A stretch of DNA of 37,905 nucleotides, from assembly GCA_947471985.1 (NCBI GenBank), contig CANIZL010000064.1, positions 1 through 37,905 of the forward strand, read 5' to 3'. Shown one piece after another: positions 1 through 37,905 of the stretch. Position 1 is the first letter of the stretch. The number at the start of each line of letters is the position of its first letter. The notes under the pieces were generated by a model. It did not search any database. It was not told where the DNA came from and saw only the letters and a list, made by a program, of their open reading frames with translations. The translations under genes were made by a program, and so were the position numbers. The stretch comes from Verrucomicrobiota bacterium. GTDB lineage: Bacteria > Verrucomicrobiota > Verrucomicrobiia > Limisphaerales > UBA9464.

Positions 1-177
1 ATCGGTCGACAAATCCAAGGTCCGATTTGCCGACTTTTGCACCTCACCCCGTGAGGGAGGCGACGACGCATCAATATCTCCTTCCATATCGTTCTGTGGT
101 AACAGGTTGCCAGAAAAACCCACTTCGTCGACTCACGTTTTTAGGATCATTTGTTCCCCCGGCGGAACGAACCGGGA
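1..177. other. Left-edge non-coding stretch
   Basis: I see no convincing gene. Open frames across it run on into sequence that is antisense to the downstream glycosylase gene. A short perfect hairpin (CCTCAC, 3-nt loop, GTGAGG) lies near positions 42-56, with no T-tract after it. The stretch may be the 3' flank of a gene outside the window. Confidence 0.4.
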
Positions 178-318
178 ATGGCACTGCGCTGGCCGTGCAA
201 CTGCGATCCCGTCGGAGTGGGTGCCGGGCACGGCGACAACTACACCTCCTTCAGCAAACGCCTCAAAAGCCTCGCCCGGGAGGGCTTGCGCCGTTTTTTC
301 CCGTCACTGTGGTGGTGA
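178..318 (+). CDS. Possible 46-aa small protein
   Basis: This short ATG-to-TGA frame encodes 46 residues. It has an N-terminal Cys-rich patch (PCNCDP), a polar centre (HGDNYTSFSKRL) and a basic, aromatic end (RRFFPSLWW). Its codons end in G or C most of the time, like the confident genes around it, and it stops 26 nt before the convergent end of the glycosylase gene, so it is not merely a shadow of that gene. There is no Shine-Dalgarno sequence, but few genes here have one. I recognise no family. It could equally be a chance frame in GC-rich DNA, and only conservation in relatives would separate the two. Confidence 0.35.
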   Translation: MALRWPCNCDPVGVGAGHGDNYTSFSKRLKSLAREGLRRFFPSLWW

Positions 319-343
319 TCGAGCCCGCCCTTTGCCGCATCGC

Positions 344-1279
344 TTATCCCGGCGGAGATTGCCGCGCGCGTCGCGGAGGCACCGGACGTTTCTGCTCCGC
401 GCGCCAGCGGCGGCCGAGCACGGTGCGGACGTAGTGAAACAGGTACTGTTGAGCGTAACCGGCATTGACCCCGAAATAGTTCTCACTGAATTGCCGCAGC
501 CGTTCGGCGCTCACGCGACGGGCCCGGGGAAAATAGAGATACCGCAGCGCCTGCTGCACCCAGACATCCACCGGAAAAGCGTCCTGTCGGCCATAGGCAA
601 AGAGAAGCACGCAATCGGCAATCTTGCGGCCCACCCCCGGAAACTTTTCGAGTTCTGCGCGGGCCTCGGATGTCGGTAGTTGAAGAATCCGCTCCAGTGA
701 TACCTCGCCCGCCGCCAGCATGCGCGCGGTGCCGCCCAGGTAACGGGCCCGAAATCCCACTTTGCAAGCCCGCAATTCCTCCTCGCTTGCCCGGGCCAGC
801 ACCGCGATCTCCGGAAAAGTCCACGCCCGCCCCGACCCATCCACACCGGTCGGAATCGCCCGGCCAAATCGCTCACTCAACAGCCGCACACATTCCTGGA
901 TTTGCACGATCTGTTTGGTGGAGCTGAGGATGAAGCTGGCCAGACATTCCCACGGGTCCTGGCGCAACAGCCGCAGCCCACGCGCCGCTGCCGTTGCCGC
1001 CCCGAGCGGGGCATCATCCGGAAAGGTGTGGCGGACCGCCGCCAAATCCTCGTCGAGCGCCAGATAGTGCCGTATCCAGTGCCAGTCGTCCGGGACATCA
1101 CCTGGCACCGTCCAGACCCGCAGGCTTTCCGAACCCGGCTCCAGCCGCACCCAGCGTCCGTGAACGACGCCCTCCCATCCGCCCGTCACGGCCCGCCAAC
1201 GGAAGGCCTGTCCGCCATCCAACGTTGCGGAAAAGTCGTATTCCGGCAGAACCAGTTCAACGCAAGCCACGGCCGACAA
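344..1279 (-). CDS. ogg: 8-oxoguanine DNA glycosylase (OGG1/HhH-GPD)
   Basis: This is a bifunctional base-excision repair enzyme that removes oxidised guanine and nicks the abasic site. The N-terminal ~110 residues match the OGG N-domain (DGGQAFRW near residue 21). The C-terminal part carries the helix-hairpin-helix and GPD loop: PGVGRKIADC with the expected catalytic Lys219, then PVDV with catalytic Asp238. The length of 311 aa is close to eukaryotic-type OGG1 rather than the shorter MutM or OGG2 families. Its start codon lies 23 nt inside the end of the upstream PAP2-glycosyltransferase gene on the same strand, so the two are probably co-transcribed and translationally coupled. The C-terminal ~20 residues are rich in Arg and Pro and look like a tail. 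Confidence 0.9.
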   Translation of the reverse strand: MSAVACVELVLPEYDFSATLDGGQAFRWRAVTGGWEGVVHGRWVRLEPGSESLRVWTVPGDVPDDWHWIRHYLALDEDLAAVRHTFPDDAPLGAATAAARGLRLLRQDPWECLASFILSSTKQIVQIQECVRLLSERFGRAIPTGVDGSGRAWTFPEIAVLARASEEELRACKVGFRARYLGGTARMLAAGEVSLERILQLPTSEARAELEKFPGVGRKIADCVLLFAYGRQDAFPVDVWVQQALRYLYFPRARRVSAERLRQFSENYFGVNAGYAQQYLFHYVRTVLGRRWRAEQKRPVPPRRARQSPPG

Positions 1280-3611
1280 AAAGACGCAGTCGATGAAACT
1301 CCCGGCCCCGATACAACACCGGGAATTCCCCCAGATCCTCCAGTTGATTGAACTGGGATTTCAATTCGTCGACCGGCATGACCACCGGCTCATCAGATTG
1401 AAAGACCAGAAGAAAATCAGCGCCCTTCTTGGTGCGGTATTCGTATTCCGGCCAGAACCAGAGCTGATTGTTGGGGATATCAAAACGCCGGACATAGACC
1501 AGCGGATCCGCACTCCCGACCCGTGCCCGGGCGGCCGGCACATAGAAGCTCAGTTCACCGGCATATCCGTAGTGATGACACAGGATGTAGGTGGGCTGTC
1601 CCGGGCGGGCGACCTGGTCAAACTGCGCCTGCACCAAGGCCGCGGTTTCCCGAAAGCCCCGGGTACGCCGCAGGGGATCGATGTGGGCCGGCAAGGGGCG
1701 CCCGGCGATCTTGCTCACCCAGTTGGTCTCGTGGGCCAAAATCAGGACGGGAGTAAAAACCGCCAACCCGGTGCGAAAGAGATAACCCAGCCACCGGCCG
1801 GCTCCCGAATCACGCGGTACCCGGCTGCCCAAGATCAGGGCGAACAACAACAGCGGCAGCACCGCCGGGGCAATCCAGTTCGGCTGCACCCGCCCCCGGA
1901 ACGTCCACGCCAGGTAAAACAGGAAAATCGGGGCGCCCATCGTCAGAAGATACCGGAGAACGGTGCCGTCGGGATCCCGCTCCGTGACTGTCTCGAATCG
2001 TCCGGGTCGTCGACAGAAAAGCACGACCGCCACGATTACCGCCACGAAGAAGAACGGATTAAACAGAACCGGTTCAACGACCATGAAGTCGTTAAAAAAG
2101 CGCAGCGTGAAGCGCCACGATTCCTTCAGTGCCCCGCGCTCGGACAGATGTGTCAACCCCACCCAGTTGTGCTGCTTGTTCCACCACAGAAATGGCAGCA
2201 GGGCCAGTACATTGGCTCCCAGCGCCAACCAGGGCCCGGGACGCCGTAGTTGTCGACGCGCCCGCGGCCAGGTGAGGAACACCAAAGCGAATGCGGCAAT
2301 CAGGAAGGGGGAAAAGTACTTGCAGAGAAACGTGCCCGCGACGCCCACACCCACCAGCAGCCACTGCCGCGTCGAATCCTCCAGCACCGCCCGCCAGCCG
2401 GCAAACATGGCCAGGGTCCAGAAAAATACCGTCAGCGGATCCACCGTGAGCAGGATGCCGCCGAGGGCAAACAAGGGCACCGCCAGGAAGGCCACCAGGG
2501 ACCAGAACGCCGTCGGCGCCGCCACAAAACGCGACACGAAGCGGAGGGTCATCCAGGATACCACGGCCGAAATCAGCGGCGACAAAAACCGGACGCCCAA
2601 TTCGGTATCGCCGGCGATCATCGTGCCGAACCGCTGCGCCAGGGCGATGCCCGGGGGCTTGCTGTAGTACGACCAATCGAGGCGCTTGGACCAAAGCCAT
2701 TGGTACGCCTCGTCTTCGCTGAGATCGATGACGTGAGCCGCCTGATAGCCCCACCGGCCGACCATGAGCAGCCCGATGAGAACGTAGCCCAGGCGGAGCC
2801 ATTGCACCGGCTGGAGGGCGGGGGAGAGATCCACATTCAGGGCGCGGATTTGCTCGGCAGCGAGCGGCGACTCCGGCTTCAGCAGATCGGGCAGACGCAC
2901 CCACCAATGGGGAAACCAGCGCCGCCCCACCGCGCGCCAGATCCACCGCATGCCGTGACTGATCCCCAAGGCATACCCCGCCCCCACGGCCCAGCCGGCC
3001 AGAACATCCGAGGGATAATGAACCCCGTTGTAGATTCGGGAGACCCCAACGCCCGCCGCGACAGGAAATAGAATCCGGCGACTGCGGGGAAAGAACAGGC
3101 CGGCGGTCATGGCCACGGCGGCCATGGCGGCGGCATGACCACTAGGCAGGGAGAAGCTGGCACCCTTACCGATACCGGGCGGCAGGCGGGTCTCCAATTG
3201 CGTGACAAACGGCCTCGGCCGGCGGGTCAGCTTCTTTAGCGGACCGGTAATCAACCCTTCCCCCACCAGGAAAATCACCGCCATGGCGAGCAGAAAGCAG
3301 CGCAGACGCCGCCCCCCTTTCATCGCCCCCCAGACGCCGGCCACCGCCACCAGCAGCCACATCCAATACTCGCCGCTGAGCAGATACATCACCGCATCCA
3401 GGGCAGGATGGGCGCAGGTTTGATTCACCCACCGAAAGAGGGCGAGATCCAATTCACCAAGGCCGGACACGTGGCGGAGGTTAGGAAGCGAACGGGCAGC
3501 CGGGCAAACGGCGCTGCGAGAAACCCGTGAAAGGGTGGACATCGAAGGCACTGGGAAGTCCCGTATCCGGGAGAGCGCCGGGTGGATTTGTTCACTCCAC
3601 GTAAAAACCAT
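1257..3611 (-). CDS. PAP2 phosphatase-GT39/ArnT-like glycosyltransferase fusion
   Basis: Two membrane enzymes are joined in one 784-aa chain. Residues ~60-235 form a PAP2 lipid phosphatase with all three signature blocks: KKLTRRPRP, PSGHAAA and SRIYNGVHYPSD. From about residue 270 a polytopic GT-C glycosyltransferase of the GT39/ArnT/PMT_2 type follows. It has the first-loop acidic motif SEDEAYQW and the YYSKPPG motif that family members use for polyprenyl-phosphate-sugar substrates, then roughly ten hydrophobic segments. A plausible role is transfer of a sugar from a polyprenyl-phosphate donor to a lipid or glycan, with the phosphatase recycling the carrier; this is inferred. The first ~30 residues are not conserved-looking, so the start may be an internal Met such as the one near 3542. 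The gene overlaps the glycosylase start. Confidence 0.88.
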   Translation of the reverse strand: MVFTWSEQIHPALSRIRDFPVPSMSTLSRVSRSAVCPAARSLPNLRHVSGLGELDLALFRWVNQTCAHPALDAVMYLLSGEYWMWLLVAVAGVWGAMKGGRRLRCFLLAMAVIFLVGEGLITGPLKKLTRRPRPFVTQLETRLPPGIGKGASFSLPSGHAAAMAAVAMTAGLFFPRSRRILFPVAAGVGVSRIYNGVHYPSDVLAGWAVGAGYALGISHGMRWIWRAVGRRWFPHWWVRLPDLLKPESPLAAEQIRALNVDLSPALQPVQWLRLGYVLIGLLMVGRWGYQAAHVIDLSEDEAYQWLWSKRLDWSYYSKPPGIALAQRFGTMIAGDTELGVRFLSPLISAVVSWMTLRFVSRFVAAPTAFWSLVAFLAVPLFALGGILLTVDPLTVFFWTLAMFAGWRAVLEDSTRQWLLVGVGVAGTFLCKYFSPFLIAAFALVFLTWPRARRQLRRPGPWLALGANVLALLPFLWWNKQHNWVGLTHLSERGALKESWRFTLRFFNDFMVVEPVLFNPFFFVAVIVAVVLFCRRPGRFETVTERDPDGTVLRYLLTMGAPIFLFYLAWTFRGRVQPNWIAPAVLPLLLFALILGSRVPRDSGAGRWLGYLFRTGLAVFTPVLILAHETNWVSKIAGRPLPAHIDPLRRTRGFRETAALVQAQFDQVARPGQPTYILCHHYGYAGELSFYVPAARARVGSADPLVYVRRFDIPNNQLWFWPEYEYRTKKGADFLLVFQSDEPVVMPVDELKSQFNQLEDLGEFPVLYRGREFHRLRLFVGRGLR

Positions 3612-3659
3612 CTTGCACCGCGGAGCGAATCGCCTACCACTTTGCGCGCTCGTTAGTGT

Positions 3660-3734
3660 GCGCGCTTAGCTCAGCGGTAGAGCACTTCCTTCACACGGAA
3701 GGGGTCGCAGGTTCGAACCCTGCAGCGCGCACCA
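3660..3734 (+). tRNA. tRNA-Val(CAC)
   Basis: A complete cloverleaf can be drawn by hand. The 7-bp acceptor stem is GCGCGCT/AGCGCGC, the D-arm is GCTC/GAGC, the anticodon stem is CTTCC/GGAAG around loop TTCACAC, and the T-arm contains GGTTCGAA. The anticodon is CAC at 3692-3694, which reads the valine codon GTG. The terminal CCA (3732-3734) is encoded. There is no intron and no duplicated 3' end nearby that would suggest an integration site. Confidence 0.97.
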
Positions 3735-3791
3735 TTTTCCCACCCTTTGCATTGGTTGACCAATCGACCATCGCCCCTACCCTCCCGGCCC

Positions 3792-4841
3792 ATGGCGGTT
3801 GCCAGCCCTACTTCATTGACTGAAACAACGCTTTCCCTGGCCGAAAAGGCTGTGGGTCTGGCCGCTTGGGAGGACATCGTCGCACCCGTGCGCGGTTTTC
3901 TCGGCCGGGTCAACGAGCAGATGGCCGCTCAAGTGTCCGCTTTCGAGCCGGAACTGGCCGAGTACGCCCGCTATGCGCTCGACAGCCAAGGCAAGCAGAT
4001 CCGCCCGGTACTCGTCGCCCTTGCCGCCGGCTGCACCGGCCCGCAGAATGATGAAGTGGTGACCATCGCCGTCATCATCGAGATGGTGCACCTGGCGACG
4101 CTGGTGCATGACGACATCATGGACGGGGCCGCGCTACGACGGGGCCGCGCCACGCTGGCCGCCAAATGGGGCAATGAGGTTTCCGTACTGCTCGGCGACT
4201 GCCTCTTCGCCCAAGCCCTGAGCTTGGCCTGCAATTTCAAGGACACCTCGGTCCCCCGCGCCGTGGCCAAAGCAACGCAGATCGTCTGCACGGGGGAAAT
4301 CCTGCAAACCCAGCGACGCCGGAAATGGCAATTGCCGCGCCAGGAATACTTCCGTTTGCTGGAAATGAAGACGGCGGAGCTTTTCGCCCTCGCCTGCGAA
4401 CAAGGCTGCCACCTCACCGGCGGATCCGCCGGTCAAACCGCGGCGCTCCGCCGGTACGGCCTCGCCCTCGGGACTGCGTATCAGGTCTACGACGACGTTC
4501 TGGATCTGTACGGGGCCGAAAACAAGGCCGGAAAATCCCTCGGAACCGATCTCGCGAAGGGTAAGCCTACTCTGCCGCTGTTGCACGTACTGGAAACGGC
4601 CCCGGCCAGCGATCGCGCCCTACTGCTGGGCTGGCTCGCGGATTGGGATCCGTCCCATTTCGGTGAGGTCCGCCAATTACTCGAAGCCAACGGGGCCATT
4701 CGCGAATGCCGTCGGGTGATCGACGGCCTCTTGGATGATGCCCGGAAGGCCCTGGATGATCTACCCCCGACGCCGGAACGCCGGGCCCTGGATCGTTTTA
4801 CCGCATTTTTGTCTCAACAAACGGCCACGTTGGTTGTCTGA
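3792..4841 (+). CDS. Polyprenyl (octaprenyl-type) diphosphate synthase
   Basis: A trans-isoprenyl diphosphate synthase that chains isopentenyl diphosphate onto an allylic primer to make the long tail of quinones or a related carrier. Both aspartate-rich motifs are intact: DDIMD (residues 107-111 from this start) and YDDVLD (from ~233). The GKQIRP substrate-binding motif lies near residue 67. At 349 aa the size is normal for IspB/HepT-like enzymes, and bulky residues ahead of the first Asp motif are consistent with a long product, though chain length cannot be fixed by eye. An earlier ATG at 3747 is possible but sits 13 nt from the tRNA and adds a Pro-rich leader, so 3792 is preferred. The gene is 6 nt from the sigma factor gene, suggesting co-transcription. 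Confidence 0.92.
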   Translation: MAVASPTSLTETTLSLAEKAVGLAAWEDIVAPVRGFLGRVNEQMAAQVSAFEPELAEYARYALDSQGKQIRPVLVALAAGCTGPQNDEVVTIAVIIEMVHLATLVHDDIMDGAALRRGRATLAAKWGNEVSVLLGDCLFAQALSLACNFKDTSVPRAVAKATQIVCTGEILQTQRRRKWQLPRQEYFRLLEMKTAELFALACEQGCHLTGGSAGQTAALRRYGLALGTAYQVYDDVLDLYGAENKAGKSLGTDLAKGKPTLPLLHVLETAPASDRALLLGWLADWDPSHFGEVRQLLEANGAIRECRRVIDGLLDDARKALDDLPPTPERRALDRFTAFLSQQTATLVV

Positions 4842-4847
4842 ACCGGC

Positions 4848-5537
4848 ATGGCTGCAGCGTTGGCTGGATTCATGCCCTTTCCGATTGAGAGTGCCGAGGC
4901 CCGGGGGGCGCCCCCTCGATCGACCTCCACGACCGCTTTGTCGGCGGATGAATCCGCCGATCGGGAGCTGGTGCGCGTCCTCGTCCGCAAGGCTCAGGCG
5001 GGCGATCTGGGCGCCTACGATGACCTCATCCGTCGTTATCAGGACCGAATTTACGGTCTGGCGTACCACCTGACGTCGAATCACGAGGAAGCCAACGACA
5101 TTGCCCAGGAGACCTTCATCAAGGCCTGGCGAGCGCTCGCTGGCTTCAAGGGCGATGCGAGTTTTTACACGTGGATCTACCGGATCGCGTACAATCACAC
5201 GCTCAATTATCTCAAGTCGCGGCGGATGCGGACGACCCATCTTTCGCTGAACGACATGGATCTTAATGCGGAGAACAACCCCGATCTGGTTGCCTTGGCG
5301 TCGGATCGCACACCGCACCGGGATGCCAAGCTGTCGGAATTGTCCGAGCGATTGAACACGGCTCTGCAAAAGCTTTCAGAGGAACATCGGGCCGTCGTGA
5401 CCCTGCATGATATCCAGGGATTGCCGCATGAGGAGATCGCCCAAATTGTGGGCGTAAATTCCGGTACGGTGCGGTCGCGGCTGCACTACGCGCGCCAGCA
5501 GATGCAAGGCTGGTTGTCCGACCTGTGGAAGCCCTGA
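4848..5537 (+). CDS. ECF-type RNA polymerase sigma factor
   Basis: A 229-aa sigma-70 family protein with only regions 2 and 4, as in extracytoplasmic-function sigma factors of the RpoE/SigW kind. Region 2 spans residues ~45-130 (YQDRIYGLAYHL, then DIAQETFIKAWRAL and FYTWIYRIAYN, the core-binding and -10 recognition parts). Region 4 is near the C-terminus (LPHEEIAQIVGVNSGTVRSR, the -35-binding helix-turn-helix). The N-terminal ~40 residues are a disordered-looking leader, so translation could start later. The next gene encodes a single-pass membrane protein, the usual arrangement of an ECF factor with a membrane anti-sigma factor. The gene lies directly behind the prenyl synthase. Confidence 0.93.
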   Translation: MAAALAGFMPFPIESAEARGAPPRSTSTTALSADESADRELVRVLVRKAQAGDLGAYDDLIRRYQDRIYGLAYHLTSNHEEANDIAQETFIKAWRALAGFKGDASFYTWIYRIAYNHTLNYLKSRRMRTTHLSLNDMDLNAENNPDLVALASDRTPHRDAKLSELSERLNTALQKLSEEHRAVVTLHDIQGLPHEEIAQIVGVNSGTVRSRLHYARQQMQGWLSDLWKP

Positions 5538-5598
5538 TTTTATCGGAAACGTGGGAACCTGAGGATGCAGTTGGGAGCAACCTTGAAGTAATTGTGAT

Positions 5599-6213
5599 AT
5601 GGGAAGTTCGCCTGATGAATTCGTAGAACTCCGCCGGATGCTGGCGTTGAAGCGTGCCGAGCAACCGCCGCCGAGGTATTTCAATACGTTTGCCGGCAAG
5701 GTGATTGCCCGCATTGAGGCCGAAGGTTTGGCCGCGCCCAAGCCGTGGTGGGCGCGGTGGTTCGCGCCCGCGGCATGGAATCCCGGCATGGCGGGTGCCA
5801 ATACCGCCATTGTGGCTGGATTGGCCATGTTGGGCGGAACCGCTTGGTACTTCCAATCGCGCCCGGCGAAAACCGCTGGTCGCGAAACGGCCGGCGGCCA
5901 GGTGACCCCACCCGCACGTCCGGCCACCGAGACGTTCCCTTCGATAAACACTTCGGGGTCGCAGAACTACGCCGGCTTTGATCCGTTCGAGCTCGTGCGT
6001 CCCGCCAACAATCCCCGAATGGCCCTCGTCCATTTGGCGCCCATGGCGCAATTCAAAATCCGGCAGCCTTCCGTTCGGGACCAAGCCGAACAGACCGCCA
6101 GCGATGTCGTTCCAGCGGGAATTTTCGAGCCTTGGGACACTCGTCGAGATGCCTCCACCGCGCGGTCTTTGCCCACGAGCATCGTTCACTACGTAGAATC
6201 ACCCCGGCGCTGA
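5599..6213 (+). CDS. Single-pass membrane protein, possible anti-sigma factor
   Basis: This 204-aa protein has a cytoplasmic-looking charged N-terminal part (~residues 1-65), one transmembrane helix (about residues 73-92, IVAGLAMLGGTAW) and a Pro/Ala-rich extracytoplasmic tail. It follows the ECF sigma gene by 61 nt on the same strand. Anti-sigma factors commonly have this topology and position, so that role is likely. However, the zinc-binding H-x3-C-x2-C motif of the ZAS anti-sigma family is absent and I recognise no named domain, so the function is inferred from context only. Confidence 0.7.
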   Translation: MGSSPDEFVELRRMLALKRAEQPPPRYFNTFAGKVIARIEAEGLAAPKPWWARWFAPAAWNPGMAGANTAIVAGLAMLGGTAWYFQSRPAKTAGRETAGGQVTPPARPATETFPSINTSGSQNYAGFDPFELVRPANNPRMALVHLAPMAQFKIRQPSVRDQAEQTASDVVPAGIFEPWDTRRDASTARSLPTSIVHYVESPRR

Positions 6214-6424
6214 CCGCGGGCCGCGGTTTGATGGATTGGTGGATTGGTGGGACTTGGCAACGGTCCCTACTGCCTGAGCCAGCCCCTACTTTCCTGGGGT
6301 TCGCAACTCACGAATTACCCCCGCAGAGTTACTTTGGTAGGAGGGCTTCATCCAGGCCCGCAGGATTGAACGTCGCGGGAAGCAAGCGGAATCCCGCCAG
6401 CTTCCCTCACCCGCTCCGAAACGA
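6214..6424. other. Intergenic region between convergent genes, with hairpin
   Basis: No gene is apparent. The left part has a short tandem repeat (GGATTGGT twice, 6233-6249). At 6377-6406 a strong hairpin can be drawn: outer stem GGGAAGC/GCTTCCC, a 2x2 internal loop, inner stem GCGG/CCGC and loop AATC. It lies 18 nt past the stop of the minus-strand CvpA gene and could end transcription from either side, but no clear T-tract follows on either strand. Confidence 0.5.
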
Positions 6425-7768
6425 TCAGCTAACCCGCACCAGCACCAAGGGCGTCTTCAGCTGGGGGACGGTCAGCAGGAGCCGACCCTTGTCATCCACC
6501 ACGGCCTCCAGCGTGCCACTGCTGCTCTTCACGGAAAATTTACCCGCTGCGGCTTCCCAAGTCCCTTCGCCTTCCAGCTTGATCTCCGGCATCTTGACTT
6601 CCGGTCCGGTCGGCTTCGCCGCCACCGGTGCCCCCGGTGTCCGAGCCCCCGGGCGCAGTCCATAACGCGCCGCCAGTGCCGGATCAATCGTCGGAGTGGC
6701 CACCGGCGCTGCCGCCGCTGCTTCCGCCTCAGCCGCGGGGGCCGAAGCGGTACCCATGTTGAACGTCATCCGCCCTTCGGGATAAACCGTCACTCGAGCA
6801 CTCGACAGCACCGCCGTGAGGCGCGCCCGCAGTTTCTTGAACTGATCCGGCGTCAGGTTCTCATTCAGGCGGGCCGCATTGCGGATCACCGCATTCGCAT
6901 CCACCCGCCAGCGGCCCACGATCCGGTACTTGTCATCCGAGTAAATCGGAGAATCCCCGGTTTCCAAAAACTTGCGCAAATCCGCCAGATCCGTTTTCAG
7001 CAGCGCCTCGGTCAACTCGGTGCTGCTGAGCACCGCCTGGGTCTTTGCATGATTCAGGACCGGCGTGAACCCCTGCTTCTGGGTCAGCATATCCTGGTAC
7101 TCCTTGTCGTCCGCCAAATCCTTCAGCTCCGGCTTTTCGGACAGCGCCATAAACGGCGGATAATCCTTCAAGCGCGCATGAGCGCGCGGATTCTCGTGCA
7201 GCACCCCCAGGGTTTCCGTGATCTCGTACACCCGGGCCGGGGTACGATCCAAGGCCGCAAAACCACGATCAAAACCGGTCCCGTCCAAGGACTTGCGGAA
7301 GCCCGCAGCCCACTTGACCAAGCCGCTCGGATCGCTCTCCGTCGACAGGGCCGCCGCAATATTGCCGCCCACGAAACTCAGACGACCGAACGTGAAGAAC
7401 AGCGCCAGACCGATCAGCAAGCCGACAAACGAACCACCCGCCTGATCCAACCGCAGGAAACTCTCCCGGGTCACATCATCCTCGTTGTGTTTGAAATGCT
7501 GATAGACGGGCCGACGGACGGCGAATCCGATCGCCATGGCAATGAAGAAGACCAGCAGAAAACCCGCGAATGGGGGTAGAAGATACATCCACATGGGGGC
7601 CCCGGCCGCCGTTCGATTGAAAATGGGGGCAAATAGCTGCCCCGCCAACGGCGCCAACGCCAGACCGATCAGCGTACCGATCAACGTTACCGCCGAACGA
7701 ATCGCACCCACTCCATATCCAAACGCCGCGCCGGCTACCGCAAACGCGAGCAAATAAACCCATGGCAT
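6425..7768 (-). CDS. CvpA family membrane protein
   Basis: The N-terminal ~170 residues form a four-helix membrane domain of the CvpA (colicin V production) type: a hydrophobic start (WVYLLAFAVAGAAFGYGVG), helices near residues 30-50 and 65-90, and one near residue 125. A soluble region of ~280 residues follows, with an Ala-rich linker near residue 340 and a beta-strand-like C-terminal part. CvpA proteins are usually ~160-200 aa, so the long C-terminal extension is unusual; I do not recognise it. In other bacteria CvpA is linked to envelope homeostasis and bile or colicin phenotypes, but its biochemical activity is unclear. The start at 7768 places the first hydrophobic helix right after Met; an ATG at 7789 is also possible. 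Confidence 0.75.
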   Translation of the reverse strand: MPWVYLLAFAVAGAAFGYGVGAIRSAVTLIGTLIGLALAPLAGQLFAPIFNRTAAGAPMWMYLLPPFAGFLLVFFIAMAIGFAVRRPVYQHFKHNEDDVTRESFLRLDQAGGSFVGLLIGLALFFTFGRLSFVGGNIAAALSTESDPSGLVKWAAGFRKSLDGTGFDRGFAALDRTPARVYEITETLGVLHENPRAHARLKDYPPFMALSEKPELKDLADDKEYQDMLTQKQGFTPVLNHAKTQAVLSSTELTEALLKTDLADLRKFLETGDSPIYSDDKYRIVGRWRVDANAVIRNAARLNENLTPDQFKKLRARLTAVLSSARVTVYPEGRMTFNMGTASAPAAEAEAAAAAPVATPTIDPALAARYGLRPGARTPGAPVAAKPTGPEVKMPEIKLEGEGTWEAAAGKFSVKSSSGTLEAVVDDKGRLLLTVPQLKTPLVLVRVS

Positions 7769-7882
7769 AGTGCGGCAGCCTACGGACATCCCGCCAACCG
7801 TGCACGCAGAAAATTCAGGAAGTTTGCCCGCCCTGGCCTACCGCCACTCCCGTCGAGGGAATTCCTAGGCTGGCGCTCAGTC

Positions 7883-8812
7883 CTAACTCAGCTCGCCGGC
7901 TCCGGCCGCGAGGGTCCACGCGGAGGGGTGCGATTGAAATCCCAGCCGCGGGTAATAACCCACTGCCTTGGGAGCGCTCAGCAGGATTAGTTGGGCCGTT
8001 CCGCCCAACGCCCGGGTATGACGGATCAGCTCCCGTCCGATCCCACGGCGTTGGTGACTGGCCCGCACCGCCAGATCACTCAGATAGGTGCAATAGGCGA
8101 AGTCCGAAACACTGCGCGCGAGGCCCACCAATTGATCCCCCTCCCACGCACTGACCAAGAGATTCGCCCCGGCCAGCATGGCCGCCAATCGACCCGGTTC
8201 ATCCAAAGGCCGCCGTTCTCCCAGAGTCGATGCCACATACAACTCCCGAACCACGGACTCCTCCAGCGCACGTGTGCGCCGATAGGTAATCCCATCGCGT
8301 TCACCCAGCGGCCCGAGGCCCCGGTAGCGTTCCCAGATCAAGTGGAAGGCCCCGGTGAAATCGTTGGGCCTCAATTCGCGCCAGGTATCCACGGCGGACG
8401 GCGTAAACCAGCCGCCACCCCGCAGTTCACTCTGCTGCCACGTCAGGAGGCCGTCGTAGGTCAGGCGATAAACCCAGCAGAATTCCATGCCCGTCGCCGG
8501 CGAAGCCGCGCACTTGAACAGCCGCTCCAGGGGTGCCGTGACATGGATCCCCAATTCCTCCCCCAATTCACGCCGGGCACAGGCATCGTAGTCCTCCCCG
8601 GCATCCAGATGTCCCGCCGCGGAGGTATCCCACTGGCCGGGCGACATGTCCTTGTCCAGCGAGCGCTGTTGCACAAAGACCTCGCCGCGGGAGTTGAACA
8701 CCAGGATGTGCGCCGCACGATGGCGACAGCCCCGGCGATGCACCTCGCTCCGGGGCGCTTGGTGGGTCACGACGTCCTGTTCATCCACCACATCAAAAAT
8801 TTCCTCGGCCAC
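7883..8812 (-). CDS. Nudix hydrolase-GNAT acetyltransferase fusion
   Basis: The N-terminal half is a Nudix hydrolase with a perfect Nudix box (G-x5-E-x7-RELGEELG-I, residues ~67-89) in the YfcD/isopentenyl-diphosphate-isomerase-like subfamily, recognisable from the opening EEIFDVVDEQD. The C-terminal ~140 residues look like a GNAT N-acetyltransferase: a strand LSDLAVRASHQ, the acetyl-CoA loop RRGIGREL, and the closing GYYPRLGF motif. One activity likely cleaves a nucleoside- or isoprenoid-type diphosphate and the other acetylates an amine; substrates are unknown. I chose the GTG at 8812 because family members begin with the residues that follow it. An ATG at 8908 would add 32 residues containing a CxxCC cluster and would crowd the divergent protease promoter. 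Confidence 0.85.
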   Translation of the reverse strand: MAEEIFDVVDEQDVVTHQAPRSEVHRRGCRHRAAHILVFNSRGEVFVQQRSLDKDMSPGQWDTSAAGHLDAGEDYDACARRELGEELGIHVTAPLERLFKCAASPATGMEFCWVYRLTYDGLLTWQQSELRGGGWFTPSAVDTWRELRPNDFTGAFHLIWERYRGLGPLGERDGITYRRTRALEESVVRELYVASTLGERRPLDEPGRLAAMLAGANLLVSAWEGDQLVGLARSVSDFAYCTYLSDLAVRASHQRRGIGRELIRHTRALGGTAQLILLSAPKAVGYYPRLGFQSHPSAWTLAAGAGELS

Positions 8813-8931
8813 GCAACAAACGTGACACGGCTTCCCTCCCCAGACCAGTCGGGCTGCAATTTCGCGGCCCCGCACAATCGCCTCACGAACCGTATTGCCG
8901 GTCGGCAACTCCGGGGCAACTTCCCTGCGTC

Positions 8932-10719
8932 GTGCAGATCCAAAATATCTCCCGCCCCACGCCGGCCCCCGCCCTTCCGATTCGACGCATGTGGGGTTGG
9001 CTGGCCGTTCTGGCGCTCTCCGCTCCCTTCGCCACCGCCCAGCAGATTCCCATCGTCGAGCGTCAACTGCCCAATGGTTTCAAGCTGCTGCTCGTCGAAC
9101 GACGCGGCGAGCCCCGGATCTCCGGCGGCTGGGTCGCCCGGGTCGGGTCGGCCAACGAACGCCCGGGCATCACAGGCATCGCGCACCTTTTCGAACACAT
9201 GATGTTCAAGGGCACGCCGACCCTTGGCACCAAGGACGCCAAACGCGATCAGGAACTCATCGCCGAACAGGAGCGCGTCCGCGACCTGATGCGGCAGGAG
9301 GAAGTGATTCTCCGATCCCGCCTGCGCCGCGGTGAAACCGACGACATTACGGCGCCGGAAAGCAAGACCGACCGCTATCGCGAACTCGAGGCGGACTTCA
9401 AGAAGCTACTGGATGAACAGCGCTCCCTAATGGTGAAAAACGAGTTCGACCGAGTCTACACCCTCGCCGGCGCCTCCGGCATGAACGCCTTCACCACCGA
9501 GGACATGACCGGGTATTTCATCAACGTGCCCGCCAACAAACTCGAACTCTGGGCCTGGATGGAAAGCGAGCGCCTGCTGCGCCCGGTATTCCGCGAGTTC
9601 TACTCCGAACGCGACGTGGTCTTCGAAGAACGGCGCATGCGGATCGAATCCCGCCCCACGGGAAAATTCCAGGAACAGTTCACCGCCATGTTCTGGGATG
9701 CCCATCCCTATAACTGGCCGGTGATCGGCTGGCCCAGTGACATCCCGGCAATTTCCAAGGCCCAAGCGGACGAATTCTACCGGCTCTACTACCAGCCGCA
9801 GAACATCACCCTGATTCTGGTGGGTGATTTCCAGACCGCCGAGGCCGAGGCGGTGGTCACCCGTTATTTCGGGCGAATCCCAGCCGGCCAGCAGCCGCCA
9901 CCCGAGGTGACCACGCTCGAGATTCCCTCCTACGCGGAAAAGCGATTCAATGCGGAGGCTGAAACGAATCCCGAAGTGGAGATCCAGTGGCGCACCGTGG
10001 CGTTCCAGCACCGGGACGGCTACGCGCTGGAGGTTCTCCAGCAATTGCTCAATGGACGCACGGGCCGGCTCTACAAGGGCCTGGTGCGGGGCCGGGAAAT
10101 TGCCACGGAGGTCTATGCCAATCAGGATTCCCGCAAATGGGCCGGCGCCTTCGGCATCGGTGCCGAAGTGAAGGACGGTCATACCCCCGCGGAGGTGGAA
10201 ACCGCCCTTTACGCCGAATTGGAAAAACTGCGCACCGAGCCAATTCCACCAGAGGAGCTGCAAAAGGTGAAGAACCAATTCGCCGCGGGCGAATACCGGA
10301 AGCTGTCCGCCAATTTCCCGATCTTCGTTGGCATCCTGCAGAACGAAGGCCTCGGTGACTGGCACGAAATCAACGACGGCGGCCAGAAGATCCAGGCGGT
10401 CACCACCGCCGAAGTGCAGCGCGTGGTCGGGAAATATCTGACCAGGGAAAATCGCGCGGTGGCCACCTACACCCGCAAGGCCAGCGCGCCCGCGGCGGAC
10501 CAGGATCCGGATCTGGCCGGACTGGCACCCGACCAGTTGCCGGCCATCCGCCGGGTGCTCAGTGTCATCCAGGCCGAAAAAGACCTCGGCAAACTCAAAG
10601 CCAACCTGGCCGCAATGGAGGCGCAGTCAGCCAATGCCGATCCCAAACGCCAGCAATTCCAGAAAATCCTCAAGAAGAAGGTCGCCGAACGGATTGCGAC
10701 CCTGGACCAGAAAAAGTGA
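8932..10719 (+). CDS. M16 family zinc metalloprotease (catalytic subunit)
   Basis: An insulinase/pitrilysin-family peptidase, 595 aa from this start. The inverted zinc motif HLFEH is at residues 85-89 and the downstream helix EERRMRIES near residue 235 supplies the third metal-ligand Glu. An unusually long charged insertion (~residues 100-165) separates these blocks. The C-terminal half is a second M16-like domain containing the LLNGRTGRLYKGLV stretch. The first ~38 residues form a signal peptide (RR before WGWLAVLALSAPFATA, then cleavage after Ala), so it acts in the periplasm. The start at 8932 keeps the two Arg of the n-region; an ATG at 8989 would lose them. It is followed by a second M16 gene lacking the zinc motif, with touching ends, implying a two-subunit enzyme. 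Confidence 0.92.
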   Translation: MQIQNISRPTPAPALPIRRMWGWLAVLALSAPFATAQQIPIVERQLPNGFKLLLVERRGEPRISGGWVARVGSANERPGITGIAHLFEHMMFKGTPTLGTKDAKRDQELIAEQERVRDLMRQEEVILRSRLRRGETDDITAPESKTDRYRELEADFKKLLDEQRSLMVKNEFDRVYTLAGASGMNAFTTEDMTGYFINVPANKLELWAWMESERLLRPVFREFYSERDVVFEERRMRIESRPTGKFQEQFTAMFWDAHPYNWPVIGWPSDIPAISKAQADEFYRLYYQPQNITLILVGDFQTAEAEAVVTRYFGRIPAGQQPPPEVTTLEIPSYAEKRFNAEAETNPEVEIQWRTVAFQHRDGYALEVLQQLLNGRTGRLYKGLVRGREIATEVYANQDSRKWAGAFGIGAEVKDGHTPAEVETALYAELEKLRTEPIPPEELQKVKNQFAAGEYRKLSANFPIFVGILQNEGLGDWHEINDGGQKIQAVTTAEVQRVVGKYLTRENRAVATYTRKASAPAADQDPDLAGLAPDQLPAIRRVLSVIQAEKDLGKLKANLAAMEAQSANADPKRQQFQKILKKKVAERIATLDQKK

Positions 10720-10760
10720 ACTCCTCGTCCGCCACCCCAATCCCAAAAGAATTTTCGCCC

Positions 10761-12272
10761 ATGTTCCGCCTGATTCTGGTTCGCACGATCTGTCTCCTCG
10801 GAGTCGTGCCGCGCCTCTTCTCCGCCGAAATCCCCGACCGCCCGGAAAAGCTGACCTTTCCGGAATCGCGATACGAGCCACCCGTCCCCGCCGAATACCG
10901 GGTGCCGTTGCAGGCCGGCCCGATCGCTTATCTCGTCCCGGACACCGAACTGCCGCTGGTCAATGTGCAGGTCCTGGTGCGGTGTGGCAGCTATCTGGAG
11001 CCGGTGGGGAGGGCCGGCTTGGCCGATTTCACCGGTCATCTGCTCGTCCGGGGGGGCACCGCCAATCGGTCCCCCGAAGAACTGGAAGAGCGCCTTGCCT
11101 TCCTTGCCGCCGGGCTCACCTCCGGTATCGGTGATGAGCAGGGTACCGTGAACTTGAACCTGCTTTCCAAGGACCTCACCGAGGGCCTGCAATTGCTGCG
11201 CGAAGTACTGACTTCGCCGCGCTTCGAAACCAATCGCCTCAATCTCTACCGGCAACAGATCATCCAGGGCATGCAGCAGCGGAACGATGATTCCGCCGAT
11301 ATTGAGGCCCGCGAGCAGGCCCTTCTCAGCTATGGCCCGGACTTCTGGTCCAACCATTTTACCACCCTCAAATCCGTGGAATCCATCACTCCGGAGGATC
11401 TTCGCGACTTCCATCGAAAATGGTTCCACCCGACGAATTTCGTCGTGGCGGTGAACGGCGATTTTGATCGCACCAAGATGATTGCCGCGCTGGAAACCGT
11501 CTTCGGCAACTGGCCGTTTTCCGGAACGGTACCGCCGCCCATTCCCACCAACACCGTGCTGGCCAAGCCGGGGGTCTACGTGGTCAACAAGGAGGTAAAC
11601 CAAGGCCGTGTCTCCGTGCTGCTCCCCGGGGTGAAACGCAATGATCCGGATTTCATCGCCATCCAGGTCATGAACGACATCCTCGGCGGCGGCGGTTTCA
11701 CGTCCCGCATCATGAACCGCGTCCGGAGCGACGAGGGCCTGGCCTATGGCGCATCGAGCCAGTTTCCCGGCGGAGTGAATTTCGCCAAGCCTTTTGAGGC
11801 CGCGTTTCAATCCAAATCACGCACCGTGACCTACGCCAGCAGCATCATCCTCGACGAAATCAACCGCATCAGCTCCACCCCGGTATCCAACGAGGAATTG
11901 CAGACCGCGAAACGGAGTTTCATCGATACCTTCCCGGAGCATTTCAACACCAAGGGCAAGGTGGCCACCACCTTTGCGCGGGACGAATTCACGGGACGCT
12001 ACGCCCAAACGCCCGATTTCTGGCGCACCTGGCGCGGCAAGGTCGAAGCGGTCACGGCGGAAGACGTCAAGCGGGTGGCAGCCAAACACCTGCATCCCGA
12101 CGAAGCGATCATTCTGATCGTGGGCCAGCAGGATGAGATCACCAAGGGCCACCCGGATCATCCGGTGAAACTGGCGCAACTCGCGTCCGGCAAGGTCACT
12201 GAATTGCCCCTGCGCGATCCGCTGACGCTCGAGCCCCTGCCCTCGACACCGCCCGCCGCCCCGGCCAAGTAG
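10761..12272 (+). CDS. M16 family peptidase-like protein (non-catalytic partner)
   Basis: A 503-aa M16-fold protein. Where the catalytic motif should be, the sequence reads DFTGHLLVRGGT, so HxxEH is lost and it should be proteolytically inactive. It keeps the substrate-closing elements of the C-terminal domain (LGGGGFTSRI then RSDEGLAYG), as expected of the non-catalytic subunit of paired bacterial M16 enzymes. A signal peptide (MFRLILVRTICLLG, cleavage near FSA) places it in the periplasm. An upstream in-frame GTG at 10716 overlaps the stop of the catalytic gene as GTGA and may be the coupled start; I prefer 10761 because the signal peptide begins there. Together with the preceding gene it probably degrades short periplasmic peptides. 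Confidence 0.9.
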   Translation: MFRLILVRTICLLGVVPRLFSAEIPDRPEKLTFPESRYEPPVPAEYRVPLQAGPIAYLVPDTELPLVNVQVLVRCGSYLEPVGRAGLADFTGHLLVRGGTANRSPEELEERLAFLAAGLTSGIGDEQGTVNLNLLSKDLTEGLQLLREVLTSPRFETNRLNLYRQQIIQGMQQRNDDSADIEAREQALLSYGPDFWSNHFTTLKSVESITPEDLRDFHRKWFHPTNFVVAVNGDFDRTKMIAALETVFGNWPFSGTVPPPIPTNTVLAKPGVYVVNKEVNQGRVSVLLPGVKRNDPDFIAIQVMNDILGGGGFTSRIMNRVRSDEGLAYGASSQFPGGVNFAKPFEAAFQSKSRTVTYASSIILDEINRISSTPVSNEELQTAKRSFIDTFPEHFNTKGKVATTFARDEFTGRYAQTPDFWRTWRGKVEAVTAEDVKRVAAKHLHPDEAIILIVGQQDEITKGHPDHPVKLAQLASGKVTELPLRDPLTLEPLPSTPPAAPAK

Positions 12273-12371
12273 CGCGACGGACGACGGCCCGCCGGGCATC
12301 CGACCAGCTCGCCCCGTCGGATTCCCGGTGCCGTCGCCGTTCCGGCAGACGAAATCAACCGTGCGTTCCGC

Positions 12372-13655
12372 TCATGCCTGGGCCGAAACGCGCTCGATGG
12401 AGGGCCCGGTTCCGGTCAAGGACCGGCGCACCCACGCCCACATGGCCCGCAGGCCCACTTCGTGAATTTCGTCGATTCCATAGGCCTGGCCCAGCAGCTT
12501 CTCGTGGCCGGCATAACGCGGCGGAAAATCGAGGATATCGAAGGATTTCCCGCTGCCCGGCGGCGTGTCCAACTGGAGCAGCTCCGGATGAATGAAGCCC
12601 CGGCCGATGGCGTATTGACCGGCCGGCAGGGTCACGGAGCGCACGGCCAGCACCAGCCAGGGACGATAGCGAAAAACCAATTCCCCGGACTCCGTGCGCG
12701 CGAGCCAGCCGTAAGTGCGCCGCGGTGTCTTCCCTAGTTTCAGGGTCAGAAACGCCCGGTTGTCGGTAACGGCCGGCACCCGCCGAAACCGGTGAAAGGT
12801 CGCGATGTCCCAGGCGAAAACCTGACCGAAAGTGAGCCAACGAAACGCCCAACCCGCGAGCGGCAGGCACGCCAGGATGATGAGCCCCGACCAGGCCGCC
12901 CCCAGATTGGGGCTGGCGAGCGAGGTGGCCGCCACCGTGGAGAGCAGAAACAGCCGCACGGCCTTTAAAGCCGCATCGACCGTCCCAAAGGGACTGATGA
13001 GAATCAGGACCTGAATGACGTGCGAGACCAGGAAAACCGAAATGTAAGCCACCAGCGCCAGCGGCACGGTGAGCAAGCCGAGCAGCGGACTGAAATCGAT
13101 GGCCGCCAAGCCCAGGCCGGTCATGGCCGAACCGCCGTCGGTCGACAGGGAGCGGGAGATGGACCAGGCCAAGGGGATAACCGCGCCGGTGGCGAGCAGC
13201 GCCGAGAACTTGTTTTCAAACAGTTCCGCCACATCACACGGCTTCTTCAGCACCTTGGGAAGGACTGGACCCGCGGCGTCTTTGACGAAGACCAGCAGCA
13301 CCAGTCCCAGCGCCGGCACCCAAAACCAAGGCTGCGACCACCACGCCAGCTCACTCCGGCGTTCCGCCGGAGTATGAAAGTAGCGCCAGGCGCCCACGGC
13401 TCCGACACCTAATGCGGGGGAGATGGCCATCCCGGTCACCTGCGACACGGCCTCAGCCGCCGTCACGCCCGGCAGTTTTGCGGGCGCCGGAGACCCCGCC
13501 ATGGACTTTGCGGCTCCACCGGTGGCGGCTGGCGCGCTGGCGGCCTGGACCCCGGCACCGAGACTCAGCCAGCCCAATAAAAATGCCAACGTCAGACATT
13601 GGAATCCGGCCCGGCGCTGGCCCCAGGAGACACGTTCAGACTTCACAGTGCTCAC
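12372..13655 (-). CDS. Multi-pass membrane protein of unknown function
   Basis: A signal-peptide-like start (LTLAFLLGWLSLGAGVQAA) is followed by an Ala/Pro-rich stretch, then about six hydrophobic helices (WFWVPALGLVLLVFV, FSALLATGAVIPLAW, LLGLLTVPLALVAYISVF, QVLILISPFG, LIILACLPLAGWAF) and a ~150-residue soluble C-terminal domain. I recognise no family. The open frame continues to an ATG at 13802, but that overlaps the next gene upstream by 82 nt. GTG codons at 13655 and 13646 put the signal peptide at the N-terminus, so I used 13655. It follows a PepSY-helix protein gene on the same strand and may be co-transcribed with it. Confidence 0.6.
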   Translation of the reverse strand: MSTVKSERVSWGQRRAGFQCLTLAFLLGWLSLGAGVQAASAPAATGGAAKSMAGSPAPAKLPGVTAAEAVSQVTGMAISPALGVGAVGAWRYFHTPAERRSELAWWSQPWFWVPALGLVLLVFVKDAAGPVLPKVLKKPCDVAELFENKFSALLATGAVIPLAWSISRSLSTDGGSAMTGLGLAAIDFSPLLGLLTVPLALVAYISVFLVSHVIQVLILISPFGTVDAALKAVRLFLLSTVAATSLASPNLGAAWSGLIILACLPLAGWAFRWLTFGQVFAWDIATFHRFRRVPAVTDNRAFLTLKLGKTPRRTYGWLARTESGELVFRYRPWLVLAVRSVTLPAGQYAIGRGFIHPELLQLDTPPGSGKSFDILDFPPRYAGHEKLLGQAYGIDEIHEVGLRAMWAWVRRSLTGTGPSIERVSAQA

Positions 13656-13720
13656 GCTGGGTCGAACCCGGCACCGATGGAAGTGGAAAGTGGCGTGCGG
13701 GATTCGTCGCTGGTGGTCCC

Positions 13721-14104
13721 TCAACGCGCCGCCCGGGGGGCCAGTAACAAGAGCGCGATCGGAACCGCAAAACCGCCCACCAACATGGCCCAGAACAACC
13801 ATTGCGGCCGCAGCGTGCGATACCCCAACACCACGCCCAGCAGCGTGGTCAGCAGGATTGCCACCGACATGGCCACGGTTAGCGCCCGGAATACCGTGGG
13901 TGACGACTGCTGCCGTGCGCCGGTCCGGGGATAGATCTGATCCGTGTGCACGACCCTCAGTTTCTGCACCAGGGACTCCGCCTCACCCGGATCCTTGAGC
14001 CGATCCCGATCCACGACCTGATACCAACCACTGGCCACGAAGAAGAATAACAAGGGGGCGAAGAATATGCCCAGATAGGTGTGAAAACGCCGAAGTATCC
14101 TCAT
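13721..14104 (-). CDS. Small PepSY-associated-helix-type membrane protein
   Basis: A 127-aa protein starting MRILRRFHTYLGIF, a pattern typical of PepSY-associated transmembrane proteins. Helix 1 covers residues ~10-26 (FAPLLFFFVASGWYQV), an extracytoplasmic region of ~45 residues follows, then two more helices (ALTVAMSVAILLTTLLG and LFWAMLVGGFAVPIALL). Proteins of this kind often sit beside iron-reductase or metal systems, but nothing local proves that. Starting at the ATG at 14104 leaves a 134-bp promoter region toward the divergent DUF1684 lipoprotein gene; the longer reading would run through the inverted repeat there. Confidence 0.65.
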   Translation of the reverse strand: MRILRRFHTYLGIFFAPLLFFFVASGWYQVVDRDRLKDPGEAESLVQKLRVVHTDQIYPRTGARQQSSPTVFRALTVAMSVAILLTTLLGVVLGYRTLRPQWLFWAMLVGGFAVPIALLLLAPRAAR

Positions 14105-14153
14105 GCTCGACAATCTGGCGGAGACCGGGGTCCAGGGAAACCAAAGCTTGGCC

Positions 14154-14181
14154 GCGGAAGCGGATGACGCAGCGCTTCCGC
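14154..14181. promoter_or_regulatory. Perfect 9-bp inverted repeat, candidate operator
   Basis: GCGGAAGCG and CGCTTCCGC form perfect 9-bp arms around a 10-nt spacer. It lies between the divergent starts of the PepSY-type gene (14104) and the DUF1684 gene (14239), where a dimeric repressor could control both. No T-tract follows, so it does not read as a terminator. The operator role is inferred. Confidence 0.45.
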
Positions 14182-14238
14182 CACCACCACCCCGGATTGC
14201 CGTTGTACCGCCGCAATCTGAATTTACGGTCCCCAGCA

Positions 14239-15147
14239 ATGCGAACGCGAACCACGGGGAATGCAGGATTCGGGATTCTGCCGACGTGCGTCACCGCGAC
14301 CCTTCTGGCGGGCTGCGCCACCCCTTCCCAGCCACGCAACTCCGCGCCCGAAAACTGGCATACGTGGCAACAGCAGCGCCGGGAATCGGTCGCCGGCACC
14401 AACGGATGGACCACCATCGTTGGCCTCTACTGGCTGAAAGAAGGCCGGTACACGGTCGGGCCGGGCCCGGAAGCGGCAATCCAAGTCACCCCCGAAGGTC
14501 CCCGAGGTGAATTCATACGCGCAGGAGCCAACGTCTGGTTCCACCCCGCACCGGGCCTCGCCGTGACGGTTGACGGTCGAAGCGTCGACACGGCAATTCA
14601 GCTGGCTTCGGACGCACCCGGACCCGCCACCAAACTAAACTACGGCCAGCACCAACTCTGGCTCCTGGAACGGGGTGATCGATTGGGCATTCGCGTCCGG
14701 GATCGGGCCTCAGCGGCTCGCCGGGATTTTCATGGCCTAAGCTATTTCCCCTGGCAGGCCCGCTGGCAGATTGAGGCCCGCTTCGAGGCCCATCCGGCCG
14801 GGCAGACCCTCCCCATCCGCGATGTCACCGGTGCCACCAAATCCGAACCGAATCCGGGCGTGATCATCTTCCTGCATGACGGTCGCGAGCATCGCTTGGA
14901 GGCTCTCGCGGATGCCGAAACCCAGGATCTTTTTATCCTGTTCCGGGATGGGACCAGTGGGTCCTCAACCTACCCACCCGGTCGTTTCCTCCATGCTCCC
15001 TATCCGGATGCCCAGGGACGCGTGATCTTGGATTTTAATCGCGCTTACAATCCTCCCTGCGCGTTTACGGATTTCGCGACGTGCCCGCGCCCGCCCGCCG
15101 AAAACCAACTACCCTTCCCGGTTTCGGCTGGCGAGAAGCGGCACTAA
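14239..15147 (+). CDS. DUF1684 domain lipoprotein
   Basis: A 302-aa protein with a lipoprotein signal peptide: positively charged start, hydrophobic core, then lipobox LAGC. The mature part matches the DUF1684 family, whose members share the opening GWTTIVGLYWLKEG, the central DVTGATKS segment and the near-C-terminal block NPPCAFTDFATCPRPP with two conserved Cys. The biochemical function of the family is not established; members are found in many environmental bacteria. The ATG at 14239 is chosen because the upstream extension is Pro-rich, runs through the inverted repeat, and would bury the signal peptide. Confidence 0.85.
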   Translation: MRTRTTGNAGFGILPTCVTATLLAGCATPSQPRNSAPENWHTWQQQRRESVAGTNGWTTIVGLYWLKEGRYTVGPGPEAAIQVTPEGPRGEFIRAGANVWFHPAPGLAVTVDGRSVDTAIQLASDAPGPATKLNYGQHQLWLLERGDRLGIRVRDRASAARRDFHGLSYFPWQARWQIEARFEAHPAGQTLPIRDVTGATKSEPNPGVIIFLHDGREHRLEALADAETQDLFILFRDGTSGSSTYPPGRFLHAPYPDAQGRVILDFNRAYNPPCAFTDFATCPRPPAENQLPFPVSAGEKRH

Positions 15148-15165
15148 CCCCCGGGTCGGGCGGAT

Positions 15166-16026
15166 TCAATCCGGCTTTATCTCCGCGGCATCCAGCGCCG
15201 GATTGCTCACCGGCCCATCCCAACGCTTGGTGCTGCCCGCAATCGAGGACCCGGAAAACACGTTGTAAAACTGCCCCCAGATCAGCTGGCTACCCCGGCT
15301 CCCCCCAGCGTGTCCGTCCGCGAAAACGCTGTTCATTCGCCGTTGATGCTTCCGCATTTGCGATTGAAACCGGAAGTTCTGATTCCCGGTGGGCGCGGTC
15401 GCTTGCGGAAAAGACCCACCCGCCCAGTACCCGTCGAGCCATGCCGCATCCGCTTTTTCATTACCTATACCACCACCGATTTCCGCGGGGTCATCCGTTC
15501 CGTTCACTTCCGTCACGGCCAGCACTTCCGCCGTTCGCTCGATGTCGGACACTTTGACAATTTTGCCGGCATCGCCGCCGAAGACCCCCAGGTAGTTGAA
15601 CCCGTAGGAGAGGAAACCGGTAATGGTCGGATCGAACTGGCCGGGTTCGGACTTGTACGTCAGGCCGCGACGTTTCTTCGGACAGACCCAGGACCGGGCA
15701 CTGCCCAGATAATTGGAAAGGGCACTGGCCGGCGTGCGTTGCCATTCACCGCCGCAGTTTTTTCCGTGCGCATTGCGATACGGCCCGCCGGCCCACCACT
15801 GGTTGGGATAACGATCCCGGGCATCATCCGCATACATCGTGAAGGCCAGGCCGATCTGCTTGGTATTATTGAGGCAGGCAGCGGACATCCCCTTGTCCTT
15901 GGCGGTGGCCAGAGCCGGGAGCAGCATGCCCGCCAGAATCGCGATGATGGCAATGACCACCAGCAGCTCAATCAAGGTGAAGGCACCGGAAAGCGCCATC
16001 GCCGGGGCATTTCTGCGGGGATTCAT
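15166..16026 (-). CDS. Type IV prepilin-like/DUF1559-type protein with H-X9-DG motif
   Basis: A 286-aa pseudopilin-like protein. The N-terminus has the prepilin peptidase site and hydrophobic helix ([20 protein letters not shown], cleavage before Phe). A large globular domain follows, starting [17 protein letters not shown]. The C-terminal part contains [12 protein letters not shown], the H-X9-DG motif seen in large paralogous families of Planctomycetes and Verrucomicrobia. Such proteins are exported through type IV pilus or type II secretion-like machinery. Their role is mostly unknown. The gene stands alone here, with its end 18 nt from the convergent DUF1684 gene. Confidence 0.92.
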
Positions 16027-16101
16027 GCGCCCTAAATAGATCCATCAGCCCGCGTGTCAGCCGATTTTCCACTCCTCCTAATTTTAGCGGGCCGACCGGC
16101 G

Positions 16102-17679
16102 TCACAATCGTCCCGGGTACGCAGCGAGAATCTCTGCCACGCGATCAATCTCCGCCCGGCCCGAGGTCCGGGGATCCGCGGGAACAAATCCATTCAGGTA
16201 GATCGCCAAGGCCAGGTGATCGCCCCCCAGCGTGTCGAGATATCCGGCGATGGCGTGGATCTGGCGCAACGAACCCGTCTTCGCGCGGAGATTGCCGCGG
16301 GCCGGTTCCCGGGTGAAGCGGTTCTTCAAAGTGCCATCCACGCCCGCGATGGGCAACGCCTCGCGCCACGCCGCACGGATCGCGGGATTGGCGTGACCGG
16401 CCATGTGACGGAGTAAACGCACGGTGGCCGCCGGTGTCACCACGTTCTTCCGGGACAATCCACTGCCTTCCTCCCAGGAAAATTCCGAGCGACTCACGCC
16501 CAGCGATTTCAAAAATTGTTCCAGGGCGGCGAGGGCCGAATCATCCGTGGTCTCGCCCGCGGTTTCCCCGGGTCGCGAATGATTCTCCACGTCGGCACCC
16601 ACTTGCAGCAGCAGAAGTTGAGCGTGGAGATTCTGCGACGGTTTCAGGCAATCCCGCACCAATTCCGTCAACGGGGCCGAGGTCACCGCCCCGAGCCACT
16701 TTCCTGAAGCGCCTGCGGTGGACCGATCGCGCCAGGTCAGTACGCGCGCCGGTTGCCGCACCGAAATTCCGCGCTGGATCAGCGCATCGCGCAAGGCCCG
16801 TCCCGCGGTCAACGCCGGCTCCGGTACGGCCAGGTTCTCCTCATACGGCCCGTGCCCCAGCGGAAACGTGCCGGACACCAATAATTCGACGGATCCCGGC
16901 GAACGCTCGAAGCGCAAATGGAGCGGGACATTCGCCGGTCCAGTTCGCGTGCGATTCACGATACGGAAAACATCCGGGAAGGGCGCCGCCACGATCCCAA
17001 CGGGCTGCCCTTCCGCACCGGGCTGCACCCGGATGTGTGCCAGGTTGTCATTAAAACTCAGACTGCTAACCCCTGCGCCGTAGGCCTCGACCAGATCATC
17101 CCAATTCCAGCCCGGCCCGTAGGGCGTGGTCCGGAACCACGATTCATCCGCCACGACGGTACCTTCCACCTGACGAATCCCCGCCCGCACCACCGCCTCC
17201 ACATACGGAGCCAACGCCGCCGCGGTACTGCCACTGCGGCGTTCACCCAGATCGGTGGCGCCCCGCCCTTCCCAAACCAGATCCCCGTGGAGCTTCCCCT
17301 CGGCATCCACGGTCCCCACCGCCCGCAGCGGCGTGACCACCCGGAACCCCGGACCCAGACGTTCCAGGGCCAGGGCGGTGGTGAAAAGTTTCGTACACGA
17401 TGCGGGTACAAATAACCGATCGGAATTCGCGCCATACACCACGGCGCCATTCGACAGATTCACCACCTGCACACCCCAGGTTGCGCCGGGCGCCTTCAAC
17501 TGCCCAAGGCTCTCCGTCAAAAGCCCGCGCAGTTGGACCAGATTGGTCGGTCCCGCCGCCCATCCCGCGATCGCGAGGCAGGACCACGCCGCCCATCCAC
17601 GGGTGAATCGGACCCATCCCCGCACGACTGCCGTGCCGGACCGCGCTGAACCGAGTGTCATCCGGCCAGCAAACGCCAT
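16102..17679 (-). CDS. dacB: D-alanyl-D-alanine carboxypeptidase/endopeptidase (PBP4, S13)
   Basis: A periplasmic low-molecular-weight penicillin-binding protein that trims or cuts peptidoglycan cross-links. The three active-site motifs are present: SCTK (residues 94-97, nucleophile Ser94), SQN (348-350) and KTG (467-469). The domain inserted between the first two motifs is typical of class C PBP4 enzymes and explains the length of 525 aa. A Trp/Ala-rich signal peptide covers about residues 20-43. Downstream Met at 17661 could be the start. It diverges from the TPR gene with ~90 bp between. Confidence 0.92.
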   Translation of the reverse strand: MAFAGRMTLGSARSGTAVVRGWVRFTRGWAAWSCLAIAGWAAGPTNLVQLRGLLTESLGQLKAPGATWGVQVVNLSNGAVVYGANSDRLFVPASCTKLFTTALALERLGPGFRVVTPLRAVGTVDAEGKLHGDLVWEGRGATDLGERRSGSTAAALAPYVEAVVRAGIRQVEGTVVADESWFRTTPYGPGWNWDDLVEAYGAGVSSLSFNDNLAHIRVQPGAEGQPVGIVAAPFPDVFRIVNRTRTGPANVPLHLRFERSPGSVELLVSGTFPLGHGPYEENLAVPEPALTAGRALRDALIQRGISVRQPARVLTWRDRSTAGASGKWLGAVTSAPLTELVRDCLKPSQNLHAQLLLLQVGADVENHSRPGETAGETTDDSALAALEQFLKSLGVSRSEFSWEEGSGLSRKNVVTPAATVRLLRHMAGHANPAIRAAWREALPIAGVDGTLKNRFTREPARGNLRAKTGSLRQIHAIAGYLDTLGGDHLALAIYLNGFVPADPRTSGRAEIDRVAEILAAYPGRL

Positions 17680-17768
17680 TCCGACACCGGCGGCAAGCCT
17701 GCCCTTCCCGGCCGCGATGTCGCCACTTCGCTTTTGCCAAGGACGTCAACGAACGATAACTGAGAACC

Positions 17769-18266
17769 GTGTCCGGTCTGCGTTTTCCCGATCTGCATCA
17801 TGTCCGCGCCGCGGAAGGCTGGTTGGCGCTCGGTGCCCATGCCGAGGCCGCCATCGAATTGCGGCAACTGACGGCCGCGGGTCAGGGTCACCCCGAGGTG
17901 CTCGATCTCCGCTGGCAGCTCGCCGCCCATCAGAATTACTGGGAGGCCGCCTTGGACATCGCCCGGCTGCTCATCCAGGCCGAACCCCGCCGCCCCATCG
18001 GCTGGATCCATCAGAGCTACGCCCTGCACGAATTGCGCCGCACTTCGGAGGCCTGGGATGCCCTGCTCCCGGTGGCGAAGCGTTTCCCCAAGGACGAAAC
18101 CATTCCCTACAACCTCGCCTGCTACGCCTGTCAACTGGGCGACCTCGGGGTCGCCCGCGAGTGGATCCAGCGGACCATCAAGCTCCGGAGCAAGGCCGAG
18201 GTAAAGGCCATGGCCGTCGGGGACACGGATCTGAAACCGTTGCTCCCCTGGCTGGCCACCCTGTAG
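17769..18266 (+). CDS. TPR repeat protein
   Basis: A 165-aa protein composed almost wholly of helical repeats of tetratricopeptide type. The repeats run AAEGWLALGAHAEAAIELRQ, then WQLAAHQNYWEAALDIARLL, then HQSYALHELRRTSEAWDALL, and YNLACYACQLGDLGVAREWI. There is no signal peptide, so it is probably cytoplasmic and serves as a protein-binding scaffold. Translation starts at a GTG. Its partner is unknown. Confidence 0.82.
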   Translation: MSGLRFPDLHHVRAAEGWLALGAHAEAAIELRQLTAAGQGHPEVLDLRWQLAAHQNYWEAALDIARLLIQAEPRRPIGWIHQSYALHELRRTSEAWDALLPVAKRFPKDETIPYNLACYACQLGDLGVAREWIQRTIKLRSKAEVKAMAVGDTDLKPLLPWLATL

Positions 18267-18311
18267 CAGGCCACGGGCGCATCGCCTCCTCCGCCGCGCC
18301 GGGATTTGGTT

Positions 18312-18980
18312 TCAAAGCGCGGGGGTCTGGCCGAGCACCACGTCAAACTTCGCCGCCAACTCACCCACCCGGCCCCCTTTCATCGGCGCAAAGGGCACCG
18401 TCACGGCGGCCCGTTGCTTCGGGTCCGCGATGGATTTCCACACACCGTCCGTCGGATTACCCGGACATCCCTTGATATAACACTGGGTCACCAACAACTC
18501 CTGTCCCCGGCGTTTGATCTTGTAATGGATATGGGGCGTCCGGCCGGGGTACGAGACCGGTTTGATCGTCCGGAAGAGGTACTCCCCGGACGTCCCGGTC
18601 AGGAAGCGACCGAAGCCCTGAAAATTCCGATCCCGCCGGGTGCCATTGTCAGAACCGGTGTGCAAATACGCGCCGTTCTGATCGCACTGCCAAATCTCGA
18701 CCAAGGCATCGCGGACCGGCTGCCCACGCGCATCCAGCACCCGCCCGCTCACGTAAGTGACTTCGCCCACGGCCGGCGTGAGGCTGTCGTTGAGAATTAG
18801 AAGATCGTTGTCCGTATCCAGCGGCAGATGGTCCGGATAAAAGGGTCCTTCGGTCTGCCGGGGAGTCTGAACGAGGGCGGCAAAGGCCCCGGGAGCGGCG
18901 AGGGTGGCGGTACCGAGCCCGAGCTGACGCAGGAAAGCGCGACGCGCAGACGCGTGGCGGGGGAAGAAGAGATCGTGCAC
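18312..18980 (-). CDS. Intradiol ring-cleavage dioxygenase (protocatechuate 3,4-dioxygenase-like)
   Basis: A non-haem Fe(III) dioxygenase that opens catechol-type rings between the two hydroxyls. The four expected iron ligands are visible: Tyr105 (GAYLH), Tyr144 (SYPGR), His150 and His152 (PHIHY). The opening TEGPFYP block is typical of the PcaGH/secreted subgroup. The N-terminus contains a twin-arginine-like signal (ARRAFLRQLGLG followed by a hydrophobic Ala-rich stretch), so export is likely, as in secreted intradiol enzymes of environmental bacteria. I use the GTG at 18980, which places that signal near the N-terminus; the ATG at 19154 would overlap the LysR gene and add a non-conserved leader. 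It lies downstream of the LysR gene on the same strand. Confidence 0.87.
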   Translation of the reverse strand: MHDLFFPRHASARRAFLRQLGLGTATLAAPGAFAALVQTPRQTEGPFYPDHLPLDTDNDLLILNDSLTPAVGEVTYVSGRVLDARGQPVRDALVEIWQCDQNGAYLHTGSDNGTRRDRNFQGFGRFLTGTSGEYLFRTIKPVSYPGRTPHIHYKIKRRGQELLVTQCYIKGCPGNPTDGVWKSIADPKQRAAVTVPFAPMKGGRVGELAAKFDVVLGQTPAL

Positions 18981-19116
18981 ACGGGAACTACACCGAAACC
19001 GATCCCCATTGGCAAGCCTCGAATCCCATCGAATGCGCCCCCCTTTCCAGCCGAGGTCATCTCCGCCACCCGCAAAGGTCGACCGCGCCCGCGGGAAAAT
19101 CCCGCCCCGGTGCGAT

Positions 19117-20028
19117 TCACGACCACCGCGGAGCCAACGGTTGCCGGGCGGCATCCACGAAGCGCTGCTCCAAGGGAGTCAGGACACCGCGCCGGGTCAC
19201 GATTCCCACAATCAACGGCGGGGGCGCCGGCTTCAGCGGCCGCAATTTCAGACGCGGTCCGGCGAGACACGCGAGGCAAGCGGGCACCATCGCGAGTCCC
19301 CGACCCGCCTCCACCGCCGCTATCAAACTCATCGCACTGTCATGTTCCTCCACGATCACCGGCGGACGCCGCATTCCGGAGAACAAGGTCTCCAGCCAGT
19401 CATGGTATTCGGGATAGTCGGCGCGGCTGTACGCGATCAACCGCTCACCTGCGAGTTCGGAAAGACGGATACCCGCTTCGGCGCCGGCGCCGACGCCACG
19501 ACTCGGCCCGGGTGCCGCCGCCACACAAACCGGATAACGCAGCACCTCCGCGAACAGCAGTCCCCGCAACGCCGCCGGCGATACCCGGGCCATGAGGGCC
19601 ACCTGCAGGCGGCGTTCCCGCAGGCCCGCCAGCATCTCACCCGTCGACAGATCGTGCAGCACAATCTTCACCCCGGGCGACGTTTCTTGAAACCGCCGCA
19701 GCGCCGCCGGCAGGAGCTCGATGCTGAGGGACGGCGCATAACCCACCTGCACCTCGCCGCGGTCGCCGCCGGCGGCCGCCTTCACCGATTGCACCGCCGC
19801 CTCGGCGCGTTGCAACACCGCCAGCGCCTCCGGGACAAACATCCGCCCGGCCTCCGTCAGTCGTACCGATTTGCCGCCGCGCTGAAACAATGGGACTCCC
19901 AATTCCGCCTCCAGGTCCCGGATTTGGCGGCTCAACGGCGGCTGCGAGACGTGCAACGCCGCCGCCGCCCGCGTTATGTTTTGCGCTTCGGCCACGGCCA
20001 CAAAATATCGGAGATGCCGGAGTTCCAT
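19117..20028 (-). CDS. LysR family transcriptional regulator
   Basis: A 303-aa LysR-type regulator. The N-terminal winged helix-turn-helix is textbook (MELRHLRYFVAVAEAQNITR, then LHVSQPPLSRQIRDLE and LFQRGGKSVRLTEAG), followed by a periplasmic-binding-protein-like effector domain. The start at 20028 matches the family's usual opening; the open frame extends to 20154 but that adds non-homologous residues and would cover the intergenic operator. It diverges from the pirin-WrbA pair and precedes the intradiol dioxygenase, so it most likely controls both, responding to an aromatic or quinone compound (inference). Confidence 0.92.
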   Translation of the reverse strand: MELRHLRYFVAVAEAQNITRAAAALHVSQPPLSRQIRDLEAELGVPLFQRGGKSVRLTEAGRMFVPEALAVLQRAEAAVQSVKAAAGGDRGEVQVGYAPSLSIELLPAALRRFQETSPGVKIVLHDLSTGEMLAGLRERRLQVALMARVSPAALRGLLFAEVLRYPVCVAAAPGPSRGVGAGAEAGIRLSELAGERLIAYSRADYPEYHDWLETLFSGMRRPPVIVEEHDSAMSLIAAVEAGRGLAMVPACLACLAGPRLKLRPLKPAPPPLIVGIVTRRGVLTPLEQRFVDAARQPLAPRWS

Positions 20029-20038
20029 ATCCGCAACC

Positions 20039-20053
20039 ATACCTTTTAAGTAT
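20039..20053. promoter_or_regulatory. Candidate LysR-binding box (T-N11-A)
   Basis: ATACCTTTTAAGTAT has inverted ATAC/GTAT arms and fits the T-N11-A consensus for LysR-type regulators. It lies 11 nt upstream of the LysR start, in the 81-bp gap to the divergent pirin gene, as expected for an autoregulatory and activating site. Confidence 0.5.
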
Positions 20054-20109
20054 CGCATGCCAAGCAACATGGTATTTCCCGCCCGAGCGCCCGGCCTGAT
20101 GCTGGCCCC

Positions 20110-20808
20110 ATGATTACAGTACGTAAGTCTGAAGTTCGCGGGGAGGGCGATCACGGCTGGTTACAAACCCGGCACACATTTTCCTTCGCCGATTATTATG
20201 ACTCCAACCACATGGGCTTCCGGTCGCTCCGGGTCATCAACGAGGACCACGTGGCGCCCGGAATGGGCTTCGGCACCCACCCGCACCGGGACATGGAGAT
20301 CTTCAGCTATGTCCTCGCCGGGGCCATTCAGCACAAGGACAGCCTCGGCAATGGACGTATCCTGCTGCCCGGTCAAATCCAGCTCATGAGCGCCGGCACG
20401 GGCGTCACCCACAGCGAGTTCAATCCGTCCGACACCGAACCTCTGCACTTGTTGCAGATCTGGATCCAGCCGACCACCCGTGGATTGACCCCCAGTTACA
20501 CCGAGTGGCATCCGCAGGCCGCGCACCACGAGGCCGCCAAGGTCCTCGTCATCTCATCCGATGGCCGGGAGGCGTCGGCAAAGATCCATCAGGACGCCGA
20601 CATCTGGCGCCTCCGGTTGTCGGCCGGACAATCCGTTTCCCACGAGCTGCGTCCCGGACGCGGCGTCTGGTTGCAAATGGCCTCCGGAGCCGCCCAGTTG
20701 AATGGCACGGATCTGTCCGCCGGCGACGGGGCGTCCACCGATGCCGCCGGGTTGCTCACCCTCACTGCCTCGGAACCCACCGAAGCACTGCTCTTCGATC
20801 TCCGTTAA
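20110..20808 (+). CDS. Pirin family protein (YhhW/quercetin dioxygenase-like)
   Basis: A two-cupin pirin. The N-terminal cupin carries the metal-binding residues His57, His59 (FGTHPHRDME), His101 and Glu103 (VTHSEFN). The characteristic opening FADYYDSNHMGFRSLRVINED is present. E. coli YhhW and human pirin show quercetinase activity in vitro, but physiological roles vary. The gene precedes wrbA by 21 nt and is probably in one operon with it; the divergent LysR gene is the likely regulator. Confidence 0.93.
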   Translation: MITVRKSEVRGEGDHGWLQTRHTFSFADYYDSNHMGFRSLRVINEDHVAPGMGFGTHPHRDMEIFSYVLAGAIQHKDSLGNGRILLPGQIQLMSAGTGVTHSEFNPSDTEPLHLLQIWIQPTTRGLTPSYTEWHPQAAHHEAAKVLVISSDGREASAKIHQDADIWRLRLSAGQSVSHELRPGRGVWLQMASGAAQLNGTDLSAGDGASTDAAGLLTLTASEPTEALLFDLR

Positions 20809-20829
20809 ATTCAAAACAGACCCGCCAAA

Positions 20830-21429
20830 ATGAGCAAAATTCTCGTCCTCTACTATTCCACCTACGGTCACGTCGAAACCCTCGCCGGGGCCATCGCCGA
20901 AGGCGCCCGATCGGTGGCCGGCACCGAGGTCACGGTGAAACGCGTTCCGGAAACCATGCCGCCCGAGGTGGCCCGCCAGTATGGCGCCAAACTGGACCAG
21001 GTGGCCCCGATTGCTTCCCCCAAGGAACTGGGTGACTACGACGCCATCATTTTTGGTACGCCCACCCGGTTCGGCAACATGGCCGCGCAGATGCGCAACT
21101 TCCTGGATCAAACGGGCGGCTTATGGGTTAAAGGCGCTCTGGTCGGCAAGGTGGGCAGCGTTTTCACCAGCACCGGCACGGGCGGTGGCAACGAGAGCAC
21201 CATCATCAGCTTCGTCACCACCCTGATGCATCACGGAATGGTTTACGTCGGCCTGCCCTACGCCTGCCCGGAACTGGCCGACATCACCGAAGTGAAGGGC
21301 GGTTCCCCTTGGGGCGCGGCCACGATCGCGGGCGCCGACGGTTCCCGTCAGCCCTCGGCCAAGGAACTCGCCCAGGCCCGTTTTCAAGGCCGCCATGTCG
21401 CCGGCATTGCGCTGAAACTCAAGGCCTGA
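20830..21429 (+). CDS. wrbA: NAD(P)H:quinone oxidoreductase WrbA
   Basis: A flavodoxin-like FMN protein of 199 aa that reduces quinones by two electrons, avoiding semiquinone radicals. The FMN phosphate loop is YSTYGHVE near residue 10, and the family markers [12 protein letters not shown] (from ~75) and [13 protein letters not shown] (from ~112) are intact, so the call to WrbA is specific. It is cytoplasmic and normally tetrameric. Position behind the pirin gene and a strong terminator after it suggest a pirin-wrbA operon. Confidence 0.95.
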
Positions 21430-21484
21430 CCGGGCTGATGGGTCTTGCCGATCCGACCGATTTCATTTTCCGCCTAACCCCAAC

Positions 21485-21520
21485 CGCCCTGGTCCGACGA
21501 ACGGGCCAGGGCGCTTTTTT
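21485..21520 (+). terminator. Rho-independent terminator after wrbA
   Basis: A 12-bp stem (CGCCCTGGTCCG/CGGGCCAGGGCG, one T-G wobble) with loop ACGAA is followed by C and six T. It sits between wrbA and the convergent DUF2071 gene and should stop transcription of the pirin-wrbA operon. Confidence 0.9.
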
Positions 21521-21538
21521 GTCCGCACCGCGTCGAAA

Positions 21539-22264
21539 CTACGACGCCGCCAGGGTCACTCCCCGGCGTACCGTCACCGGCGATCCCTCCGCCAGAAAAG
21601 CGGACGTGGGCCGGCCCTGGAGGCACTCCTGAAACTCCGGGCCGTAGAGGGTCTGCACGGCACATTGGCAAAGGGCCTCCGACGATTGCCACACCCGCCA
21701 CGGCGGATGTTCCACCCGATATTCCACCGTGCCGCCGCCCCGCTGCCGCGCGTAACCCCAATAGTGCTCGGTAATGAATTCCTCCTCGGAACCCGGGCCG
21801 GGCAACGCGGGAAGACCCGTGGGCCGCACCGCCAGACGGTTCCATTCGCCCGCCCAGCGCCACTCGTACGCGGCGAGTTCCTCGTTCACTTGATGCCGCA
21901 TGGGCAGCGCTGCATAGCGCTCGCCATAGCACAGCCGGGCCACCGTCGCGATCGCCCAGCGCGGCACGATCTCCTTCACAAACACCACACCCCGACGCCA
22001 GCCTTCGGGACCTCGGCGTCGGACGTAAAAGCGCAGATTCACCTCGGCAAAATTGCCATGAAAGGGAATGGGCACACCCAGCAGCCGGGTCTTCAGGAAC
22101 AGAAAGCCCACCATGCTGACAAAGGTCCGGCCCTGCCACGCATCCAACTCCGTACCCGCGGGCACGTGCGACCGCAATACCGCGGGATCGATCTCATAAT
22201 TCAGCATCGCGAGCTGCCGCCATTCCGCGGTCAGGAACCGCCCAGGCAACGGAGGAGTACTCAT
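21539..22264 (-). CDS. DUF2071 (YqjF-like) protein
   Basis: A 241-aa protein matching the YqjF/DUF2071 family: opening LTAEWRQLAMLNYEIDPAVL, then VSMVGFLFLKTRLLGVPIP and NFAEVNLRFYVRR. It is probably soluble. No enzymatic activity is established for the family. The start ATG at 22264 overlaps the stop of the upstream DCC-family gene (ATGA), so I chose it over an open extension of 49 residues. The pair is likely translationally coupled. Confidence 0.88.
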   Translation of the reverse strand: MSTPPLPGRFLTAEWRQLAMLNYEIDPAVLRSHVPAGTELDAWQGRTFVSMVGFLFLKTRLLGVPIPFHGNFAEVNLRFYVRRRGPEGWRRGVVFVKEIVPRWAIATVARLCYGERYAALPMRHQVNEELAAYEWRWAGEWNRLAVRPTGLPALPGPGSEEEFITEHYWGYARQRGGGTVEYRVEHPPWRVWQSSEALCQCAVQTLYGPEFQECLQGRPTSAFLAEGSPVTVRRGVTLAAS

Positions 22265-22662
22265 GAAAGAAATCGACGACGCCACTGCGGCGCCGGCACC
22301 CAGCACGCCGCGCTGCGGCCAAACCAGCGATAACGATTCCGGGCCACCACATCGTAAGCCCAGTCCCGCACGGGACGTGGAAGGAGCAGGAAGACCCGAA
22401 GCAGCGGCCACGCTCCACTCAGTCGGGCAGCAATTCGCAAGGCCGCCTCACTCTTAACATAGGCGACCCCATCCACGATCAGCACCACGCTGTTCAACCC
22501 CATCGCTTCTGGCGCGGCTTTTTCCAACAATTGCCGCCCGATGTCGGATTGCAGAGCGGCAAAACAAAACTGCTCCTGCGGATCCCGTGCGAGCACAAAC
22601 TGAACGGAGCGATCGCAAAGATGGCAGACACCATCAAATAGGATGATCGGCTGTTCAGTCAT
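22261..22662 (-). CDS. DCC-family thiol-disulfide oxidoreductase-like protein (DUF393)
   Basis: A 133-aa protein with the hallmark DGVCHLC motif (Asp10, Cys13, Cys16) directly after an N-terminal strand IILFD, and the downstream EAALRIAARLSG segment. The two Cys suggest a thioredoxin-like redox function; no substrate is known. The ATG at 22662 fits the family's short N-terminus. It overlaps the DUF2071 gene by 4 nt, and the two domains are known to occur together or fused elsewhere. Its promoter region abuts that of the divergent polyketide synthase. Confidence 0.9.
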   Translation of the reverse strand: MTEQPIILFDGVCHLCDRSVQFVLARDPQEQFCFAALQSDIGRQLLEKAAPEAMGLNSVVLIVDGVAYVKSEAALRIAARLSGAWPLLRVFLLLPRPVRDWAYDVVARNRYRWFGRSAACWVPAPQWRRRFLS

Positions 22663-22810
22663 GCCCGTGAAACTGCACGCCTGATTAAGAGTCGGATTCC
22701 CCGGTTTCGCAAGCCGCAAGCAGGGGGCATTCCCCGCCCCCAAAAAGGACTCGGCCGGAAATACTTTTCGGAACTTCCGCCCAATTTTCCGATCTGGACT
22801 AGTCTGCAAA

Positions 22811-23869
22811 ATGTACCTGTCCGGATTGGGAACCGCCGTCCCTCCCCTGCGCATCAGCCAGACGGAATGTTGGGACGCATTTCAGCGGTCCCCCGAGCTG
22901 GCCAAACTTGATTCGCGTTCGCAGATCCTCCTCCGCCGGGTGCTGCTGGGACAAAACGGAATCGCCACCCGCCACATCGCCGTGGCGGAACTGGACGAGG
23001 CCTTCGTTCTGACGCCTGACGCGCTGCACGGACGCTTCGCCCAGCACGCGCCCAGGCTCGCCACCGAAGCGGCCCAGCGCGCGCTCGTCGCCGCCCGGCT
23101 CACCAGCGCCGACATCGACGCGGTCCTGATCAGCACCTGCACTGGATATCTGTGTCCCGGACTCACCAGCTACGTCAGCGAAAACCTCGGGCTGCGCCCC
23201 GACGTACTGGCCTTGGATTTGGTTGGGCAAGGGTGCGGTGCGGCGCTCCCCAACGGCCGAACCGCCGAAGCCCTGCTCACCGCCGGACGCGCCCGCCACG
23301 TGCTTTGTATCTGCGTCGAAATCTGCAGTGCGGCCTTCTTCCTGGACAACGATCCCGGAGTCCTGATCAGTGCCTGTCTTTTTGGGGACGGTGCCGCCGC
23401 CGCCGTCTGGTCCGCCGCACCGGCAGAACACGCCCGTCGGGTGGAATGGATCACCGCGAGCAGCGCGCATAGCCCGGCCGATCGCGATGAACTCCGCTTC
23501 GAACACCACGGCGGACTCCTCCGCAATGTTCTCACTCGGGCCGTCCCCGCCCTCGCCGCCCGGCATGCCGCTCAGGTTCTTGACGACGTCCTCCGCGTCG
23601 CCGCGATCGAGCAGGCAGAGATAACCGGCTGGATCCTGCACGCCGGTGGACGCGAAGTCCTCTCCGCTCTGCAAAGCCAGATGAAACTCCAGGCCACCGA
23701 TCTGCGCTGGAGCGCGGGCATACTCAACGATTACGGCAATCTCAGCAGCCCCTTTGTCTACTTTGTCCTCCAGCAGGCCCTGTCCGAAACTGCACCGGGT
23801 GGCTGGTGGTGGCTATCCTCCTTCGGCGCCGGCTTTTCCTGTCACGGTGCCCTGCTCAAGGTGGATTGA
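22811..23869 (+). CDS. Type III polyketide synthase (chalcone synthase-like)
   Basis: A 352-aa homodimeric ketosynthase of the chalcone/alkylresorcinol type, which extends an acyl-CoA with malonyl-CoA without an acyl carrier protein. The catalytic triad is present: Cys142 (GQGCGAAL), His277 (LHAGGREVL) and Asn310 (NDYGNLSSPF). Other family features are ISTCTGYLCPGLTS and the C-terminal SFGAGFSCHGALL. The triad distinguishes it from FabH, and the length is typical. Bacterial homologues make alkylresorcinols, alkylpyrones, germicidins or tetrahydroxynaphthalene; chain length and cyclisation cannot be told by eye. It opens an operon with a methyltransferase and a flavoprotein. Confidence 0.94.
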   Translation: MYLSGLGTAVPPLRISQTECWDAFQRSPELAKLDSRSQILLRRVLLGQNGIATRHIAVAELDEAFVLTPDALHGRFAQHAPRLATEAAQRALVAARLTSADIDAVLISTCTGYLCPGLTSYVSENLGLRPDVLALDLVGQGCGAALPNGRTAEALLTAGRARHVLCICVEICSAAFFLDNDPGVLISACLFGDGAAAAVWSAAPAEHARRVEWITASSAHSPADRDELRFEHHGGLLRNVLTRAVPALAARHAAQVLDDVLRVAAIEQAEITGWILHAGGREVLSALQSQMKLQATDLRWSAGILNDYGNLSSPFVYFVLQQALSETAPGGWWWLSSFGAGFSCHGALLKVD

Positions 23870-23920
23870 ACTCCCCATGGCTACGAATCGCACCGTTCAA
23901 TTCCCCTCGCCCATCGAAGC

Positions 23921-24625
23921 ATGAATCGCGTTGTCGAACCCGAATGGCTCGATCAACTGCCCGCCACGGACCCGCGGGCAGTGGCTTCGCGCGCCGATTT
24001 GCGCCAGCTCAATTTTATCATGGGGCACGCCGGCATCCTGACGCGGCACTTGCGGCAGTACCTCCAAACCCACCCGACCCTGCCGCAACGACTGCAGGTC
24101 GTCGAGTTGGGCGCGGGTGACGGCAGTCTGGCGGCGGAACTGGCCCGTCGCTGGTCCGCCCGGGGAATCCTGGCCGACTGGACCTTGATCGATCAGGCGA
24201 ACTTGGTTTCGCCAGACACCCTCCGCACCCTCAAGGGCTATCGCGGAACAGTCCGGGTGATCACCGGCGACGCCTTTGCGTGGTTGGAGCAAAGGTCTCC
24301 GCCCGTCGACGTCCTCTTCACCAACCTCTTTCTCCATCATTTCACCACGGACCGCCTGCGTCGGCTGTTAAGTCAGGCCGCCACGCGAGCAAAACTCTTC
24401 CTGGCGTGCGAACCCCGACGCTCCGTCTTCGCTCTGCGTGCCGCGCAGTGCCTGGGACTCCTGGGTTGCGGCCCGGTGACCCAACACGATGCGGTGGTCA
24501 GCGTGCGCGCCGGTTTCGCCGACCAGGAACTCTCCCAAGATTGGCCGCAAATACCAGGATGGCGGCTCCACGAACGCCCCGCCGGACTCTTCAGCCACGT
24601 CTTCGCCGCTCACCGACATGACTAA
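23921..24625 (+). CDS. Class I SAM-dependent methyltransferase
   Basis: A 234-aa protein with a Rossmann-type SAM-binding core: motif I VVELGAGDGSLA (from ~residue 60), an acidic second motif WTLIDQAN, and LFTNLFLHHF near residue 130. There is no signal peptide. Sitting 51 nt after the type III polyketide synthase and overlapping the next gene by 8 nt, it probably methylates the polyketide product or its hydroxylated form on oxygen or carbon. The exact substrate is unknown. Confidence 0.87.
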   Translation: MNRVVEPEWLDQLPATDPRAVASRADLRQLNFIMGHAGILTRHLRQYLQTHPTLPQRLQVVELGAGDGSLAAELARRWSARGILADWTLIDQANLVSPDTLRTLKGYRGTVRVITGDAFAWLEQRSPPVDVLFTNLFLHHFTTDRLRRLLSQAATRAKLFLACEPRRSVFALRAAQCLGLLGCGPVTQHDAVVSVRAGFADQELSQDWPQIPGWRLHERPAGLFSHVFAAHRHD

Positions 24626-25652
24626 ACCCATTCGGATCGTCGGCGGCGGACTGTCGGGTTTGACCCTGGGGATTGGTCTGCGTCTGCGGGGAATTCCCAC
24701 CACAATATTCGAGGCGGGCGGCTATCCACGACATCGCGTCTGTGGGGAATTCATCAGCGGACGCGGCTTGGCTTCGTTGGACCGGCTCGGTTTGCTGCCG
24801 GGCATCGTCGACCAGGGAGCCCGCTCCCTGACCACCAGCTCATTCTTCTCCCCGGGCAACCCGCCGATTCGAAATCCTCTGCCGCAAACCGCGTTGGGTA
24901 TTTCCCGTTTTGCCCTCGATGACTGGCTCGGTCAGGAATTTCAGCGACTCGGCGGTGACCTGCGCACCGGAGAACGCTGGCACGAAGATTTCAGTGACGG
25001 AATCGTCCGGGCCAGCGGAAGGCGCGCCGAAGCGAAGTCCGATGGCTGGCGGTGGTTTGGCCTCAAGGTTCATGTGACCGACCTGCCACTGACCGCCGAT
25101 CTCGAAATGCACCTGCTGCCTTCGGGTTACGTCGGGTTGGTTCGTTTGGCGGACGGGCAGGTCAACGTCTGTGGCTTGTTCCGGAGTGCCACGGCCATCC
25201 CCGACCTGGCCCGGCGTTGGCGCGAGTGGTTGTTTGGTTCGCCCGGCTCCGAGCTGCAGTCCCGCCTGGCCCAAGCCCGGGTCCAGGAGGAATCCTTTTG
25301 CACCGTGGCGGGGCTGTCTCTGTCTCCACGGTTGGCGCGCGACCACCCGGAAATGTGCGTGGGCGATGCCCTGACCATGATCCCACCGCTCACCGGCAAC
25401 GGGATGTCGATGGCCTTCGAATCCGCAGAACTGGCGCTGGCACCTTTGGAAAGGTTCTGCCACGGAGATTGGTCCTGGCCCCAGGCCCAACGGGAGATTG
25501 CCGACGCCAGTGACGCCACCTTCCGCCGTCGACTCCGCTGGGCCCGCTGGGTGCAATCGGCGCAATTTTGCGCCCCCGCCCGTGCCACCCTCCTCTGGTT
25601 GGTAGCGCAATCCCAACCCGTATGGCGTGGGCTCTTCGCGCAGACCCGATGA
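24618..25652 (+). CDS. FAD-dependent oxidoreductase/hydroxylase
   Basis: A 344-aa flavoprotein starting with a perfect dinucleotide-binding motif (IRIVGGGLSGLTLGIGLR), then the ...YPRHRVCGEFISG segment typical of geranylgeranyl-reductase-like/FAD-monooxygenase proteins, and the second FAD motif CVGDALTMIPPLTGNGMSMA (from ~residue 250), which binds the ribityl chain. It starts 8 nt inside the methyltransferase gene, so coupled expression is likely. In alkylresorcinol clusters a flavoprotein hydroxylates the ring to a hydroquinone; it could instead reduce a double bond. This is the last gene of the operon. Confidence 0.88.
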   Translation: MTKPIRIVGGGLSGLTLGIGLRLRGIPTTIFEAGGYPRHRVCGEFISGRGLASLDRLGLLPGIVDQGARSLTTSSFFSPGNPPIRNPLPQTALGISRFALDDWLGQEFQRLGGDLRTGERWHEDFSDGIVRASGRRAEAKSDGWRWFGLKVHVTDLPLTADLEMHLLPSGYVGLVRLADGQVNVCGLFRSATAIPDLARRWREWLFGSPGSELQSRLAQARVQEESFCTVAGLSLSPRLARDHPEMCVGDALTMIPPLTGNGMSMAFESAELALAPLERFCHGDWSWPQAQREIADASDATFRRRLRWARWVQSAQFCAPARATLLWLVAQSQPVWRGLFAQTR

Positions 25653-25871
25653 ACCCCAACCCGGCCAGGGTCAACCGCACTTCTCCGGTGCAAATCCCCC
25701 CAATAAAACCCGCTCAATATACTGATATTAAACACGTTAAATGAACTTCACCTACCCGAAATTACTCCTTTTCCTTAGACCAACTCCAACGCGACCAAGG
25801 GGAGCATATTCCCCCCTTTTTTCTAAAAAGATCTTGCCCGTGGCGACGAGTCCTGCCTAACCTGCCGCGTC
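25653..25871. other. AT-richer spacer after the type III PKS operon
   Basis: No gene is seen. The stretch is distinctly richer in A+T than its neighbours (for example near 25700-25745). It probably holds the terminator listed separately and the promoter of the PEP-CTERM gene, but I cannot identify a convincing -35/-10 pair. Confidence 0.5.
25797..25822 (+). terminator. Intrinsic terminator-like hairpin
   Basis: The arms AAGGGGA and TCCCC(CC)TT pair around a 6-nt loop, with two extra C bulged, and run into a T-rich tail (six T at 25817-25822). It lies ~145 nt past the FAD oxidoreductase gene and ~50 nt before the PEP-CTERM gene, and would separate the two transcripts. Confidence 0.6.
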
Positions 25872-26654
25872 ATGGAATCAAACAAGGATATGAATTCGGG
25901 CTTGCGGATGGGTACAACTACCCGTTTATCGCAAGCGATTAAACTTTCCGTTTTGGCGATGGGTGCAATGGCGGTCGCGCATGCGGCCACCATCAGCATC
26001 TCGAAGTACGACATGCTGAACGGCGAAGGTGTTGCTACGGGCGGCACCCTCAACAACTATTGGGACCAGAAGTACAATGGAGTCGCGGTGCCCAATACCT
26101 CCACGGACAAAGCTCCCCTGAGCGGCGGCGTGGGTGACCTCACGGACGGAACCATTCCGACGTTGCACTGGTCCAACACGGGTGTGGAAAGCGCGGCCGG
26201 CGCGGGTCCTTATGTGGGCTGGTTTACCATCGATCCGCTCATCACTTTCCAGTTCGCCAACGGCTACCACAGCAATGTGTCGATTGATCTGTATCTGGAC
26301 GACACCGACAACACCGGTAAGGTCAATTTGCCGTCCCTCATCACGGTGACGGGCTATGACCCCATCCTGAATTTGCCAACGACTGTGAGCCTTACGCCCA
26401 CCGATACTTTGTCGGACCAATCTACCGGCCCGAAGAAGATCACGCTTACCTTCGATCCGAGCTTCATCACCCAGAAGGTTGAAGTCAATCTTACACGGGG
26501 TACTCAGAACTCTCCCAACGCTTCTTGGATCATGCTGGCCGAAGCTCAATTCCAAGGTGTTGAAGTTCCTGAAACGGGTACTTGGGCCGCCCTCGGTCTG
26601 GGCGCGGTAGCGCTCCTGCAGGTTGGCCGCCGCGCGCGCGCCTCCCGCAAGTAA
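25872..26654 (+). CDS. PEP-CTERM sorting-domain protein
   Basis: A 260-aa exported protein. The signal peptide (RLSQAIKLSVLAMGAMAVAHA) is followed by a beta-rich, Asn/Asp/Thr-rich mature region beginning ATISISKYD. The C-terminus has the PEP-CTERM architecture: VPETGTW, a hydrophobic helix ending in LLQVG, and a terminal RR/R/RK cluster. Such proteins are recognised by exosortase and handled during export of exopolysaccharide or surface material; no exosortase gene is in this window. The motif is VPET rather than the commoner VPEP. I recognise no named domain in the mature part. Confidence 0.85.
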   Translation: MESNKDMNSGLRMGTTTRLSQAIKLSVLAMGAMAVAHAATISISKYDMLNGEGVATGGTLNNYWDQKYNGVAVPNTSTDKAPLSGGVGDLTDGTIPTLHWSNTGVESAAGAGPYVGWFTIDPLITFQFANGYHSNVSIDLYLDDTDNTGKVNLPSLITVTGYDPILNLPTTVSLTPTDTLSDQSTGPKKITLTFDPSFITQKVEVNLTRGTQNSPNASWIMLAEAQFQGVEVPETGTWAALGLGAVALLQVGRRARASRK

Positions 26655-26679
26655 TTGGTCCTAGGGCCTTTCAACAATT

Positions 26680-26716
26680 CCCGCGTCGGAGCTTCCATGG
26701 GCTCCACGCGGGTTTT
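26680..26716 (+). terminator. Rho-independent terminator after PEP-CTERM gene
   Basis: A stem of CCCGCGT-C-GGAGC paired with GCTCC-ACGCGGG (one bulged C, loop TTCCATGG) is followed by TTTT and, after GC, another five T. It begins 26 nt past the stop codon. Confidence 0.88.
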
Positions 26717-26772
26717 GCTTTTTCCGGGGGCAGGTTTCAGGCCGGAACGCGGGCCGGGTACTCGCCCGATCA

Positions 26773-26810
26773 GCCGGGAGATCAGCCATCTCCCGGCGCC
26801 GCAGCGCCGG
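26773..26810. repeat. Two overlapping mutually exclusive hairpins
   Basis: The first hairpin pairs GCCGGGAGA (26773-26781) with TCTCCCGGC (26789-26797). The second pairs CCGGCGC (26793-26799) with GCGCCGG (26804-26810). They share 26793-26797 and cannot form at once. They lie 12 nt beyond the end of the minus-strand czcA gene. No T-tract follows on either strand. Confidence 0.55.
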
Positions 26811-26821
26811 TAATGGCCAGC

Positions 26822-29800
26822 TCAAACACCCGAAGCAGCGATTGCGAGCCGGGCGTTTTCCGTCCGCTGCTCAAACCGGGCGTACAATACCGGTAAGAGG
26901 ACCAGTGTCAGGAACGTGGACGAGAGGATTCCACCAATGACCACCGTGGCCAACGGGCGCTGAACTTCCGCCCCCGCCCCCGTCGCCAGCGCCATCGGCA
27001 GAAACCCCAAACTGGCCACCGCCGCCGTCATCAACACGGGACGTAACCGGGTGATCGCCCCTTCCAGGACAGCTTCCAGCAGATTCCTCCCCTCCTCCCG
27101 GAGTTCATTAAAGTAGCTGACCAGGACAACTCCATTAAGCACAGCCACGCCACTCAGCGCGATGAATCCGACCGCCGCGGTAATGCTGAACGGCATGTCG
27201 CGCAGCCACAGCGCAAAAATCCCCCCCGTCAGCGCCAGCGGGATGCCGGTATAGACCAGGAGCGCCTGGCGCACGCTGCCGAAGGCCATGAAGATGAGCA
27301 CAAAGATGAACAGCAGGGCGGCCGGCACCACCAGAGCCAATCGGGCCCGGGCTTCCACCAAATGCTGGAACTGCCCGCCAAACTCCAGCGTGTAGCCCTC
27401 CGGCAAGGGCACCTGCCGCCGCAATTCCGCCTGAGCGGTCCGCACAAAGCCCTCCACGTCGCTGGTCTTCAAATTCACCATCAACGCCGCCCGTCGCTTG
27501 CCATCGTCGCGGCGGATGGGTTCCACGCTCTCGACCGCCTTCAATTCCGTCAGTTCCCCAAGCGTAAGCAGGCCCGTCTCCCCCACTCGCACCGGCAATG
27601 CCCGGATCTGTTCCCAATCCTCCCGCAATTCTCCGCGCAGCCGCACCACGATGTCGTGGACATGTTGATCATGCTGCATCTGTCCGACAGTGCGCCCGGC
27701 CAGGGCCGTCGCGATGGCACTGTTTACCGCGGCCGTCGGCAGATTGTGACGCACCAATGCGTCCCGCCGGACCGCCAGCGTCAGCATCGGGGAGCGCCCC
27801 TCCGTCTCCAACTCCACCTCCGCCGCGCCCGGCAGCTTTTGCAGCGTCGCGCGTACCCGATTGGCCAAAGGTTCCAGCACATCGAAATCCGGGCCGAATA
27901 GTTTCACGGATAGATCCGCCCGCACCCCCTCCAGCATTTCATTGAACCGCATTTCAATCGGTTGCGCGATGATCAGGTCCGTGTTGGTCATGTGGGTCCG
28001 AATTTCCCGGCCAATTTGCTCGGCGAGTTCCACCTTTGTCGGAGTGCGCCCGTCCACCTTTCGCCACGTGGAACGGGGTTGGTAGCTCACATAAAAGTCG
28101 GCCTCGTTCGCGGGCATCGGATCCGTGGCCACGGCCGCCGTACCAATCCGCGAAAACAATTCCGCCACCTCGGGAAACTTCGACCGCACGAGGCGCTCCG
28201 TTTGCAGCTGATCCGCCACCGACGCTTCCAGACTCTGCCCCACGGGGCGGTAAAGCATCATGGTGGTGGACCCTTCATCGAGTTTGGGCACAAACTCCGA
28301 CCCCAGCTTCGTAAAGGTGAAGACCGAAGCGGCAAAAATCGCGCCGGCACCGGCCGCCACCGCCCACCGCCACCGCAACGCCCGTTGCAGTGTGGCCGAG
28401 TAGGCGGACTTCATCAGCCGCACCAAAACATTGTCTTTTTCACTGATCTTCCCGCGCAGAAACCACGCGCACAGCACCGGCATCAGCGTCACGGAAATAA
28501 CCAACGCTCCCCCGAGGGCCAGCATCACCGTCAGCGCCATCGGCCGGAACATCTTGCCCTCGATGCCCGTCAGACTGAGCAGCGGGAGATAGACGACCGA
28601 AATGATGAGCACGCCGAAAAACATCGGGCTGCCCATCTGGCGGGCAGCACTCAAGACCGTGTGCGCCTGTTCTTCCACGGTCAGCGAACGGCCCAGGCGG
28701 TGCTGCCGATGCCCCAGCTGGCGGACGATGTTTTCGACGATTACCACCGCGCCATCAATGATGAGACCGAAATCCACGGCCCCCAGACTCATCAGATTTC
28801 CCGAAATGCCCAGCCGCGTCATGCCGATCAACGCGCACAGGAATGAGAGCGGAATCGCGCAAGCTACGATCAACGCGGCCCGCCAGTTACCGAGCAGGGC
28901 CAGGAGCACCAGAACTACGAATAGCGCTCCTTCCAGCAGGTTCTTCTTCACGGTCGTGACCGTGCGATCCACGAGTTCAGAGCGATCGTACTTCACCCGG
29001 ACTTCCATTCCGGCGGGCATCAGCGCCTGCAATTCCTTCAGCCGCTCGCCCACCCGATGGGCGACAATCCGGCTGTTTTCGCCCGCCAACATCATCGCCG
29101 TGCCCAGGACGGTTTCCTCGCCATTCTCTGTGGCCGCGCCCGTGCGCAATCCGGACCCGATAACCACCTCCGCCAGATCCCGGACCCGCAGCGGCGCCAC
29201 ACCCGCGCCAAATTTCACCGGCAAATCGGCGATCTCGGTCTCTGACTCCACCTTGCTCGCGGCCCGGACGATGAATTTGCGACCGCCCTGATTGATGATG
29301 CCGCCGCCCGCATTTTCCGTATTGGCCGCGAGAACATCCGCCAGCTCAGCGAAGGTCAGATTGGCGGCTTTCAGCTTCACCGGGTCCGGTTGCACCACCA
29401 CCTGGCGCTCCTTGCCGCCAATGGAATTCACTTCGGCGAGGCCGGGCGTGGCCCGCAGAAACGGTTTCACCACGAATTCCTGCGTCTCGTAGAGTTCCAT
29501 GAGTTGCTCGGTCGCCGTCGCGGGCCGGTTCGTCGCATCCGCCCGCCAGGCCACTGTGTAGTAGAGGATTTCACCCAGCCCGGTGGAGATGGGCGAGAGA
29601 CGGGGGGCAGCCCCGGCCGGCAGCCGATCCAGCACCCCTTGCATCCGTTCACTCACCAACTGGCGAGACCGGTAGATATCCACCCCATCGTCGAACTGGA
29701 GGGTCACTTGTGACAGGCCGAACTTGGTGATGGAGCGCATCTCCGTGACCCCCGGCAATCCGCCCAGTTCCATCTCGATGGGCCGCGTGACGCGCTGTTC

Positions 29801-29983
29801 CACTTCCTCCGGGGCCAGCGCCGGCACTTCGGTGTTCACCTGCACCTGGGGGCTGGTGATGTCTGGCACAGCGTCGATTGGCAGTTCCCGCGCCGACCAC
29901 AGGCCCACGCCGGCCAACAGGGCCACCCCCAGCACTACCAGCACCCGTTGGCGCAGGGAAAACTCAAGAATTTGGGAGATCAT
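26822..29983 (-). CDS. czcA: CzcA/CusA-type heavy-metal efflux RND pump
   Basis: A 1053-aa inner-membrane proton-driven transporter of the heavy-metal RND family. It has the N-terminal helix, large periplasmic porter loops, and the TM4 signature DFGLIIDGAVVIVEN, with Asp404, Asp410 and Glu417. That acidic pattern is the divalent-cation (Zn/Co/Cd, HME1) type rather than the Cu/Ag CusA type. The C-terminal part (ALTGGIFALWLRDMPFSITA, GFIALSGVAVLNGV) matches the family. It follows the TolC-like gene by 42 nt in the same direction. No membrane-fusion (CzcB) gene lies between or beside them. Confidence 0.95.
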   Translation of the reverse strand: MISQILEFSLRQRVLVVLGVALLAGVGLWSARELPIDAVPDITSPQVQVNTEVPALAPEEVEQRVTRPIEMELGGLPGVTEMRSITKFGLSQVTLQFDDGVDIYRSRQLVSERMQGVLDRLPAGAAPRLSPISTGLGEILYYTVAWRADATNRPATATEQLMELYETQEFVVKPFLRATPGLAEVNSIGGKERQVVVQPDPVKLKAANLTFAELADVLAANTENAGGGIINQGGRKFIVRAASKVESETEIADLPVKFGAGVAPLRVRDLAEVVIGSGLRTGAATENGEETVLGTAMMLAGENSRIVAHRVGERLKELQALMPAGMEVRVKYDRSELVDRTVTTVKKNLLEGALFVVLVLLALLGNWRAALIVACAIPLSFLCALIGMTRLGISGNLMSLGAVDFGLIIDGAVVIVENIVRQLGHRQHRLGRSLTVEEQAHTVLSAARQMGSPMFFGVLIISVVYLPLLSLTGIEGKMFRPMALTVMLALGGALVISVTLMPVLCAWFLRGKISEKDNVLVRLMKSAYSATLQRALRWRWAVAAGAGAIFAASVFTFTKLGSEFVPKLDEGSTTMMLYRPVGQSLEASVADQLQTERLVRSKFPEVAELFSRIGTAAVATDPMPANEADFYVSYQPRSTWRKVDGRTPTKVELAEQIGREIRTHMTNTDLIIAQPIEMRFNEMLEGVRADLSVKLFGPDFDVLEPLANRVRATLQKLPGAAEVELETEGRSPMLTLAVRRDALVRHNLPTAAVNSAIATALAGRTVGQMQHDQHVHDIVVRLRGELREDWEQIRALPVRVGETGLLTLGELTELKAVESVEPIRRDDGKRRAALMVNLKTSDVEGFVRTAQAELRRQVPLPEGYTLEFGGQFQHLVEARARLALVVPAALLFIFVLIFMAFGSVRQALLVYTGIPLALTGGIFALWLRDMPFSITAAVGFIALSGVAVLNGVVLVSYFNELREEGRNLLEAVLEGAITRLRPVLMTAAVASLGFLPMALATGAGAEVQRPLATVVIGGILSSTFLTLVLLPVLYARFEQRTENARLAIAASGV

Positions 29984-30025
29984 CGTAATGACGAAAAAGG
30001 GGACATCTTTACCAAGGTCAGGCGC

Positions 30026-31315
30026 TCACCGCGTGGGCGCAGCAGCCTTGTCCGTGGCGTCCAGCCAGGGGAGCCCGGTGAGTTCTTCGAGTTCGGCCGC
30101 CGCCGCCATCGCTTCGCGACGCGTATCCAGCAGGGCTTCCACCGCGTCCAGATACTGCTTCTGCAGTTCCACGTAGGTGGTCGCGGGAACCGCAGCCAGC
30201 CGATAGTGCCGATCCGCCAACTCCGCCGCCTCCGCAAATTGCCGCACCGAATCGGCCCGCCATTGGGCCATTTCGGCGCGTTTCGTTTCGTAGGCGTGGG
30301 CGGAGGAAATCACCCGGCGCTCCAGGTCCCGGCGGGTGGTATTGAGGATCGTCTCAGCCTGCACCTGACGAGCCCGGGCGGCTTCCACGGGGGCCGCGTT
30401 TCCGCGCCAGAGTGGCAGGGGAAAGGAAATACCCACGCCCACGATCTGATCGCGCCCCCCCGCATTCTCCTCGCTGAACTGCGGCCCCACTTTGAAGGCG
30501 GGCCAGCGTTCGTTGCGGGCCAGCAAGACCCGGAATCCCTGTTGTTCCAATTCCGCCGTACGCAGCCGCAGATCAAAATTGTTCGTCAGGGTCGCTGCCA
30601 GCAGGACCTCCAGCGGAAGCGCGGCCGGCAGTTCCCCTTCCGCCACTGCCACCTCGAGCGGCGCATCGGTGGGCCGTCCCAATAACTGGTTTAAAGCGAG
30701 ACGCGCGTCATTTGCCAGCAACGCCGCCTCGGTCGACCGACGGCGCAAACTGACCTCCGTGGCCTCCAGAATGCGGAGCTCCAACTGCGGCGCAATTCCC
30801 GCCGGATCCCGCTGCACCAGAACGTCGCGCAACGCCCGATAACGCCCCGCCACTTCGCGAGCGACCCGGGCCTTTTCGTCGGCCGCGGCCAGCGCGTGCG
30901 CCTGGCCGCGCACCCGCGCCGTCAGGGCCAACTGGAAACGCGACAATCCCAATTCCGCCAGCACCATGTCCCGATTCGCGATGGCTTTCCGCAGGCCGAT
31001 CCGGCCCGGCCATTCAAACGTCTGACTCACACCCACGCTCCAGGCGACGCCTTCGCCGGCAAGTTGCCCCAGCGAATCCTGCGTCCGCTTTTGCCCCACG
31101 CTACCACTCACCTCCGGCGGTGCCCATCGACCCGCGGTAATCCGCGAAGCCCGGGCCGCGGCCAACTCCGCTTCATAGAGCCGGAGTTCGGGATTGTTCT
31201 CGCGCGCCTCCCGGATCAGAGCGGCGGCGGGCACGATCGGCAGATTCGTACGGGTTTCCGCACCGGCGGACAACATCAACACCATCCAACAAACAGATTT
31301 CAGGGAAATTTTCAT
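30026..31315 (-). CDS. czcC: TolC/CzcC-type outer-membrane efflux protein
   Basis: A 429-aa outer-membrane channel component. After a signal peptide (KISLKSVCWMVLMLSAGA) it shows long amphipathic helices and two repeated OEP domains: around NNPELRLYEAELAAARAS in the first half, and TNNFDLRLRTAELEQQGFRV plus YVELQKQYLDAVEALLD in the second. The segment SVGVSQTFEWPGR, and its repeat VGVGISFPLPLWRGN, mark the beta-barrel strands. The Met at 31315 is the better start because the signal peptide follows directly. It should dock with the czcA pump through an adaptor that is missing here. Confidence 0.92.
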   Translation of the reverse strand: MKISLKSVCWMVLMLSAGAETRTNLPIVPAAALIREARENNPELRLYEAELAAARASRITAGRWAPPEVSGSVGQKRTQDSLGQLAGEGVAWSVGVSQTFEWPGRIGLRKAIANRDMVLAELGLSRFQLALTARVRGQAHALAAADEKARVAREVAGRYRALRDVLVQRDPAGIAPQLELRILEATEVSLRRRSTEAALLANDARLALNQLLGRPTDAPLEVAVAEGELPAALPLEVLLAATLTNNFDLRLRTAELEQQGFRVLLARNERWPAFKVGPQFSEENAGGRDQIVGVGISFPLPLWRGNAAPVEAARARQVQAETILNTTRRDLERRVISSAHAYETKRAEMAQWRADSVRQFAEAAELADRHYRLAAVPATTYVELQKQYLDAVEALLDTRREAMAAAAELEELTGLPWLDATDKAAAPTR

Positions 31316-31407
31316 GACCAACGATTGGGGAAATTCAAAACACGGCAGACCTAACCAGCGAAGAGGGAAAGCCCCGGAAACGCACCGTCAGGGTTTGCTC
31401 CAGGCAC

Positions 31408-31444
31408 AAAAAAACCGAACGCGGCACGGGAGTGCGCTCCGTTC
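31408..31444 (-). terminator. Rho-independent terminator between the small membrane protein gene and czcC
   Basis: Read on the minus strand, GAACG...CGTTC forms the outer stem and GCAC/GTGC the inner stem, with a T-tract (seven A at 31408-31414 on the plus strand) after it. It lies 15 nt past the stop of the gene at 31460, so that gene and czcC may be separate or attenuated transcripts. Confidence 0.7.
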
Positions 31445-31459
31445 AGGATGGCCGACCGA

Positions 31460-31951
31460 TCAAATCAGCAAGACGGTCGAACGTACGAGGGCCACCGCCG
31501 CTCCCAGAGGTGGATTCTCACCCAGCGACACCCGGGCTTTGGTCGGCGGAACCGGCAGGATCCACGCAAGGGCGGGCACAAACTCCGTGGGAATCTCCAC
31601 GCCATCCAGCGAAGGCAACGCGGGCCCGTCCGACTTCGCAGCGCCACCGCATTGGGCAAAGTCCAACACGTGATCGGGTTCACCGGGCGTGGAATACTGG
31701 GCGAAGAGCGTCACCGTCCGGGACAGGATACCATGGGCGTGCCCCACGTTGATGTCTCCCGCCTTTAGATCATGATGCAGAACGATCCGCACTCCGCCGG
31801 GAGTCGACGCCATCGTCACTCGATGCTCAGCGCCCAGCCACGCCAATAAGGCCGCCCCGCCGGGAACCAGCACCGTCGCCGTGCAAAGATAGGCCAGCAG
31901 ACACAGCATCGCCCCAAGGCAACGGAAGCTGGCTTTAAATTGCGCGTACAT
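31460..31951 (-). CDS. Small membrane protein with histidine-rich segment
   Basis: A 163-aa protein with an N-terminal hydrophobic stretch (residues ~9-42, CLGAMLCLLAYLCTATVLVP) that could be an anchor or long signal. The following region contains HHDLKAGDINVGHAHG and DHVLDFAQCGG, a His/Asp/Cys set that could bind metal. It sits upstream of the metal-efflux genes in the same direction, so a periplasmic metal-binding accessory role is plausible. I recognise no family. The start at 31951 is a choice; the frame is open to 32077 but the extra residues look non-coding. Confidence 0.55.
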   Translation of the reverse strand: MYAQFKASFRCLGAMLCLLAYLCTATVLVPGGAALLAWLGAEHRVTMASTPGGVRIVLHHDLKAGDINVGHAHGILSRTVTLFAQYSTPGEPDHVLDFAQCGGAAKSDGPALPSLDGVEIPTEFVPALAWILPVPPTKARVSLGENPPLGAAVALVRSTVLLI

Positions 31952-32049
31952 GACGAATTTCTGACCGGACCCCATCCCGACCGGACTACGCCGCCAACTA
32001 TTCAACCGTTTTGCCGAGACGCAACCCAGGCCTTTGCGCCCGCCAACCA

Positions 32050-32739
32050 TCAGTCCATCAGCGCCGGGATGTGACACCCCACCGCCCGGCTCACGTTCGT
32101 CGCCGGTCGACGCCCGGCCAGGACCGCCTCCAGAGCCGCCTCCAGATCCCGCACTGTGGGCTCGGCCCGGAGCACCCCCAAGGCGACATATCGGTCATCG
32201 ATGCGCCCGCGATACACCTGCTCGCCGGATGCCAAATACACCGCCGCCTCGGGCGTGACAGTCACTCCGGTCCGCTGCACCAGCACCTGCCGCGGATCGC
32301 GAACGATCCCCCCCTCCAAACCATAGTCCCGGGCATGGTTCCGGATCGATTCCGCCGATTCGTCCGCCGCCGGATGCACCCACCAAAAGCGCACCCCCTG
32401 CGGGGAAAAAAGCGCCTGCAAACGCCGAAGCTCGGGCGCGTAGCGGTTCGCTATCGGACAATCGTTACTGAGAAAAATTAAAACGACCGCCTTCGAATCG
32501 CTCTGCGCTAAGGGATCCACCGGGTGCCCGCTTAAGTCGAGGACTCCACGGAGCGGAGCCGCAGGTCGAGAGATACCGGAAGGCGCCAGCGATCGAGCCC
32601 CCGCGCCCTCGCGCTGGCAACCGCCCTCGCCCAACAGCACCAGCCCGGCTGCCACGCCCCAAGCAAACGAACGCCACGAAACACCGCCACCGACGCCTCT
32701 TGTCGACGACAATTCGCTGTTGGATGGCCGCGGCATCAT
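32050..32739 (-). CDS. Redoxin/peroxiredoxin-like lipoprotein
   Basis: A 229-aa thioredoxin-fold protein. A hydrophobic N-terminus ends in a possible lipobox (LGEGGC, Cys41), so it may be anchored in the envelope. The redoxin core is VVLIFLSNDCPIANRYAPEL with a single active-site Cys94 in SNDCPIANRY; the CxxC pair of classic thioredoxins is absent. The C-terminus ends with RAVGCHIP, a Cys-containing tail I associate with redoxin proteins of Planctomycetes and Verrucomicrobia. It may use the two Cys as a distant redox pair (inference). The start at 32739 lies 17 nt after the release-factor-like gene. Confidence 0.72.
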   Translation of the reverse strand: MMPRPSNSELSSTRGVGGGVSWRSFAWGVAAGLVLLGEGGCQREGAGARSLAPSGISRPAAPLRGVLDLSGHPVDPLAQSDSKAVVLIFLSNDCPIANRYAPELRRLQALFSPQGVRFWWVHPAADESAESIRNHARDYGLEGGIVRDPRQVLVQRTGVTVTPEAAVYLASGEQVYRGRIDDRYVALGVLRAEPTVRDLEAALEAVLAGRRPATNVSRAVGCHIPALMD

Positions 32740-32756
32740 GGGGGGCCCGATCACGA

Positions 32757-33170
32757 TCAATCCGTGCCTGGCGACTTCCGGGTCTGCTTCTTTTGCGCCC
32801 GTCGCGATTTGTCGGCCAGCATTCGATTCTTGGCGCCCTGACTGGGTTTGCGTTTCTGCCGCCGCAACTTCTCGATCCGCGCCCGCTCCGCCGCCACCAA
32901 CTCCTTCCAGGTGGCCTCCAATTTGTCGAGTAACAACCAGCGGGCGGCCTGCCGGTTCAAACCCTGCTGTCGGCTTTCCTGGCATTTGACCTGCACGCCG
33001 CTGGGCCGGTGCCGCAACATGACGCAGGTCGACACCTTGTTCACATTCTGCCCGCCATTACCGCCGGACCGAACGAAGGACTCCTCCAAATCCTCTTCCC
33101 GCACGCCCAAAGCCGCCATGCGCTGGGTCAGCGGGTCAACCGGATCCATGCTGCTGAGGCTCGCACTCAT
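32757..33170 (-). CDS. RF-1-domain (GGQ) peptide chain release factor-like protein
   Basis: A 137-aa protein that keeps only the peptidyl-tRNA hydrolysis domain of class I release factors. The catalytic motif GGNGGQNVNK (GGQ at residues 39-41) is intact, and the C-terminus is a long Lys/Arg-rich tail. This architecture resembles ArfB/YaeJ and PrfH, which rescue stalled ribosomes without reading a stop codon. The codon-recognition domain is lacking. An internal Met at 33149 is a good alternative start. Which substrate state it recognises is unknown. Confidence 0.87.
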   Translation of the reverse strand: MSASLSSMDPVDPLTQRMAALGVREEDLEESFVRSGGNGGQNVNKVSTCVMLRHRPSGVQVKCQESRQQGLNRQAARWLLLDKLEATWKELVAAERARIEKLRRQKRKPSQGAKNRMLADKSRRAQKKQTRKSPGTD

Positions 33171-33510
33171 ACCCCGGACATAGCTGGGGTGATCGCCCAG
33201 GTCGAAGAAAAAGGCCCCAATAGGACGAACCGATCAGCATCGCCGGGACGGGGAAGCTTTGGTCGCAGCGACGGCCCCATTTCACGGGCGGCACGAGCGT
33301 GGCCCCGTTACGTCCCGCCGTGGATACCAGCGCCACAAACCCTAAGCCGGCGTGCGAAACGGCTAGTCCGCGTCCCACGTCTTCAACGCTAAAATGCCCG
33401 GCGGGTGGCTGCGATTGAACCTCGGTGGCGCTGTTACGGCTCAACTGCAAAAAAACCTCGAGACCGAGCGCGGAAATATCAGTCCCGAGGCCTATTCCAA
33501 ACAAGAAAGC
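33171..33510. other. Gap with no convincing gene
   Basis: A minus-strand open frame of 122 codons (33136-33504) covers most of it and overlaps the release-factor gene. Its codon composition and lack of any domain do not convince me. The stretch separates the stress island from the redoxin/release factor pair and may hold their promoter. Confidence 0.5.
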
Positions 33511-34023
33511 CTATTGAGTCTCCCAATTGGATACCTGCTCCACCCGTTGCCACGCATCCCGCGTGGCGCTTTTAGCTTTATCCCAGCTCAGAGTCTCGCT
33601 GCCTTTGGACCTTTGGTAATCGCTTCCACGGTCGGCTTCAACCTCCTCGAACGTCCGCCCGGGATATCGGATGCGCCCGACATGTCCAGTGCGGTAGGCC
33701 GACTGGTAAGTGACGTAAGGTGCGTCGCGATCCACATACATTTGCTTCGCGTAGTTCGCCTTCCAGTAGGCATCCTCGGCCGTTGGATCGACTTTCTCGG
33801 CCACCACCCTACCCCCCAGACCACCCGCTACGCCGCCGGCGACCAATCCAAGGACGACACCTATTGGTCCACCAATGGCACCAAGGGCGGCTCCGGCAAT
33901 CGCACCGCCGGTCGCTCCCACCCCTGCCCCTACCGGATGCGCGCCCGGCGCACCGGTAATGGGATCCCTATTGGCGTCGTTTCCCCTCTGCGGACCTGAT
34001 CGCGCCTTAACTGTGCGATTCAT
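33511..34023 (-). CDS. Glycine-zipper protein
   Basis: A 170-aa protein with a charged, Pro/Gly-rich N-terminus, then a long glycine zipper (GAGVGATGGAIAGAALGAIG, VLGLVAGGVAGGLGG; residues ~32-72) that could span or associate with a membrane. The soluble C-terminal half is rich in Tyr, Trp and acidic residues (YWKANYAKQMYVDRDAPYV). There is no conventional signal peptide. It is the last gene of a same-strand group of stress-type genes; function unknown. Confidence 0.72.
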   Translation of the reverse strand: MNRTVKARSGPQRGNDANRDPITGAPGAHPVGAGVGATGGAIAGAALGAIGGPIGVVLGLVAGGVAGGLGGRVVAEKVDPTAEDAYWKANYAKQMYVDRDAPYVTYQSAYRTGHVGRIRYPGRTFEEVEADRGSDYQRSKGSETLSWDKAKSATRDAWQRVEQVSNWETQ

Positions 34024-34129
34024 GTCAGTCTTGACTCATTTATAAGCTTTGTGGTTGGTGTGACAAAGCCTTCGTAGAAGTCCATACTGGATGGCAAACG
34101 CCATCCCACAACAGACCAATCGCATTCGG

Positions 34130-34255
34130 CTACTTGCGCAACATTTTAGCGATCAAATAAATCACGAAAGCTCCGAGAAGCCCGCCTCCTCCAAGAAGAT
34201 AAATCAGGGAATAGCCGGCGGCAGCCATCAAGGATGGGATTATTAACGCAATCAT
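34130..34255 (-). CDS. 41-aa hydrophobic small protein
   Basis: A short frame from ATG to TAG encodes 41 residues: an N-terminal helix (ALIIPSLMAAAGYSLIYLL), a GGGG turn, a second hydrophobic run (LLGAFVIYLIAKML) and a basic end RK. The pattern fits a small membrane protein with positive charge at the cytoplasmic end. It lies in a ~300-nt gap between the YciE-like and glycine-zipper genes and reads in their direction. The AT-rich leader ends AAATATATG, identical to that of the gene at 35606. No family is recognised. Confidence 0.6.
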   Translation of the reverse strand: MIALIIPSLMAAAGYSLIYLLGGGGLLGAFVIYLIAKMLRK

Positions 34256-34285
34256 ATATTTATAATTTAGAATGAGAGTTATGGC

Positions 34286-34313
34286 CCTGCAACCGCCTCG
34301 CGGTGGTTGCAGG
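34286..34313. repeat. Hairpin between yciE-like and small-protein genes
   Basis: CCTGCAACC and GGTTGCAGG form a perfect 9-bp stem around a 10-nt loop. There is no T-tract on the minus strand afterwards, so it may be a processing or stability element rather than a terminator. Confidence 0.5.
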
Positions 34314-34324
34314 AGCCGTTGAAT

Positions 34325-34936
34325 TTATCGCGCCATTGCGGTCGCGCGGCCAGGTCTAGCGGCAATCCGTGGGGCGGCAATCCGTGGGGCGGGAAGGCGT
34401 GGGCGCACGGCGGTTTTGCGCAACGACTTGCCGGAATCGCCTTCGCTCGCGCCGTCCAACGCCTCGTCGTTGCTGCTGGCGCGGGCCACCTTCGTTAGCG
34501 ACTCGTTGGCGTTCTTCTCCTCGTCGAGGATCTCCTCCAGTAGGGCGGCGGCATCCCTGTTTCCCAATAGTCCAGCCCACTCGTGGAGGCAGCCGTAGGT
34601 GGCCATTTCGTAATGCTCTACCTTCTGCGCAGCGGAGATAAGCGCGGCATTGATGGCCGGTGACCCCTTGAAATCAGCCGCAATTTCCTCGCCTTCCTTC
34701 AATAGCCCGACGGTGGCTTCACAGGTCTTGCCTTTGGCCTTCGCATCGAACGACTGAAATACCTCCTCCAATTTCATTACGTGGCCCTCGGTTTCCCTCA
34801 GGTGGAACAGGAACGCGTCCTTCAGGTTCGGGCAGGTGGCGGCTTTGGCCATTTTCGGCAACGCTTTTAGGATTCGACGCTCTGCGTCGTAGATATCCGC
34901 GAGTTCGTCCAGAAACAGGTCTTTCAGTGTTTTCAT
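34325..34936 (-). CDS. YciE/YciF-type ferritin-like protein (DUF892)
   Basis: A 203-aa protein whose first ~155 residues match the DUF892 ferritin-like fold: MKTLKDLFLDELADIYDAER, HLRETEGHVMKLEEVFQSF, VEHYEMATYGCLHEWA and LLEEILDEEKNANESL. These four helices place Glu, Asp and His residues for a di-iron site, as in E. coli YciF, which is induced by osmotic or other stress; the chemistry is unresolved. The C-terminal ~45 residues are a Pro/Arg/Ala-rich tail with a duplicated PRIAA unit. The ATG at 34936 is chosen because the family starts with this residue. Confidence 0.93.
   Translation of the reverse strand: MKTLKDLFLDELADIYDAERRILKALPKMAKAATCPNLKDAFLFHLRETEGHVMKLEEVFQSFDAKAKGKTCEATVGLLKEGEEIAADFKGSPAINAALISAAQKVEHYEMATYGCLHEWAGLLGNRDAAALLEEILDEEKNANESLTKVARASSNDEALDGASEGDSGKSLRKTAVRPRLPAPRIAAPRIAARPGRATAMAR
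34361..34390. repeat. 15-bp perfect tandem duplication in yciE-like tail
   Basis: GGCAATCCGTGGGGC is present twice without a gap. It is in frame and encodes the repeated PRIAA in the Arg/Pro/Ala C-terminal tail of the ferritin-like protein. It looks like a recent slippage event. Confidence 0.85.
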
Positions 34937-35018
34937 TCGGTTAGCTTGATCGTTGATGGTTGCAGTCAAAGTAACCCCGACGGCCGATCCGTATCAGCCG
35001 CAGGGGTTCGTTGGGCCA

Positions 35019-35606
35019 TCAGGGCCGGGTACTGGGATAGACCGCCTCGGAACGACGAGGCACATAGGCGTTCTCCTTGGGATTCTTGGGAGTGGACGCC
35101 TCACCCGTGGTGCAAATATCCTCCGCTCCGGCCTTGGTGAAAATATCCTTGGCCCGGGTGATCTCCGCCGAATTCTCCGTGTGGACCGAGATGAGTATGT
35201 TGCCGGCCTTCACCTTGCCTTCGTAGCGCTTGGCCTCGATTTCGGGGATGCCCAGACCAATCAGCCCGCCGGCAATACCCCCAACGGTGGCGCCAATCGC
35301 AGCACCGCTCAACGCGGCGATGATCGGTCCGGCGGCGATAAAGGGTCCGACGCCAGGAATCGCGAGGGCGCCAATACCGGCGATCCAACCCAACGCTCCC
35401 CCGACCACCCCGCCCGTGCCGGCACCGGCCACGGCGCCTTCCGGAGCCTTCGTGTTCTTTTCGTGGGCGAAATCGCGGGTCGTTCCCTTGTCGGGAAACA
35501 GCACCGAGATGTCGTTATTGGAGAAGCTCGCCGATTTGAGTTCGGTGACCAGGCGATCGGCCTGCTCCCGCGAGGTGGCGATGCAGAATACAGATTTCTT
35601 TGACAT
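35019..35606 (-). CDS. General stress/low-temperature-induced-like glycine-zipper protein
   Basis: A 195-aa protein with a small alpha/beta N-terminal domain (SVFCIATSREQADRLVTELK, then NDISVLFPD), a central glycine-zipper membrane-like segment (residues ~60-115, GAVAGAGTGGVVGGALGWIA, then IIAALSGAAIGATVGGIAGG), and a C-terminal alpha/beta part (GNILISVHTEN). This order matches bacterial general-stress and low-temperature-induced proteins. The biochemical role is unknown; association with the envelope is likely. Its leader shares AAATATATG with the small gene at 34255. It is 45 nt downstream of the PRC/BON gene, in one direction. Confidence 0.78.
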   Translation of the reverse strand: MSKKSVFCIATSREQADRLVTELKSASFSNNDISVLFPDKGTTRDFAHEKNTKAPEGAVAGAGTGGVVGGALGWIAGIGALAIPGVGPFIAAGPIIAALSGAAIGATVGGIAGGLIGLGIPEIEAKRYEGKVKAGNILISVHTENSAEITRAKDIFTKAGAEDICTTGEASTPKNPKENAYVPRRSEAVYPSTRP

Positions 35607-35651
35607 ATATTTTAATTTTTAGAGCTTGAATTTTATCGGGTGGAAAATGGG

Positions 35652-36959
35652 TTAATTGTTGCTGCTTGTGGCATTGGCGGGTTTAACCTCCAACTGGTTA
35701 TCCACATTCTCGGATCGGGCAATCCGCTCCGCGATTTCAGCAATGCGAGCCTTCTCCTCGCCTGTATTGACCGGCCCGCGCAGGGTAACCCGGCCATTAA
35801 GTGTGATGATCTTCACGTTTTGGGCGTTGATGGACATGTTTTTCTCCGCCATGACCCCTTTGCGGATTCGCGCCGTGGTGTCGACATCGGCCTTGCTGTT
35901 GCCCTGATCGAGCGGCGTTAGTGCTTGGCCATCCCGATCGCGAACATTGCGCCCGGTGTTGTCTATCTCCGTGGTGAAGTAGGGCTCAACCCGGTAGGCG
36001 CGATAGACGGTTCCGGAATAACTGGGCTGAGCGAAATCAGGCCATTGATCCGACTTGAAGTGAGGGGCGTTCGCCAACATTTCTTTAGTGGTGTCCAGTT
36101 GGAGAGCACTCCGATCCGTCGTGAATTGGAGGGCGGAAGGCGGAACGGCGCTCAGTTCATTGCCCATTCCCAGGAATCCACCCGAGGCGACGATGATCGC
36201 GATTACCCGGCCCGACGGCAGATCCACCAGGAGATTCTCCACTTTCCCGAGCTTTTCATCGTGGAGATTTTGAACCGGAGTGCCGATGAGTTTGCTGGCC
36301 TTTTGAACCTGGGTCAGGCGGGATGCAGGAATCATAAACCGACTGTCCCGGGACAGGTCGTCCCGGTTCAACGCACCCTCCTCCTTCGGAACTGAGCCGG
36401 GAGCGGCGGAAGGTTCCCGGTTCCGACGCTGGTCCGCACGGGCCTCTCCCTGCTGCACAAATCGGTAGGCGGGTTCCTCACCGTAGTGCCGATAGACCTC
36501 GGAAAGGTGATCGGCGTCGGAGTAACCCGCCCAATTGGACATCTCGAATTTGGGCGCGGCCTTCAGTTTCGCCTTATCCGCATTAAGGTGGAGGACCTTC
36601 TTTTCGACGTCGTGATGCAGGGCGCCCGGGGGTACCGCCGACAACGTATCGCCAATTCCGATAAAACCACCGGTCGAGAGGATCACTTGGACAATGCGCC
36701 CGGACTCAACGTCCACCGCGAGGTCCTCGACCTTGCCGAGCTTGTCGCCCTGGTAGTTCTTAACAGTCATCCCGATGATGTCGCTGGCTTTTGCCGCGTC
36801 GTTGAGGTGGTTCATCCGTCGCGCAGCGGCCGGGCGATCATCGGTGCGGCCCGGTCGAACGGGCTCGGGATTGGGATTGGCGGTGTCCTTGCACAGCGCC
36901 GAGAGCGCCATAAGCGAGGTGGTAGAGGCGGTGACGAGGATTTGGAACTGTCGTTTCAT
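35652..36959 (-). CDS. Double PRC-barrel and BON-domain protein
   Basis: A 435-aa secreted-looking protein with a signal peptide (RQFQILVTASTTSLMALSALC). It holds two PRC-barrel domains, the first around residues 57-130 (ASDIIGMTVKNYQGDKLGKV) and the second around 215-290 (ASKLIGTPVQNLHDEKLGKV); each continues to a similar GFxGxGxxLSAVPP stretch, indicating an internal duplication. A C-terminal BON domain (residues ~360-430, SINAQNVKIITLNGRVTLRG) completes it. PRC barrels bind partners or RNA and BON domains bind phospholipid or membrane surfaces, so an envelope-stability role under stress is plausible. It heads a stress-gene group on this strand. Confidence 0.9.
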   Translation of the reverse strand: MKRQFQILVTASTTSLMALSALCKDTANPNPEPVRPGRTDDRPAAARRMNHLNDAAKASDIIGMTVKNYQGDKLGKVEDLAVDVESGRIVQVILSTGGFIGIGDTLSAVPPGALHHDVEKKVLHLNADKAKLKAAPKFEMSNWAGYSDADHLSEVYRHYGEEPAYRFVQQGEARADQRRNREPSAAPGSVPKEEGALNRDDLSRDSRFMIPASRLTQVQKASKLIGTPVQNLHDEKLGKVENLLVDLPSGRVIAIIVASGGFLGMGNELSAVPPSALQFTTDRSALQLDTTKEMLANAPHFKSDQWPDFAQPSYSGTVYRAYRVEPYFTTEIDNTGRNVRDRDGQALTPLDQGNSKADVDTTARIRKGVMAEKNMSINAQNVKIITLNGRVTLRGPVNTGEEKARIAEIAERIARSENVDNQLEVKPANATSSNN

Positions 36960-37528
36960 AGATTGATTTTCGATGGAGTTAGATTGATTAAATAGAATGT
37001 ATCTGCGGTCGTGGGTTGATCTCCTATTCGAGAGCCGTCCCGACGCCGATCCGCACTAAAATGTCATTACCGTTAGCCGCGGCTGTTTACAGCATTTGAT
37101 CCCGATTTTGCCGAGCTTGGCGGCAACGCCACCCCATCCGGCCATGCTCTTTGCTGTACCAGATGCAGAATTGGTATCACCCGCTCACTCTGGCGATCAG
37201 GCGCAAGCGGGCCATGGGGTGTAACCCGACCGGGAGCGCGTTGGCGCCCAGGATTGACCGGAAGAATCAACCCGGAAGCGGGCACCGTGGTCGTGACGGG
37301 ATCCAATGTCGTTTCCAATATCTCGTGCCACTTTCACGGGGACTGTCCCAACGCCCGAACGGGAGACACATCCACATGGAGAAGGGCGGGGCCTGGTTAA
37401 TAGCTGGGCGAGCGCCCTGCTCTGGCCATTTTCCTTTGTCCTGCTGCACTTGGGCCAACGTTAATGACCTTGTATATTATTGCTTCGCAGACGTGCGGTA
37501 CTCGATGAATACCTTGAGTCGGGAAGCC
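36960..37528. other. Non-coding stretch with a direct repeat at its left end
   Basis: No convincing gene is seen. Two identical AGATTGATT motifs lie at 36960-36968 and 36981-36989, immediately upstream of the PRC/BON start and 21 bp apart (two DNA turns). Open frames in the middle (plus 37151-37537, minus 37073-37318) show no domain. This looks like the promoter region followed by decayed DNA beside an insertion-sequence remnant. Confidence 0.5.
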
Positions 37529-37792
37529 TCAAAATGAATTCCTGTGGGCGCCCGGGACAGGATCCGGGATTTCAAACTGGAGGTGTGAAGAGACGAGGTA
37601 GAACATGGCGCGGAAGTATTCGACGGTCCGGAAGCCACCGGACTTCCGTTGGACGGTTTGAATGATTCCGTTGAGCGCTTCCGCCGCGCCGTTGGTTACG
37701 CGGGTTTTCAGATATTCCAGGATTCCGTCCCAGCGATCGCGAATCGTCTTGCAAGCCTCAGACCACCTGATCTCATGGAATGAGTGTGGCAC
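37529..37792 (-). pseudogene. ISL3-family transposase 3' remnant
   Basis: The C-terminal ~60 residues of an ISL3-type (IS204/IS1001/IS1096/IS1165) DDE transposase are recognisable: WDGILEYLKTRVTNGAAEAL followed by NGIIQTVQRKSGGFRT and the final FRAMFYLVSSHL. Family members are ~400 aa, so the first four fifths, including the catalytic Asp residues, are missing. The in-frame sequence before it is closed by a TGA near 37807, and another frame carries a different protein tail there, so the fragment is an insertion debris rather than an active element. Confidence 0.8.
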
Positions 37793-37905
37793 CGACGGGT
37801 TGGTAGATCAGGCGGAGGTTGGTGCCGGGATAGACAGTTTCGGTGGCGGTGAGTTCTTCGCAAAGGTGCTGGAGCACGGCGTCATGGCTGTGGCTGACCA
37901 GTCGG
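37773..37905 (-). CDS. Unidentified protein C-terminus, cut by window edge
   Basis: A reading frame enters from the right edge and ends at TGA at 37773. The visible ~43 residues contain VSHSHDAVLQHLCEELTATE and YPGTNLRLIYQPVG. It reads as genuine coding sequence, and the tail resembles transposase-type endings, but I cannot name the family. It runs in a different frame from the ISL3 remnant, which it touches, so two elements or genes appear joined here. Confidence 0.5.
   Translation of the reverse strand, partial: RLVSHSHDAVLQHLCEELTATETVYPGTNLRLIYQPVGATLIP

Follow-up and report, generated by a model that had tools for sequence, protein, structure and literature searches.

A three-gene cassette encoding a type III polyketide synthase (PKS), a class I SAM-dependent methyltransferase (MT) and an FAD-binding protein (FAD protein) was examined in a 37,905-nt stretch of DNA from a Verrucomicrobiota bacterium (hereafter the window). 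The three genes form a real unit, and the link between them is strong in the window's family. They are probably transcribed together and act in a single short pathway leading to a methylated, ring-oxidised phenolic or quinol/quinone-type lipid. The PKS–MT–FAD trio as a kind is already published; the new part of the finding is the PKS clade, which by sequence is separate and spread across Verrucomicrobiota.

The PKS gene (22811..23869, + strand; 352 aa) is followed after 51 nt by the MT gene (23921..24625, + strand; 234 aa), which overlaps the FAD gene (24618..25652, + strand) by 8 nt, the FAD start codon ATG lying at 24618 and the MT stop codon at 24623–24625. Open reading frames at these coordinates bear out the coupled arrangement described in the initial annotation. 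The FAD protein comprises 344 aa from this ATG, and the frame in the mechanical ORF list opens upstream at 24489. At 25799..25814 (+ strand) lies a stem resembling a terminator, with a run of T after it, which counts only as a candidate end of the transcription unit since the whole stretch contains three such sites, compared with 3.3 expected by chance. A scan for sigma-70-type promoters found none and was uninformative. The host genome is a 6.38 Mb draft with 96% completeness, with the cassette on contig C64, and the nearest named PKS relatives include MAGs titled Verrucomicrobiales and Limisphaerales.

The PKS gave Pfam matches to PF00195 (6.2e-14), PF02797 (6.4e-13) and PF08392 (4.6e-13), all above cut-off, and the presence of both chalcone/stilbene synthase N and C domains together with a Cys-His-Asn triad identifies it as a type III PKS, in agreement with PDB-sequence and fold matches. 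The window PKS is the only place in the host genome where the PF00195 cut-off is passed. The triad Cys142-His277-Asn310 is intact as originally read: C142 is kept in 65/65 aligned clade sequences, and H277 and N310 in 64/65 each, the lone exception (L076) being a sequence cut by a contig end. A fold search with a predicted model (pLDDT 73, built on a 4-row alignment) returned M. tuberculosis PKS11 as the top match (TM 0.85), and the best 50 matches were type III PKSs where named, two chains being labelled just 'K8'.

Pfam domains above cut-off likewise agree with the assignments first made for the two partners. The MT matched PF13649 (1.7e-6), a weak match, and is PRK06202-like, although its 75.9 bits with that model are below the cut-off of 243. 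SrsB, the methyltransferase of the Streptomyces griseus trio, probably has another methyltransferase fold. The FAD protein matched PF01494 (FAD_binding_3; 6.8e-8, 32.6 bits compared with 22 needed) over a span of only 83 residues, and fell below every cut-off in NCBIfam. Its proposed likeness to the geranylgeranyl-reductase (GGR) group was not sustained by TIGR02032 (43.5 bits, cut-off 158.8). In a fold search with the FAD model, FAD monooxygenases and halogenases came first, and the GGR-like protein 3oz2, at rank 24, scored nearly as well; the fold thus does not decide the function. Its top hits to aromatic monooxygenases and halogenases were counted in favour of the preferred pathway, and its fit to a GGR-like protein against it.

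To define the distribution of the cassette, the PKS was searched for in 50 genomes of the window's family and 387 genomes drawn from the phylum. It was present in 15/50 family genomes, as fragments in two of them (G010 and G038), and in 68/387 phylum genomes including the host, with E values of 4e-64 or better. A total of 64 loci were then analysed together with broad flanking regions (one from the window itself, three from named MAGs, 12 from the family and 48 from other genomes), counting as partners genes within 3.5 kb of the PKS and on the same strand. The PKS, MT and window-type FAD genes occur together in 41/64 loci, supporting the initial proposal of a coupled pathway of the srsABC kind. 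In six loci the PKS and MT are joined by a U32-family protein, in four the PKS is accompanied by both the usual and a UbiE-like MT as well as a UbiH-like FAD protein, and in two by the UbiH-like protein and one of those two MTs. A single partner was found in three loci, and none in eight, one of which is cut by a contig end; the partnerless PKS genes (8/64) were also counted against the preferred pathway. Within the taxonomic order to which the window belongs the genes run PKS>MT>FAD, while MT>FAD>PKS is the arrangement in other families of the class. Conservation across the phylum excludes a chance arrangement, and adjacency on one strand combined with joint conservation places the cassette among three-gene PKS–MT–oxidoreductase operons.

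The initial annotation had singled out a flavoprotein and methyltransferase conserved beside unrelated genes, or a PKS triad that is not conserved, as observations that would speak against a pathway link; the link withstood this check. Within the window's family, a full-length FAD gene was found in 14/15 genomes with the PKS and 0/35 without it (Fisher 1.6e-11). In the fifteenth PKS genome, G038, the sequence ends inside the PKS, while two PKS-less genomes, G004 and G013, contain short N-terminal FAD matches of 33–58 aa. Among the seven genomes with a lone PKS, two (G180 and G259) carry an MT–FAD pair elsewhere, G412 carries an FAD gene elsewhere, and G108 carries an MT with a weak FAD relative elsewhere, whereas no convincing FAD gene was found in G277, G177 or G364. 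No FAD match was found in G421, which has the PKS and MT. Since the lone-PKS genomes keep the FAD gene inconsistently, the PKS–FAD link is looser outside the window's family.

Analysis of the flanks revealed no further pathway genes: once overlapping shadow ORFs are set aside, along with the partners of UbiE, UbiH and U32 type, the most widespread neighbour cluster occurs in at most 9/64 loci. WrbA and pirin genes do lie upstream of the cassette, as expected from the initial annotation of flanking quinone and aromatic genes, but the pathway role implied for them is unsupported, as the flanks are not conserved; WrbA, pirin, DCC1-like and DUF2071 genes belong to no gene cluster common to at least four of the 64 loci.

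A tree of 92 PKS sequences (midpoint root, some long branches elsewhere; HidC, SrsA, PkqA and the Gimesia PKS not included) placed the window PKS in a 64-row clade with support of 100/99, made up of sequences from Verrucomicrobiota genomes and the three named MAGs, plus one from a Caballeronia plasmid. The PKSs from the planctomycete Paludisphaera, Deinococcus, Novosphingobium and Microvirga all fall outside the clade, with 29–31% identity to the window PKS, and the closest sequences outside it, under midpoint rooting, are of DpgA type. This low identity to the enzymes compared and the DpgA-type outgroup were both counted against the preferred pathway, as was the lack of a characterised member in the material found. 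The papers listed by literature searches showed no study of the verrucomicrobial PKS clade; the accessible part of PMC12193912 describes a verrucomicrobial T3PKS cluster by prediction only. No PKS relatives were found in the viral contigs searched.

In the proposed pathway, the PKS would condense an acyl starter with malonyl units to form an aromatic ring; a resorcinol bearing an aliphatic chain is the likeliest outcome. As for the tailoring steps, the flavoprotein would serve as a ring hydroxylase, and the MT would methylate the ring, giving a methylated phenolic or quinol/quinone-type lipid. What the genes encode, that the triad is intact, that the genes stay coupled and that the third one varies between FAD types and a U32 type are direct observations. 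The starter, ring type and order of steps are modelled on srsABC, pkqABC, hidABC and the Gimesia operon, and the same characterised trios provide the likely precedent for C- or O-methylation, for the hydroxylation itself and for the end product.

Alternatively, the PKS could form a small DpgA-like aromatic or an alkylpyrone, tailored by the MT and FAD protein into an ordinary secondary metabolite, an account that we consider possible but rather doubtful. DpgA is the top NCBIfam model for the PKS (NF042429, 156 bits), DpgA-type enzymes, whose product is a small dihydroxyphenyl compound, branch closest to the clade in the tree, and the pyrone synthases PKS11 and PKS18 are among the best PDB matches. 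However, the NF042429 score is under the cut-off of 425 bits, and DpgA membership was therefore rejected. Unlike in the Streptomyces dpg locus, no dpgB/C-like gene adjoins the PKS, and the combination of MT and ring-oxidising partners is a better match for trios that convert resorcinols to quinones.

In the sister classes the third gene has been exchanged: among the loci of this PKS clade analysed there, none was found to carry the window-type flavoprotein. Six of these loci contain a UbiH-like FAD protein, together with a UbiE-like MT, the usual MT or both, and six others (L110, L114–L117 and L120), which form one clade with support of 100/99, contain a U32-family protein in the flavoprotein's place. 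The UbiH-like, UbiE-like and U32 partners all belong to ring-modifying families of quinone synthesis. PF01136 (cut-off 22.4 bits) was matched by the U32 proteins of L116 (27.5), L110 (24.0), L120 (29.9) and L144 (25.5), with L115 (21.6) under the cut-off, and in the five proteins scanned the match covers about the first 64–83 of 233 profile positions. Two U32 proteins scanned against NCBIfam gave no match at E 0.001. The same U32–MT pair is also present in genome G194 beside a PKS of the other lineage, with identities of 70–73% for U32, 51–60% for MT and 32–38% for PKS, indicating that the pair is coupled to two PKS lineages. Nine cysteines are invariant in 7/7 U32 sequences, G194 included, and a tenth is kept in 6/7.

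The accessible text of PMC6747719 describes UbiU and UbiV as O2-independent hydroxylases of ubiquinone synthesis that belong to the U32 superfamily and contain [4Fe-4S] clusters. The cassette U32 proteins, found only in sister-class relatives, resemble them in family and in having invariant cysteines, but occur as one protein rather than a pair. They also differ in cysteine spacing, with C-X9-C-X3-C-X24-C-X3-C and C-X4-C-X2-C-X2-C in the cassette proteins, compared with CX6CX16CX38C in UbiU and CXnCX12CX3C in UbiV as given in that text (PMC6747719). The oxidase gene COX1 was detected in 38/38 genomes with the window-type trio and 0/7 with the U32 type, counts not corrected for kinship, and was not found in the six genomes of this clade with the UbiH-like type. 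Judging from these sequences, the flavoprotein seems to have been swapped for a U32 protein in some relatives without the common oxygen-respiration genes.

This pattern may point to a product of quinone type that is made in both an aerobic and an anaerobic form. In its fullest form, the cassette would make a polyketide lipoquinone for electron transport across Verrucomicrobiota, with the third gene as its hydroxylase, a flavoprotein using O2 in lineages with oxygen respiration, the window's among them, or, in oxygen-poor lineages, an iron–sulphur U32 protein acting without it. Both this respiratory function and its extension across the phylum appear unlikely to us. The replacement of FAD by U32 in six loci and in one with the other PKS lineage, together with the COX1 distribution, is in its favour, as are polyketide quinones serving as carriers in Actinobacteria, according to the accessible part of PMC9927152. 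The six U32 loci, however, represent one clade.

In a set of 63 sister-class genomes, which is not a random sample and not corrected for kinship, COX1 or CydA was present in 31 of the 39 that have a type III PKS, whichever its lineage, and in 3 of the 24 that lack one (Fisher 2e-7). The association comes mostly from the other PKS lineage, since an oxidase was present in 7/15 genomes of this PKS clade and 24/24 of the other. PF00146 (NADHdh) was rejected as a respiration marker, as many of its matches in the sister classes were weak (1e-23 to 1e-68) and hydrogenase-type subunits also come under that family name. In favour of a respiratory quinone, three genomes from two lineages (G287, G325 and G188) have cydA no more than 5 kb away from the PKS. 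In G287 it occurs with cydB and a UbiA-family gene, divergent from the cassette, and in G325 and G188, which belong to one genus, cydAB is convergent to it; cydAB is thus a neighbour of the cassette and not part of the same operon, which weakens the argument.

Also in favour, G211, G287 and G374 have CydA but yielded no PF02621 (MqnA/D) match and no MenD above cut-off, and in these genomes, with cytochrome bd and no menaquinone enzymes found, the cassette product could be the sole respiratory quinone. The same search gave no PF02621 match and no MenD above cut-off in G263, a CydA-containing genome with the other PKS lineage, and no UbiA-family match was found in G374. Such gene absences are weak evidence because the genomes are drafts, 91–97% complete. 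Against a respiratory quinone, the PKS-less genome G101 also contains CydA with no quinone route found, a known quinone route is present in 23/24 sister genomes of the other PKS lineage, and neither an oxidase nor a known quinone route was found in eight sister-class genomes of this PKS clade or, likewise, in 21/24 of the PKS-less sister set. The window genome itself has PF02621 (MqnA/D-family) and COX1 genes, with CydA not found, so on present evidence the cassette product is not its sole quinone. According to the accessible part of PMC7356697, menaquinones are produced by Pontiella strains and absent from Kiritimatiella glycovorans, both of the Kiritimatiellae.

That shared descent alone keeps the three genes side by side, with no common pathway, is highly improbable: the lack of a convincing FAD gene in 3/7 lone-PKS genomes and of an FAD match in G421 would fit it, but two gene orders, two PKS lineages, the third-gene exchange and the apparent Caballeronia transfer described below are hard to explain in this way.

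Secondary-metabolite clusters of minor importance are what type III PKS trios are usually taken for; in the present case the trio is spread over a phylum and has a PKS clade to itself, and the third gene alternates between flavoprotein and U32 in step with genes for oxygen respiration. Should the product be a quinone, the cassette would add an electron carrier that is not isoprenoid, and a way of making such a polyketide quinone without oxygen. If it is not, the clade still offers a set of PKS enzymes for expression.

Comparison with known systems showed that the 'probable new' pathway of the initial annotation was overstated, as the trio is published in Planctomycetota, cyanobacteria and Actinobacteria and annotated on four plasmids. 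In Planctomycetota, 58/96 type III PKS genes lie in an MT–FAD–PKS operon, and three operon-type or related PKSs expressed in C. glutamicum gave pentadecyl- or heptadecyl-resorcinols (PMC10896814). When the MT and FAD of Gimesia were co-expressed, the alkylresorcinol received a single methyl group, probably on carbon (PMC10896814); the FAD role was left open by the authors, and this too was counted against the preferred pathway. The operon of Gimesia and Rhodopirellula combines the same three activities as the window (PMC10896814), in the order MT>FAD>PKS seen in other families of the window's class, whereas the window itself has PKS>MT>FAD. Paludisphaera, the sole planctomycete compared, shares 29% (PKS), 28% (MT) and 25% (FAD) identity with the window.

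The accessible text of PMC8086630 links hidABC, which encodes an MT, an oxidoreductase and a type III PKS, to hierridin B in cyanobacteria, and gives two orders for hidA, B and C, one of which, hidC>hidA>hidB, is the same as the window's. The srsABC operon of Streptomyces griseus and the pkqABC operons of Mycobacterium smegmatis and Streptomyces sp. MNU77 also combine a PKS, a methyltransferase and an oxidoreductase; in the accessible part of PMC9927152, their products are alkyl benzoquinones, and those of the actinobacterial pkq trio are polyketide quinones acting as respiratory electron carriers. Annotated trios are present on plasmids of Caballeronia, Deinococcus, Microvirga and Paludisphaera, the third gene in Microvirga being labelled an NAD-binding protein. 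The MT and FAD of Paludisphaera, Deinococcus, Novosphingobium and Microvirga are more distant from those of the window than their PKS, and the Deinococcus MT was not significant in pairwise comparison. The Caballeronia trio, which adjoins genes for an ACP and a ketosynthase, shares 57% (PKS), 41% (MT) and 26% (FAD) identity with the window, and looks like a transfer with a different flavoprotein. Within a known kind of trio, the new aspects are thus the distinct clade formed by the PKS and the replacement of the flavoprotein by a U32 protein.

Seven loci in relatives carry a cysteine-rich U32-family protein in the position of the flavoprotein, adjoining the methyltransferase and the type III polyketide synthase (PKS): L110 (9640-10851), L115 (7046-8296), L116 (4693-5934), L144 (6554-7795), L114, L117 and L120. 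This arrangement is present with two PKS lineages. The PKS cassette lies within 5 kb of cydAB in L110 (12246-15732, together with a UbiA-family gene), L119 (2272-4584) and L123.

Upstream of the operon in the window, 19117-21429 holds a LysR regulator that diverges from genes encoding a pirin/quercetinase-like protein and the quinone oxidoreductase WrbA, and two M16-family peptidase genes lie side by side at 8932-12272. Downstream, 25872-26654 encodes a protein ending in a PEP-CTERM-like C-terminus, on which PEP-CTERM models score below their own cut-offs. An outer-membrane efflux protein gene (PF02321) and the gene for a putative RND-type pump of 1053 aa, assigned by eye, occupy 26822-31321.

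On plasmid pSBC2-3 of Caballeronia sp. SBC2, PKS, methyltransferase and FAD protein genes are followed by acyl carrier protein (ACP) and ketosynthase genes (L125, 6001-10708), with a site-specific integrase gene upstream. This cassette was likely transferred, with a dedicated starter supply.
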